From NCBI GenBank assembly GCA_945787715.1, contig CALZJE010000061.1, positions 1 through 49,465 on the forward strand: DNA of 49,465 nucleotides, given 5' to 3'. The notes below the pieces were generated by a model. That model made no database searches and was not told the DNA's origin. It was given only the letters and a program-made list of their open reading frames with translations. Source of the DNA: an uncultured Ectothiorhodospiraceae bacterium. Lineage in GTDB: Bacteria; Pseudomonadota; Gammaproteobacteria; S012-40. A program made the position numbers and the translations under genes. Positions 1-49,465 of this stretch are shown piece by piece. Each line of letters opens with the position of its first letter. Position 1 is the first letter of the stretch.

Positions 1-600
1 AATTGATGAAATTTCACCCTTGTTTAAACGAGAAGCAAACGGCATCATGGCGGTTCCAGGCCTTCCATATGTTACAGAGGCGATCATCCTCTCTGTTGTC
101 AGCTCGTTGAATGGATCCGCCGATGTGAAATTTCTAGGCGGAGGATTTAGTCCATTTTTTGCCCACACTGCTGTATTGCCATTGTCGCCGTGACAAGCAG
201 AGCAATGCTTATCATAAAGTTTTTTACCTTCAACGCCTTTCGCCGTAGTGGTAATCGCTTTTTTGATTCCCATAAATTGTGTTTGGATATATTCAGCCAA
301 ACCACGCACCGCCTGCCCATCAAAACGTTTACCATAGCCCACCATTGCAGTACCGGGTACCCCTTTCTGAATAGCCTGTATCAATGCAGTAAGTGTTAAT
401 CTTTCTTTGCTGTGTTCAGAAGTAAAATCGGTCGGCATGGGTGAAAGAGAAGCGCCTGCGCGCCCTTTACCATTACCACGATCACCATGGCAAGTAGCAC
501 ATTGTTTATGATAAATCTTTGAATAATCGATTGTTTCACTTGCGCTCACCTCTGCTAATAGAATAAACGCAAATAAAAAAGACCATATGTTTTTTAACAT
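1..600 (-). CDS. diheme c-type cytochrome (cytochrome c4-like), C-terminus beyond window
   Basis: The gene starts at the ATG complementary to 598-600 and runs off the left edge with no stop. The N-terminus (MLKNIWSFLFAFILLAEVSA) is a clear signal peptide. Two class-I cytochrome domains follow in tandem. The first has heme motif CATCH followed by GDRGNGKGR; the second has CSACH followed by GDNGN. Each is followed by a candidate Met ligand in a GTAM context (GVPGTAMVGYG and GRPGTAMMPF). This is the layout of soluble or membrane-associated periplasmic diheme electron carriers of the c4/c5 type. It diverges from the pentaheme gene at 880 across a 279-bp gap that must hold both promoters. The electron partner is unknown. 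The family call is firm; the exact subfamily is not, because the C-terminus is missing. Confidence 0.85.
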   Translation of the reverse strand, partial: MLKNIWSFLFAFILLAEVSASETIDYSKIYHKQCATCHGDRGNGKGRAGASLSPMPTDFTSEHSKERLTLTALIQAIQKGVPGTAMVGYGKRFDGQAVRGLAEYIQTQFMGIKKAITTTAKGVEGKKLYDKHCSACHGDNGNTAVWAKNGLNPPPRNFTSADPFNELTTERMIASVTYGRPGTAMMPFASRLNKGEISSI

Positions 601-879
601 TTTTACCCTGAAAAATTGCTGGATTTTTTACCACTTCTATTGAGTATAGATACCTAATATATAGAAAGTTTTTACATTAGATCTAGCACCAGTTAACGTT
701 TTACGCTAATCTAATGAGCTTTCAAAACTCTTTCTATTATTATCGAAAGATAAAAAGTTACGGCTAAACAGTATACGCACAAAAAAACATCATCTACGAG
801 TTTCTAAATTTGAGCCATTGGATCGTTTTTAAGGCGTTGCTCTAACTATGATAACAAATGAATCACCAGGATTGGCTTC

Positions 880-1689
880 ATGCATGTTAAAAAATTGACA
901 AATTTTATACGACAGCCTTTACGTTTGATGTTGGTCAGTATTTTAGCATTGTCGTCATTGGCGTGGTTAAGCCTAACCCATGGTGAAGCAATAATCGGCG
1001 ATCCTGTTCAAGGGACTAACGATACAATCCTTGGTTCAAAACATGATTTCAGTGGTTTAAATAGAAGAGCCGGTGTTGTTGCTATGCCCACAGTCGCATT
1101 CTCAGATTACGGCAACCCCTGTGTGTACTGCCATATCCCGCCAGAACAGGCAGATACCGATTCTATTGCCAAAGGCGCTATTGAGGGTTGGAACAGATAT
1201 CAACCGGCAACTGACTCATATCAACTTTATGACAGTTGGTTTTTGGATTCAAAAACTGAAAGCCCAAGCCCTATTACACTACTTTGCTTATCTTGTCATG
1301 ATGGCACAATGGCAGTCGATATGGTCGTTCATCGACCAAAGTCATTTAATATCTCTGAAGATAGTGCGCTCCATATGCGTATTAATAGTGAAGACAATAC
1401 GATTAGTTGTGGCAAGTGTCACAACGGTCGAGTTGCACATAGTATCGCCATTAAACATATCGATACCGATTTAAAAAACGACCACCCCGTTTCCATGCGT
1501 TTTGCAGGATTTCTTCGCTCTGATGAAGACTTCCGCCGCCCTCACACACCTGAAGGTTTTAGTAATGGGGTAAAACTTTATGAAGGCCGTGTTGAGTGTG
1601 CAAGTTGTCATAACGTTCATGACCCTTCAAAAGATCTTTTCCTTCGTGCTAATTCGGATGTGCTTTGCCAAACATGCCACACAAAATAG
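880..1689 (+). CDS. pentaheme periplasmic/outer-envelope c-type cytochrome
   Basis: This 269-residue protein has an N-terminal hydrophobic stretch (about residues 15-32, LMLVSILALSSLAWL) that acts as a signal peptide or anchor. Five heme-binding motifs are visible: CVYCH, CLSCH, CGKCH, CASCH and CQTCH, the last almost at the C-terminus. Segments such as KNDHPVSM and CASCHNVHDP are typical of doubled-CxxCH multiheme cytochromes. No enzymatic residues are recognisable, so an electron-transfer role is inferred. The ATG at 880 is preceded by CCAGG. The 3' end overlaps the next gene by 16 bp in another frame, so the cytochrome and the NHL lipoprotein are probably translationally coupled and work together. 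Heme number is read directly; partner and substrate are unknown. Confidence 0.85.
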   Translation: MHVKKLTNFIRQPLRLMLVSILALSSLAWLSLTHGEAIIGDPVQGTNDTILGSKHDFSGLNRRAGVVAMPTVAFSDYGNPCVYCHIPPEQADTDSIAKGAIEGWNRYQPATDSYQLYDSWFLDSKTESPSPITLLCLSCHDGTMAVDMVVHRPKSFNISEDSALHMRINSEDNTISCGKCHNGRVAHSIAIKHIDTDLKNDHPVSMRFAGFLRSDEDFRRPHTPEGFSNGVKLYEGRVECASCHNVHDPSKDLFLRANSDVLCQTCHTK

Positions 1690-2762
1690 GCGCTAAAGGG
1701 AATATTAAAATTGTTGTTGCTGCACTTGCTGGCTTACTGGCAGTAGGATGCGCATCGACACCCGATTTTAAAAAACCTGAACCACCAGTATTTCCACCAC
1801 CTCCGGCGGAGCCTCGTTTTATTTTTGAAGCTTCTCTCCGCAGCAGTAGCAATATCCAAGACCCAACATTTGCAGAAAAGTTAAGAGAAATTGCAACTGG
1901 CGATACAGTTACACCCTCGGGTCTCAGCAAACCCTACGGCGTTGTCGCTCACAAAGGCAATGTGTTTATCACTGATACTCAACAACGCGCAATAGTGCTG
2001 TTTGATCTCAACAAAAAAATGGTTAAGCTCTTCGGAAACGAAGGTCCCGGATCCCTGCTAAAACCATTGGGAATAGACATCAGTAAAGAAGAAGAAGTTT
2101 TTGTTGCCGATATAACAGCAAAACGCATTGTGGTGTTTGACCTACAAGGTAATTATCTTCGAAGTATCGGTGATGCAAATATTTTCTCGCGTCCTGTCAG
2201 TGTTGCCGCAGACCCAACGTCAGATAAAATCTATGTCGTTGATACCGGCGGACTTGATTCAGATTCGCATCATGTATTAGTGTTTAACCGAAAAACGGGA
2301 AAGCACATTGAAACAATCGGTAAAAGAGGCCGAGCAGCAAACGAATTCAATATCCCTTTGCAAGCTAGCATTACAAACGATGGAACGTTGTACGTTGTAG
2401 ATAGTGGTAACTTTCGCGTTCAGCGCATTAACAAAAGCGGCGAGTTTACTGGATCATTTGGCGGCATCGGGAGACAAAGTGGACAATTCTCGCGCCCTAA
2501 AGGTGTTGCTACTGATAGGGAAGGTAACGTCTACGTCGTTGATACTGCCTTTGGAAATGTGCAAGTTTTTAACCCTACTGGCGAACTACTGCTATTCATG
2601 GGAGATAGAGCAACATCGGGCGGCCCTGGAAGATACAGCTTGCCAGCAGGAATTGATGTTGATGAGAATGGGAAAATCTATATTGTTGATCAATTTTTTC
2701 GCAAAGTCGATATTATTCGACCAATAGATGCAAAACCATTTGATGTCTTTCTAAGCCAATAA
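1674..2762 (+). CDS. NHL-repeat beta-propeller lipoprotein
   Basis: The ATG at 1674 gives a 362-residue protein with a lipoprotein signal (VVAALAGLLAVGC). A TTG at 1665 would add three residues and is less likely. After a proline-rich linker (PEPPVFPPPPAEP) come repeated NHL blades with the pattern of G followed by hydrophobic-YVVD, for example NVFITDTQQR, EVFVADITAK, KIYVVDTGG, TLYVVDSGNFRVQ, NVYVVDTAFGNVQVF and KIYIVDQFFRKV. This amounts to about six blades, enough for a closed propeller. The protein should be membrane-anchored on the periplasmic side or the cell surface. It overlaps the pentaheme cytochrome gene, so a scaffold or docking role for that cytochrome is a reasonable inference. 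It ends 14 bp from the convergent c-di-GMP gene. Confidence 0.85.
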   Translation: MPHKIGAKGNIKIVVAALAGLLAVGCASTPDFKKPEPPVFPPPPAEPRFIFEASLRSSSNIQDPTFAEKLREIATGDTVTPSGLSKPYGVVAHKGNVFITDTQQRAIVLFDLNKKMVKLFGNEGPGSLLKPLGIDISKEEEVFVADITAKRIVVFDLQGNYLRSIGDANIFSRPVSVAADPTSDKIYVVDTGGLDSDSHHVLVFNRKTGKHIETIGKRGRAANEFNIPLQASITNDGTLYVVDSGNFRVQRINKSGEFTGSFGGIGRQSGQFSRPKGVATDREGNVYVVDTAFGNVQVFNPTGELLLFMGDRATSGGPGRYSLPAGIDVDENGKIYIVDQFFRKVDIIRPIDAKPFDVFLSQ

Positions 2763-2776
2763 AATCTCATCGACTA

Positions 2777-5272
2777 CTAAGCAAGCTCTGTTGCTTGAGA
2801 ATCAACTTTCCAGATATTACTCTCTTCAATCCAGCTTAACATCTCGTTCATTGGCATTGGCTGTCCTAAATAGAAACCTTGCACAGAATCGCAGCCAAGC
2901 TCGCCTAAAATAACCAGCGCTTCTCTTGATTCAACCCCTTCTGCGACAACTTCCAAGCCAAGCTTGTGAGCTAAATCAATGGTTGATCTAACAATGACTG
3001 CACTATTACTGTCATCGGTTAATGAAAGCCCAAAAGATTTATCAATCTTCAATTCATTAACTGGCAATTGTTGAAGATAGTTTAACGAAGAATAACCAAT
3101 TCCAAAATCATCAATAGAAATATGTAATCCCATTTTATTCAAGCGAGTTAATGCAGTAATGACATTCTCAGGCTCATCCATCAAATAAGTTTCGGTGATT
3201 TCCAGCTTGAGACGAGAAGCATTCAAGTTATATCGATTAAGCACCTCAACAATTTCGTCAGCAAAATGGGGATCAGCCAAATTCACCATTGAAAGATTGA
3301 CAGACACTTTCAAATCATAACCAAGCGCCACATAGTGCTGACATTCTTCCAGCGCTTGTGTCAGCACCCAAACTGTCATCGGTCGAATTAACCCAGTCTG
3401 TTCGGCTAACGGTACAAACTCATCTGGCAACAACAACCCGTGTTTTGGGTGATTCCAGCGTACCAAGGCCTCAACACCACTCATTTTATTTGTTTTTAAA
3501 TTCATTTTAGGCTGATAGTGCAATACTAATTCATTACGCTCAATCGCCTCTTTAAGCTCGGTACTAATAGCCAGTTGTTTTAAACTATTTTGATCAGATG
3601 ACGCGTCGTAAATGGAAAAACCGCGGTTGCTTCGTTTTGCCACATACATAGCCACATCAGCGCGCTGTAGGAGTGTTAAGGGCGAACGGCCGTGTTTTGG
3701 AAAAGTAGCAATCCCCAGACTGGCACCAACATGTAAACTATGCCCTTCAATATAAAGTTTCTTCTCAATAGCAGCAATGACTTTATGCGCAATCATAACT
3801 GCTTGGCCTTCATCAGCTGTCGGTAGCAACAAACAAAACTCATCCCCGCCCAAACGTGCGACAGTATCCGACTCCCTTAAATTCACTCGTAAACGTTGCG
3901 AAATCTGCTGCAATAATTTATCACCGACTAGATGACCTAACGTGTCATTAACTTCTTTAAAACGATTCAAATCGATAAGAATCAATGCTAGTTCATTTTC
4001 ATCCCTCTCTGCCGCTCGAATTGCTTGCTGAAGACGATCTAACAATAACGTTCGATTTGGTAAATCAGTTAAAGCATCGTGCATGGCTTGATAATGAAGC
4101 GCTGCAATCCTAGCTTTACGGCTCGTTATATCTCTAACAATCGCAATGAAATAACGTTTCCCCCCTAATTGCATATCACTCACAGCTATATCCATCGGGA
4201 ACACTGAACCATTCTTCTTCTTACCCGATATTTCTCTCGCCACACCAACCAAGATATTTTTCCGCTCCCCCTCAATATCTTGTAACAAGAAAGATTCATT
4301 TTTCTTTCTCATGCTCTCTGGAATCAGAATATCAATATGATGACCAACTAATTCATCAGCTCTATAGCTAAAAATGTGTTCGACTGCCGGGTTAACCGAA
4401 TCAATCGTGCCATCCTCAGTAATAGTTATAATTCCATCAACCACATTATCCATCACAGCACGAATTCGCGCTTCATAAACGGTTAGGTCTTTTTGCATTT
4501 GGTTAAATACAACAGCAAGCTCGCCAACTTCGTCATCATTAACGACATTAATGTGCGCACTTCTATCACCTTCACCTGCAGACATAATTGCGTTACGTAA
4601 CTCATTGACAGGTTTGATGACACTCATCCTAAGTGAAAGCCAAACAGCCAATGCGAGAACTGTAACGAGAAACACCGCCCAAAACCAGAGCAGAGCTTTC
4701 ATGTCAGTGATTCGTTCTTCGGTGTGTTTGGAGGATATTGAAAGCTTTAAAATCCCTCGTAATAAGGTTGTGTCATAACCATGACATGCGAGGCATTCAA
4801 CGTCCGCCTGAATTGGCATGACTACTGTTAATATTCCAGGCTGGGATAGGTCGTGTGATATTTTACCTTCAAGTGCACTGTTAAATATCTTTGGGGGAAC
4901 AGGGCTAAATCCTTCATGCACATCGTAGATCTTACGTTGAAAACGGGGCTGCCCAAGATATTCATTGACAGCTTCTACTGTATTTAGATCGGTAAATGCG
5001 GGCTTTCCATCTCGGCGTATAACTTCCAGATCTTCAATGCCTGCAACACCATGTAAACGATCAATCCATTCTCTTGCAAGCGTTCCATTGCCGTTCAGCA
5101 TTAATGTTTTCAAACTGCCAAGCAAGGTTTGAGCATGAACATCTGCTTGTTCAATACCCTGTTCTTCGATTGCCTGAGTAAGCACTCGATCTACCCATAA
5201 CGCCATCATTACTACCAGCAAAAATATAATGCTTGATATAATAATGGCTAATCTTGTGCTTAAACTTTTCAT
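2777..5272 (-). CDS. heme-sensor c-di-GMP enzyme: periplasmic CxxCH domain-HAMP-PAS-GGDEF-EAL
   Basis: This is an 831-residue inner-membrane protein. TM1 is about residues 8-28. A periplasmic domain to about residue 190 contains CLACH (160-164), a c-type heme motif as in DUF3365/Tll0287-like sensor domains. TM2 is about 194-214, followed by HAMP (to about 265) and PAS (about 268-385). The cyclase domain has an intact GGDEF at 475-479. The EAL domain begins with EALVRW at 601 and keeps ITETYLMDE and DDFGIGYSSL. Both catalytic signatures look intact, so it may make and break c-di-GMP. Heme-based sensing of redox state or a gas is inferred from the motif. It lies downstream of the Kelch gene on the same strand, with a 240-bp gap. 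Confidence 0.92.
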   Translation of the reverse strand: MKSLSTRLAIIISSIIFLLVVMMALWVDRVLTQAIEEQGIEQADVHAQTLLGSLKTLMLNGNGTLAREWIDRLHGVAGIEDLEVIRRDGKPAFTDLNTVEAVNEYLGQPRFQRKIYDVHEGFSPVPPKIFNSALEGKISHDLSQPGILTVVMPIQADVECLACHGYDTTLLRGILKLSISSKHTEERITDMKALLWFWAVFLVTVLALAVWLSLRMSVIKPVNELRNAIMSAGEGDRSAHINVVNDDEVGELAVVFNQMQKDLTVYEARIRAVMDNVVDGIITITEDGTIDSVNPAVEHIFSYRADELVGHHIDILIPESMRKKNESFLLQDIEGERKNILVGVAREISGKKKNGSVFPMDIAVSDMQLGGKRYFIAIVRDITSRKARIAALHYQAMHDALTDLPNRTLLLDRLQQAIRAAERDENELALILIDLNRFKEVNDTLGHLVGDKLLQQISQRLRVNLRESDTVARLGGDEFCLLLPTADEGQAVMIAHKVIAAIEKKLYIEGHSLHVGASLGIATFPKHGRSPLTLLQRADVAMYVAKRSNRGFSIYDASSDQNSLKQLAISTELKEAIERNELVLHYQPKMNLKTNKMSGVEALVRWNHPKHGLLLPDEFVPLAEQTGLIRPMTVWVLTQALEECQHYVALGYDLKVSVNLSMVNLADPHFADEIVEVLNRYNLNASRLKLEITETYLMDEPENVITALTRLNKMGLHISIDDFGIGYSSLNYLQQLPVNELKIDKSFGLSLTDDSNSAVIVRSTIDLAHKLGLEVVAEGVESREALVILGELGCDSVQGFYLGQPMPMNEMLSWIEESNIWKVDSQATELA

Positions 5273-5512
5273 TTACACCTTACTCAATTTGTTCACTGCC
5301 TGCACTTTAACTACTTGCCTGCAATCGCTTTCTAAGAAAACTTAATCATCCCTGTATAGCATCCTTTCTTTATAATTACATTCAACCTAATTGAGATATC
5401 AACTCTGAGCAACAAGCACTTTTTGTATTTCGCTGTGGTATTTTCGTGACTCATAACATCTGCTCGGTTAGGGGTAATAGCAAATTCAGCCCCCCCCCAA
5501 GGCATACTCTTA

Positions 5513-6847
5513 CTACTCTTTTTCAACTGTTCCGACAAATAATATAGCTTCAAAGTTCTTTCTTAGTGATTTACTGTAAAAATTTGACATAAATACACCT
5601 TCGCTAAATCGTATTTTGGTATCTTTTTGAATAACATTGCTCGGTGCAGCCAACCAGATCAACTTAATTCCTGTATTAACTAACATATAACTATAGCTTT
5701 CAGTATCTATGCGGTCTACTACAACACCTGAGTTGTGTAGTTCAACTTCCTGGTCATTTTGGTTATGAGACATTAGCGTCTCATTTCGTTGAGTTTGCGT
5801 TCCCCAATAACCTATTTCTCCATTACTATCAAAACCTGAGTACCACACTGACTGTTGATATGTTTGCCGCGTCGAGCCACCTAAAATATATAATTTATTA
5901 TTTACTAAAATTGTCATGAAATTTGCCATTTTCATTGGTAGCTTCGTCGATTCTTGCCAAGCAGCCTTCTCCAGACCATGACTTATATTAAGTTTTTCGA
6001 CTGAATTCAGGTATTCATTCCCACTAATCCCGCCAAGCGCATAGACACTTTTATTATAAGAAATACTACTAAACGCGTAACGCCCTTGGTTTAAGGAGTG
6101 AGTAGACGCCCAACTCAGAGGTTCAGATTGTAGTGAAGTAAATTCAACACTTTTAATCCCCACACCTTTAGTTTCATGGTGGCCACCGATCACGAAAATG
6201 TAGTCACCAACTTTTGAAATCGAATTCACATAACGCGGCCGAGTTAACGTATTATCAAGAAGTGACCATTCATCTATTTCGCCATTTATATTAAATTTTG
6301 CAACCTCAACATTGTTAAGCAAAGTTCCGCCAAACCCACCCAATGTATATAGGGAGTCTTGATGAATAAAGAGCTTTGAACATCGACGTGGAATTAATAG
6401 TTCTTCAGTTTCTATACGCCAATCGCCAAGCTGTCCATCTGGAAAAATTGGTGCACTTACGATGTTTTTTAACAAATTTTTACCATATGCTCCGTTTCCA
6501 CCACCAACAACGTAAATACGGTTTTTGAAAACCACTGCAGAGGTGAATCCCCTGGACAGTGGCATTCTACTAACGATCCTCCACGGGGAAAGTGAGCCAT
6601 TTTCACTCACTTCAGCCATTTCAACACTACTTAAAAATATTCTGCCATCAACACCACCAATAACATAAATTTTGTTTCCATATGTTACTGCTGCAGCCCC
6701 CGCACGAGCGACTGTCATCGAGTTTGTTTTTTCCCAACCAGGCACCCAGACTTCTTGAGCACTCCCTGTTTTCAGAAAAAAAACTAAACACCACGCAACT
6801 AAAAGCCAGCAATGGTAAGAATTGAGCTTCTCTGTAAAGCGCCTCAA
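5513..6847 (-). CDS. secreted Kelch-repeat beta-propeller protein
   Basis: This 444-residue protein has an N-terminal signal (hydrophobic CWLLVAWCLVFFLKTGSA, cleavage likely after GSA). At least six Kelch blades carry the di-glycine hallmark: IYVIGGVDG, IYVVGGGNG, LYTLGGFGG, IFVIGGHHE, VYALGGISG and LYILGGSTR. The C-terminal 100 residues, after about residue 340, have no recognisable repeats. It is exported and most likely periplasmic or surface-exposed; no catalytic residues are recognised. It starts 11 bp downstream of the second Reg_prop gene and is the last member of a four-gene run that starts with a monoheme cytochrome. Function is unknown; Kelch propellers usually bind proteins or glycans. 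Confidence 0.85.
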   Translation of the reverse strand: MRRFTEKLNSYHCWLLVAWCLVFFLKTGSAQEVWVPGWEKTNSMTVARAGAAAVTYGNKIYVIGGVDGRIFLSSVEMAEVSENGSLSPWRIVSRMPLSRGFTSAVVFKNRIYVVGGGNGAYGKNLLKNIVSAPIFPDGQLGDWRIETEELLIPRRCSKLFIHQDSLYTLGGFGGTLLNNVEVAKFNINGEIDEWSLLDNTLTRPRYVNSISKVGDYIFVIGGHHETKGVGIKSVEFTSLQSEPLSWASTHSLNQGRYAFSSISYNKSVYALGGISGNEYLNSVEKLNISHGLEKAAWQESTKLPMKMANFMTILVNNKLYILGGSTRQTYQQSVWYSGFDSNGEIGYWGTQTQRNETLMSHNQNDQEVELHNSGVVVDRIDTESYSYMLVNTGIKLIWLAAPSNVIQKDTKIRFSEGVFMSNFYSKSLRKNFEAILFVGTVEKE

Positions 6848-6858
6848 TTTTCTAAAAT

Positions 6859-8106
6859 CTAAATTTGCTTATGAAGTCTAGCAACGCCACCAAAACTACC
6901 TACCCAGATACTCCCGTCAGCGGCATTTGCCATTGAGAATACGTTATCAGCATAGAGGCCATCTTTCCGGGCAATAACTGTAAATTTTTCACCTTCAATT
7001 TTAGCAAGACCGTGGCTTGTGCCGGCCCAGATTTTTCCATCGCCATCCTTGTAGAGCATAAAAATATGATTTGAAGGTAATCCATCAAGTGTCGAATAGT
7101 TTTTCCATTGTTTGCCGTCAAATCTTGCTAATCCACCACCCCATGTACCACTCCAGACAATACCATCGTCATCCACCTCAAGCGACACGATGTAATTTGG
7201 ATTGTATGCCGCATTTATACGAGATAATCCTTGTTCTTCTTTTTGCCGAGCATGGTGTTGGGATGCGCTACCTGGATCGCGAGAAAATTTGATATCATTT
7301 TTAACAATTTCGTAGCTATTTCCTAATCCGTCTTCATGTTGCCAATTTTCCCATTTACCATTTTTAAAATGGGCTAATCCATTTTCTGTCGCAAACCACA
7401 TCGAGCCATCTTTTCCCTCTTCAAGGCCATAAACCCAATCATTCGGCAAACCACCGCCTGTGTTTTCAATATTGTATGTTTCCCATTTTTCAGGATTATC
7501 CAATTCGCCATCAATTACTCGATTAGCGCCAGACCAAGTCGCGATCCAAATATCTCCGTTAGCCACCTTTTGCACGTCATATACAAATTGATCCGCCAAG
7601 CCATCTGGAATATTATAATTTTTCCAGGAATCATTTGCTTGATCATAAACAGACAAACCTCCACCATAAGTTCCTACAACTATTTTTTCGTCGAGCTTAC
7701 TGACATGAAAAACACCATTTGATAGCAGATATCCACCTGCAACATCAAAAAGTTTATAGTTATCTGTTTTTAATTCGTAACGAATGATACCCCCAGAGGT
7801 TCCAACCCATACAAGATCACCGTCAGCCAGCATGCCCTTTACGTTTCGATTTCCAACACGAAAATGGGAGAACTTTGGCTCTGGAAGCAAAGATTTTACT
7901 TCAATCTGAGTAGATATTTTTTCAGCCAGTTTTATTTCTGGTTCTTGAGTTTGCTCAACACCATCAGATTTAATATTTTCTAAAACCTTATCATCACCTT
8001 TAACTACAGTCCTTTCACCCTGTGAGCGCCCCAAGCTATAAGCTATTAAAACAACAACAAGGCTCACAATAAAAATCACAATAATATTTTTGCTATCTAA
8101 CTTCAC
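6859..8106 (-). CDS. membrane-anchored Reg_prop-type beta-propeller protein
   Basis: This 415-residue protein has an N-terminal TM anchor (NIIVIFIVSLVVVLIAYSLG, about residues 7-26), a charged linker, then repeated blades of the two-component-regulator-propeller type: LVWVGTSGGI, KIVVGTYGGGL, DIWIATWSGA, SMWFATENGLA, IVWSGTWGGGLARFDG, KIWAGTSHGLA and SIWVGSFGGVA. That gives about seven blades. Unlike most Reg_prop proteins it has no kinase, GGDEF or other output domain, so the propeller itself must be the working part in the periplasm. A His/Arg-rich insert (about 270-300, ASQHHARQKEEQ) precedes a YNPNY motif shared with the neighbouring paralogue. It lies between the paralogue (146-bp gap) and the Kelch gene (11-bp gap). 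No ligand is known. Confidence 0.85.
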   Translation of the reverse strand: MKLDSKNIIVIFIVSLVVVLIAYSLGRSQGERTVVKGDDKVLENIKSDGVEQTQEPEIKLAEKISTQIEVKSLLPEPKFSHFRVGNRNVKGMLADGDLVWVGTSGGIIRYELKTDNYKLFDVAGGYLLSNGVFHVSKLDEKIVVGTYGGGLSVYDQANDSWKNYNIPDGLADQFVYDVQKVANGDIWIATWSGANRVIDGELDNPEKWETYNIENTGGGLPNDWVYGLEEGKDGSMWFATENGLAHFKNGKWENWQHEDGLGNSYEIVKNDIKFSRDPGSASQHHARQKEEQGLSRINAAYNPNYIVSLEVDDDGIVWSGTWGGGLARFDGKQWKNYSTLDGLPSNHIFMLYKDGDGKIWAGTSHGLAKIEGEKFTVIARKDGLYADNVFSMANAADGSIWVGSFGGVARLHKQI

Positions 8107-8139
8107 ATCTTTTCCTTTTGTCCAACGCTATTTGGCCAT

Positions 8140-8175
8140 AACTATTTCTTACACAACTATTTCTTACACAACTAT
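8140..8175. repeat. 15-bp tandem repeat between the two propeller genes
   Basis: AACTATTTCTTACAC occurs twice in a row and then 6 bases more (2.4 units), in the 146-bp gap upstream of the second propeller gene. It may shift spacing of a promoter or operator there; no known binding site is recognised. Confidence 0.7.
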
Positions 8176-8252
8176 ATTTAGCGATATAGCCCGACCTTAA
8201 ATATATTAACCTCAAACAATATTACTCCATGCTTGGGTTTTGGGTAATGACG

Positions 8253-9368
8253 TTAATTTTTCTTTTTTTCGAGCAATGACACTCCATGCCGGGTTCCTAC
8301 CCACACTTTCTGATGACTATCTGTAACAATCGCGTACACATGATCATCCAACAAACCGTCTTCCTTATCGTATAATTGCCAATGCCCTTGGTGATATCGA
8401 CTTACACCTTTGTTTGTTCCGAACCAAAACGTATCACTATTTTCTATAGCTATACTGTATACAATGTTCCCTGCGAGCCCTTCATTGACAGTTAAATTAT
8501 TCCAACTTTTTCCATCAAAGTAACTGACCCCACCTCCCCAAGTCCCCACCCAGACTTGATCATCGTCTGAAACTTTTACACAAAAAACATAATCTGGATT
8601 ATAACTTTCGTTACCTTCGACCAAAACACTCAGATTATGACGAGAGCGTGTACCTAAACCTGTATTACCACTAAAAGGGAGTTTTTTATTATTTGCCGCA
8701 CCGAGACCATCCTTGCTCGTCCAAACATGCCAATTCTCACCATCGAACATGTTTACCCCGCCTTCGGTACCAATCCAGACTTGATTCTTGGAATCAACAT
8801 CGAGGCCGTATACCCATTCATTTACCAACTCCTGAACATACGTTTTAAATTCTCCAGTCTTATAATCCACTCGATTAAGTCCTGCCCACGTACCAATCCA
8901 AAGTGCTTCATCTTTCTGCTCGGCAAATGAATAAACCCAATAGTCAGCGAGTCCATGCATTGGAAAGTAAGATTTCCATGACTTTCCGTCATATTTGGAA
9001 ATCCCGCCTCCATTGGTACCAAACCAAGTGCTATTGTTTGAGTCATTAAATACGGCAAAGACATATTCATTTGCCAAACCATTCTCACGAGTAAAAGTTT
9101 GTTTAACCTCACCTTTTGTGGGATCAACTTGCAATACACCGACAGAGGTTCCAACCCATAAATTATTTTTTTTTACGTCTAATGATAATGCTCGAACAAA
9201 TACATTTCTTCCAACATTAAAGGTTTCAGTAAGTTTGTAAGAATCAACAAATCCGCTGCTTTTAATTTGAAGTTTTTCGTTTTTCGCTATAGGAGTATCA
9301 CTTGAGCACGAGCTTATTATGAAAACAGCTGCAGATAGCCACAAAGCAACAGGGTTAAATTTGCTCAC
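8253..9368 (-). CDS. Reg_prop-type beta-propeller lipoprotein
   Basis: This 371-residue protein has a lipoprotein-type signal (LSAAVFIISSCSSD, lipid-acceptor Cys near residue 21). Its blades have the same WVGT/GGG grammar as the protein at 6859-8106: NLWVGTSVGVL, STWFGTNGGGISKYDG, ALWIGTWAGLNRVD, QVWIGTEGGVNMFDG, QVWVGTWGGGVSYFDG, TFWFGTNKGVS and KVWVGTRHGVS. There is no output domain. An insert ending in YNPDYVF matches YNPNYIV in the paralogue, so the two arose by tandem duplication. The start codon overlaps the stop of the upstream cytochrome gene by 4 bp (ATGA), which argues for coupled translation and a joint role. An envelope-bound sensor or scaffold linked to cytochrome c is an inference. 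Confidence 0.85.
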   Translation of the reverse strand: MSKFNPVALWLSAAVFIISSCSSDTPIAKNEKLQIKSSGFVDSYKLTETFNVGRNVFVRALSLDVKKNNLWVGTSVGVLQVDPTKGEVKQTFTRENGLANEYVFAVFNDSNNSTWFGTNGGGISKYDGKSWKSYFPMHGLADYWVYSFAEQKDEALWIGTWAGLNRVDYKTGEFKTYVQELVNEWVYGLDVDSKNQVWIGTEGGVNMFDGENWHVWTSKDGLGAANNKKLPFSGNTGLGTRSRHNLSVLVEGNESYNPDYVFCVKVSDDDQVWVGTWGGGVSYFDGKSWNNLTVNEGLAGNIVYSIAIENSDTFWFGTNKGVSRYHQGHWQLYDKEDGLLDDHVYAIVTDSHQKVWVGTRHGVSLLEKKKN

Positions 9369-9664
9369 CGAAAAGTCCTTAGATAAGCAACGACATCTTG
9401 AATTTCTTCATCTGTTAAAAGTCCACGATAACCAGGCATAATACCTATTCCATCATTAACCACATTAATTAATTCGCGGTTCATTTTAAATAAAATATTA
9501 CTCTCCGTAAAATTAGGCACCCCTGGCATCTCGCCCGCCCCATTATGTCCATGACAAGAAACGCACTCTTTTGAATAAACATCTTTGCCATTAAACACAT
9601 TGTTGGCAAATGCTAAACTTGGCGAAATAATTATCAGCATCATCAAACACACTTTAAGCTTCAT
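9365..9664 (-). CDS. small monoheme class-I cytochrome c
   Basis: This 99-residue protein consists of a signal peptide (VCLMMLIIISPSLAFA) and a compact class-I cytochrome domain. The heme motif is CVSCH followed by GHNGAGEMPG. The distal Met ligand is probably in the GIGIMPGYRG stretch, and the C-terminal helix reads EEIQDVVAYLRTF. It is a periplasmic electron carrier. It is the first gene of the run that continues with two Reg_prop propellers and a Kelch protein, and its stop overlaps the start of the next gene by 4 bp. Its partner is not identifiable from the sequence, but the coupling to propeller proteins is unusual. Confidence 0.9.
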   Translation of the reverse strand: MKLKVCLMMLIIISPSLAFANNVFNGKDVYSKECVSCHGHNGAGEMPGVPNFTESNILFKMNRELINVVNDGIGIMPGYRGLLTDEEIQDVVAYLRTFR

Positions 9665-9751
9665 ATTTCATCCTCATTACTGCAGAAACGACACTTTAAA
9701 ACTATTATGCTGCAATTTACATATCCATTAAACATATTTATTTAGGCAAAG

Positions 9752-9785
9752 AAAAAGGCTGATTTGTTTCCAAATCAGCCTTTTT
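9752..9785 (-). terminator. rho-independent terminator of the LolA-like gene
   Basis: A 15-bp perfect inverted repeat (AAAAAGGCTGATTTG, loop TTTC, then its complement) ends in a T run. It lies 22 bp past the stop of the gene at 9807-10658. Because it also ends in T on the other strand it could work both ways. It insulates the cytochrome-propeller run from the LolA-like gene. Confidence 0.85.
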
Positions 9786-9806
9786 AAAATCATACGCTAT
9801 TTACAA

Positions 9807-10658
9807 CTATTTTATGCCTTGCCGCAGTTTACGCTCTGAAAACCATTCATCCCCTACGCCAGCGTTTATCTTCACTTTATCAACCTCAAAAAAAGATTTG
9901 TGGAAAGTTTGTACGTTTTGAACATGCACTTTTTCCCACACCCAAGCATCATTAATTTTTTGCCACTTGAGAAGTTGTCGTTTCAGAAAAACTTCTTTAC
10001 GGTCATAGTAATCAACCCTTACTTTCACACATTCATTAGCGTTACTTGCCCGAGAATACCAGGAAATACGCTTACTATACTGATAGTCACTGTCTTTAGG
10101 GGTGCTCGCTATAACAAAATATTCTTGCCCATTCTTATCTTTATCAATACGAATCAATTTATGATCATCTGCTTTAACATCTCGATATGAGATATCACCA
10201 TAAGTTAAATCCGAACCTAAAAAGCTGTCAGCCAAATCACGCACAGAAACTCTTCGTATCTTCCTCAAAACCGGCAAATAGATCCACTGCTCAGCATTCT
10301 TTCCAGATTCAGATACATACGCCCAGCGCATGAATCCAGCACCTTTTGCATCAGGTGGGTACATCGTGAACAAGACCATTTTATCAAAAACATCTTCCTC
10401 ACCTTTCATATCTTTCCATAAACGAAGATATACAGTTTTTCGCTCGTTCCCCGACTTATCTGTCAATGTAATGCTTAATTGCGATTTTTGATTTTCTCCA
10501 GGATATTTATTATCACACTGCGCAACAATATCCTGACCTATTAAAGGACTAGCATCAGACGTTTTAGGGCTAGTTTCGCTAGAAAAAGCAATTATTGAAA
10601 ATAAACTTATAAAAACAAGGAGTAGAAAGCATTGAATATTTCGAACATATAACCGCAT
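9807..10658 (-). CDS. LolA-like outer-membrane lipoprotein-sorting family protein
   Basis: This 283-residue protein has a signal peptide (CFLLLVFISLFSIIAFSS). The mature part matches the LolA_like type (PF17131-like) found beside exporters of hydrophobic molecules. It has the characteristic GAGFMRWAY, WIYLPVLRKIRRVS and SFLGSDLTYGDISYRDV stretches, followed by a second half of beta strands with KDSDYQYSKRISWY. The family is a periplasmic lipid- or lipoprotein-binding fold. It is often found beside MMPL/RND exporters, but none is seen here. It stands alone between two terminators. A 17-bp dyad 25 bp upstream of the start (10683-10699) could be its operator. Confidence 0.75.
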   Translation of the reverse strand: MRLYVRNIQCFLLLVFISLFSIIAFSSETSPKTSDASPLIGQDIVAQCDNKYPGENQKSQLSITLTDKSGNERKTVYLRLWKDMKGEEDVFDKMVLFTMYPPDAKGAGFMRWAYVSESGKNAEQWIYLPVLRKIRRVSVRDLADSFLGSDLTYGDISYRDVKADDHKLIRIDKDKNGQEYFVIASTPKDSDYQYSKRISWYSRASNANECVKVRVDYYDRKEVFLKRQLLKWQKINDAWVWEKVHVQNVQTFHKSFFEVDKVKINAGVGDEWFSERKLRQGIK

Positions 10659-10682
10659 TAAATATATCCCTCAACAATTAAC

Positions 10683-10699
10683 TTTGACGAACAGTCAAA
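10683..10699. promoter_or_regulatory. 17-bp inverted repeat upstream of the LolA-like gene
   Basis: TTTGAC and GTCAAA are separated by 5 bp, centred 33 bp upstream of the start codon at 10658. The size and spacing suit a TetR-like dimer operator. No regulator gene is adjacent, so the binding protein is unknown. Confidence 0.4.
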
Positions 10700-10996
10700 T
10701 TTTGTCCCTAAATTAAAAAGCGAGTATGACAGCCAATTTATATACTAAACGACTGAAATTGAAAAAAAAACATTTAAATTTTGCAATACTCACTCGATAA
10801 CACAGAAATCAATTGTTTAAGAAAATAAATTCCCAATATAACAAGAACTCTGAACTAACGTATTGAGATTATACTGCATGCAAACAAAACTGAGTGTTTA
10901 TAATTTTGTAGTTGTAACACATCACCGATCTTATTGAATCAATAGTTTATCTTAAAATTCATTTTCAAAAAAGCCATTAAATAATGAAACTTGCAT
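10700..10996. other. AT-rich intergenic stretch, no gene seen
   Basis: About 300 bp between the promoter region of the LolA-like gene and the terminator of the secreted-protein gene. I see no coding frame with a start and ribosome site on either strand. It probably only holds the promoter of the gene at 9807-10658. Confidence 0.5.
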
Positions 10997-11029
10997 AAAA
11001 AAAGGAAGGCTAATAAGCCTTCCTTTTTA
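10997..11029 (-). terminator. rho-independent terminator of the secreted-protein gene
   Basis: An inverted repeat AAAAAGGAAGGCT / AGCCTTCCTTTTT with loop AATA and T runs on both strands. It lies 31 bp beyond the stop of the gene at 11060-12076. Confidence 0.85.
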
Positions 11030-11059
11030 TTTTATAGTCCAATCAGCAATAAATAATTA

Positions 11060-12076
11060 TTACAAACAATCAGCACCTGAAGGATCTGTAATACATGGTG
11101 CACCCCCAGGTAGAAAATCAGGAGCTACAGGAGGAGCAACAACAAATGCTTCATGCCATGCACTTGCACTAGTTGAGTTAGCTGTAGTAAAGCCAAACTC
11201 ACTTATTGTTTTTGGGGTTGTTACATTTTGGAATGATAAAAATCCAAAGTCACCACCTAAGCTGCCTGTACCAGTACCTAGAGCAATTTTTTGCCCTATC
11301 CAAGTGGCCTTAACATCGTCTGTTGCTACCCAATCTAGCGTTTCACCATTTAATGGTACCGATCCGGGAGCGGCTAACAACTTCCCCTGGCGCTCTCTAA
11401 AAGCAAATACCTGTACATCAGTGGGCGAGAGAGAAGTCGCTGACTCCAAACCTGCTGACTGATCGATACTCATAGCAAATCCATCACGTACGCCTGCAGC
11501 ATCGTTACTACTTACATAGTAGAACGTCGTGTCAAAATCATCGCCGATACTAGTAGTCGGACCTTTATCCACCAATGTTTGACTAATAGCAACAGGATTT
11601 GAAGCTTCTGTCGCAGCCCAACCTGAAGTTATCGCACTTTCAGAGGTAAACACTGTGTTTCCTACCTCTTCTGTTATTTTTTGCTGCGAAAAAATACCAT
11701 TAACATTAGGCGCTGGAGTCCCGCTGGTTGAAATCCTCATTTGCACAAAACTTACATCTTCAAACGGCAATTCACCAGCGTTGCCTGAAGCATCTTGATC
11801 GGTAACAATCGTCATGATGTATGACACCCCTGCTTCCGATGGCTCTGTGGCGTTAGAATTAAGTTGCAGCTGTATAAAACCTGCACCTTGAGCAACAGTG
11901 CTACAAGTAAAATCTACCTCACAAACAGTGCCAGCACCGACATTAATCGTAGCGTCAGGACCACTAACATCCCAACCACCAAATTGTAAATCAGCTTTAG
12001 TTGCAGCCAATGCTGCGCCACCCATAACTAATGAGAGTGCACTTGCTAATGCAGCAACTTGAAACCCCTTACGCAT
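11060..12076 (-). CDS. unrecognised secreted protein
   Basis: This 338-residue protein has a textbook signal peptide (GFQVAALASALSLVMGGAALA, cut before ATKADL). The mature protein is acidic, Ser/Thr/Gly-rich and predicted to be mostly beta. It has Cys pairs near the N-terminus (VCEVDFTCST) and at the extreme C-terminus (PCITDPSGADCL). There is no PEP-CTERM tail, repeat or catalytic motif that I recognise. It has a strong ribosome site (AGGAGAAAAC before the ATG), a consensus-like promoter (12177-12205) and its own terminator. It therefore looks like a well-expressed single-gene unit, perhaps a surface or extracellular structural protein. Function is unknown. Confidence 0.75.
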   Translation of the reverse strand: MRKGFQVAALASALSLVMGGAALAATKADLQFGGWDVSGPDATINVGAGTVCEVDFTCSTVAQGAGFIQLQLNSNATEPSEAGVSYIMTIVTDQDASGNAGELPFEDVSFVQMRISTSGTPAPNVNGIFSQQKITEEVGNTVFTSESAITSGWAATEASNPVAISQTLVDKGPTTSIGDDFDTTFYYVSSNDAAGVRDGFAMSIDQSAGLESATSLSPTDVQVFAFRERQGKLLAAPGSVPLNGETLDWVATDDVKATWIGQKIALGTGTGSLGGDFGFLSFQNVTTPKTISEFGFTTANSTSASAWHEAFVVAPPVAPDFLPGGAPCITDPSGADCL

Positions 12077-12176
12077 AGTTTTCTCCTAATTTCTTAAAGA
12101 GTTACATGGTTGATGCCGTCACAATGATGCAGACAGCAACCCGCTATTCTAAAACACATACCTTTCATAACATTAG

Positions 12177-12205
12177 AAACTATCAATGTTCATCGGTATT
12201 GTCAA
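12177..12205 (-). promoter_or_regulatory. sigma-70 promoter for the secreted protein
   Basis: On the minus strand a perfect -35 box TTGACA (12205-12200) is followed after 17 bp by TAGTTT (12182-12177). This would place the transcription start near 12170 and give a leader of about 95 nt before the ATG at 12076. Confidence 0.55.
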
Positions 12206-12454
12206 GAAAACCAATTAAACTTTGATTTTGCTGTGCTGATTGACTTAACTAAACACATTAACTTTAATGCATTATATATCAGCAATTTACAAGAAATAAC
12301 AGCGCAACCACAAAGCCCATTAATTGATACTAAACGCCCTATACTGAAGTATATCGGACATTTTTTATACTTTATAATGGTTACACATAATAGTAAATAC
12401 CTATAAAGCCCATAAGCAGTGCATATGAAAATGTAGCGTATTTATAAATCCTAG
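12206..12454. other. AT-rich intergenic stretch
   Basis: About 250 bp upstream of the secreted-protein promoter and downstream of the phosphatase pseudogene. No coding frame or hairpin worth naming is visible. Confidence 0.5.
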
Positions 12455-12974
12455 TTAATAAGTATGAAAATTGGTTGAAATTAAATTATTTCGCGTAAGG
12501 CCATAGTCGACTCGACTCATCGAAGCATAATCCACTCGAATTTGTCGATAGTTCTCAATTGGGATATCTAAGGATTTACAAATACAGATTCGAATAGGCC
12601 CAACGTGAGAAACAATTGCAATGGTTTCTCCTCGATGCTTGCTTTTTATCTCATTCAAACTTTCAATCAAGCGAGACTCTACATCTTTTATTGTTTCGCC
12701 ATTTTCTGGCGTAAAGCCTACGTTATCTTGCTTCCATTTAGAATATAACTCAGGATATTGCTCTTCTATTTCATGAAAATATAGTCCTTCCCAAATTCCA
12801 AATCTTTGAAATACCTTGTGACTTCAGTGAAACTGCAGCAGATTTCGCCTGAAATATTCCCTCAGAGTTCAATAGGGGATCTTCCGTCTCATCACAATAA
12901 ATTCGATCCAGAGGAAAATCCGTCTTGCCGTGGCGGACAAATATTACATTGGTACTTGACTCTTTGCTTCTCAT
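12455..12974 (-). pseudogene. histidine phosphatase (phosphoglycerate mutase-like), internal deletion and frame change
   Basis: The N-terminal part (start 12974) has the catalytic VIFVRHGKTDF and runs in frame to about ISKI before a premature stop near 12771. The C-terminal part continues in another frame with FGIWEGLYFHEIEEQYPELY, then PENGETIKDVESRL and AIVSHVGPIR, ending at 12455. Joining the frames leaves out the usual segment between the LxxxGI region and the E-x-x-FGxWEG motif, where the family normally has SPLxRxxQTA. So about 30-35 codons appear to be missing as well as the frame. The family is normally about 190-210 residues and acts on phosphoesters. It lies 18 bp downstream of the acyltransferase gene and was probably co-transcribed with it. 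A sequencing or assembly error cannot be excluded. Confidence 0.75.
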
Positions 12975-12992
12975 TATTTTGATTATGTCCTT

Positions 12993-13742
12993 CTATTCCA
13001 AATACTTAGACTGCCATTGCAAGTATAACTGATGCGTATGCTGCATAAATTCTTCTTTATTAGAAAAGTCAGCTGGATTTATTGCATCGTACACATAATA
13101 CGTCGCTCTATTATTTTTTGTTATGAGGAAATGCCATATTTTTTGTATTAGTGTGTGTGGCGATGTCCACTCAAAATCATCCTGTGACTCATAGTGTAAA
13201 AAAACAGGGAGAATGGGAATTCCACTTTGTAATGCTATATCAAATGCACCATAACGGAAAGTTTCAAAAATTCGGCGCCCTTTGCAACCCCCTTCAGGAT
13301 ATAAGGCAATATTCTTGCCTTTTTTAAGTTCGTTAACAATCTGCTGTCCAGCTTCTGCTCTCGACTCTTTCGATTCACGATGAACATACAACGTACCTGC
13401 AGCATTGCTTATTCGACCAAAAACAGGCCAACTTTTAACCTCGATTTTTGCAAGCGAGTAAACATTAAACATTGCTGGCATACCAACATCTTCGAACGCT
13501 GAAGGATGATTGGCTATGAGAATATATTGATCAGGCAAAGGATGAAGATTTTTTTGATTTAGCTTTAAATCCACGCCTAATGCACGAACGAATGACTTAC
13601 ACCATATACGGAAAAGAAATGGGTAAAATTTATCCAAATGCTTTTTATTTAGAAAAGACAAGAAATAGGCCAGAATAGTAAGAATAAAAAAATCGATCCA
13701 TAGCAAACCAATTTTTATTACCCGAAATACATAATAAAACAT
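12993..13742 (-). CDS. PlsC-like 1-acyl-glycerol-3-phosphate acyltransferase family protein
   Basis: This 249-residue protein has an N-terminal hydrophobic hairpin (residues 8-32). The acyltransferase block I reads NHPSAFED at residues 78-85. The acid at the canonical H+5 position is Glu followed by Asp, a small departure from NHx4D. Block III reads YPEGGCKGRR instead of the usual FPEGTRS, and block IV contains GIPILPVFLHY. The family transfers acyl chains to lysophospholipids or other lipids at the inner membrane. The altered motifs suggest a substrate other than plain lysophosphatidate, which is an inference. The gene is followed 18 bp later by the phosphatase pseudogene. Confidence 0.8.
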   Translation of the reverse strand: MFYYVFRVIKIGLLWIDFFILTILAYFLSFLNKKHLDKFYPFLFRIWCKSFVRALGVDLKLNQKNLHPLPDQYILIANHPSAFEDVGMPAMFNVYSLAKIEVKSWPVFGRISNAAGTLYVHRESKESRAEAGQQIVNELKKGKNIALYPEGGCKGRRIFETFRYGAFDIALQSGIPILPVFLHYESQDDFEWTSPHTLIQKIWHFLITKNNRATYYVYDAINPADFSNKEEFMQHTHQLYLQWQSKYLE

Positions 13743-13858
13743 GCTATCAGCTCCAATTCCTTTAGAGAATCAATAAACTATGATTGACAAGTGCAGGCTA
13801 TGTTCAAGCTAAGCTGGTTGAATATAGATAATCCACAGTTTATTTAAGTCAGACATGA

Positions 13859-14245
13859 TCAACAAGTATGCCACACTTGTTTAACTTGTTCTGCGAGAGT
13901 CATAGGATCAAAGGGTTTTGGAATCACATCAACCGCCCCCATTTCTTTGTATTCTGCGATTTCAATTGGTTGAACTTTCGCCGTCATAAAGATAACAGGC
14001 ACATTTTTTAGTGCTTCCATTTTCTGCATTTCTTTGAGAGCAGTAGGTCCATCCATCTCTGGCATCATAACATCCATTAAAACCAGATCAGGTTGAAACG
14101 CAGGGGCTTTCTCTAATGCAATACGACCGTTTTCACAGGATTCGATCGTAAATCCACCGACTGTTTCCAAGGCCAATCGCGCGACTTGAGCGATATCTCT
14201 CTCATCTTCTACATATAATATTTTTTTCAGCTCACCTGATGGCAT
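13859..14245 (-). CDS. single-domain CheY-like response regulator
   Basis: This 128-residue receiver domain has no output domain. The acidic pair ED follows ILYV at 13-14. The phospho-acceptor is Asp58 in LVLMDVMMPEMDG, the switch Thr is in VIFMTAK, and the conserved Lys is in VIPKPFDP. Stand-alone receivers of this kind act through protein contacts or phosphorelays. No histidine kinase is adjacent, so its partner is elsewhere. The gene lies 91 bp downstream of the cation-channel gene on the same strand. Confidence 0.9.
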   Translation of the reverse strand: MPSGELKKILYVEDERDIAQVARLALETVGGFTIESCENGRIALEKAPAFQPDLVLMDVMMPEMDGPTALKEMQKMEALKNVPVIFMTAKVQPIEIAEYKEMGAVDVIPKPFDPMTLAEQVKQVWHTC

Positions 14246-14336
14246 CTCAATTCTTCCAGAATGATAGTTTCAACACAGTATCGAACCAAATACATTTTGC
14301 CTTTAGACGACTTAGCAGAATTTGCAAAGCTCGCGC

Positions 14337-15143
14337 TTAGTTATCATCAAACCGTCTAAGTTTGTTTTCGAGATTTGCCAATGATTCTTGTGTTTGCTTT
14401 AATTCCTTTAAAAGTTCGTTATGGGAAGCAGGATTTTCCAGCTCTCTTAACCGGTCTGCCTTAGCCTCATCAAGATTATTGATTACAACAGCAATAAACA
14501 GGTTTATAACAACAAAAGTACCTACCACAACAAAACTCACAAAATATATCCACATCAATGGATGAAGCTCCATTGCGGTGTACATAACATCTGTCCAATC
14601 TTCTAACGTAACAATTCGGAACAATGTGAGCAAGGAAACCCCAAGCGAGGACCAATGTGTGGGATCGTGCTCATGGAACAAATGATAGCCAGCTACTGCA
14701 TAAATATAAAAAATTATTGACATAAGCAGCATGATATTCCCCATACTAGGAATACTTTTTACAAGTGTAGCAACGATAATTCGCAACTCGGGAATAACAG
14801 AAATCAATCGCAATACTCGAAGCAATCGTGCTAAGCGAGCAAGCATGGCGAATTCACCACTTGCTGGAATCAGTGACAAAACGACAATGGTAAAATCAAA
14901 AAGATTCCATCCGTTACCAAAGTACTTTTTAAACTGAGGTGCAACCGCTGTTATTTTTACAGCAGCTTCTAAAATAAAAACACTGAGGATAATGTTGTTC
15001 CCCCAATTAAGTAAGGGGAAGTAGTCCTTCACGATCCAAGGAACAGTTTCTAAGCCAAGAATAATTCCATTAATAATAATCAGTGCGATAATGACTTGAT
15101 CAAACCGCGCATGGCTAACCAGCTTACTGCAGAAACTTCTCAT
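14337..15143 (-). CDS. voltage-gated-type bacterial cation channel (Ion_trans, BacNav-like)
   Basis: This 268-residue protein has one six-TM channel unit. S1 is near 16-36. S4 carries Arg at every third position (R103, R106, R109, R112 in LARLARLLRVLRL). S5 spans about 134-155, the pore helix and filter TLEDWTD lie at 179-185, S6 spans about 199-222, and a C-terminal acidic coiled coil follows (about 225-264), as in tetrameric BacNav channels. The filter differs from the sodium-selective TLESWS type by extra Asp residues at positions that give calcium selectivity in engineered NavAb variants. Calcium or mixed selectivity is therefore an inference. The ATG directly abuts the purL stop (TAAATG), implying coupled translation with purL. 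Confidence 0.9.
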   Translation of the reverse strand: MRSFCSKLVSHARFDQVIIALIIINGIILGLETVPWIVKDYFPLLNWGNNIILSVFILEAAVKITAVAPQFKKYFGNGWNLFDFTIVVLSLIPASGEFAMLARLARLLRVLRLISVIPELRIIVATLVKSIPSMGNIMLLMSIIFYIYAVAGYHLFHEHDPTHWSSLGVSLLTLFRIVTLEDWTDVMYTAMELHPLMWIYFVSFVVVGTFVVINLFIAVVINNLDEAKADRLRELENPASHNELLKELKQTQESLANLENKLRRFDDN

Positions 15144-18100
15144 TTACCCCAACCAAACTCTCGCATTTCGGAACATTCTCATCCAAGCACCATTGTCTTT
15201 CCAGTCATCAGGTTTCCATGAGAATTGCGATGCCAAAAATACACGCTCTGGATGAGGCATCATGATAGTGAATCGACCATCAGACGTTGTAAAGCCCGTT
15301 AAACCATCGGGCGAGCCATTTGGATTTGCCGGGTAGATTTCTGTTTGATTGTGATTATTATCCACATATCGCAAGCAAGAAATTGCTTGCTCTGCTTTTT
15401 CATTTGATGAAAACTCAACTCTCCCCTCCCCATGTGCAACAGCAATGGGAACAATAGAACCTTGCATTCCATCTAGAAAAAGGGAAGGAGATTCTGTCAC
15501 TTCAACAAGAGAAAGACGAGCCTCAAACTGCTCAGAACGATTGCGTTCAAAATGCGGCCAAGCATCAGCCCCAGGAATTAGCTCAGAAAGCTGAGACATC
15601 ATCTGGCATCCGTTACACACACCGAGACCAAAGCTGTCATTACGATTAAAGAAAGCGCTGAATTCATCATATGCTTTGTTATTGAATAAAATCGATTTGG
15701 CCCAGCCTTGCCCCGCGCCCAGCACGTCACCATATGAAAAACCACCGCACGCAACCAAGCCTTTAAATTCTTCAAGACTTGTTCTGCCTGAAATAATGTC
15801 ACTCATGTGAACATCAGTACTGAGAAAGCCTGCTCGATCAAACGCAGCTGCCATTTCTGTGTGGCCATTAATACCTTGCTCTCGAAGAATTGCGATCTTG
15901 GGTCGAGTGCCTTTATTAATAAAAGGTGCTGCAATATCTTCATTTAAATCATAGGTGGTTTTACAACTAAGACCTGGATCATCGTTACGACCTACTTGCT
16001 CATACCACTGATCTGCACATTCAGGATTATCACGGAGTCGCTGCATTTGGTAAGACGTTTCTGACCAGGCACGATGTAGAGCCTCTCTGGTATCACTAAA
16101 AACAACCTCTCCATTACGATAGAAAGAAATACTATCGCTGGGAGTGACAGTCCCAATGGCATGACTATGCTTAGCTAAACCATTAACTTTCAATATTTCA
16201 TTAACACGATCAACATCGGCATTTCGCACTTGAATAACGGCACCTAATTCTTCATTGAAAAGTGCAGCGACAACGTCATCACCGAGTTTATCCAGCGATA
16301 CTGTTACACCGGCATGCCCAGCGAATGCCATTTCACAGATGGTTACCAGTAAACCACCATCTGAACGATCATGGTAGGCCTGCAGCAAAGACTCTTCAGT
16401 TAAAGTTTGAATCGCAGTAAAGAATGACGCTAGCGCATCCGCATCATTTAGATCAGCCGGATGATGCCCGAGCTGTTTGTAGACCTGCGCAAAACAGGAT
16501 GCTCCCAAACGATTATTTCCTTTACCTAAATCGATAAGAATTAAACTTGTTTCCTCATCAGCATGTAGCTGTGGCGTTAATGTTTTTCTGATATCTTTAA
16601 CAGGCGCAAATGCACTGACGATCAGTGAAAGCGGAGAGGTTACTGATTTATCTTTACCTTTATCCTGCCATACAGTTTTCATTGACATAGAATCTTTCCC
16701 AACAGGAATGGCAATTCCTAACTGTGGACACAGTTCCATACCAACCGCTTTAACAGCTTCGTAGAGGCCTGCATCTTCACCGGGATGACCTGCGGGAGCC
16801 ATCCAGTTTGCGGATAATACAATATCTCCAAGAGAAGTAACATTTGAAGCAGCAATATTTGTAATAGCTTCAGCCACTGCCATTCTTGCTGAAGCAGCAT
16901 GATGCAATAACGCAATAGGTGTGCGCTCGCCAATTGCCATCGCTTCACCAGTAGTTTCGTTATAACTTGTAGCCGTTACAGCAACGTCAGCCACAGGAAC
17001 CTGCCAAGGGCCAACCATTTGATCGCGTGCCACAAGTCCAGTCACACTACGATCGCCAATGGTAATAAGAAATGTTTTGTCAGCGACTGCTGGTAATTTT
17101 AAAACACGATAAACCGTATCTTTAAGATCGACATCTTGAGTATCGATTTCTTGTTTCGCAAATGGTTTCCGATGCACATCACGCAACATTTTTGGCGGTT
17201 TACCTAAAAGCACTTCCAATGGAATATCGACCGGCGTTGATTGCAGTAGAGCATCACCAACCAACAACTGTTGCTCTTCTGTCGCTTCACCGATAATGGC
17301 ATAGGGACAACGCTCGCGCTCACAGATCGCCTGAAATTCAGAAATACGGTCTTGAGGAATTGCCATGACATAACGTTCTTGAGATTCATTAGACCATATC
17401 TCCATTGGAGACATACTTGGATCATCAGAATTTATGGCGCGTAATTCGAATTTTCCACCTCGACCACTATCATCGATTAATTCAGGCATCGCATTTGAGA
17501 TACCACCAGCACCCACGTCGTGAATACTGACAATAGGATTGTTACCTCCCATTCTCCAGCAAGTATCTATTACCTCCTGACAACGACGCTCCATCTCAGG
17601 ATTACCACGTTGCACAGAAGCAAAATCAAGATTTTCATCACTGCTCCCCGTTGCCATTGACGAGGCAGCTCCACCACCCAGACCGATCAACATTGCCGGA
17701 CCACCGAGAACAATCAATTGATCGCCAGGGCTTATAATACCTTTTTCAACCAATTCGGTTTTAATATTCCCCAAACCTCCAGCGAGCATGATCGGTTTGT
17801 GATAACCACGAACTTCTTTGCCATTCGGGCCTGACACTTCTTCTTCATATGTCCGAAAATAGCCACAAATATTTGGACGACCAAATTCATTATTGAATGC
17901 CGCAGCACCGATGGGTCCTTCGAGCATGATATCCAGCGCAGAAACAATTCGACCAGGCTTCCCATAGTCACTCTCCCACGCTTGTGGTGCATCTGGAATA
18001 TTTAAATTGGAAACAGTGAAACCGCTCAAACCGGCTTTTGGCTTTGAGCCACGACCTGTTGCACCTTCATCTCGAATCTCACCACCCGATCCGGTTGCTG

Positions 18101-19016
18101 CGCCAGAAAAAGGAGAAATTGCAGTAGGATGGTTGTGCGTTTCAACCTTCATCAAGATATTACTTGGCTCGTTGCGATAACTATACTCGTTACTTTGATT
18201 ATCAGGATAGAACCAACCTTTTGCCTGACCTTCTATAACAGAGGAGTTGTCGCTATAAGCAGTAAGTACTCGCCCAGGGTTTGTTTCATGTGTATTGCGA
18301 ATCATTTTAAAAAGCGATTTTTTTTGCTCTTCGCCATCAATTACCCAATCCGCATTAAAAATTTTATGTCGACAATGTTCTGAATTTGCCTGTGCAAACA
18401 TCATGAGCTCAACATCAGTCGGGTTACGTTTTAACGCTGTGAAGTTCTCAACAAGATAGTCAATCTCATCGTCAGCTAACGCTAATCCTAGTTCATTATT
18501 GGCAATCGCCAATGCTTCACGACCACCCAACAACACATCTACACTCAGAAGTGGTTTTGCCTCAAGTTTGGAAAACATTGCATCGGCATCTTCAACTGAG
18601 TATATGATTGACTGAGTCATTCGATCATAAAGTGCTGGTTCAATATTTTTACATTGAGCTTGAGACAGCGTCATACCATTGCTATCGCTTATACTGTAAC
18701 TCAAGCCCTGCTCAATGCGGTTTACACTCTCTAGTCCGCAGTGTTTAAAAATGTCTGTTGCTTTACTAGACCACGGAGAAATTGTCCCGATTCTCGGGAT
18801 AACAATCAGCTGATCGTCTCCTTGCCCACCCTCTTTCACTTCGAGTAATTGTCTGGCACGAGATAACTCATCATCAGCCAAAGCTTGATCAGAATCCAAA
18901 AAATAGATGGATTGCGTTGTAATTTTGACATCTATATCGATTAACGCTCTAATTTGCTGCTGTAGCTTTTTAACCCGAAAGGGAGATAGGGCTTGATTTC
19001 CGCGAATTACCGTCAT
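15144..19016 (-). CDS. purL: phosphoribosylformylglycinamidine synthase, large single-chain form
   Basis: This 1290-residue protein is the usual size for the proteobacterial PurL that joins synthetase and glutaminase. Recognisable parts are the N-terminal PurS-like domain, the ATP-binding synthetase core ([34 protein letters not shown]) and the C-terminal class-I glutaminase with nucleophile Cys in GVCNGCQM and catalytic His-Glu in MPHPERVF. It converts FGAR to FGAM in purine synthesis, in the cytoplasm. It lies downstream of purC on the same strand with a 271-bp gap that holds the purC terminator and its own promoter. The cation-channel gene starts directly at its stop codon. Confidence 0.98.
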
Positions 19017-19100
19017 TTTTTACTCTTTAAACAGAATGGATTTATCCCGGAAAATGCATGAATTATCCGGACTATAGGTGCGCTATAATACTTGATTCAA

Positions 19101-19115
19101 ACTGGCCAAACCAGT
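19101..19115. promoter_or_regulatory. inverted repeat in the purL promoter region
   Basis: ACTGG and CCAGT are separated by 5 bp, about 85 bp upstream of the purL ATG. On the minus strand a TATTAT -10-like box follows downstream of it, so the dyad would sit over the -35 region. It does not resemble the enterobacterial PurR box. A role in purL control is only a guess. Confidence 0.3.
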
Positions 19116-19231
19116 ATTCGAAAATAGCTACGCTGTATTACAAATACCTATGTGACAAATAAAAGAGACATTTTGTTAACATGCAGCATTTATCAATGCC
19201 CGCCTTAAACAAAACAACCTATTGATATAAA

Positions 19232-19261
19232 ACAAAAAGGGTAGCCACATATGACTACCCT
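19232..19261 (-). terminator. rho-independent terminator of purC
   Basis: AGGGTAG and CTACCCT form a stem with a 10-nt loop, followed on the minus strand by TTTTTGTTTT. It is placed 27 bp past the purC stop, ending the dapA-bamC-purC unit. Confidence 0.75.
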
Positions 19262-19287
19262 CTGCACTTATTTCGAGTTGAAATAAA

Positions 19288-20001
19288 TTAATTCAGTTTA
19301 ACACCGAGCCGATGCGCCACTTCCTCATAAGCTTCAACAACCCCTCCCAGCCCCTGTCGAAAGCGGTCTTTATCCATTTTCTTGCGGGTTTCAGAATCCC
19401 ACAAACGACAGCCATCCGGTGAAAATTCATCGCCCAGTACGATTTCTCCATCAAATCGACCAAACTCCAGTTTGAAATCGACTAATAAAAGACCTGCATC
19501 TAAGAACAAAGCTTTTAGCACTTCATTAACTTTAAACGTTAAACGCTTCATCTCATCAATTTCAGCATCTTCCGCCCAAGCAAATGAGCGAATATGAGAT
19601 TCGTTGATCATCGGATCGTGTAGCTCATCATTTTTAAGAAAAAGCTCAAATGTAGGTGGGATTAAATCCAGCCCCTCCTCAACACCTAAGCGACGGCACA
19701 AACTGCCCGCTGCAATATTTCGTACCACGCATTCTACTGGAATCATATCGAGTTTTTTAACCAGTGACTCCTGATCAGAAAGTACTTTAATATGCTGGGT
19801 AGGCACGCCCTCTTTTTCCAACAACCCCATAATGAAAGCATTAAAACGATTATTGATCATGCCTTTTCGATCTAACTGATCGACTTTTTGACCGTCAAAT
19901 GCCGATGTATCGTTGCGAAATAGCAGAATTAATTTATCGGCCTCGTCAGTATAGTAGACCGATTTTGCCTTGCCTGCGTATAGTTCTTCTCTTTTTTCCA
20001 T
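19288..20001 (-). CDS. purC: SAICAR synthetase
   Basis: This 237-residue protein is the usual length for bacterial PurC. It starts [20 protein letters not shown] with the nucleotide-binding GKAKSVY loop. It contains the substrate-binding [11 protein letters not shown] and the [11 protein letters not shown] and [13 protein letters not shown] signatures. It joins CAIR and aspartate with ATP in purine synthesis, in the cytoplasm. It lies 30 bp downstream of bamC in the conserved dapA-bamC-purC order. Confidence 0.97.
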
Positions 20002-20031
20002 GCGGAAATAAACCTTTGCCCTTAATTGGTT

Positions 20032-21021
20032 TTAGAAAAAACCATGTAATTTTTCTAAATAAGCACGTGCTGCGCTTGTTCGATCAGGTTGACCTTCATC
20101 AGACAATACCTCTACATGCGTTTTTTTGTTCTCTTCTTTCAACTGCAATCGATAAACAGAACGGTCACTATCTGATAACGAGAAACCAGGGATAAAATCG
20201 CTAGTTCTACCGCCCTCTGTGGCTCTGATATCAATCCAGCCCTGAGTTTTATCTTTCAGAGTCACTACATGCCCCATACGATCAATTGCCTGTAGAGTAA
20301 ACTTCCAGGATCGATTAAACGATTCCTTCATGAGAATATGGGGAATATCGCCTTCTAAGACCAATCTTGTATCATCCGCCCTTTTTGCAGCACTAGCGAG
20401 TAATGCTTCTTTTCGTTCTGCATTTAATCCAAGATAGCTTAGTAAGTCACCCAACACTTCGATCTCAATTTCAGGATCATAGACATCATCAGCCCAGCCC
20501 CGAACCATTTCACCTTCTATCACATCTACCTGCATGCCACGGTAAGATAAATAGAGTTCCGTTGTTCTGCCACCGTCGCTAGACTCTAAACGAACGCGAA
20601 ATCGATCCTTAACAAATTTTGAGTCATAATTTTCCACCCATTCTGTTTCCATCAATCCTAATTTGATGTTCTTCCATTTCAAGGGCACTTTGTTAGAAAT
20701 CCAGTAGTTTCTTACCTCATCCCAAACATCGTCAGGTGCAGCCTCAATACGCAACCAACGCAACTTTCCATCTTTTTCAAGAGAGACGTTTGCGCCATCG
20801 GCAAGCACAACTTTTTTTCGTTCTATGGATGCAACCTGTGGAATTTCGAATCCACTATCAACACTTAAAAGCGTTAGATCGGGAGGTACTTCTAAAGGTG
20901 GCAAGCTAGGTTGATGCTTGTAAAAATTACCGCCTTTAGATGAACAACCAACTAAAGTTACTACTAAAATAGCAACTGAAGAAACAAGCAACACAGAAAT
21001 GATACTGCGGAAGAGTGACAT
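20032..21021 (-). CDS. bamC: BAM complex lipoprotein BamC
   Basis: This 329-residue lipoprotein has a signal ending in VTLVGCSSKG. The unstructured N-terminal segment after the lipid Cys (HQPSLPPLEVPPDLT) corresponds to the part of BamC that contacts BamD. Two helix-grip domains follow. It is an accessory subunit of the outer-membrane protein assembly machine. Sequence conservation of BamC is low across proteobacteria, so the call rests partly on its position: it starts 8 bp after dapA and is followed by purC, exactly as in other gammaproteobacteria. Confidence 0.88.
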   Translation of the reverse strand: MSLFRSIISVLLVSSVAILVVTLVGCSSKGGNFYKHQPSLPPLEVPPDLTLLSVDSGFEIPQVASIERKKVVLADGANVSLEKDGKLRWLRIEAAPDDVWDEVRNYWISNKVPLKWKNIKLGLMETEWVENYDSKFVKDRFRVRLESSDGGRTTELYLSYRGMQVDVIEGEMVRGWADDVYDPEIEIEVLGDLLSYLGLNAERKEALLASAAKRADDTRLVLEGDIPHILMKESFNRSWKFTLQAIDRMGHVVTLKDKTQGWIDIRATEGGRTSDFIPGFSLSDSDRSVYRLQLKEENKKTHVEVLSDEGQPDRTSAARAYLEKLHGFF

Positions 21022-21029
21022 AGTATTCC

Positions 21030-21905
21030 TTAAATTAATTGAGCGCTTTTCATTGCCTGGCGAAGCTTGGTGTGATGCTCCGTAGAAAAATGAGTAAGAG
21101 GCAATCGAATACCCGGTGGGATCAAATCCATTTCAAAAAGAGCCCATTTGACTGGGATAGGATTCGCTTCTAAAAACAGGTCATGATGCAAACCCACTAA
21201 ACATGAATTTAACTCTCGCGCTTTATCCATGTTGCCAGCTAATGCAGCCACGAATGCCTCGTGCATACGTGCTGGAGCGACATTGGCTGTCACAGAAATG
21301 ACGCCTTTTCCACCATGAGCGATAGCTTCGAGTGCTATATCATCATCACCACTATATATACCAAAATCTGGCCCACATAATTCAGCGAGTTTTTCGATAC
21401 GCGCTAAACTACCTGTCGCTTCTTTAACGCCAATGATATTTTTGATTTTGGAGAGTCTTTGTACAGTTTCAGGCAACATATCAACCGCAGTTCGACCAGG
21501 AACATTATATAATATCAATGGCAGATCCACTGATTCAGCTAAATACTTGTAATGCTCATACAAGCCATTTTGGGTAGGCTTGTTATAATATGGAGTAACG
21601 ACCAAACAGGCATCTGCACCGGCTTCGCGCGCGCATTCACCCAACTTCTTAGCTTCAGCAGTAGAATTTGATCCTGTTCCAGCAATCACTGGCACACGTT
21701 TATTCGCTTTTTCAACAACAAATCGAACAACGTCGCAATGCTCTTTTGTCGTCAAAGTGGCAGACTCACCAGTCGTACCAACAGCAACAATTGCATCCGT
21801 GCCGGCATTTACATGCATTTCTACTAATGAGTCCAGTGCCGCAAAGTCTATGGACCCATCAGGATGCATGGGTGTAACCAGCGCCACCATACTGCCTTGA
21901 AACAT
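21030..21905 (-). CDS. dapA: 4-hydroxy-tetrahydrodipicolinate synthase
   Basis: The ATG at 21905 (MFQGSMVALVTPM) aligns with the known DapA start and gives 291 residues. A longer frame from a TTG at 21965 is rejected. Visible are VGTTGESATLT (pyruvate pocket), the Tyr of ILYNVPGRTAVD and the Schiff-base Lys in GVKEATGS. It condenses pyruvate with aspartate semialdehyde in lysine and diaminopimelate synthesis. It is the first gene of dapA-bamC-purC and diverges from bcp. Confidence 0.97.
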   Translation of the reverse strand: MFQGSMVALVTPMHPDGSIDFAALDSLVEMHVNAGTDAIVAVGTTGESATLTTKEHCDVVRFVVEKANKRVPVIAGTGSNSTAEAKKLGECAREAGADACLVVTPYYNKPTQNGLYEHYKYLAESVDLPLILYNVPGRTAVDMLPETVQRLSKIKNIIGVKEATGSLARIEKLAELCGPDFGIYSGDDDIALEAIAHGGKGVISVTANVAPARMHEAFVAALAGNMDKARELNSCLVGLHHDLFLEANPIPVKWALFEMDLIPPGIRLPLTHFSTEHHTKLRQAMKSAQLI

Positions 21906-22203
21906 GGTTGTCTCCAAAAAATTGAACAAAAGGCGAATAGTACTGATCTCGCTATCATTAAGCAAGATTGAGATAGATGAGCCATTGATTATAATTGCAT
22001 ATTAATCCCATCACCTAATGAAGCTTTATAATAAAGTAGTGAGTTTAATCAGATGATACTATTGAGGCTACTCATAGAAAAACTTATTACAAACAAAACA
22101 TTGCAAATCAACAAGATTGATCAACATAAAGAACTATTCTAAGGTAAAATAAATTGTAAACATCACTTATTTTTTGGCTTAGGGAAATTAGGAGGCAAAG
22201 TTC

Positions 22204-22671
22204 ATGTCCCAGGTAGCAATTGAAAAAAAGATTCCAAATTTCACCATTGCCGCAACAGGCGGGCAAAATATTAGTCTAAAAGACTATAGTGGTAAAAACA
22301 TCGTGATCTACTTTTACCCTAAAGATAACACCCCCGGTTGTACAACCGAAGGCCAAAATTTCCGCGACATTCACGACAAATTCAAGCGAGCAAATACAGT
22401 GATTTTTGGGGTTTCCCGCGATAGCGTAAAAACGCACGAAAATTTCAAGGCCAAACACGAGTTCCCCTTTGATTTACTTTCCGATAAAGAGGAAGAGCTA
22501 TGCACTTTGTTTGATGTCATCAAAGAGAAAAAACTTTACGGTAAAGTTCACATGGGCATTGAACGCAGCACTTTTCTTATCGACGAAAAAGGGTTTTTGA
22601 GAAAAGAGTGGCGAAAGGTTAAAGTCGCCGGCCATGTAGAGGAAGTTTTTGCGGCTGTTAAAGAACTATAA
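22204..22671 (+). CDS. bcp: thioredoxin-dependent thiol peroxidase of the Bcp/PrxQ family
   Basis: This 155-residue peroxiredoxin has a strong ribosome site (AGGAGG 7 bp upstream). The peroxidatic Cys46 is in NTPGCTTEGQNFRD. The usual resolving Cys five residues later is absent (Gly-Gln instead of Ala-Cys). The only other Cys is in EELCTLFD, so it is either a one-Cys form or uses that distant Cys. It reduces peroxides in the cytoplasm. Its position beside dapA and a PhoH gene fits gammaproteobacterial bcp. The peroxidase call is firm; the resolving mechanism is not. Confidence 0.93.
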   Translation: MSQVAIEKKIPNFTIAATGGQNISLKDYSGKNIVIYFYPKDNTPGCTTEGQNFRDIHDKFKRANTVIFGVSRDSVKTHENFKAKHEFPFDLLSDKEEELCTLFDVIKEKKLYGKVHMGIERSTFLIDEKGFLRKEWRKVKVAGHVEEVFAAVKEL

Positions 22672-22787
22672 ATTTCAACCCATTAGACCATATCGTGTTT
22701 GTTTCTTGCAGGAGTAAATATACTGGCGAATAGAACAGTAATTGACCTACCCAATCATCAACCGACAACAACTGTGAGGTGTTTTTG

Positions 22788-24200
22788 ATGAACATTAGCG
22801 CATCGAGTCAAAGTGAAACCCGCCTTTTTGTTTTAGATACAAATGTATTGATGCATGATCCAGCATGTATTTTCCGCTTCCAGGAGCACGATATATTTAT
22901 CCCCATGATGGTGCTGGAAGAACTAGACAAGAACAAGAGAGGCCATTCAGAAGTAGCGCGAAGTGCTCGGCAAGCAAGCCGATTTCTCGAAGACTGCATT
23001 GCCGGAGCAAGCCAAAGCAGCATCGACAATGGCCTGGAACTGCCTTCCGTTAACAATAACAATAACGATACGGTCAGCGGAAAGCTCTTTTTTCAAACCC
23101 GTAATCTCCACCAGGATCTGCCGGCAGACATGCCCGGCAATATCCCAGATAACGTTATTCTCAGCGTTTGCCTTGCCTTAAAAGACGAGGTTAAACATAG
23201 ATCAGTAACTCTGGTCACTAAAGATATCAACCTACGAATCAAAGCAGCAGCTCTTGGTATACCAGCGGAAGACTACAGTAATGACCAGGTTATTGAGGAT
23301 GTAAACCTGCTCTACAAGGGCGCTTGTCAACTAGAAGATGAATTTTGGAGTACTCATAGCGAAGGCATGGAAGCCTGGCAAGATCAAGGGCGAGCTTTTT
23401 ACCAATTTAAGGGTGAAGACTTGGGCGACTGGTATCCCAATGAATTCATATTCAACGATAAAGATGGGTTTTATTCCATCGTAAGAGAGCATGATGCAAC
23501 TAGCGCAAAAATCGAAGTATTAACCGACTACATTAACAGCTCCCATAGTGTCTGGGGGATTCACGCACGTAATCGAGAACAGAATTTTGCACTCAATGTT
23601 CTTATGGATCCAACCATTGATTTTGTTTCGGTTCTTGGCTTGGCGGGCTCAGGTAAAACGCTGCTAACACTCGCTGCCGCACTCACGCAAACGCTTGAAC
23701 AAAAGGCCTATCAAGAGATTATCGTAACGCGTGTCACTGTGCCAGTTGGCGAAGACATTGGTTACCTTCCGGGTACTGAAGAAGAGAAAATGACTCCCTG
23801 GATGGGGGCACTCATGGATAATCTAGAAGTACTGACTACGCCCCAAGGCGCAGGTGAATGGGAACGAGCAGCGACAAATGATTTACTGCAAAAACGGATA
23901 AAAATTCGCTCCCTGAATTTCATGCGAGGTAGAACATTTTTAAACAAATTCGTCATCATTGATGAAGCGCAAAACTTAACATCAAAACAGATGAAGACGC
24001 TAATAACGCGTGCAGGCCCTGGCACTAAGGTCGTTTGCCTGGGTAATGTGGCACAAATAGATACACCCTATTTGACAGAAACCACTTCGGGATTAACCTA
24101 TGTTGTCGACAGATTCAAAGACTGGGACCACAGTGCTCACATAACACTGCAACGTGGAGAACGCTCTCGTCTGGCGGATTATGCGTCAGAAGTTTTGTAA
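22788..24200 (+). CDS. PIN domain-PhoH family ATPase
   Basis: The ATG at 22788, with AGG 9 bp upstream, gives 470 residues. A GTG at 22779 would add three. The N-terminal PIN nuclease domain (about 8-135) starts LFVLDTNVLMHDP and keeps the acidic residues in LVTKDINLRIKA. The C-terminal PhoH domain (about 240-465) has Walker A GLAGSGKTLLTL and Walker B FVIIDEAQNLT. The family is an RNA-binding ATPase/helicase joined to an RNase. It is monocistronic between bcp and a terminator. Confidence 0.92.
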   Translation: MNISASSQSETRLFVLDTNVLMHDPACIFRFQEHDIFIPMMVLEELDKNKRGHSEVARSARQASRFLEDCIAGASQSSIDNGLELPSVNNNNNDTVSGKLFFQTRNLHQDLPADMPGNIPDNVILSVCLALKDEVKHRSVTLVTKDINLRIKAAALGIPAEDYSNDQVIEDVNLLYKGACQLEDEFWSTHSEGMEAWQDQGRAFYQFKGEDLGDWYPNEFIFNDKDGFYSIVREHDATSAKIEVLTDYINSSHSVWGIHARNREQNFALNVLMDPTIDFVSVLGLAGSGKTLLTLAAALTQTLEQKAYQEIIVTRVTVPVGEDIGYLPGTEEEKMTPWMGALMDNLEVLTTPQGAGEWERAATNDLLQKRIKIRSLNFMRGRTFLNKFVIIDEAQNLTSKQMKTLITRAGPGTKVVCLGNVAQIDTPYLTETTSGLTYVVDRFKDWDHSAHITLQRGERSRLADYASEVL

Positions 24201-24214
24201 CGACTCTTTCTAAA

Positions 24215-24246
24215 CAAAAAAGGCAGCTTTTATAGCTGCCTTTTTC
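24215..24246. terminator. bidirectional terminator between the PhoH and PerM-like genes
   Basis: AAAAAGGCAGCT and AGCTGCCTTTTT flank a short loop in the 68-bp convergent gap. It ends in T runs on both strands, so it can serve both genes. Confidence 0.85.
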
Positions 24247-24268
24247 CATTCCAAAAAATCCTGCCAGA

Positions 24269-25345
24269 CTAATCTGAATTTACCACCCGTTCTGGCTCTT
24301 TATTTTCAGGCCAAGCGTTGAGTACTGCCTTGACAAGCGTTGCCAGTGGAATCGCAAAAAAGACACCCCAAATTCCCCATAGCCCACCAAAAAATATTAT
24401 CGCAATAATGATTGCAACTGGGTGAAGATTGACAGCCTCCGAGAACAAGAGAGGCACCAATACATTGCCATCCAATGCTTGAATTATTCCATAAACCAAC
24501 ATGAGATATCCAAACTCTGAAGTCCAGCCCCACTGGAAAAATGCCACAAGAGCAACAGGGATAGTAACGAGTGTCGCGCCAACAAAGGGTACCAGTACGG
24601 ATAATCCAACCAATATCCCCAGTAGAAACGCATAATTCAATCCCATAAACGCAAACGCTATAAAACTGGCTCCACCAATAATGATGATCTCGACGATTTT
24701 TCCGCGAATGTAGTTACCGATTTGCTGATCCATTTCGACCCACACTTCCTGAACCATTGTACTTTTGGCAGGCATAAAGCTGCTCAGCCAGCTCCAAATT
24801 ATCACTTTATCTTTCAGAAAGAAAAACACCAGCAAGACCATAAGAATCATATAAACTAGCCAAGTCAATAAACCCTGAACAGAAGCCAGGGAAAATGACA
24901 ACACAACTTGGCTTAGTTTAGCTATTTCTGTACGCACCATTGCCATCACATCGTTTATCTGCGCAGGCGTAATTGCACCAGGATAACTTTCAGGTAATTG
25001 CAAAGCCTCCTGTTGGATACGCCCTACCATCTTGGGGAGCTCACCTACAAACTGGGAAATCTGCTCAAAAAGTAACGGAGTCAAGCCAACAAAACTTATT
25101 GTTAGCACCGCAAAGAAGATGCTGAATACCGATATGGCAGCAACCTTCCTCCCAATTTTTCTTTTCTGTAGCTTTAATACAAGCGCTTCAAGCATATAGG
25201 CAATAACAATTGCAGCTAGCAAAGGGATTAAAATATCGCCTATAAAAATGATAATTGTAAAACCACAAATTAGCAGTAGCGCAAGAATAACAACCTGTGG
25301 ATTGGAGAAGTGGCGTTCGTACCACTGCTTAAGCATTTCTATCAT
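24269..25345 (-). CDS. AI-2E/PerM family membrane permease
   Basis: This 358-residue integral membrane protein has about seven to eight TM segments: a pair near 17-50, further ones near 70-90, 150-180, and a cluster at 215-340. It has the family pattern GILVGLSVLVPFVGATL followed by IQALDGNVLVPLLFSEAVNLHP and GGLWGIWGVFFAIPLATL. Members export quorum signals or act as sodium/proton antiporters; which applies here is open. Its start overlaps the stop of the 121-residue gene by 4 bp. The position near dapA-bcp matches perM in other gammaproteobacteria. Confidence 0.9.
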   Translation of the reverse strand: MIEMLKQWYERHFSNPQVVILALLLICGFTIIIFIGDILIPLLAAIVIAYMLEALVLKLQKRKIGRKVAAISVFSIFFAVLTISFVGLTPLLFEQISQFVGELPKMVGRIQQEALQLPESYPGAITPAQINDVMAMVRTEIAKLSQVVLSFSLASVQGLLTWLVYMILMVLLVFFFLKDKVIIWSWLSSFMPAKSTMVQEVWVEMDQQIGNYIRGKIVEIIIIGGASFIAFAFMGLNYAFLLGILVGLSVLVPFVGATLVTIPVALVAFFQWGWTSEFGYLMLVYGIIQALDGNVLVPLLFSEAVNLHPVAIIIAIIFFGGLWGIWGVFFAIPLATLVKAVLNAWPENKEPERVVNSD

Positions 25346-25707
25346 GGGGCTTCGCTTTCTTTCTTTCTTTTTTCGTATCGAGTCTGGAATAGCTGCTCTA
25401 ATTCTAAAATGACATCTTTTTTTGCACGACCTTGCATCACATGCTGCGACATCAAGTTAGATGCCTCATCCAGCAATGTTGCTTTTTCTAACATGAAGTA
25501 ACTTTCCGATAAACGCTTCAGGGCACCAACAACACTTTCACTCTCTTTGGCTTCAATATATTTTGGTTCTTTTAATTGTGAATATTGGGCTGTATCAGCC
25601 AACAGTTCATTTTGTGCGAGAAATGTTGCAAATTTCAATAACGCACTCTTATCCTCATCACTTAAAATCCGATAGGATTGCAATAATTTTTTTTCACTTC
25701 CATCCAT
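25342..25707 (-). CDS. small helical protein of unknown function
   Basis: This 121-residue protein is highly charged and predicted almost all-helical. There is no signal peptide, TM segment or recognised domain. It has Leu heptads near RILSDEDKSALLKFATFLAQ and a Lys/Arg-rich end (RYEKRKKESEAP), so it is probably cytoplasmic. The ATGA overlap with the permease gene shows translational coupling and suggests it assists that protein. I cannot name a family. Confidence 0.7.
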   Translation of the reverse strand: MDGSEKKLLQSYRILSDEDKSALLKFATFLAQNELLADTAQYSQLKEPKYIEAKESESVVGALKRLSESYFMLEKATLLDEASNLMSQHVMQGRAKKDVILELEQLFQTRYEKRKKESEAP

Positions 25708-25821
25708 AGCTCTAGATTATAAAGTTCCCGATACACCAGCATAAAACAGACAAATAAACTCCTGCTTACTTATGCATCATAGATTTAAGAATTAAACATT
25801 GTAGAGAACAATCGTAGGAAA

Positions 25822-26733
25822 TCAAACACCTGATTCAGGATGTGCGGCACAATATTGGCGAGCAAATTCTAATAGTTCTTCCATTGCACGCTGCCTGAAC
25901 TTCTGCTTCTGATGAACAAAGGAAAATGGCCTTTCCAGCGGAGGGTCTAATGGGATGGCGACGAGTGTACGTAATTTAAGCTCTTTGATCAATGTTGCTT
26001 TGGACAACACAGCGATTCCAATACCTGCCTCAACAGCACCTTTAATTGCCTCAGGACTGCCAAGCTCCATGATAATATCCAGCTCAGCGGGGCTAGCCCC
26101 AACTTCTTGCATATATTCGTTGATCACCTCGCGTGTTCCAGAACCTTCTTCCCGGCATATATAGGGATTCCCGGTTAAATCTTCAACACTGAGTTTCTCT
26201 TTATTCGCGAGCGGGTGATTTGGGGCAACAATGGCGACAAGTTGATCTTTTTTACAAAGCTCAACAGCCAAATTTTTATTTGCCACTGGAGCCTCGACAA
26301 CCCCCAAATCGATGACATTACTTTCAACCATTGAAACAATGCCTTCCGTATTTGAGACTTTCAGCCTCACATTTACATCAGGGTATTTTGATTTAAAGTC
26401 ACCCAACAGTGCTGGCAACATATATTCGGCAATCGTAGTGCTTGCGCCAATGATCAAAACGCCACTCACTTCACCAGTGAGCTCTTTAATCGCATGATCC
26501 ATTTCAGCATAAAGCTCAAATATTCTGCCACCAATTTCGTAAACACGCTTACCAGCTTCGGTTAAACTGATGCGATTATGCGTTCTATCAAATAGTCTAG
26601 TGTTGAAATACTCCTCAAGTTGACGCACTTGAAAAGTTACTGCAGGTTGGGTCATATGTAACGCTTCTGCAGCTTTTGTGAAGCTGAGATGCTTAGCTAC
26701 CGAGTGAAATACTTGTAACCGTCTATCAGCCAT
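25822..26733 (-). CDS. LysR-type transcriptional regulator
   Basis: The ATG at 26733, with AAGGT just upstream, gives 303 residues. The winged helix-turn-helix is at the N-terminus (LSFTKAAEALHMTQPAVTFQVRQLEE). A periplasmic-binding-like effector domain follows (SGVLIIGASTTIAEYMLPALL onward). The sequence style resembles CbbR/CysB-like regulators, but the effector cannot be read from the sequence. It lies 127 bp downstream of the persulfide dioxygenase gene on the same strand, so control of the sulfur genes beside it is a fair inference. Confidence 0.9.
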   Translation of the reverse strand: MADRRLQVFHSVAKHLSFTKAAEALHMTQPAVTFQVRQLEEYFNTRLFDRTHNRISLTEAGKRVYEIGGRIFELYAEMDHAIKELTGEVSGVLIIGASTTIAEYMLPALLGDFKSKYPDVNVRLKVSNTEGIVSMVESNVIDLGVVEAPVANKNLAVELCKKDQLVAIVAPNHPLANKEKLSVEDLTGNPYICREEGSGTREVINEYMQEVGASPAELDIIMELGSPEAIKGAVEAGIGIAVLSKATLIKELKLRTLVAIPLDPPLERPFSFVHQKQKFRQRAMEELLEFARQYCAAHPESGV

Positions 26734-26813
26734 AGTGACCTTTTGGTTTGACAAATAAAAGAAACTTTACATATTGATAATATCAGCTAATAACCATAAA
26801 TCAAATGCTAATA

Positions 26814-26849
26814 TCTAGAAAGATCAGTTAGACGTGAAGATAGAGTGCA
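26814..26849. repeat. possible solo end of the soxY-soxZ MITE-like element
   Basis: TCTAGAAAGATCAGTTAGAC and the next 16 bases match the left end of the element at 33576 in roughly 28 of 36 positions (one gap), including ATAGAG. No matching right end or duplication is seen. It lies just after the ETHE1-type gene stop. Confidence 0.35.
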
Positions 26850-26860
26850 CTAGGCGGCGA

Positions 26861-27553
26861 TTAATTCGAATCCGACCCGCAAGCCAAGTTACCAGGAATG
26901 GCAACCGACATATAACGAGGATTCGGTAAATCCATCGAATCCATAATCTCAACAAATTCCGCTTTGGATTTATTCCCGCCAAGCCGAGGGTTAAGCCTCT
27001 TCTCTTCATCGATAGTTGTGCTCGTAAATCCAGCGTAATCATGACCAGGATAAACAATTGTGCTATCTGGTAGTGTGAAGAGTTTTTGAGTAATGGAGTC
27101 GTACAGTGTCGCTGCGTCACCGGCTTGAAAATCAGTACGGCCACAGGCTCGAATGAGCAGAGCATCACCAGTAAAAACGAAACCATCGATTAGATAGGAT
27201 ATACAAGTGTTGGTGTGCCCAGGTGTGAACAGTACTGTAATCTCCTGATCGCCTAAATAAAATACATCGCCTTCCTTAGTTAAAATATCTGCACAATCAG
27301 AATTACTGTTTTCATGTACCACAGTTTTAACAGCGAATGCCTCCCTTAAAGTGCCACCACCTGTGACATGATCGGCATGTATATGTGTTTCAAATGAGTA
27401 TTTCAGAGTAACGTCTAATGATCTTATATAGTCGATATCACGTTGTGTCTGCTCTTTTACTGAGTCAATAATTGCTGCCTCCTTACCTACCTCATCAATA
27501 AGCAAGTAACTGTACGTACAAGTACCTGTATCAAACAATTGCTTTATAATCAT
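26861..27553 (-). CDS. ETHE1/Blh-type persulfide dioxygenase (metallo-beta-lactamase fold)
   Basis: The ATG at 27553 has AGGA 8 bp upstream and gives 230 residues (MIIKQLFDTGTCTYSYLL). Metal site motifs are THIHADHVTGGGTLRE, TPGHTNTC, FTGDALLIRACGRTDFQ and YPGHDYAG. These fit the ETHE1 pattern, in which one iron is held by two His and one Asp; the CGRTDFQ stretch is typical. It oxidises glutathione persulfide or similar sulfane sulfur to sulfite in the cytoplasm. It sits directly downstream of a rhodanese gene, a common partnership. Confidence 0.9.
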   Translation of the reverse strand: MIIKQLFDTGTCTYSYLLIDEVGKEAAIIDSVKEQTQRDIDYIRSLDVTLKYSFETHIHADHVTGGGTLREAFAVKTVVHENSNSDCADILTKEGDVFYLGDQEITVLFTPGHTNTCISYLIDGFVFTGDALLIRACGRTDFQAGDAATLYDSITQKLFTLPDSTIVYPGHDYAGFTSTTIDEEKRLNPRLGGNKSKAEFVEIMDSMDLPNPRYMSVAIPGNLACGSDSN

Positions 27554-27607
27554 AAACATAATCCTTTTGCAAATGAGCGAACAACAAAGCAACTTCTTTT
27601 CATATGA

Positions 27608-27886
27608 TCACAAATTACTCAAAGCTCCGGCATTGTGCACATTCTGAAATCCCATATTCTCTAAAAGCATTTGCGCTTGAGCGCTCCTCCCTCCTGTTCG
27701 GCAATAAACAATGACAGGCTTAGAAGAATCCATATGTTTAGCATTTTGAGGTAATTTAGGTAACGGAATATTCAAAGCTCCAGGCTTAGAACCCTGTTTA
27801 AATTCTAATTCTGAGCGCACATCAAGTAATTGCGCACCTTTACCTATTAATATTTTAGCTTGTTCAGCGGAAATTACATGATTCAT
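27608..27886 (-). CDS. single-domain rhodanese (sulfurtransferase)
   Basis: The ATG at 27886 has GAGGA 5 bp upstream and gives 92 residues. An in-frame ATG at 27898 has no ribosome site. The rhodanese fold shows QLLDVRSELEFKQG and the active loop VYCRTGGRSAQAQ with the catalytic Cys, then LENMGFQNVHNAGAL. The loop is CRTGGR, a thiosulfate/persulfide transferase type. It is expected to move sulfane sulfur between thiols in the cytoplasm and is co-transcribed with the ETHE1-type gene 54 bp downstream. A dyad lies just upstream of its start. Confidence 0.92.
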   Translation of the reverse strand: MNHVISAEQAKILIGKGAQLLDVRSELEFKQGSKPGALNIPLPKLPQNAKHMDSSKPVIVYCRTGGRSAQAQMLLENMGFQNVHNAGALSNL

Positions 27887-27907
27887 TCTCGTCCTCATTT
27901 GTTATAG

Positions 27908-27934
27908 ATCATTGTCTGTTCTATCGACAATGAT
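27908..27934. promoter_or_regulatory. perfect inverted repeat upstream of the rhodanese-ETHE1 pair
   Basis: ATCATTGTC and GACAATGAT (9-bp perfect arms, 9-bp spacer) are centred about 35 bp upstream of the rhodanese ATG. The length fits a dimeric repressor operator. Whether the LysR regulator or another factor binds it cannot be told from the sequence. Confidence 0.5.
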
Positions 27935-28080
27935 TAAAATCTATTAAGGCAAATTATGAAGTGAAAATAAAAAAGGAAGAGTAGTTCTCAAGAGTTGAAA
28001 AGCGTATGAATAAAAAATAGGTAAAACAAGCACATCTCTTAGAGAGACTCAGTTTGAACAGTGTTACAGAGGGGAGTTAT

Positions 28081-28224
28081 TTACCGAGAAGTCAATTGTC
28101 GAACCTGAACAAGCACTGCATGCATTTTCCGCTGCCGATATGAGCGCTTAATGTTTTGACGGGATAATAAAATAATACTACAACTAAAAAAAATTAATCC
28201 GAACACCATAAAGATGGTACTCAT
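28081..28224 (-). CDS. 47-residue membrane protein
   Basis: This is a short frame starting at the ATG complementary to 28222-28224. A very good ribosome site, GAGGGAG, lies 7 bp upstream. The product starts MSTIFMVFGLIFFSCSIILL, one TM helix, then a strongly basic tail (RQNIKRSYRQRKMHAV) that would face the cytoplasm. It sits alone between the rhodanese gene and the unknown gene at 28442-29284, on the same strand, inside the sulfur block. The ribosome site and the TM-plus-basic-tail design make it likely real. Function is unknown. Confidence 0.6.
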   Translation of the reverse strand: MSTIFMVFGLIFFSCSIILLSRQNIKRSYRQRKMHAVLVQVRQLTSR

Positions 28225-28441
28225 ATATTAACACTCCCTCGTATCGAGCATAATTTAAACAGTTTTTTAAAGTGGGTTAAATAAACCTCACTTGCAACCT
28301 TGAGCAACCACATTACCCCAAAAAAAAAACCGATTCAATAGAGTTTCGACCTCTTCCCATATATACATTAATACGGGAATTAACATATTATATTGGTCAG
28401 TTTCATATTATCCCCGTAATTCTTTGAAATTAGTGGGATTT

Positions 28442-29284
28442 TCAATGAATCGTCACGTTTCGTGGAATGCTTAGTGGACTATTTTGATTAAATTTAATAC
28501 CCAATAGTTTGGAAATTATTCCTAGGGCTATGTGACTATCTGCGGTTGATCTATCTCTTGTATTCACTTGCGATGTAATGCTCATAATATAATCAGCATA
28601 GGCTTGAGCATAAATCAGATCAATGAAATAGTGTATATCTTGAAAAAACCCTTTCTTACCTAATTGCTGGGCAAACCAAACACGATAAGCTTCAAAGTCT
28701 ACGGATTGTCCACCCATTAACTCTTTGCAAGGTCCGTTCTTACCCAAAACAAATTCCTTCATGACACCTTTTTGAACTTGCTCATGCCACACCCAGCGAC
28801 TCATTAACGGATAGGTTTCAGGGCGAAAGAAATGAAGCAGTTCCGCCATAAAATTCCAAATAGTATTTTCAAGTTTGGAACTCGGCACATCTCCAAAGTA
28901 AGTCATAAAGAGATTCATGCGTTGATTGAGCTCATCCTCACCATGCAAAAGCATTTTTATCTGAGATCTCAAAACTGATAATGGAATACTCTCCAAATAT
29001 GTGTTTAGAGACTGATTCGAATTAACCAATTTCTCCAAATGGGTGTATTGGAGTTCATCAATAGAATCTTCCTGCAAAAGCTGAGAAAATAACAAATGTT
29101 TTTCATTGAGCAATTCAATTAGCTGATCAACGTCAACAGTTAAATTCACACCATATGTAAGAAGCGTATCTATTTTCTGATAACAAATTTTAGAATCAAA
29201 TCTTATATGTAACTCTACTGGTGAGATAAAATCACCTTGATAATTTGATACTCTGTTTTCAATTTCTTTTTTAAACCAACGCAT
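28442..29284 (-). CDS. unrecognised cytoplasmic protein in the sulfur gene block
   Basis: The ATG at 29284 gives 280 residues. TTG (29296) or GTG (29290) starts would add up to four. No signal peptide or TM is seen. The protein is largely helical, with aromatic-rich stretches (WNFMAELLHFFRPETYPLMSR). A possible functional core is VLGKNGPCKELMGG, where the Cys is one of only two in the protein. No motif of a known family is recognised. It stands alone, with about 200 bp to the small membrane protein downstream and 565 bp to dsrE2 upstream. Its role is unknown; the setting suggests sulfur metabolism. Confidence 0.7.
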   Translation of the reverse strand: MRWFKKEIENRVSNYQGDFISPVELHIRFDSKICYQKIDTLLTYGVNLTVDVDQLIELLNEKHLLFSQLLQEDSIDELQYTHLEKLVNSNQSLNTYLESIPLSVLRSQIKMLLHGEDELNQRMNLFMTYFGDVPSSKLENTIWNFMAELLHFFRPETYPLMSRWVWHEQVQKGVMKEFVLGKNGPCKELMGGQSVDFEAYRVWFAQQLGKKGFFQDIHYFIDLIYAQAYADYIMSITSQVNTRDRSTADSHIALGIISKLLGIKFNQNSPLSIPRNVTIH

Positions 29285-29848
29285 ATTCACAACCAAAAAT
29301 AATCAAATTTCGCATACACTCTAATTCAACTTAAAAATAGTGTTAACCAGAGTTTATACCACAAGTAACAATAGCGACATCTCACGAGCGTTTCAGCTTC
29401 ACAAGGTGAACAAATCATTCAGCCAAGAAAAAGCGAATGAACATTCCGTTCCGCATATCTGCTGTTTTTCCAGGTTTAACGATTTACACAACAAGAATGC
29501 AAAATGAGAACCACAGAAGAGGTCAGGAGAAAATATCTAATCACAAAATGAATTCAGACATCACCGTACAAATAATATCGATAATGACTTACACAAACAG
29601 CTTCAATTTTTAACAAAACACCGATTTTCATAGAGTGAAGCTGTAATTAATCTCAATATGAGCGTCAATATTTTCACATTACACCTTTAAAACAAAACAG
29701 TTTTGTTTTGACACCCTGCATAGCATGACAGTTAAGGGTGGAAAAAATGGCAATTGAACTCGCCGAATAAGTAGTGCCATGTGCTCTGATGGTATAAGGT
29801 TACTATTAACATCACTGTAAAGAAAAATATAAATGTAAGTATTAGTCT
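29285..29848. other. 564-bp intergenic stretch with one perfect palindrome
   Basis: No coding frame with a start and ribosome site is seen. At 29689-29709 AAAACAAAAC and GTTTTGTTTT are separated by one base, a perfect palindrome that could be an operator or a weak hairpin. The promoter of the unknown gene at 28442-29284 must lie here. Confidence 0.4.
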
Positions 29849-30316
29849 CTACATGAACAAATTCACATCCGAGACACCTGCAAACTCAAAAAATGTTGCG
29901 GCACCACCAGGTTTTGCATGCTCAATAAGATTTTCACGTTTGAATTCGAATAAATCTATTGTCATTTGGCAGGCAAGCATTTGAACCTCGGCTTCCACAC
30001 ACAAATTACGTAATTCCTCGATATCGACAACGCCCTTTTTTTTCATTTTACCTTTCATCATTTGCGTCATCAACATTTCCATGCCCGGTAAAGTTTGCAC
30101 CATAACGGGCAATGAAATAGGCATGGGCATAGCAGGATTACCTAGTGAAGTAACTCGCAAGTCTAGCTTTTTTTCCAATAACTTCAATCCGTAAAAAGTA
30201 AAAAATATTCTTACTTCATAACCTAACGCTGCTGCCGTTGACGCTAAGATAAGCGGTGGATAAGCCCAATCAAGCGTCCCTCTAGAAGCAATTATTGCCA
30301 GTTTTTTCTTCGTCAT
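29849..30316 (-). CDS. dsrE2: DsrE2-type sulfur carrier (DsrE/F-like)
   Basis: This 155-residue protein starts with KLAIIASRGTLDWAYPPLILAS, typical of the DsrE2 group. It has the fold's YEVRIFFTFYGLKLL stretch, a Met/Lys-rich middle (PGMEMLMTQMMKGKMKKKG) and two Cys in NLCVEAEVQMLACQMTIDLF, the second being the likely sulfur-binding Cys. Members pass sulfane sulfur together with rhodanese and TusA in sulfur oxidisers. It lies 126 bp downstream of tusA on the same strand. Confidence 0.88.
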   Translation of the reverse strand: MTKKKLAIIASRGTLDWAYPPLILASTAAALGYEVRIFFTFYGLKLLEKKLDLRVTSLGNPAMPMPISLPVMVQTLPGMEMLMTQMMKGKMKKKGVVDIEELRNLCVEAEVQMLACQMTIDLFEFKRENLIEHAKPGGAATFFEFAGVSDVNLFM

Positions 30317-30442
30317 TTCTGCCCTGCTTTTATTAATCCAGGTATTTCACGCAGTGGTACTCATGCTCTTCATCCAAAGCGATAACCAAAGGACACACGA
30401 GTATAAGTGATCTTCAGGAATTATCCGGTTTTAATGATCTCA

Positions 30443-30679
30443 TTAAGAATCTCTTTTTTTGAGAAGATAGAAGAAGATGCTATTGTCTTCTCTTGCTTCA
30501 AGTAACTCATGTCCCGTCTGCTTTGCAAAAGCTTGGAAATCTTTTAGTGATCCCGGATCAGTCGAGATTACACGTAGTATTTGACCAGCCGACAAAGAAG
30601 ATATTGCCTTTTTCGCCTTTAAAATAGGCATTGGGCAGTTTAATCCAGACGTATCAAGCTCCTCATCAAATTCCTCCAT
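30443..30679 (-). CDS. tusA: TusA/SirA-like sulfur carrier protein
   Basis: The ATG at 30679 is preceded by GGAG at 6 bp and gives 78 residues, the usual family length. An ATG at 30700 would add seven residues and has no ribosome site. The sulfur-carrying Cys is in LDTSGLNCPMPILKAKKAI, the CPxP signature of TusA. It carries persulfide sulfur in the cytoplasm. It diverges from bepA, an arrangement also found in Pseudomonas, where a TusA-like gene is next to the bepA homologue. It therefore may be the housekeeping copy that now serves the DsrE2-rhodanese system too. Confidence 0.92.
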   Translation of the reverse strand: MEEFDEELDTSGLNCPMPILKAKKAISSLSAGQILRVISTDPGSLKDFQAFAKQTGHELLEAREDNSIFFYLLKKRDS

Positions 30680-31144
30680 ATATTTCTCCAAACCATCCAT
30701 AGACAAAGGCCTAATATAACCTTTGGCTCAGCAATTGACCACAGAATGAAAAAATCTGCCTGATTTTCGAATTTATTGCTGTTCACAATCCCAGCACCTT
30801 CCATCAATACGTGGGCCTAATCAAAACGAGAAGCTCAAGCTTCATATCTTTTGCACAAATAATTATCATAAAAAACGGCTACAATTAAATAGTTAGCCGA
30901 ACAAATCCGATAGAATTGCAATAGGTTTTAGCAGATGAGTTTATGTACATTTTCTAATCACGCAAATATTAATGGAAACATTAGGACGCCATTTGTGTCT
31001 CTATAAGGGCATTTAATAAGCCATGATTCACAAAAGCGATTAAACATTACCGTTAAATTTGAAATCGCTTATATAATTTATATCCGGATAATTTATGATG
31101 TATCCGCCTTAAGTATTTGAACACCTTAGTCACCAGGATTTATT
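30680..31144. other. divergent promoter region between tusA and bepA
   Basis: About 460 bp, AT-rich. It contains a small hairpin CGGCTA/TAGCCG at 30876-30899 and a TATCCGGATA near-palindrome near 31080. No gene is seen. The promoters of tusA and bepA must lie here. Confidence 0.4.
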
Positions 31145-32584
31145 TTGACGCAAAAAATCGTCTTTGCATTATCCCTAATAATGTTTTTTACAGTTAGCAC
31201 TGCGAAATCCAAGGATATCCATCTACCTTCACTGGGAAACGATTCCAGTGATCGTTTTTCCGCCGCTGAAGAAAAATTACTCGGCGAAACCTTTATGCGG
31301 CAAGTTCGCTTAGGCCTACCAATCAGTGACGATCCTGAAGTCACAAGTTACCTTTCACATTTGGGATATCGCTTAATCGCAAACAGTAACCACCATACAC
31401 GCCACTTTAATTTTTTCATGATCAATGATCCGAGCATAAACGCATTCGCGGGTCCGAATGGTTATATTGGTGTCAATGCTGGGCTGATGTTGAACACGCA
31501 AGACGAGAGTGAATTAGCTTCAGTACTTGCCCATGAAATTGCACATGTTACGCAACGCCATCTAGAAAGGTCTTTTGATTCCGGCGAGAAATTAAGCATT
31601 CCCACAGCTGCTGCAATCATTACCGCCATTGTTCTGGGTAGCCAGGCGAATATTAATATTACTGAAGCTGCAATTTTTGCAACCATTGCGGCTAACTATC
31701 AATCAAGACTTAGCTATTCGAGAACACACGAACTTGAAGCTGATCATATTGGAATACAGATACTCGCAAAATCCCAGTTTGACACTCAAAGCATGCCGAG
31801 TTTTTTTGAAAAACTGAATCAAAACCGCATGGGTGACGCACAAATTCCAGAATTCTTGAGTACTCACCCGGTAACTGTAAAAAGGATTGCGGAATCCAGA
31901 AATCGCGCCATTCTCTATGAGTATCGACCTCGTGAAAGCAGTTTTATGTATTATCTGATCAAGGCAAAATTGCGAGTGATTACATCAGATAACAAAACAG
32001 AGTTAGCAAAAAGACTAGCCGCCGAGCTAAAAGAAGGGAGTTATCAAAACAAAGCAGCGCAACTTTATGCGTATAGCTTAGCGCTATTGGAGTCAGACCA
32101 AGCCGAAACCGCTTATTCTCAAGTTGAAAAGTTAATTAAACTAGATGGCGAAAAAATCCCCTATTTAATTTTAAAAGCCAACATAGAAATCGAGCGCAAT
32201 AATGTTGCTACTGGTTTTAATATATTTAGCGAAGCCTTGAGCATTAACCCCGGCAACCCCTCACTCTCCTTGCACTATGCCGACGCGTTATTAACCAACA
32301 AGCAACCGAATACAGCAATACAACTATTACGCTCAATGAACAATTATCAACCTACCCCACTCTACTATCAAATGCTCGCCAAAGCAGAGGGAGACTCCGG
32401 CAATGCCAGTGCATCACATGAAATGCTCGCTGAATACTATTTGACCTACGACCAAATCCCAATCGCAGTGAATCATTTACAGCAAGCACTTCGAGATGAA
32501 GATATCACTAGTATAGACAAACAGCGTATTGAAAATCGCATGGCAGAAATGCGTGAAATCGCCATTTTAGAGAAAGAGTTTTGA
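31145..32584 (+). CDS. bepA: BepA-type periplasmic M48 metalloprotease with TPR domain
   Basis: The TTG at 31145 (AGGA 8 bp upstream) is needed to keep the signal peptide (KIVFALSLIMFFTVSTAKS). The product has 479 residues. The zinc site is HEIAH in LAHEIAHVTQRHLE, the third ligand Glu is in HELEADHIG, and the C-terminal half (about 260-470) is TPR repeats. It degrades or helps fold outer-membrane proteins in the periplasm together with the BAM machine, a functional link to bamC in this window. It is followed by soxX after about 136 bp. Confidence 0.93.
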   Translation: MTQKIVFALSLIMFFTVSTAKSKDIHLPSLGNDSSDRFSAAEEKLLGETFMRQVRLGLPISDDPEVTSYLSHLGYRLIANSNHHTRHFNFFMINDPSINAFAGPNGYIGVNAGLMLNTQDESELASVLAHEIAHVTQRHLERSFDSGEKLSIPTAAAIITAIVLGSQANINITEAAIFATIAANYQSRLSYSRTHELEADHIGIQILAKSQFDTQSMPSFFEKLNQNRMGDAQIPEFLSTHPVTVKRIAESRNRAILYEYRPRESSFMYYLIKAKLRVITSDNKTELAKRLAAELKEGSYQNKAAQLYAYSLALLESDQAETAYSQVEKLIKLDGEKIPYLILKANIEIERNNVATGFNIFSEALSINPGNPSLSLHYADALLTNKQPNTAIQLLRSMNNYQPTPLYYQMLAKAEGDSGNASASHEMLAEYYLTYDQIPIAVNHLQQALRDEDITSIDKQRIENRMAEMREIAILEKEF

Positions 32585-32601
32585 TCACCAAAAAAATCGC
32601 G

Positions 32602-32629
32602 TTAACACATTAATCGATTGTGATAAAAT
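32602..32629 (+). promoter_or_regulatory. candidate soxX promoter
   Basis: TTAACA (32602-32607) and TAAAAT (32624-32629) are spaced by 16 bp, about 90 bp upstream of the soxX ATG. The boxes are acceptable but not consensus. It would drive soxXY and, through the inserted element, soxZA. Confidence 0.35.
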
Positions 32630-32720
32630 TTGTACTAACTGCACTTTTTCATGTAGGCACAACTATCACAAGATGAAACTAAAAGCCCCACAAAGACCCA
32701 TACAATCCAGGGAATTTTTT

Positions 32721-33089
32721 ATGCAGCGGCTAACTCGCATATTATCACTAACCAGCATGTTGGCAATCTTGACAAGCAGTTTAATGCTACCTACCACTGC
32801 TAATGCTGATGAAAAAGATATGATTGCAGATGGAAAAGCCATTGCATTTCACCGCCACAAAGGAAACTGTCTTGCTTGTCATGCCATCCAAGGAGGACTG
32901 CTACCTGGCAATATTGGGCCACCACTAGTCAGCATGCAAGATCGCTATCAGACCAAAAGACAATTAAGAGAACAAATATGGGATGCCTCCGTCAACAATC
33001 CCCATACAATTATGCCTCCATTCGGCAAATACAAAATATTAACAGACGATGAGATTGATAAAGTCGTCGAATTCATATACACGCTTTAA
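32721..33089 (+). CDS. soxX: SoxX, monoheme cytochrome subunit of SoxXA
   Basis: The ATG at 32721 with CCAGGGA upstream gives 122 residues. A further ATG at 32673 would put 16 residues before the signal. The signal peptide is LSLTSMLAILTSSLML...ANA. The heme motif CLACH is at 50-54 and the Met ligand at M98 in NNPHTIMPPFG. The GNIGPPLVSM stretch is typical of SoxX. With SoxA it attaches thiosulfate to the carrier SoxYZ in the periplasm. It is followed 26 bp later by soxY. Confidence 0.95.
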   Translation: MQRLTRILSLTSMLAILTSSLMLPTTANADEKDMIADGKAIAFHRHKGNCLACHAIQGGLLPGNIGPPLVSMQDRYQTKRQLREQIWDASVNNPHTIMPPFGKYKILTDDEIDKVVEFIYTL

Positions 33090-33115
33090 CCTAGAAAAAT
33101 CAGGAGAGAAACACG

Positions 33116-33574
33116 GTGAGCATAAAGCGCCGAATTATATTAAAGGGAACACTTGTCGGTGGAGCCTCCGTTGCCAGTGGATTATTGAGCTCTCGTATTG
33201 CTCTTGCCGCTTGGCCAGAGAATACATTCAACAAAACCAATTTGAATGACGCAATGGACTCACTAGGCGTCACCAATTTATCGATTTCAAAAGATATCAC
33301 CATCAATGCACCCGACATGGCAGAGCATGGAGCGCTGGTTCCTGTTTCAATAATAAGTAGCATTCCCGGTATTGATAAAATCAGCATCTTAGTCGAAAAA
33401 AATCCTCAGCCGCTCGTCGCCATATTTGAGCTAAGCAATAAATGTCGAGGTTACGTTTCTACAAGAATAAAAATGAAAAGCGAATCAAATATTATCGCCA
33501 TCGTTGAGGCTGGAGGGAGATATTACTCAAACAAAAAAGTCGTGAATGTTGCCATCGGTGGATGCGACGAATAA
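33116..33574 (+). CDS. soxY: SoxY, thiosulfate carrier subunit, with variant C-terminus GGCDE
   Basis: It starts with GTG and AGGAGAG lies 9 bp upstream. The 152-residue protein has a Tat signal (SIKRRIILKGTLVGGASVASG) and the SoxY beta-sandwich. It ends in VAIGGCDE. The carrier Cys is in place, but the usual last residues Gly-Gly are Asp-Glu. The flexible GGCGG arm normally lets the Cys reach the partner enzymes, so the change may matter. A MITE-like element starts one base after the stop, with the TAAA shared by its target duplication, so the stop itself is ancestral. Confidence 0.94.
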   Translation: MSIKRRIILKGTLVGGASVASGLLSSRIALAAWPENTFNKTNLNDAMDSLGVTNLSISKDITINAPDMAEHGALVPVSIISSIPGIDKISILVEKNPQPLVAIFELSNKCRGYVSTRIKMKSESNIIAIVEAGGRYYSNKKVVNVAIGGCDE

Positions 33575-33575
33575 A

Positions 33576-33787
33576 CCTAGAAGAAAGCAGTTGGACGTGG
33601 AAATAGAGCGTAGGATATTGTTTTGAATAGCGTACGACTGCATGGATGCAGGAGCTAGAGCAACGCATGGAGCAATTGCCGAATGAAAAAAGTTGTCTTC
33701 ACCTGGTTGGTGAAGCTAGCTTTTTTCATATAGCTAGGCGAAACAAGAGGCTGCGTTGTATTCCATGGATCAACTGCTTTTTCTAGG
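33576..33787. mobile_element. 212-bp MITE-like element between soxY and soxZ
   Basis: Terminal inverted repeats: CCTAGAAGAAAGCAGTTG at 33576-33593 and its near-complement CAACTGCTTTTTCTAGG at 33771-33787, differing by one inserted base. Both ends are flanked by ATAAA (33571-33575 and 33788-33792), a perfect 5-bp target duplication. No ORF is inside. The interior contains a strong hairpin (33685-33727) and a GCATGGATGCAGGAGC segment. Removing the element restores a 30-nt gap between the soxY stop and the soxZ start. It is non-autonomous; no matching transposase is in the window. Confidence 0.85.
33685..33727 (+). terminator. hairpin with T-run inside the soxY-soxZ element
   Basis: GAAAAAAG...CTTCACC pairs with GGTGAAG...CTTTTTTC across a 5-nt loop, with one small internal mismatch. 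The 3' side ends in a T run. It looks like an attenuator or a partial terminator and would lower soxZA transcript relative to soxXY. Confidence 0.55.
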
Positions 33788-33815
33788 ATAAACTATCAAT
33801 TTGGAGTGAACAAGG

Positions 33816-34118
33816 TTGGCTGAAAACACCATCAAAATCAGAGTAAAAAAAGTAGACGATGTAACACACGTAAAAACACTGATCAAACACGAAATGACAT
33901 CTACTATACACAGTAAAACTAACTCCCCGCATTTTATCCAGGAAGTCAGTTGCGAACATAATGGGTTCACCGTTTTTAAAGCGAATTGGGGAAGTTCAAT
34001 ATCAAAAAATCCCTACTTATCGTTCAAATTTGAGGGTGGAAATCCAGGGGAAAGTATTACCATTAACTGGATTGACAACACAGGTGATACCGACAGTCTA
34101 ACAACGACTATTGGATAA
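33816..34118 (+). CDS. soxZ: SoxZ, partner of SoxY
   Basis: This 100-residue protein starts with TTG; GGAGTG lies upstream at a good distance. MAENTIKIRVKK matches the SoxZ N-terminus, and the small immunoglobulin-like sandwich continues to NWIDNTGDTDS near the end. There is no signal peptide, because SoxZ is exported with SoxY through Tat. It is followed 3 bp later by soxA. The gap from soxY is 241 bp instead of a few bases because of the inserted element. Confidence 0.93.
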   Translation: MAENTIKIRVKKVDDVTHVKTLIKHEMTSTIHSKTNSPHFIQEVSCEHNGFTVFKANWGSSISKNPYLSFKFEGGNPGESITINWIDNTGDTDSLTTTIG

Positions 34119-34121
34119 ACA

Positions 34122-34979
34122 ATGAAGCCACCAAGCAAAAAAATATTTTTCAAGTATTGCTGCCAAGCAACGCTTATTATTTTCACCGGTCTACTTAGCC
34201 TAAACCTGCACGCAGACCCAGCAAGCGACAAAGAAAAATTCCAAAACTTTTTTTCTAAAAAATTTTCCGGTATCGATTTTAATGAATTTTCAAATGGTGT
34301 TTACGCTATCGACCCCGAGTCCCGTGCGCAATGGAAAAATATCGAAGAATTTCCACCTTATGTATTTGCCATCGACGAAGGGGAGAAGCTTTTCAAAACA
34401 CTCTTTATTACAGGCCGAACATATGCTGACTGCCTCCCTGAAGGGGGAATTGGCATAGCACATAGCTACCCGCGATTTAACATCAGAAAAAACCAAGTTG
34501 TTACTCTGGCGCAAGAAATCAACACCTGTCGCCAATTAAACCGAGAAGAGCCATTACCCTGGGGGAGGGGTGATTTAGCGTTGATACTTGCCTATCTGGC
34601 ATTCACATCTCGAGATAAAGAGATTTCCATAACCATCCCAAGTTCAGCAGCCGAAGCCGCATATAACAAAGGTAAAAAACTCTATTATTCTCGTACCGGC
34701 CAACTTAATATCGCATGTGCACATTGTCATGTTGATAATGCGGGTAAACGGATTCGAGCAGATATATTAAGCCCGGCACTTGGTCAAACCAGTCATTTCC
34801 CCGTCTACCGTGCGCGCTGGGGTGAAATGGGTACTTTACATCGACGCTTTGCCGAGTGTAGTGAATTGAGCAGAGCTAAAGCATTCCCTCTACAAAGTGA
34901 AGCGTACCGAAACCTGGAATATTTTCTCAGTTATATGAGCAATGGGATCAAAGCAAATGGGCCTGGAGCTCGAAAATAA
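34122..34979 (+). CDS. soxA: SoxA, monoheme-type cytochrome subunit of SoxXA
   Basis: This 285-residue protein has a signal peptide (ATLIIFTGLLSLNLHA). The single heme motif CAHCH is at 199-203, and the active-site and heme-ligand Cys246 is in RRFAEC. Cys104 and Cys136 are in place for the disulfide found where the N-terminal heme domain has lost its CxxCH, so this is a one-heme SoxA. With SoxX it conjugates thiosulfate to SoxY. It starts 3 bp after soxZ. soxB and soxCD are not nearby. Confidence 0.95.
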   Translation: MKPPSKKIFFKYCCQATLIIFTGLLSLNLHADPASDKEKFQNFFSKKFSGIDFNEFSNGVYAIDPESRAQWKNIEEFPPYVFAIDEGEKLFKTLFITGRTYADCLPEGGIGIAHSYPRFNIRKNQVVTLAQEINTCRQLNREEPLPWGRGDLALILAYLAFTSRDKEISITIPSSAAEAAYNKGKKLYYSRTGQLNIACAHCHVDNAGKRIRADILSPALGQTSHFPVYRARWGEMGTLHRRFAECSELSRAKAFPLQSEAYRNLEYFLSYMSNGIKANGPGARK

Positions 34980-35108
34980 TTTTCTGCATGGAGTAATTAA
35001 CGCATTTACACGAAGTAAATGGGGATTTACGAGTGCCCTTTGGGAATGAGGTCATTTTTTAACAAAACTGGGGGCGGAAAATATAAGTCGCGCAAAGGTC
35101 TCACATAG

Positions 35109-36170
35109 TTATTGAACTCTACGCATCAATAATAACGCAATAGCTAAAAATATAAACGTAGGGAATGTTGCTGCCAAGAATGGATTCAACTCAAAAACCA
35201 ATCCAACATAACTAAAAACCTGCGCAAACAGGTAAAATCCTATACCAGTTAATGTGCCGACCAGTATTCTATGCCCCGCACTTTGAGTTCGCATAGGTCC
35301 GAATATGAAAGGTATTGCTAACAATACCATGACTGCCGTCGCAATTGGGGTAACGACTTTCGACCAAAATGCCTGTGAATATTTACGCGCATCAATCCCG
35401 TTATCGTTAAGATAACTCACATAATCCAGTGCATCTGCTGCCGACATCATTTCAGGTTTGATCGATACGACATCCAGGATTTCCGGGCTTAAAGCCGTTG
35501 CCCATACACTTCGATCCTTATCTTCAAAATGTACACCTTCATCATCAAGACGACGTTGCTCAAAATTATCTAAAATCCATTTATCACCGGTAACATGAGA
35601 AGCGCGATCAGCAGTAATAATAGTTTCGATCTTTTGATTATTGTTTAACTCAAATACACGCACATTACTCCACTTCCCGCTCTTGTCAATATTGTCAATC
35701 CGGACAAACTTCAAACCATCACGGATCCACAATCCAGAATCGGTTTGCAACGCATTTTTACCACTCATGGCGATAGTACGCTTTGTTTCTGCGTATTCTT
35801 GTGAGATTGGAGCGAGATACTCGCCAATCATAAAAACACATAACATGAGGAAAAGACCAAAGTACATGACAGAACGCAACAACGAGACAAGCGAATAACC
35901 CGCAGCACGCATGGCGACTAATTCGGAACTATTCGCGAGTATTCCAAGCCCCATCATTGTGCCGATAAGTGCTGAAGCAGGAAACAATTGATAGAGCATA
36001 CCTGGTGCAGTTGCTAGGGCAAATTGCATTGCTTGAATGCTATCGTAAGTTCCCCTGCCGGTTTTACTTAGTTCACCTGCAAACGTGAAAAATGTAAAAA
36101 GTGCCACTAACACCAGCATCTCCATCATGGTAGACGATGCGTCTTTCAAAACAACTGAGAGGAGAGCCAC
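35109..36170 (-). CDS. lptG: LPS export ABC transporter permease LptG
   Basis: This 353-residue protein starts with GTG and overlaps lptF by 25 bp. TM segments are at the N-terminus (about 18-35), 60-75, 95-117 and in the C-terminal third, with a periplasmic beta-jellyroll between. The N-terminus reads MALLSVVLKDASSTM; the usual MKxLDRYI start is eroded, as there is no DRY. It works with LptF and LptB to extract LPS from the inner membrane. It is convergent with soxA. Confidence 0.93.
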   Translation of the reverse strand: MALLSVVLKDASSTMMEMLVLVALFTFFTFAGELSKTGRGTYDSIQAMQFALATAPGMLYQLFPASALIGTMMGLGILANSSELVAMRAAGYSLVSLLRSVMYFGLFLMLCVFMIGEYLAPISQEYAETKRTIAMSGKNALQTDSGLWIRDGLKFVRIDNIDKSGKWSNVRVFELNNNQKIETIITADRASHVTGDKWILDNFEQRRLDDEGVHFEDKDRSVWATALSPEILDVVSIKPEMMSAADALDYVSYLNDNGIDARKYSQAFWSKVVTPIATAVMVLLAIPFIFGPMRTQSAGHRILVGTLTGIGFYLFAQVFSYVGLVFELNPFLAATFPTFIFLAIALLLMRRVQ

Positions 36171-37228
36171 GGCCAGCCAAATTGCTTAGCAGCGAGATAA
36201 AAAACAAAGAGTAGCGCTAAAAAGTGAATCCACCACATACCTAACTCCATTGGTATATCACCATTCTTCAACCAATTTTTAGTGAGCATCAGTAAATAAA
36301 CGTAGATAATATAAGCAACTAGTGCGACAAAGAGCTTTGAAAAACGCCCCTGCCGTGGATTTGTATGACTTAGCAACACCGCCATTAACGTTAATAAAAT
36401 GCAGCTAATCGGCATTGCAAGCCGCCAGTGAATCTCGGCCTTGGCTTCATTTGAACCGCCTTCTATTAGCAAAGATGTCGATTGAGCAATAATTTTCTGA
36501 ATATTGGAAACAACCGCTTCATGCGCGATTTTTACCCCACTGCTTTCATACTCATGCAAACGGTAGCCTTCGTTATCGGGCAGCTCTTCATAACGATAAC
36601 CATTTTTTAAAACAATAAATTGAGCACCCGTCTCTTTATCCAACTCCATATAGCCACTGGGTGCAGAAAAAACATCCATCTTGTCGCCGTTTTGAAGTTG
36701 CACAAAAACATTGTGCATTGTTTTGTTGTCATCTGAAAAACTCTCTACATAAAAAACGCCATTGCCTTTTCTGATTTCGTGAAACCGTCCTGCTGCAATA
36801 AATCCAAATTCAGATTCGGACTTTGCTTGATCACGAATCAAATATTGCTGCTCTTCAGCCCATGGAGCTATCCAGAGAGAGAGGGTACCGACAATGACAG
36901 CTAGAATAAGCGACAGATAAAAAGTAGACTGCATAATGCGAGGAATGCCCAGCCCGCATGCTTCCGCAGCGGTGATTTCACTGTCTTTGTAAAGGCGACC
37001 AAAAGTTATTATTACTGAGAGATAAAGTGCAAATGGCACAATCATAACCAAATAGCTCAGCGTGAATAAACTCAACAACTGAAAAATCAGATAGGTTGGC
37101 AACTCACCTGCTGCCGCATCAGACATATAACGAACAAAATGTTTGCTCACAAAAATAAGCAACAACACTGAAAGTACTGCAAGTAGAGAATAAATTATTT
37201 CTTTAAACAGATATCGATCAATTATCAC
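36146..37228 (-). CDS. lptF: LPS export ABC transporter permease LptF
   Basis: This 360-residue protein starts with GTG and MIIDRYLFKEI, a typical LptF start. Three N-terminal TM segments, a periplasmic jellyroll domain (about 120-265) and three C-terminal TM segments (about 270-345) are seen. It diverges from pepA over 323 bp, as in most gammaproteobacteria. It is a partner of LptG in the LptB2FG complex. Confidence 0.95.
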   Translation of the reverse strand: MIIDRYLFKEIIYSLLAVLSVLLLIFVSKHFVRYMSDAAAGELPTYLIFQLLSLFTLSYLVMIVPFALYLSVIITFGRLYKDSEITAAEACGLGIPRIMQSTFYLSLILAVIVGTLSLWIAPWAEEQQYLIRDQAKSESEFGFIAAGRFHEIRKGNGVFYVESFSDDNKTMHNVFVQLQNGDKMDVFSAPSGYMELDKETGAQFIVLKNGYRYEELPDNEGYRLHEYESSGVKIAHEAVVSNIQKIIAQSTSLLIEGGSNEAKAEIHWRLAMPISCILLTLMAVLLSHTNPRQGRFSKLFVALVAYIIYVYLLMLTKNWLKNGDIPMELGMWWIHFLALLFVFYLAAKQFGWPWLSSQLF

Positions 37229-37551
37229 TGTAGAATATTACCATCAACAACACCATTGTTTTTCAAAGGGGAACTGCAGCATATTGAGCTTATCATGCGT
37301 TCATCGGCACTCACCTGCTTGAGCAAAGAAGGTCTCAACTCTTACACGCCATAAACAACAAATAAATTAATTCAACAAAAAGATCATCCCAACTACAATT
37401 GCATTATAATCGTTTTTAAACTACTCAATGTAAAAAGATCTGCTGATTGGCAATCAAGCGCTTGCACAATCGAATTCCTCTTTAGTATTTAGTTCAGATC
37501 TCTCGATTTTAGGTCCAAATCAGTACAAACATCTCTAATTCAGGAGTCAGC
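37229..37551. other. divergent promoter region between lptF and pepA
   Basis: 323 bp without a coding frame of note. It must carry both promoters. AGGAG lies just upstream of the pepA ATG. Nothing else stands out. Confidence 0.5.
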
Positions 37552-39039
37552 ATGAAATTTAGCAGTAAAATTACCAGCCCCGAAGCAGTGAAAACAGCAT
37601 GCATTATTGCCCCTATATTTGAATCGAACGCATTATCTTCGACAGCATCTCAACTAAACAACGCATCAGAAAAATATATCATCAATATCATCAAAAAAGG
37701 TGATATTGAAGGAAAAGTAGGACAAACACTTCTTCTACATAAAGTGCCAGGGATCAAAGCTGATCGCGTTTTATTGGTCGGCTGTGGTAAATCAGGTGCA
37801 ACAAGCGACAAACAATACCGCAAAGCATGTGCTTCTGCTGTTAACGCCATCAAATCCTTGAATGCCGATAACGCTGCTAGTGCTCTTCATGAAATAGATG
37901 TCGAGAAAAAAGATCTTCGCTGGAAAGCAATACAATCTGTTCAAATAATGGCCTCCGCCCTTGATCGTCGAGACATGCTAAAAAGCGAAAAAGATGATCC
38001 TATCAAATTAAATCAGATTACTCTCACAGCAATAGATAAAGATGAATCAAAAGTGATTAAGGAAGGCATTAATATAGGCGATGCACTTGCTCAAGGTGTG
38101 AGTCTGGCGAAAGAACTTAGCGACCTTCCGGGCAATATTTGCACACCCAGCTATCTTGCTGAACAAGCTAAAACACTGGGATCAGCTAACAGCAATTTGA
38201 AAGTGACCATTCTCGATGAAAAAAAAATGGAATCACTGAAAATGGGAGCCCTACTTTCAGTATCAAAAGGCAGTCGCCAACCCGCTAAATTAATTGTCAT
38301 GGAATACCATGGCGGCAAAGCTAATAAAAAACCGATTGTACTCGTTGGCAAAGGTTTAACCTTTGATGCAGGTGGCATTTCACTAAAACCATCAGCAGCA
38401 ATGGATGAAATGAAATATGACATGTGTGGCGCGGCCAGTGTTTTCGGCACGATAAAAGCCATATCCGAACTCAACCTCCCCTTAAATGTTGTCGGGATTG
38501 TCCCTAGCTCAGAGAATTTGCCCGATGGTGCAGCTAATAAACCTGGTGATATTGTCACCAGCATGGCCGGTCTTACCATTGAAATCCTCAATACCGATGC
38601 TGAGGGACGTTTGATTTTATGTGATGCATTAACATACAGCGAACGCTTCAAACCAGATACCGTTATCGATATCGCAACGTTGACTGGCGCATGTGTTATT
38701 GCACTTGGCCAACATGCCAGTGGCCTATTTAGTAATCAGGATGAATTAGCAAAAGATATTCTCGCCGCTGGCGAAGAGTCTGGCGATCGCTGCTGGCAAA
38801 TGCCACTATGGGATGATTATAACGAGCAAATTAAAAGTAACTTTGCTGACCTCGCTAATGTGGGTGGACGCGAAGCCGGGTCAATCACCGCAGCCTGCTT
38901 CCTCTCAAAATTCACCAAAAATCTAAACTGGGCACATGTCGATATTGCAGGCAGCGCCTGGCAAGGTGGCGGAGACAAAGGAGCAACCGGTCGCCCTGTT
39001 CAAATGCTAGTTCAATACCTAATCAATCGTTGCCAATAA
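37552..39039 (+). CDS. pepA: leucyl aminopeptidase PepA
   Basis: This 495-residue protein is of M17 family length. The metal-binding and catalytic signatures are in place: VGKGLTFDAGGISLKPS, DMCGAASVFG and NTDAEGRLILCDAL. It cleaves N-terminal residues in the cytoplasm, and in some species also binds DNA. It heads the pepA-holC-acidic protein-valS run and has a ribosome site AGGAG. Confidence 0.97.
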   Translation: MKFSSKITSPEAVKTACIIAPIFESNALSSTASQLNNASEKYIINIIKKGDIEGKVGQTLLLHKVPGIKADRVLLVGCGKSGATSDKQYRKACASAVNAIKSLNADNAASALHEIDVEKKDLRWKAIQSVQIMASALDRRDMLKSEKDDPIKLNQITLTAIDKDESKVIKEGINIGDALAQGVSLAKELSDLPGNICTPSYLAEQAKTLGSANSNLKVTILDEKKMESLKMGALLSVSKGSRQPAKLIVMEYHGGKANKKPIVLVGKGLTFDAGGISLKPSAAMDEMKYDMCGAASVFGTIKAISELNLPLNVVGIVPSSENLPDGAANKPGDIVTSMAGLTIEILNTDAEGRLILCDALTYSERFKPDTVIDIATLTGACVIALGQHASGLFSNQDELAKDILAAGEESGDRCWQMPLWDDYNEQIKSNFADLANVGGREAGSITAACFLSKFTKNLNWAHVDIAGSAWQGGGDKGATGRPVQMLVQYLINRCQ

Positions 39040-39341
39040 ATAGCAAATATCGTCATCGTTTTCACACAGCTCACTGTTGTGTGAAAACTTGTTAATGACA
39101 CTATTTGATTTATCGCTCAACAGGATTACAATTAAGCGTTAAAATACCCTAATTATTTAGGATGAAATAGGTGGAATTGCCAAACAGGTAATCCAGACTG
39201 CTTTTCAAAAAATCAAACCCGACAAATATAGTTGACAAGTTTTTGCAAAATCAACGTATGTAGCAGTAATCATAATAGCGCAACCTTTTTCCAGGGCACA
39301 ATACTTGCTGCCTCCCTTTTACTTGACCGAACTTTGACACA
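39040..39341. other. pepA-holC gap with one hairpin
   Basis: About 300 bp. At 39058-39088 GTTTTCACAC pairs with GTGTGAAAAC (perfect 10-bp arms, 11-nt loop) 19 bp after pepA. The T run behind it is weak (CTTGTT), so it is a possible terminator or RNA-stability hairpin. No gene is seen. Confidence 0.4.
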
Positions 39342-39773
39342 ATGACGCAAGTTGATTTTTATGTACTACAAAATACTCAAACTGCCAACGCAGAACAATT
39401 TAGCTGCTTGTTAGCAGAAAAGGCGTTTAAAAAAGGACACACCATTCACATCCAGACAAACGATGCACAACAAACCGAACGTATGGATAAATTGATGTGG
39501 ACATATAACGAATTGAGCTTTCTCCCACACGTAATCATGGGTGACGTGTTGCAAGAGGATACGCCCATACACATTAGTCACGACAGTGAAAACGCTTCGA
39601 TTACCGATGTGTTAATTAACTTGAGATCCGAGGTACCTATGTTTTATGAGCAGTTTAACCGCGTCGCAGAAATTGTCTCCGCTGACCCTCAGCAGCGACA
39701 ACTTGCAAGACAGCGTTACCGCCACTATAAAACTCAAGGCCTTGAAGTCACCTCGCACGAAGTAAACAGGTAA
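39342..39773 (+). CDS. holC: DNA polymerase III chi subunit
   Basis: This 143-residue protein has the HolC fold: VDFYVLQNT start, ACLLAEKA-like helix, then MDKLMWTYNELSFLPH and ISHDSE. It links the clamp loader to single-strand binding protein at the replication fork. It is followed 5 bp later by the acidic protein gene and then valS, the arrangement found in Pseudomonas and related genera. Confidence 0.93.
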   Translation: MTQVDFYVLQNTQTANAEQFSCLLAEKAFKKGHTIHIQTNDAQQTERMDKLMWTYNELSFLPHVIMGDVLQEDTPIHISHDSENASITDVLINLRSEVPMFYEQFNRVAEIVSADPQQRQLARQRYRHYKTQGLEVTSHEVNR

Positions 39774-39778
39774 GCAAC

Positions 39779-41374
39779 ATGCCCAAAAGTGCTCACTCCT
39801 CAATGCAACCACCCAACGAATCGGATTTTAACGATAGTCATCCAGCCGAAGAAGCAAGCAACCCATCACTTGGCGATCTCTCTGCTGTTGAATCCGAAAT
39901 TCTCACTTTGTCAGCATCATCTTTACAGATTGGTAATGTCAGCAATATCGAAGATGATGAAGAAGAACACAATGATGTGTTAGGCGATATCACTCTGCTT
40001 GAAGAAGCGTTTGCCGAACTTGAAGACGGCAGCAAATCAACACCAAGCAATGATGCAGAAATACCTGTTCTTAGTGAAGCCGTAGAGCAGCCTACCAGCT
40101 TATCCGTGTCGCAAATGGAAAAGGCGGAAGAAAATTTATCGGGAAGCATCCCGATCCTCGATCAACCAGCCACCGCTTATGAAGAGATGATGCGCTCTAC
40201 TGAAGATAGTGAAGCCATCATTCCAGAATCCGATAACGCTGATGAAGATGCTCTTCAATCGACGATCGATGAAGCGGCATCCACTCCTGTTTCAAAATTT
40301 GTTTCTATTGGTACTGATCCCTCAGGATCAGCCATGTCAGAACCGTTAGGTTTGGACGAAGATGGTCTATCAAATCTATCAATAGAAGATATTAGCGAAA
40401 AACTTAACGAATTAAGTGATGAGGAAATAGCAAGCTCACTCGCCAGTCAGCTTGACAGCAGTGAGATGCTGCAATCTATTGAGTCTGAGTCAAAACAAGA
40501 GTCCTCCCCGTTATCACAACCCGCAGAACTAGACACCATAGATAGCGTAATAGACTCAGCAATTATCAAACAGCAATCTGCTTTGGCATCAGAAGACGCA
40601 GAACTCAAGAGCCAACTCGCACAACTCGCTACTGAAATGCCCTCTCTAACTGATGAAGATTTGAGCATGGCCTACGAGCAATCGCTCAGTCGATTTGTAG
40701 AAGACCTGGAAAGCGAAGAGCCTAACCTTGATGAGCTAGATATCGACAGCGAAAACAGCGCACCAGATTTGATGGATAGCAAATTCGCTGATTCAGAAGC
40801 GAACTCAATTGATGCGAAAATAGCGCATGCAACAGGAAACAGTAGCTTTGACATTAATGAAATCCCGCTAAACCCACTTAGCGAATCTGAATCACCAAGC
40901 TATCAACCATCTGAACTCCCAAGCGAAGATTCAGTATCATCTTTCGCTGAAGACCTGGTAATAACAGAAATTCCAGAACTGGATAGTGAAGCGGACCTAG
41001 ACTATTCTGAATTGCTCGCATCCGAGCTGGAATTGGACGAATCATCAACTCATGCAGAACACTCTGTGGCAATCACCAGTGAAATCGGCGAAAAAGCGAA
41101 TTTCAGTCTAAACATCCCATTTGAGCTACATAATCAGCTCTCGCAAAAAATTGATGGCTTGGTGATTGAAGCAACAACCTCATTAACAAATGAACTCCAT
41201 ATTCAGCTAGCTGATCGCATGGAGACCCTACTGAACAACTCTGTTGAATTTGTTTTGCCCCGTCTTATTGACCAAATGGCTAGCGAACTTCGGAACGAAG
41301 TTAAAAATCAGGTTAAAACACAGCTCCCCAACATCATTAATGATGTTCTTGGTAAAACCCGCCTTCACAAATAA
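39779..41374 (+). CDS. large acidic protein between holC and valS
   Basis: This 531-residue protein is very rich in Glu, Asp and Ser over residues 1-430, probably mostly disordered, with many short hydrophobic patches in acidic surroundings. The last ~85 residues (from about 445) are different: an amphipathic helical segment (PFELHNQLSQKIDGLVIEAT; HIQLADRMETLLNNSVEFVL; VKTQLPNIINDVLGKTRL) that may bind a partner or form a coiled coil. There is no signal peptide or TM. It starts 5 bp after holC, so co-expression with the polymerase chi subunit is likely. Function unknown; similar genes sit at the same place in other gammaproteobacteria. Confidence 0.75.
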   Translation: MPKSAHSSMQPPNESDFNDSHPAEEASNPSLGDLSAVESEILTLSASSLQIGNVSNIEDDEEEHNDVLGDITLLEEAFAELEDGSKSTPSNDAEIPVLSEAVEQPTSLSVSQMEKAEENLSGSIPILDQPATAYEEMMRSTEDSEAIIPESDNADEDALQSTIDEAASTPVSKFVSIGTDPSGSAMSEPLGLDEDGLSNLSIEDISEKLNELSDEEIASSLASQLDSSEMLQSIESESKQESSPLSQPAELDTIDSVIDSAIIKQQSALASEDAELKSQLAQLATEMPSLTDEDLSMAYEQSLSRFVEDLESEEPNLDELDIDSENSAPDLMDSKFADSEANSIDAKIAHATGNSSFDINEIPLNPLSESESPSYQPSELPSEDSVSSFAEDLVITEIPELDSEADLDYSELLASELELDESSTHAEHSVAITSEIGEKANFSLNIPFELHNQLSQKIDGLVIEATTSLTNELHIQLADRMETLLNNSVEFVLPRLIDQMASELRNEVKNQVKTQLPNIINDVLGKTRLHK

Positions 41375-41524
41375 CTTCCTACGTATATTTTTTAACCAAA
41401 GCTGAGTAGATAACGCTGCTCTGGAGCTATTCATTTTCTGTGTGGAATAATAACTCTCCTTTCATTGCGTGTTATTATAGGATTATTTATTATTTCGTTA
41501 TCACAAAATACAAGTAAAAATATC

Positions 41525-44335
41525 ATGGAAAAAACATACAATCCTCACGCTATCGAACAACGCTGGTACGAAATCTGGGAATCGGAAAATTATTTTGCGC
41601 CTTCAGGCGATGGAGACCCCTACTGTATCATGATCCCACCACCCAATGTGACAGGTAGTCTACACATGGGTCATGCGTTTCAAGATACGATAATGGATTG
41701 CCTGATCCGCTACAACCGCATGAAAGGCAATAACACTTTATGGCAAGCCGGAAGTGACCACGCGGGAATTGCGACTCAAATGGTCGTCGAACGCCAATTG
41801 AATGCAGAAGATAAAACCCGCCATGATTTAGGCCGTGAAGATTTCATCAAGCGCGTCTGGGATTGGAAAGAAGAATCCGGTGGCAACATCACGCGCCAGC
41901 TACGTCGCATAGGCTCATCACTGGATTGGTCTCGCGAACGTTTTACTATGGATGAAGGCCTATCCGACGCCGTGAAAGAAGTGTTTGTCCGCTTGCATGA
42001 AGAAGGCTTAATTTATCGCGGCAAACGACTTGTTAACTGGGACCCCGTTCTTCACACCGCCGTTTCTGACCTTGAAGTTATTTCAGAGGAAGAGAACGGC
42101 TACATGTGGCATATGCGCTATCCACTTGCTGATGGAACAGGACACATCGTTGTTGCGACTACACGCCCTGAAACCATGCTGGGCGATGCAGCCGTTGCTG
42201 TCCATCCCGGTGATGATCGCTATAAACATCTCATCGGCCAGCAAGTTATCCTTCCACTTGCTAATCGAAAAATCCCGATTGTAGCAGATGATTATGTTGA
42301 CCCTGAATTCGGAACAGGGATTGTTAAAATTACCCCAGCACACGACTTTAATGATTACGATGTGTGGACTCGCCATCGCGACACCTCACCCCTGCAAGCA
42401 TTACCGAATAATGGCTTAATAAATATTTTTACCCTTAGTGCAGCGATTATCGGAAAAGATGACCCACACAGTAATCTTATCCCTGAAGAGTTCCAAGGCC
42501 TAGATCGCACAGAAGCACGTAAACTGGTGATTGAAGAATTAGGCACACAGGACCTGCTGGAAAAAACAGACGACCACAAACTGATGGTACCGCGTGGCGA
42601 TCGCTCGGGTACGATCATCGAACCGCTTCTAACCGACCAATGGTATGTCAAGGTTGGCCCATTAGCAGAACCTGCGATTAAAGCGGTTGAAACAGGCGAT
42701 ATAAAATTCGTTCCAAACAACTGGAAAAACACCTACTACGACTGGATGAACAACATTGAAGACTGGTGTATCTCACGCCAAATCTGGTGGGGTCATCGTA
42801 TTCCTGCATGGTACGATGAAGAAGGCGATGTTTATGTAGGTCGTAGCGAACAAGAAGTTCGTGAAAAACATAACCTCCCACAGAGTACAAAACTTTCTCA
42901 GGATGAAGACGTTCTCGACACTTGGTTTTCTTCAGCACTTTGGCCCTTCTCCACACTAGGCTGGCCAGAGAACACTGATGCTGTTAAAACATTTTATCCA
43001 ACCAGTGTTTTAGTCACCGGCTTCGATATCATTTTCTTCTGGGTTGCCCGTATGATCATGATGGGTCTTAAATTCACGGGCGAAGTCCCTTTCAAAGAGA
43101 TTTACATCCACGGCTTAGTGCGAGATTCACACGGCCAAAAAATGTCGAAATCAAAAGGCAACGTTCTCGACCCTATCGATTTGATCGATGGAATTGATCT
43201 TGAAGACCTCGTTAAAAAACGCACCAGCGGCATGATGCAACCAAAAATGGCTGCAAAAATTGAAAAGTCGACGCGTCAAGAGTTTGCAGATGGAATCCCT
43301 GCCTTTGGTACCGATGCGATTCGCTTTACTTTCGCTTCGCTCGCATCAACCGGTCGCGACATTAGTTTCGATCTGCAGCGTGTAGAAGGAAATCGAAACT
43401 TCTGTAACAAAATCTGGAATGCTGCACGTTATGTTCTCATGAACACCGAAGGACAAGACTGCGGCCAAAAAGGCGGCAGCATTGAATTAAGCCTTGCTGA
43501 TCGCTGGATTATCTCTCGCATGCAACAAACCGAAACACAAGTTAATCAATACATTTCACAATACCGTTTCGACCACGCTGCACAAGCAATCTATGAATTC
43601 ACGTGGAACGAATACTGCGACTGGTATCTGGAACTCTCCAAACCTGTCATGCAAAATGAAGAGAGCAGCGAAGCTGCATTGCGCGGAACACGCCAAACGT
43701 TAGTGCAAGTGTTAGAAACATTGTTACGTTTAGCTCATCCGATCATGCCATATATCACTGAAGAGATCTGGCAACGCGTTGCAAAACTCGCAGGTGTTGA
43801 CGGTGATACCATCATGCAACAACGCTTCCCTGAAGCAGATGGATCAAAAGTTGATGAAACCGCCGTTACTGAAATGGAATGGGTAAAAGAGTTTATCCTC
43901 GGTGTGCGTAAAATCCGCAGTGGCATGGACATCTCCCCCGGCAAACCCTTACCTGTTCTTTTACAAAACGCATCAGCACAAGATCAAGCATTCCTGAGAA
44001 ACAATCAGATCTTCCTCACTCGCCTAGCGAAACTGGAAAGCATCGAAGTTGTTGGGGATGATGCGCCAGAATCTGCAACGTCACTAGTCGGCAACATGAA
44101 AGTATTAATCCCCCTTGCTGGTTTGATTGATAAAGATGCTGAAATCGCACGACTCAACAAGGAGATTGAAAAACTAGATAAATTATTGAAAGCTGTTGAG
44201 AGTAAACTCTCCAACAAAAACTTTGTTGATCGCGCACCTGAGGTTGTTGTTATAAAAGAGAAAGAGAAAGCGGAAGAGATACAAAGTTCTGTTAAAAATC
44301 TTCAGGAGCAATTAGCTCAGATTGAGGCGATGTAA
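41525..44335 (+). CDS. valS: valyl-tRNA synthetase
   Basis: This 936-residue class-I synthetase starts at ATG 41525. An upstream GTG/TTG frame to 41465 is rejected because it lacks family homology. The HIGH motif is in [15 protein letters not shown], the KMSKS motif in [11 protein letters not shown], the editing domain contains [10 protein letters not shown], and the C-terminal coiled coil reads [18 protein letters not shown]. It charges tRNA-Val in the cytoplasm. It closes the pepA operon and has a strong terminator. Confidence 0.98.
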
Positions 44336-44350
44336 ATTTTTTGTTTTAGT

Positions 44351-44387
44351 AAAAAAGCCCTACGAATTACGTAGGGCTTTTTTTTCA
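44351..44387 (+). terminator. rho-independent terminator of valS
   Basis: AAAAAAGCCCTACG and CGTAGGGCTTTTTT with loop AATTA, followed by a T run, 16 bp past the valS stop. It marks the left limit of the cassette region. Confidence 0.9.
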
Positions 44388-44794
44388 TGTCAATCTTTTA
44401 AATTTTTAACACCCTACCCTTCACAATATTCTTTCATCCCGCACTAAAGTAAGAAACATTGTCTACATTTTCGTCATGAAATTTCCTAATATCAATTCAT
44501 CGAAAATAAATTGCTGATAGACGACAGCTTTTCCTAGATTATTACGAAAGTTTTTCGTATTTCACTCCTCAAAAACCATTAGATGGGTTATCCTTAATTC
44601 AGAGATGACATAATCTAATTGTTAACTAAATGAAAAGAGTGGGAAAAATAGATTTAAAACTTTCAAACCGGCAACTGTTTAATGTTTGTGCGCGCGGCAT
44701 ATACGAAAACATGACGTGTTTTATCACGAAAATATACTGATTGATTATTAAGCACAATTCGGAGAATTACGAAAGTTTTTCGTCTACTTGGCTG
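44388..44794 (+). promoter_or_regulatory. attI-like leader of the cassette array, with two 18-bp repeats
   Basis: About 400 bp without a gene. ATTACGAAAGTTTTTCGT occurs twice, at 44541-44558 and 44766-44783; its core ACGAAA-GTT-TTTCGT is itself an inverted repeat. The second copy ends 10 bp before the first core site (GTTAGAA, 44794-44800). Further ACGAAAA copies lie near 44703 and 44727, with an inverted repeat AAAACA/TGTTTT at 44706-44722. ATGACG (44711) and TATACT (44733) could be a promoter reading into the array. No integrase gene or remnant is recognised here. Confidence 0.5.
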
Positions 44795-44828
44795 TTAGAA
44801 GACATTTGAAATAACACATATAATATAA

Positions 44829-45821
44829 ATGAAACACGAACAGGAAGTTATACAAGCAGTTAAAGAGTTTGCGTATTCAGTCAATTCTGGAAGTAAAGTA
44901 ATTGCGGATATGTCTACGTTAATTAAGGCGACTTCGCGTTTACCACTCACCAATTTGGATGTTTGGGAAAGGCTCATTCGTTGGGAATTTCAAAAAGAAC
45001 TAAGCAATTCGACACCTGCTAGATGGAAAATATGGAAACAACCTACACCATTCTTAACTTGGATAGATTTATGTAGTGGTGATGGATATAAACGTGAAAA
45101 GACTATTCGTACACTATCCGGCGGTGCTCCTAATAGCTTTTTCTTTGCTTTAGCGGTTCGGAGACTTAATGACTGGGTTCCTCAAGTCCGAGAAGCCGCA
45201 CGCGAAAAACTCCTGTTAATTGCAAAAGAAACCGACCCTGAAAAAGTGGCAGAGGCATTATGTATCACTTTTCCCCACTGGAATTCCTGGGGACGAATGG
45301 AAGATAGCGACAAACAAATACTGCTCAAAATCGCATCACTAGAGAATATAGCTAATTCAATTAAGTTCAGAATTCTTACGGCCACAGCAGGACCAATGAC
45401 ATCGATATTTTCGCAAATAGGACGTGTTGAGGTCGTCGATCAATTCTTAGAAGAAATTTCGACACGTGCTATACAGCCATCAGTTAGAGCGAAGGCATAT
45501 AGATCATTACTAGAAGGTAAAATGGTGTGGTTTGAGGGAAGAAAATGGGAATGGACTGATATACAATATTGTCAAGGTAGGCTTAAGCCAATCATATCCG
45601 AGCGCCCCTTATCTATTGAAAGCCCCTTTTTAGATACTCTAAAACGTGCTGCAATGGATAGTTCCCCGATAGTAAGGAGGGTTGCTGGTGAATTACTCAT
45701 ACGAAAGCTGGATATAGTAGGAACAGAGGCTGAACTATTGGCCAAAAAACTAGCATCTGACTTATCACCATCGGTATCAGAACGAGGGAAATTTGTTCTA
45801 AAAAAACTGGGGATCAAATAA
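44829..45821 (+). CDS. HEAT/ARM-repeat-like protein (cassette 1)
   Basis: This 330-residue all-helical protein has no signal peptide or TM. The helical hairpin repeats resemble HEAT/ARM, for example RRLNDWVPQVREAAREKLLLIA, AAMDSSPIVRRVAGELLIRKL and KLASDLSPSVSERGKFVLKK. An aromatic segment (WERLIRWEFQ; RWKIWKQPTPFLTWIDLCSG) precedes them. It is a likely protein-binding scaffold. It fills cassette 1 and starts 35 bp after the first core site. HEAT-like cassette genes are common in arrays, some with defence roles, but that is not shown here. Confidence 0.75.
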   Translation: MKHEQEVIQAVKEFAYSVNSGSKVIADMSTLIKATSRLPLTNLDVWERLIRWEFQKELSNSTPARWKIWKQPTPFLTWIDLCSGDGYKREKTIRTLSGGAPNSFFFALAVRRLNDWVPQVREAAREKLLLIAKETDPEKVAEALCITFPHWNSWGRMEDSDKQILLKIASLENIANSIKFRILTATAGPMTSIFSQIGRVEVVDQFLEEISTRAIQPSVRAKAYRSLLEGKMVWFEGRKWEWTDIQYCQGRLKPIISERPLSIESPFLDTLKRAAMDSSPIVRRVAGELLIRKLDIVGTEAELLAKKLASDLSPSVSERGKFVLKKLGIK

Positions 45822-45838
45822 AAATCTAGAAACATGTC

Positions 45839-45950
45839 TTCTAACAAAACCATCAATGGGATTTTTGTAAGCGCTGGCCATTTTGTGGCGCTAACGCTTA
45901 TGCCACAAAATAGCCATCACTCACAAAAACCCCTTATGGTGGCGTTATGT
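45839..45950 (+). repeat. attC site 1
   Basis: R'' TTCTAAC at 45839 and R' GTTATGT at 45944. ATGTCTTCTAAC is complementary to the cassette start GTTAGAAGACAT (12 bp). The inner arms are GCCATTTTGTGGC and GCCACAAAATAGC. Confidence 0.85.
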
Positions 45951-45988
45951 GAAATTTTTTTCCAAAATCACAGAGAGATAAAAGTCAA

Positions 45989-46284
45989 ATGAACACGAGT
46001 ATTACAAAATTCAAGAAGCAGTCAATTCAGTATTAGAAGACTTTGGATTCTCAATAAATACTGAGGAAAATAGCTTTGATGATTACGGTTCAACTAAAAC
46101 TTTATTCGAGTCTAAAGACAATCGCTTTATCTTTGGCTGGAACGGAAAGGAAGGATTTAGCTACGCGATAATTTGGAAAAATGCAAGCTGGAAAACACTT
46201 AGAACTAGCGTAATTGAGTCCAACGAGGCTGACTTCTTGAAATCAATTGAATTACTAATATCTGAAATCAAAGAGAATCTTTAG
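45989..46284 (+). pseudogene. small cassette gene with a frameshift at its second codon (cassette 2)
   Basis: A continuous frame from 45991 to the TAG at 46282-46284 codes for about 97 residues (EHEYYKIQEAVNSVLEDFGF, later FIFGWNGKEGFSYAIIWKNA and ADFLKSIELLISEIKENL) but has no start codon; a stop lies 12 bp upstream. An ATG at 45989 is in another frame and soon ends. One missing A in ATGAACACGAG would give MKHEYYKIQEAV, which resembles the start of the cassette-1 protein (MKHEQEVIQAV). So it is a broken gene or a one-base sequence error. Function unknown. Confidence 0.6.
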
Positions 46285-46396
46285 AGGTAAAAATTGGATA
46301 ATATGCATACTCTACTCTGAAAGAATGAAAACTAATTGGCAAACAAAGAGCTAATTATATAGACTAAGAATATATATTAATAAGTGGATTTATATA

Positions 46397-46579
46397 TTGA
46401 ACACCAATAGAAGTAAAACTTTCATAATATTAGGTAGCATACTACTCCTTATTGGATTCTATTTAGTGTATCAAAAAGACACTTTAATTTTACCATCTTA
46501 CGTTCGCTATGGTTTTAATTTGTTTGGGTTTGGTTTTTTAATGGTTGGTTTAGAGGAAATGGTGAGAAAACCTAAATAG
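46397..46579 (+). CDS. 60-residue membrane protein (cassette 2)
   Basis: It starts with TTG and has no strong ribosome site. Two TM helices (TFIILGSILLLIGFYLVY and RYGFNLFGFGFLMVGLEEMV) with a short loop and a basic end (RKPK). It is the second gene in the cassette, 112 bp after the frameshifted gene and 12 bp before attC 2. Function unknown. Confidence 0.55.
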   Translation: MNTNRSKTFIILGSILLLIGFYLVYQKDTLILPSYVRYGFNLFGFGFLMVGLEEMVRKPK

Positions 46580-46591
46580 CAATGTAACTTC

Positions 46592-46694
46592 ACATAACAA
46601 TACCTTCAATGTGACCTTTTTAAGCGCTGCCGTTTTGTGCTTAAATAGCACAAAACAACAACGCTTAAAAATGCACCTTAAGGCGGCGTATCGT
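46592..46694 (+). repeat. attC site 2 with decayed R' core
   Basis: R'' ACATAAC at 46592 is complementary to the start of cassette 2 (10 bp). The arms are almost identical to attC site 5. The R' core is GTATCGT (46688-46694) instead of GTTRRRY, so the crossover point is damaged. Confidence 0.8.
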
Positions 46695-47300
46695 ACGACA
46701 ACGATTTCCCTTCGATGAGTATCTCTTTTTGAAAAGACGTTCTGAATTTTAATGAGTTTCATTTAGTCCGCAAAATGATTCTTCACGCACCCTACTTTCG
46801 CTCTAAAATTATTAATAAGAAGGTTATTCAATAATTTCGTTTATATTTAAAGTTTGAATCCTATTCACGCAAATAATTAAATTCATCAATTCGCCACTTT
46901 CTTCATTTCATATCAACGATGTACTTACGTCAATTTGTGTAGTTGGTGTAATTCGACTTAGGTGAGTTTGAAATGTCCGAGTTCAGTTTTCTTTTCAAGT
47001 AAGGTATAGTATTCCTATAAATGGTCGAATAGTTTGCACCACTGTTTGAACGGCTCAGGTTCAGCGTTTTACTTTAAATTTTCTATATGTCGCAAGTTTT
47101 GAAAACACTGTAACGTAGCATCAAGCTATGATTTCCTGTTTAAATACGGTTAAAATATAGGCATCCAAGTAACCGGAAGTTAGAGTTCTACTACAGAATG
47201 ATTGATTATCCATCAGTCCGCCAGCGGGTAGCACTTTTTTCTGTTCAAGGAGGCAAGTTCGGTGTATTGTTTAACCAGTAGCGTGTACGAGGGTCGTCGC
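46695..47300 (+). other. ORF-less cassette 3, copy of the cassette at the window end
   Basis: 606 bp with no frame above about 40 codons that is not part of an attC. 46739-46953 matches 49245-49459 over 215 bp without net indel, about 85% by eye, including a perfect 31-bp stretch. Compared with that copy, the 5' end has lost roughly 55-70 bp, including its core site. It may carry a promoter, an RNA, or nothing. Confidence 0.7.
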
Positions 47301-47407
47301 GTCTAACAATTCGTTCCATTTGACCTTTTTAAGCGCTGCCGTTTTGTGTTTGAATAACACAAAACAACAGCGCTTAAATAAAAAGGCAACTGAACGAGGC
47401 GTTAGAG
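47301..47407 (+). repeat. attC site 3
   Basis: R'' GTCTAAC (47301) and R' GTTAGAG (47401). GTCGTCGCGTCTAAC would pair with a cassette start GTTAGACGCGACGAC, close to the start of the copy at 49128 (GTTAGTCGCAACGAG). Cassette 3 itself no longer has that start. The arms share CCATTTGACC and GGCAACTGAACGAGG with site 4. Confidence 0.85.
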
Positions 47408-47931
47408 GAAAACGAAAATTTATAATAAATATTTTAATGAAGTCTTTCCAAATACTTGGCTTTTATCTTCTTTTCCTATTAAAAACATCATTCTTTTCAC
47501 ATCTCGATTTTAACTCATTCTCCACCGTTAGCCTTGCAATCTCGTTTAAGTGAGTCAAGCAAATTTTTTATTTAACAATATTGCTAATCATCAGTCTACC
47601 CTCTTCAAAGATCAAAGTTATGTAAATCGAGCGCGGTAAAGCTGTCATTCGTTTAGGGGAGTTTTGAAGGGAGAGTTTCGCAAAGCCATCTGCTTGTTTT
47701 ACATTCTTCTTGATCATTGCCTGCTCAATTAACCCTTGAAACACATTATTGTCTTAATTCGTGCAATCCTGATAGAATTTACCAATATTTTGGGTGTGGT
47801 GTTTCAGAGTCGGTTCTGTTTTAAAAAATCGTGCTTAATTTAACCAACAATGGTTATGAGGCGTTCCAATGTTTGAGCAGGCTATCTTTATACACATTAA
47901 CAATACATTGTCTAGTACGAGGGAAGTTTTC
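47408..47931 (+). other. ORF-less cassette 4
   Basis: 524 bp without a convincing gene. A 38-codon frame from the ATG at 47438 (MKSFQILGFYLLFLLKTSFF) has no ribosome site, and longer frames only arise by running through the attC arms. The cassette is bounded by two good core sites, so the unit itself is intact. Confidence 0.6.
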
Positions 47932-48048
47932 CTCTAACAATTCGTTCCATTTGACCTTTTACAGCGTCGCTTGGTTTGCGAATTCGCTACGCTCATTTTA
48001 TCGCAAACCAAGCGACGCTGTAAAAGGCAACTGAACGAGGCGTTATAT
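47932..48048 (+). repeat. attC site 4 with a 27-bp perfect stem
   Basis: R'' CTCTAAC (47932) and R' GTTATAT (48042). GTTTTCCTCTAAC pairs with the cassette start GTTAGAGGAAAAC (13 bp). The central arms pair perfectly over 27 bp (CCTTTTACAGCGTCGCTTGG and on), unlike the bulged stems of the other sites. Confidence 0.85.
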
Positions 48049-48059
48049 GCAAAGAAAAA

Positions 48060-48542
48060 ATGAACATCATCATTAGAAATGCACATCCAAATGAATCCAT
48101 AGAACTTGGTAAACTAGCTATTCGTTCCAAAGCATTCTGGGGCTACTCAGATGATTTTATGAAAGCTTGCCATGATGAATTATTAATTCCCTCAGAGAAA
48201 ATCGAATCTGATAATTATTACTATTTTGTTGCAGAGAATAAAAATCACATAGTTGGATACTACGCTCTTGAAAAATTACCAAACCTCGATTTTGAATTGG
48301 AAGCCCTATTCGTTGAACCGAAATTAATTGGAACAGGTATTGGAAAGGATTTAATGAATCACGCAAAAAAATTCGCTGCTTTAAAAGGCGCTCATACTAT
48401 AATTATTCAAGGAGACCCGAACGCTACAAGTTTCTATTTGGCGGCCGGTGGGAAATTAACCGGCGAAAAGGAGTCGGTGAACATTCAAGGTAGATTTTTA
48501 CCGACATTTGAAATTTGTCTATCTAGTGACAATGAGATATAA
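48060..48542 (+). CDS. GNAT family N-acetyltransferase (cassette 5, first gene)
   Basis: This 160-residue protein has the GNAT fold. The start IIIRNAHPNESIELGKLAIRS is followed by motif A with acetyl-CoA loop FVEPKLIGTGIGKDLM (pattern Q/G-x-x-G-x-G/A) and a late motif B near FYLAAGGKLTGE. It transfers an acetyl group to an unknown amine. It starts 18 bp after the core site and is followed 9 bp later by a second GNAT gene. Confidence 0.88.
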   Translation: MNIIIRNAHPNESIELGKLAIRSKAFWGYSDDFMKACHDELLIPSEKIESDNYYYFVAENKNHIVGYYALEKLPNLDFELEALFVEPKLIGTGIGKDLMNHAKKFAALKGAHTIIIQGDPNATSFYLAAGGKLTGEKESVNIQGRFLPTFEICLSSDNEI

Positions 48543-48551
48543 ATATTCATA

Positions 48552-49037
48552 ATGAAAATTCAATCTTACAAAGACACCGATAAAATAGAGCTTAATAGAT
48601 TGGCACTAGAAGCATTCGCAGAATTTAAAGGCCAATATGACAATTGGAGTCAGGTAGAATCGAAAGTATGCAATATGTCTTCACTTTCCGACAAAGGTGA
48701 AATAATAGTCGCTCGAAAATTAGACACTATAGTGGGAGCAATTGTTTTTGTCCCTCCCGGACTTAACAATAACCCTAATATTGATAACTCTTGGGCCTCA
48801 ATCAGAATGCTGGTAGTATCACCAGAACATAGAAGAGAAGGTATTGGCAAACATCTTACTAAATTGTGTATTCAAAAAGCTAAAGATATTGGTGCAAGTA
48901 ACATTGCTCTACATACAAGTACAATAATGGAAATTGCCCTACCAATGTATCTTGAAATGGGTTTTATTAAAATAAAAGATGTAGAACCAATCTCAGGTGT
49001 AGAATATTCAATTTATAAACTAGAACTTTGCATATAA
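48552..49037 (+). CDS. GNAT family N-acetyltransferase (cassette 5, second gene)
   Basis: This 161-residue GNAT protein has the acetyl-CoA loop VSPEHRREGIGKHL in motif A and MYLEMGFIKI in motif B. It is related in fold, but not closely in sequence, to the first enzyme. The stop codon overlaps the attC 5 R'' region, as is usual for the last gene in a cassette. The substrate is unknown; two acetyltransferases in one cassette may act on related targets. Confidence 0.88.
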   Translation: MKIQSYKDTDKIELNRLALEAFAEFKGQYDNWSQVESKVCNMSSLSDKGEIIVARKLDTIVGAIVFVPPGLNNNPNIDNSWASIRMLVVSPEHRREGIGKHLTKLCIQKAKDIGASNIALHTSTIMEIALPMYLEMGFIKIKDVEPISGVEYSIYKLELCI

Positions 49038-49134
49038 CAAAACCTTCAATGTGACCTTTTTAAGCGCTGCCGTTTTGTGGTAAATTACCACAAAACAACA
49101 ACGCTTAAAAATGCACCTTAAGGCGGCGTTAGTC
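49032..49134 (+). repeat. attC site 5
   Basis: R'' ATATAAC (49032) and R' GTTAGTC (49128). CTTTGCATATAAC pairs with the cassette start GTTATATGCAAAG (13 bp). Arms match attC site 2 almost base for base apart from the loop. Confidence 0.88.
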
Positions 49135-49465
49135 GCAACGAGAAATTATTTTCGTTATATTTTTAACGTTTAAGCTAAACATTTCGTCATCGAGGTCGAA
49201 TGAAAAGGTTTTTCCCTTCAATGAGCCTCTCTTTTTAAAATGAAGTTCTGAATTTTAATGAGTTTCATTTAGTCCAAAAAATAACCTTTCAAGTCCACTA
49301 CTTTCGCTCAAAAATAATTAATAAGATGGTTATTCCGCATTTTTGTGTGTACTTAAAGTTCGAGTTCTATTCACGCAAATAATTGAATTTTTCGATTCGC
49401 CACTTTCATCGTTTCATGTCAACTATGTGCTTACGTCAATTTGTGTAGTTGGTGTAATTAAGTTT
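49135..49465 (+). other. start of cassette 6, ORF-less, second copy of cassette 3
   Basis: Its 215-bp core (49245-49459) matches 46739-46953. It keeps the 5' region with core GTTAGTC that cassette 3 has lost. No gene is seen up to the window edge; its attC lies beyond. Confidence 0.65.

Follow-up and report, generated by a model that had tools for sequence, protein, structure and literature searches.

Two diverged copies of a 249-bp block in ORF-less gene cassettes of an integron array beside valS in an uncultured Ectothiorhodospiraceae bacterium

The cassette array downstream of valS

The DNA stretch analysed here (the window) is the entire contig C61, 49465 bp in length, of the 4.4-Mb draft genome, in 227 contigs, of an uncultured Ectothiorhodospiraceae bacterium. 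The valS gene ends at position 44335 and is followed by a row of units, each of which is closed by a long imperfect hairpin of one and the same family. The hallmarks of attC sites, the recombination sites of integron cassettes, are an imperfect hairpin, ends of the form YAAC...GCGTTA, and a position behind each cassette. The five hairpins of the row, which are 103-117 nt long including a few flanking bases, share the ends YAAC...GCGTTA (in one of the five, GCGTAT). A strict attC pattern gave zero matches; the attC sites were called from a relaxed hairpin scan, which produces many false matches in the window and in other contigs, and in the window we accepted only the five hairpins that resemble one another in sequence as well as in their attC ends. 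The features of the array are the following.

44765..44799, + strand: attI-like site, matching the end of contig C66 with 91% identity across 35 nt; start of the array
44829-45821: HEAT-like ORF of cassette 1 (Pfam 19.8 bits, below the 21-bit cut-off)
45839..45950, + strand: attC 1, imperfect hairpin; its ends, YAAC...GCGTTA, are in register with those of the other four; closes cassette 1
Between attC 1 and attC 2: cassette 2, a small-ORF cassette closed by attC 2
46592..46694, + strand: attC 2, hairpin of -32.4 kcal/mol; ends cassette 2
46690..47402, + strand: cassette 3, ORF-less, about 713 bp, contains copy 1 and is closed by attC 3
46705..46953, no strand: copy 1 of the repeat block, 249 nt, 84.3% identical to copy 2, ungapped
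47301-47407, + strand: attC 3, hairpin; ends cassette 3
47403..48043, + strand: cassette 4, gene-poor, likewise lacking a clear gene, closed by attC 4
47932-48048, + strand: attC 4, hairpin of -60.8 kcal/mol; ends cassette 4
48044..49128, + strand: cassette 5, two GNAT acetyltransferase-like ORFs (48060-48542 and 48552-49037), closed by attC 5
49032-49134, + strand: attC 5, hairpin; ends cassette 5
49129..49465, + strand: cassette 6, contains copy 2, ORF-less so far, truncated by the contig end at 49465
49211..49459, no strand: copy 2 of the repeat block, 249 nt, matches copy 1, in cassette 6

Cassette 1 starts after the G of GTTAGA in the attI-like site. The 23-mer TTTTTCGTCTACTTGGCTGTTAG occurs exactly at 44776-44798 and at C66:22029-22051, and has no third site in the genome even with up to 3 mismatches. 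On C66 it lies at the contig end, about 290 nt from a match to an integron integrase gene, intI (20803-21741), and the corresponding region at 44776-44798 may be read as an attI-like site. An exact 18-nt direct repeat, ATTACGAAAGTTTTTCGT, is present at 44541-44558 and 44766-44783, its second copy lying within the attI-like site; it could be an integrase-binding repeat. A tblastn search with pieces of IntI against 44301-44860 detected no intI in the interval that separates valS from the array, and the array is therefore without an adjoining integrase of its own on the left. Thus, a complete chromosomal integron, with intI and attI beside the array, was not found on this side, and on the right the array is truncated. 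Matches to integron integrase above the family cut-off (265 bits) are present on contigs C66, C34 and C220 (on the last, positions 1-250 of 315), and C184 has a partial match below the cut-off. Weaker matches occur on other contigs of this genome and, none of them above the cut-off, in 14 control genomes. As the four integrase genes or fragments (L030, L031, L028 and L029 on C66, C34, C220 and C184, respectively) are different, being only 38-58% identical to one another, the genome probably contains several integrons.

The attC 2 and attC 5 sites, behind which the two copies of the block are located, are 94% identical across 99 nt. The right core of attC 2 (46686-46694) reads GCGTATCG and not GCGTTRRR, and this degenerate core suggests that the junction may recombine poorly. 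Cassette 3 has an attC site at either side, with GTAT in place of GTTR as its left core, and the right-hand side of cassette 6 runs past the contig end. The same type of attC is also found on contig C167, behind an ORF pair that, by eye, resembles a toxin-antitoxin pair.

All six cassettes are AT-rich, with G+C contents of 31.5-40.1% versus 45.8% for valS. Both ORFs of cassette 5 match Pfam GNAT families above the cut-off. In cassette 2, a frame some 99 codons long (about 45988-46285) shows no in-frame start codon by eye and gave no Pfam family above the cut-off; it is perhaps a gene whose start is broken. The longest frame with a start codon (ATG, GTG or TTG) wholly inside cassette 3 encodes 37 aa; a 70-aa frame on the - strand (46550-46762) belongs mainly to cassette 2 and attC 2 and overlaps the block by only 58 nt. 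No Pfam family scored above the cut-off in the stop-masked frames of cassette 3 that were submitted. At the contig end, copy 2 has an open-ended frame of 41 aa. By the frame scan, and by Pfam in the frames submitted, the copy-bearing cassettes are thus devoid of a substantial ORF. The frames of cassette 4 amount to 77 aa (overlapping attC 3), 67 aa (overlapping attC 4) and, on the - strand inside the cassette, 58 aa; in sequence this cassette is unrelated to the copies, with which it shares only short chance matches (E 0.33 or more).

The repeat block and its two copies

The two copies are identical at 210 of 249 positions and differ by 39 substitutions (23 transitions and 16 transversions) with 0 gaps. 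With an E-value of 4.1e-74 when the entire genome is searched, their match is far beyond chance. The original prediction had described two diverged copies, about 85% identical by eye over 215 bp, that differ by substitutions only and in which no reading frame is kept. The 215 bp (46739-46953 and 49245-49459) turned out to be the right-hand part of the 249-nt block, holding 33 of the 39 differences (84.7% identity), and the description was borne out: both copies have stops in all six frames, at 4-9 per frame. The term "ORF-less cassette" is also technically correct, as the copies are placed behind or between the attC sites of an integron array. The alignment proved not to be "end to end", because only 249 bp of the approximately 713 bp of cassette 3 are matched by copy 2. 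On the left, the attC site and the block are separated in copy 2 by about 68 nt that are absent from copy 1. Beyond the right edge (46953/49459), only 2 of the 6 bases that remain up to the contig end agree, which has a P of 0.007 under continued 84% identity; this break is an apparent one, as bases at the contig end may be unreliable. With an indel lying just left of the block and the similarity apparently ending at its right, the earlier argument that the missing indels point to selection on length or structure is weak.

Relatives of the block were searched for in other collections. No relative was found in plasmids (72,556 records) or phages (50,697 records), and two exact patterns had no match in viral contigs or genome contigs; these plasmid, phage and contig collections may omit records close to the source genome. 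There was likewise no relative in the one other genome of the genus, in the 12 other genomes of the family (the order comprises the same 13 genomes, including the source genome), or among the other 368 genomes of the class (369 with the source genome). Of the 397 other genomes in the phylum sample, 3 had matches with E-values of 3.8e-4 to 8.3e-4, which, being short (24-39 nt), we counted as chance. The class and phylum searches scored up to two first-look candidates per genome, and weak relatives could escape them.

Several lines of evidence lead us to conclude that the copies are very probably paralogous ORF-less gene cassettes of an integron array, whether or not they once carried a gene: the attC array and its ORF content, the attI-like site that it has in common with an intI-bearing contig, the lack of a stop-free frame, the presence of the same attC type on C167, the AT-richness of the cassettes, and the precedents published for Vibrio. 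An integron integrase whose gene lies elsewhere in the genome would have brought the cassettes in and would be able to excise them, and the copies have drifted apart by about 16%. Three points speak against this reading: the array has no integrase beside it on the left, the cassette of copy 2 is truncated at the contig end, short of a closing attC, and the core of attC 2 is degenerate.

Substitution pattern and alternative explanations

The 39 substitutions are distributed unevenly over positions modulo 3, in the proportion 22/5/12 (P 0.0012, whether against random positions or shuffled gaps; P 0.001 with the base spectrum kept), and the leading phase is the same in every third of the block (8/2/3, 9/3/5 and 5/0/4). 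Read in frame 0 of the - strand, this becomes 12/5/22 at codon positions 1/2/3, an order that is usual for coding DNA. As six periods and several other statistics were examined, part of this 3-periodicity may be luck. Two stretches of the block, of 31 nt (46739-46769) and 30 nt (46924-46953), are identical between the copies and in part longer than expected, with a P of 0.14 for the longest and of 0.005 for the second longest. Together, the periodic substitutions and the long identical runs give some sign of uneven or constrained change. A 3-periodicity between two copies that are filled with stops runs counter to a plain non-coding reading and would not be expected of a plain promoter cassette.

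One explanation is that the copies are decayed gene cassettes: their common ancestor would have carried a gene, probably on the - strand, of which they would now be functionless pseudogene remnants. This view competes with a use of the cassettes as promoters, not with their identity as ORF-less cassettes. It draws on the phase bias (P about 0.001) and its coding-like order, on the report that some gene-less cassettes resemble degenerated genes (PMC11014356), and on the long frame lacking an in-frame start that is seen by eye in the adjoining cassette 2. However, in the two frames that agree with the phase, most stops are common to both copies (- frame 0, 5 of 7; + frame 1, 4 of the 5 that copy 1 has), which would mean that the frame was broken before the copies split, and the later divergence should then not be periodic. 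Moreover, the total number of stops, 39 in copy 1 and 35 in copy 2, is at the level of chance, base-shuffled versions of copy 1 having a mean of 38.7 (sd 4.2). Synonymous changes exceed expectation by no clear margin (11 versus about 7.5, P about 0.1), and the block has no phase in base composition (P 0.70 and 0.20). Nor was a protein relative found with the frames submitted. Four stop-masked translations of the block gave no Pfam family above the cut-off, and the best match of the further stop-masked frames, PF06636, reached 15.1 bits (E 0.01) against a cut-off of 22.7. The - frame has no relative in the other 368 genomes of the class, and that of copy 1 has no match in plasmids. For the + frame, the class genomes gave a sole weak match, in genome G303 (23.7 bits, with an E-value of 5e-5 for a single genome out of 369), which we rejected as chance because it is antisense to a lipoamide-dehydrogenase-like gene. 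Taken on both sides, a decayed gene is an explanation that deserves attention but that we consider unlikely.

A second alternative would make the 249-bp block a small mobile or repeat element, sitting inside two cassettes that are not otherwise related. This would account for the similarity ending on both sides of the block, and for the remainder of cassette 3 having no second match in the genome assembly. Against it, the assembly contains just two copies, each within about 80 nt behind an attC site, and no terminal inverted repeats were seen by eye between the block ends, which makes such an element very improbable.

A further alternative, that the block encodes a structured small RNA, takes up the proposal of the original prediction that structure is under selection, as for a non-coding RNA. 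The conserved runs of 31 and 30 nt could be functional segments of such an RNA, and a small RNA borne on a cassette has a precedent in sRNA-Xcc1, from an integron cassette of Xanthomonas (PMC12444791, PMC6557892, PMC8876359). The folding results did not support the proposal. Single-strand folds of both strands of both copies were no better than those of shuffled sequences (z +0.41, +0.79, +0.46 and +0.62), and a two-sequence consensus fold was no better, or weaker, than that of shuffled columns (z +0.69 for the + strand, +2.61 for the - strand), in a test that rests on two copies and has small power for covariation. Searching 44400-49465 against Rfam returned 25 matches up to an E-value of 5, all below the gathering scores; 24 of the 25 are on the attC hairpins, to microRNA and CRISPR-repeat models, and were taken as an effect of long hairpins. 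The sole match within either copy (46881-46934 in copy 1; E 1.5) scored 17.4 bits, under the gathering score of 50. No terminator-like site was detected in 49030-49465, and the two in cassette 3, against 1.3 expected, are located at least 160 nt to the right of the block. On the folding results we reject a structured RNA, to which we assign very little likelihood.

Finally, it is most improbable that the block is a case of hidden coding, in which the copies are under codon-like constraint despite their stops and belong to a family that is, or until recently was, translated in an unusual way, as short stop-bounded peptides or by read-through.

Possible use of the cassettes and comparison with known systems

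The likeliest use of these ORF-less cassettes, which we put forward tentatively, may be to provide transcription start points for downstream cassettes, by analogy with published gene-less cassettes. Cassette 3 would then drive cassette 4, and next the two GNAT genes, without a nearby integron promoter. The main alternative is that they are relic or neutral passenger DNA. The original prediction had also named a promoter-bearing cassette, and the analogy with the cassettes described in PMC11014356 and PMC6557892 makes this plausible. Scans for sigma-70-like sites gave 5 in 46580-48060, versus 4.5 in shuffles, and 0 in 49030-49465, versus 1.2. The best score kept in both copies was 7/12 on the + strand and 8/12 on the - strand, and this score or more was reached with shuffled columns in 300 of 300 and 273 of 300 trials, respectively. 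A conserved sigma-70 promoter was therefore rejected, no site being shared by both copies beyond chance. It is stated in PMC11014356 that the promoters of gene-less cassettes cannot be identified in silico, and hence our negative scan counts little against promoter activity.

The precedents for such activity come from other hosts. Blanco et al. (2024, PMC11014356), whose criterion for an ORF-less cassette is the lack of an ORF over 210 bp, found most of the 30 cassettes that they measured to have promoter activity on the sense strand: 8 of 10 from V. cholerae, 3 of 4 from V. parahaemolyticus, 11 of 13 from V. vulnificus and 3 of 3 from V. fischeri. Tansirichaiya et al. (2019, PMC6557892) described promoter activity in some ORF-less cassettes of Treponema, one of the three in their reporter assay being inactive, and Michael and Labbate (2010, PMC2945992) reported that coding and non-coding cassettes are both expressed. 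The present cassettes share with the promoter cassettes described for Vibrionaceae (PMC11014356) and Treponema (PMC6557892) that they are gene-less, AT-rich and located upstream of gene cassettes, and their size is similar (491-666 bp in PMC11014356 versus about 713 bp for cassette 3). In those cassettes promoter activity was measured, whereas in the present ones it is proposed by analogy. A comparable likeness by description exists with the sRNA-Xcc1 cassette (PMC12444791, PMC6557892), in that it would be a non-coding product on an integron cassette; unlike in that case, the block has no support from folding or Rfam.

A close parallel is with the Vibrio arrays studied in PMC1382264 (BMC Evol Biol 2006), in which non-coding cassettes are reported to account for 6-49% of the cassettes and to tend to be paralogous; one of them matches two further cassettes of the same array at 84% and 88% identity. 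They were described as having no homologues outside the vibrios, and it was proposed that they may be selfish, carry promoters or be transcribed. Like them, the present cassettes have no ORF, are bounded by attC sites, occur as diverged copies in one array, and have homologues that are narrowly confined. They differ in their host and, as far as searched, in sequence. Also, the Vibrio homologues described there are similar over their whole length and the present pair over 249 bp only. In addition, the non-coding cassettes of that study were defined by the lack of an ORF over 150 bp, of a BLASTX match and of a mutation pattern like that of synonymous codons, whereas the present pair does show a weak codon-like pattern.

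In summary, gene-less cassettes, some of which activate neighbouring genes, are a known kind, and the pair described here is largely ordinary. It adds an example in which paralogous gene-less cassettes are located upstream of gene cassettes in an array with an attI-like site and no adjoining integrase. If their promoter activity proves true, promoter cassettes would reach beyond the cases described for Vibrionaceae and Treponema (PMC11014356, PMC6557892). Should further copies show the codon periodicity as well, the question of whether such cassettes are truly non-coding would be reopened, and if they were indeed translated in an unusual way, the "non-coding" cassettes of integrons would include a hidden coding class.
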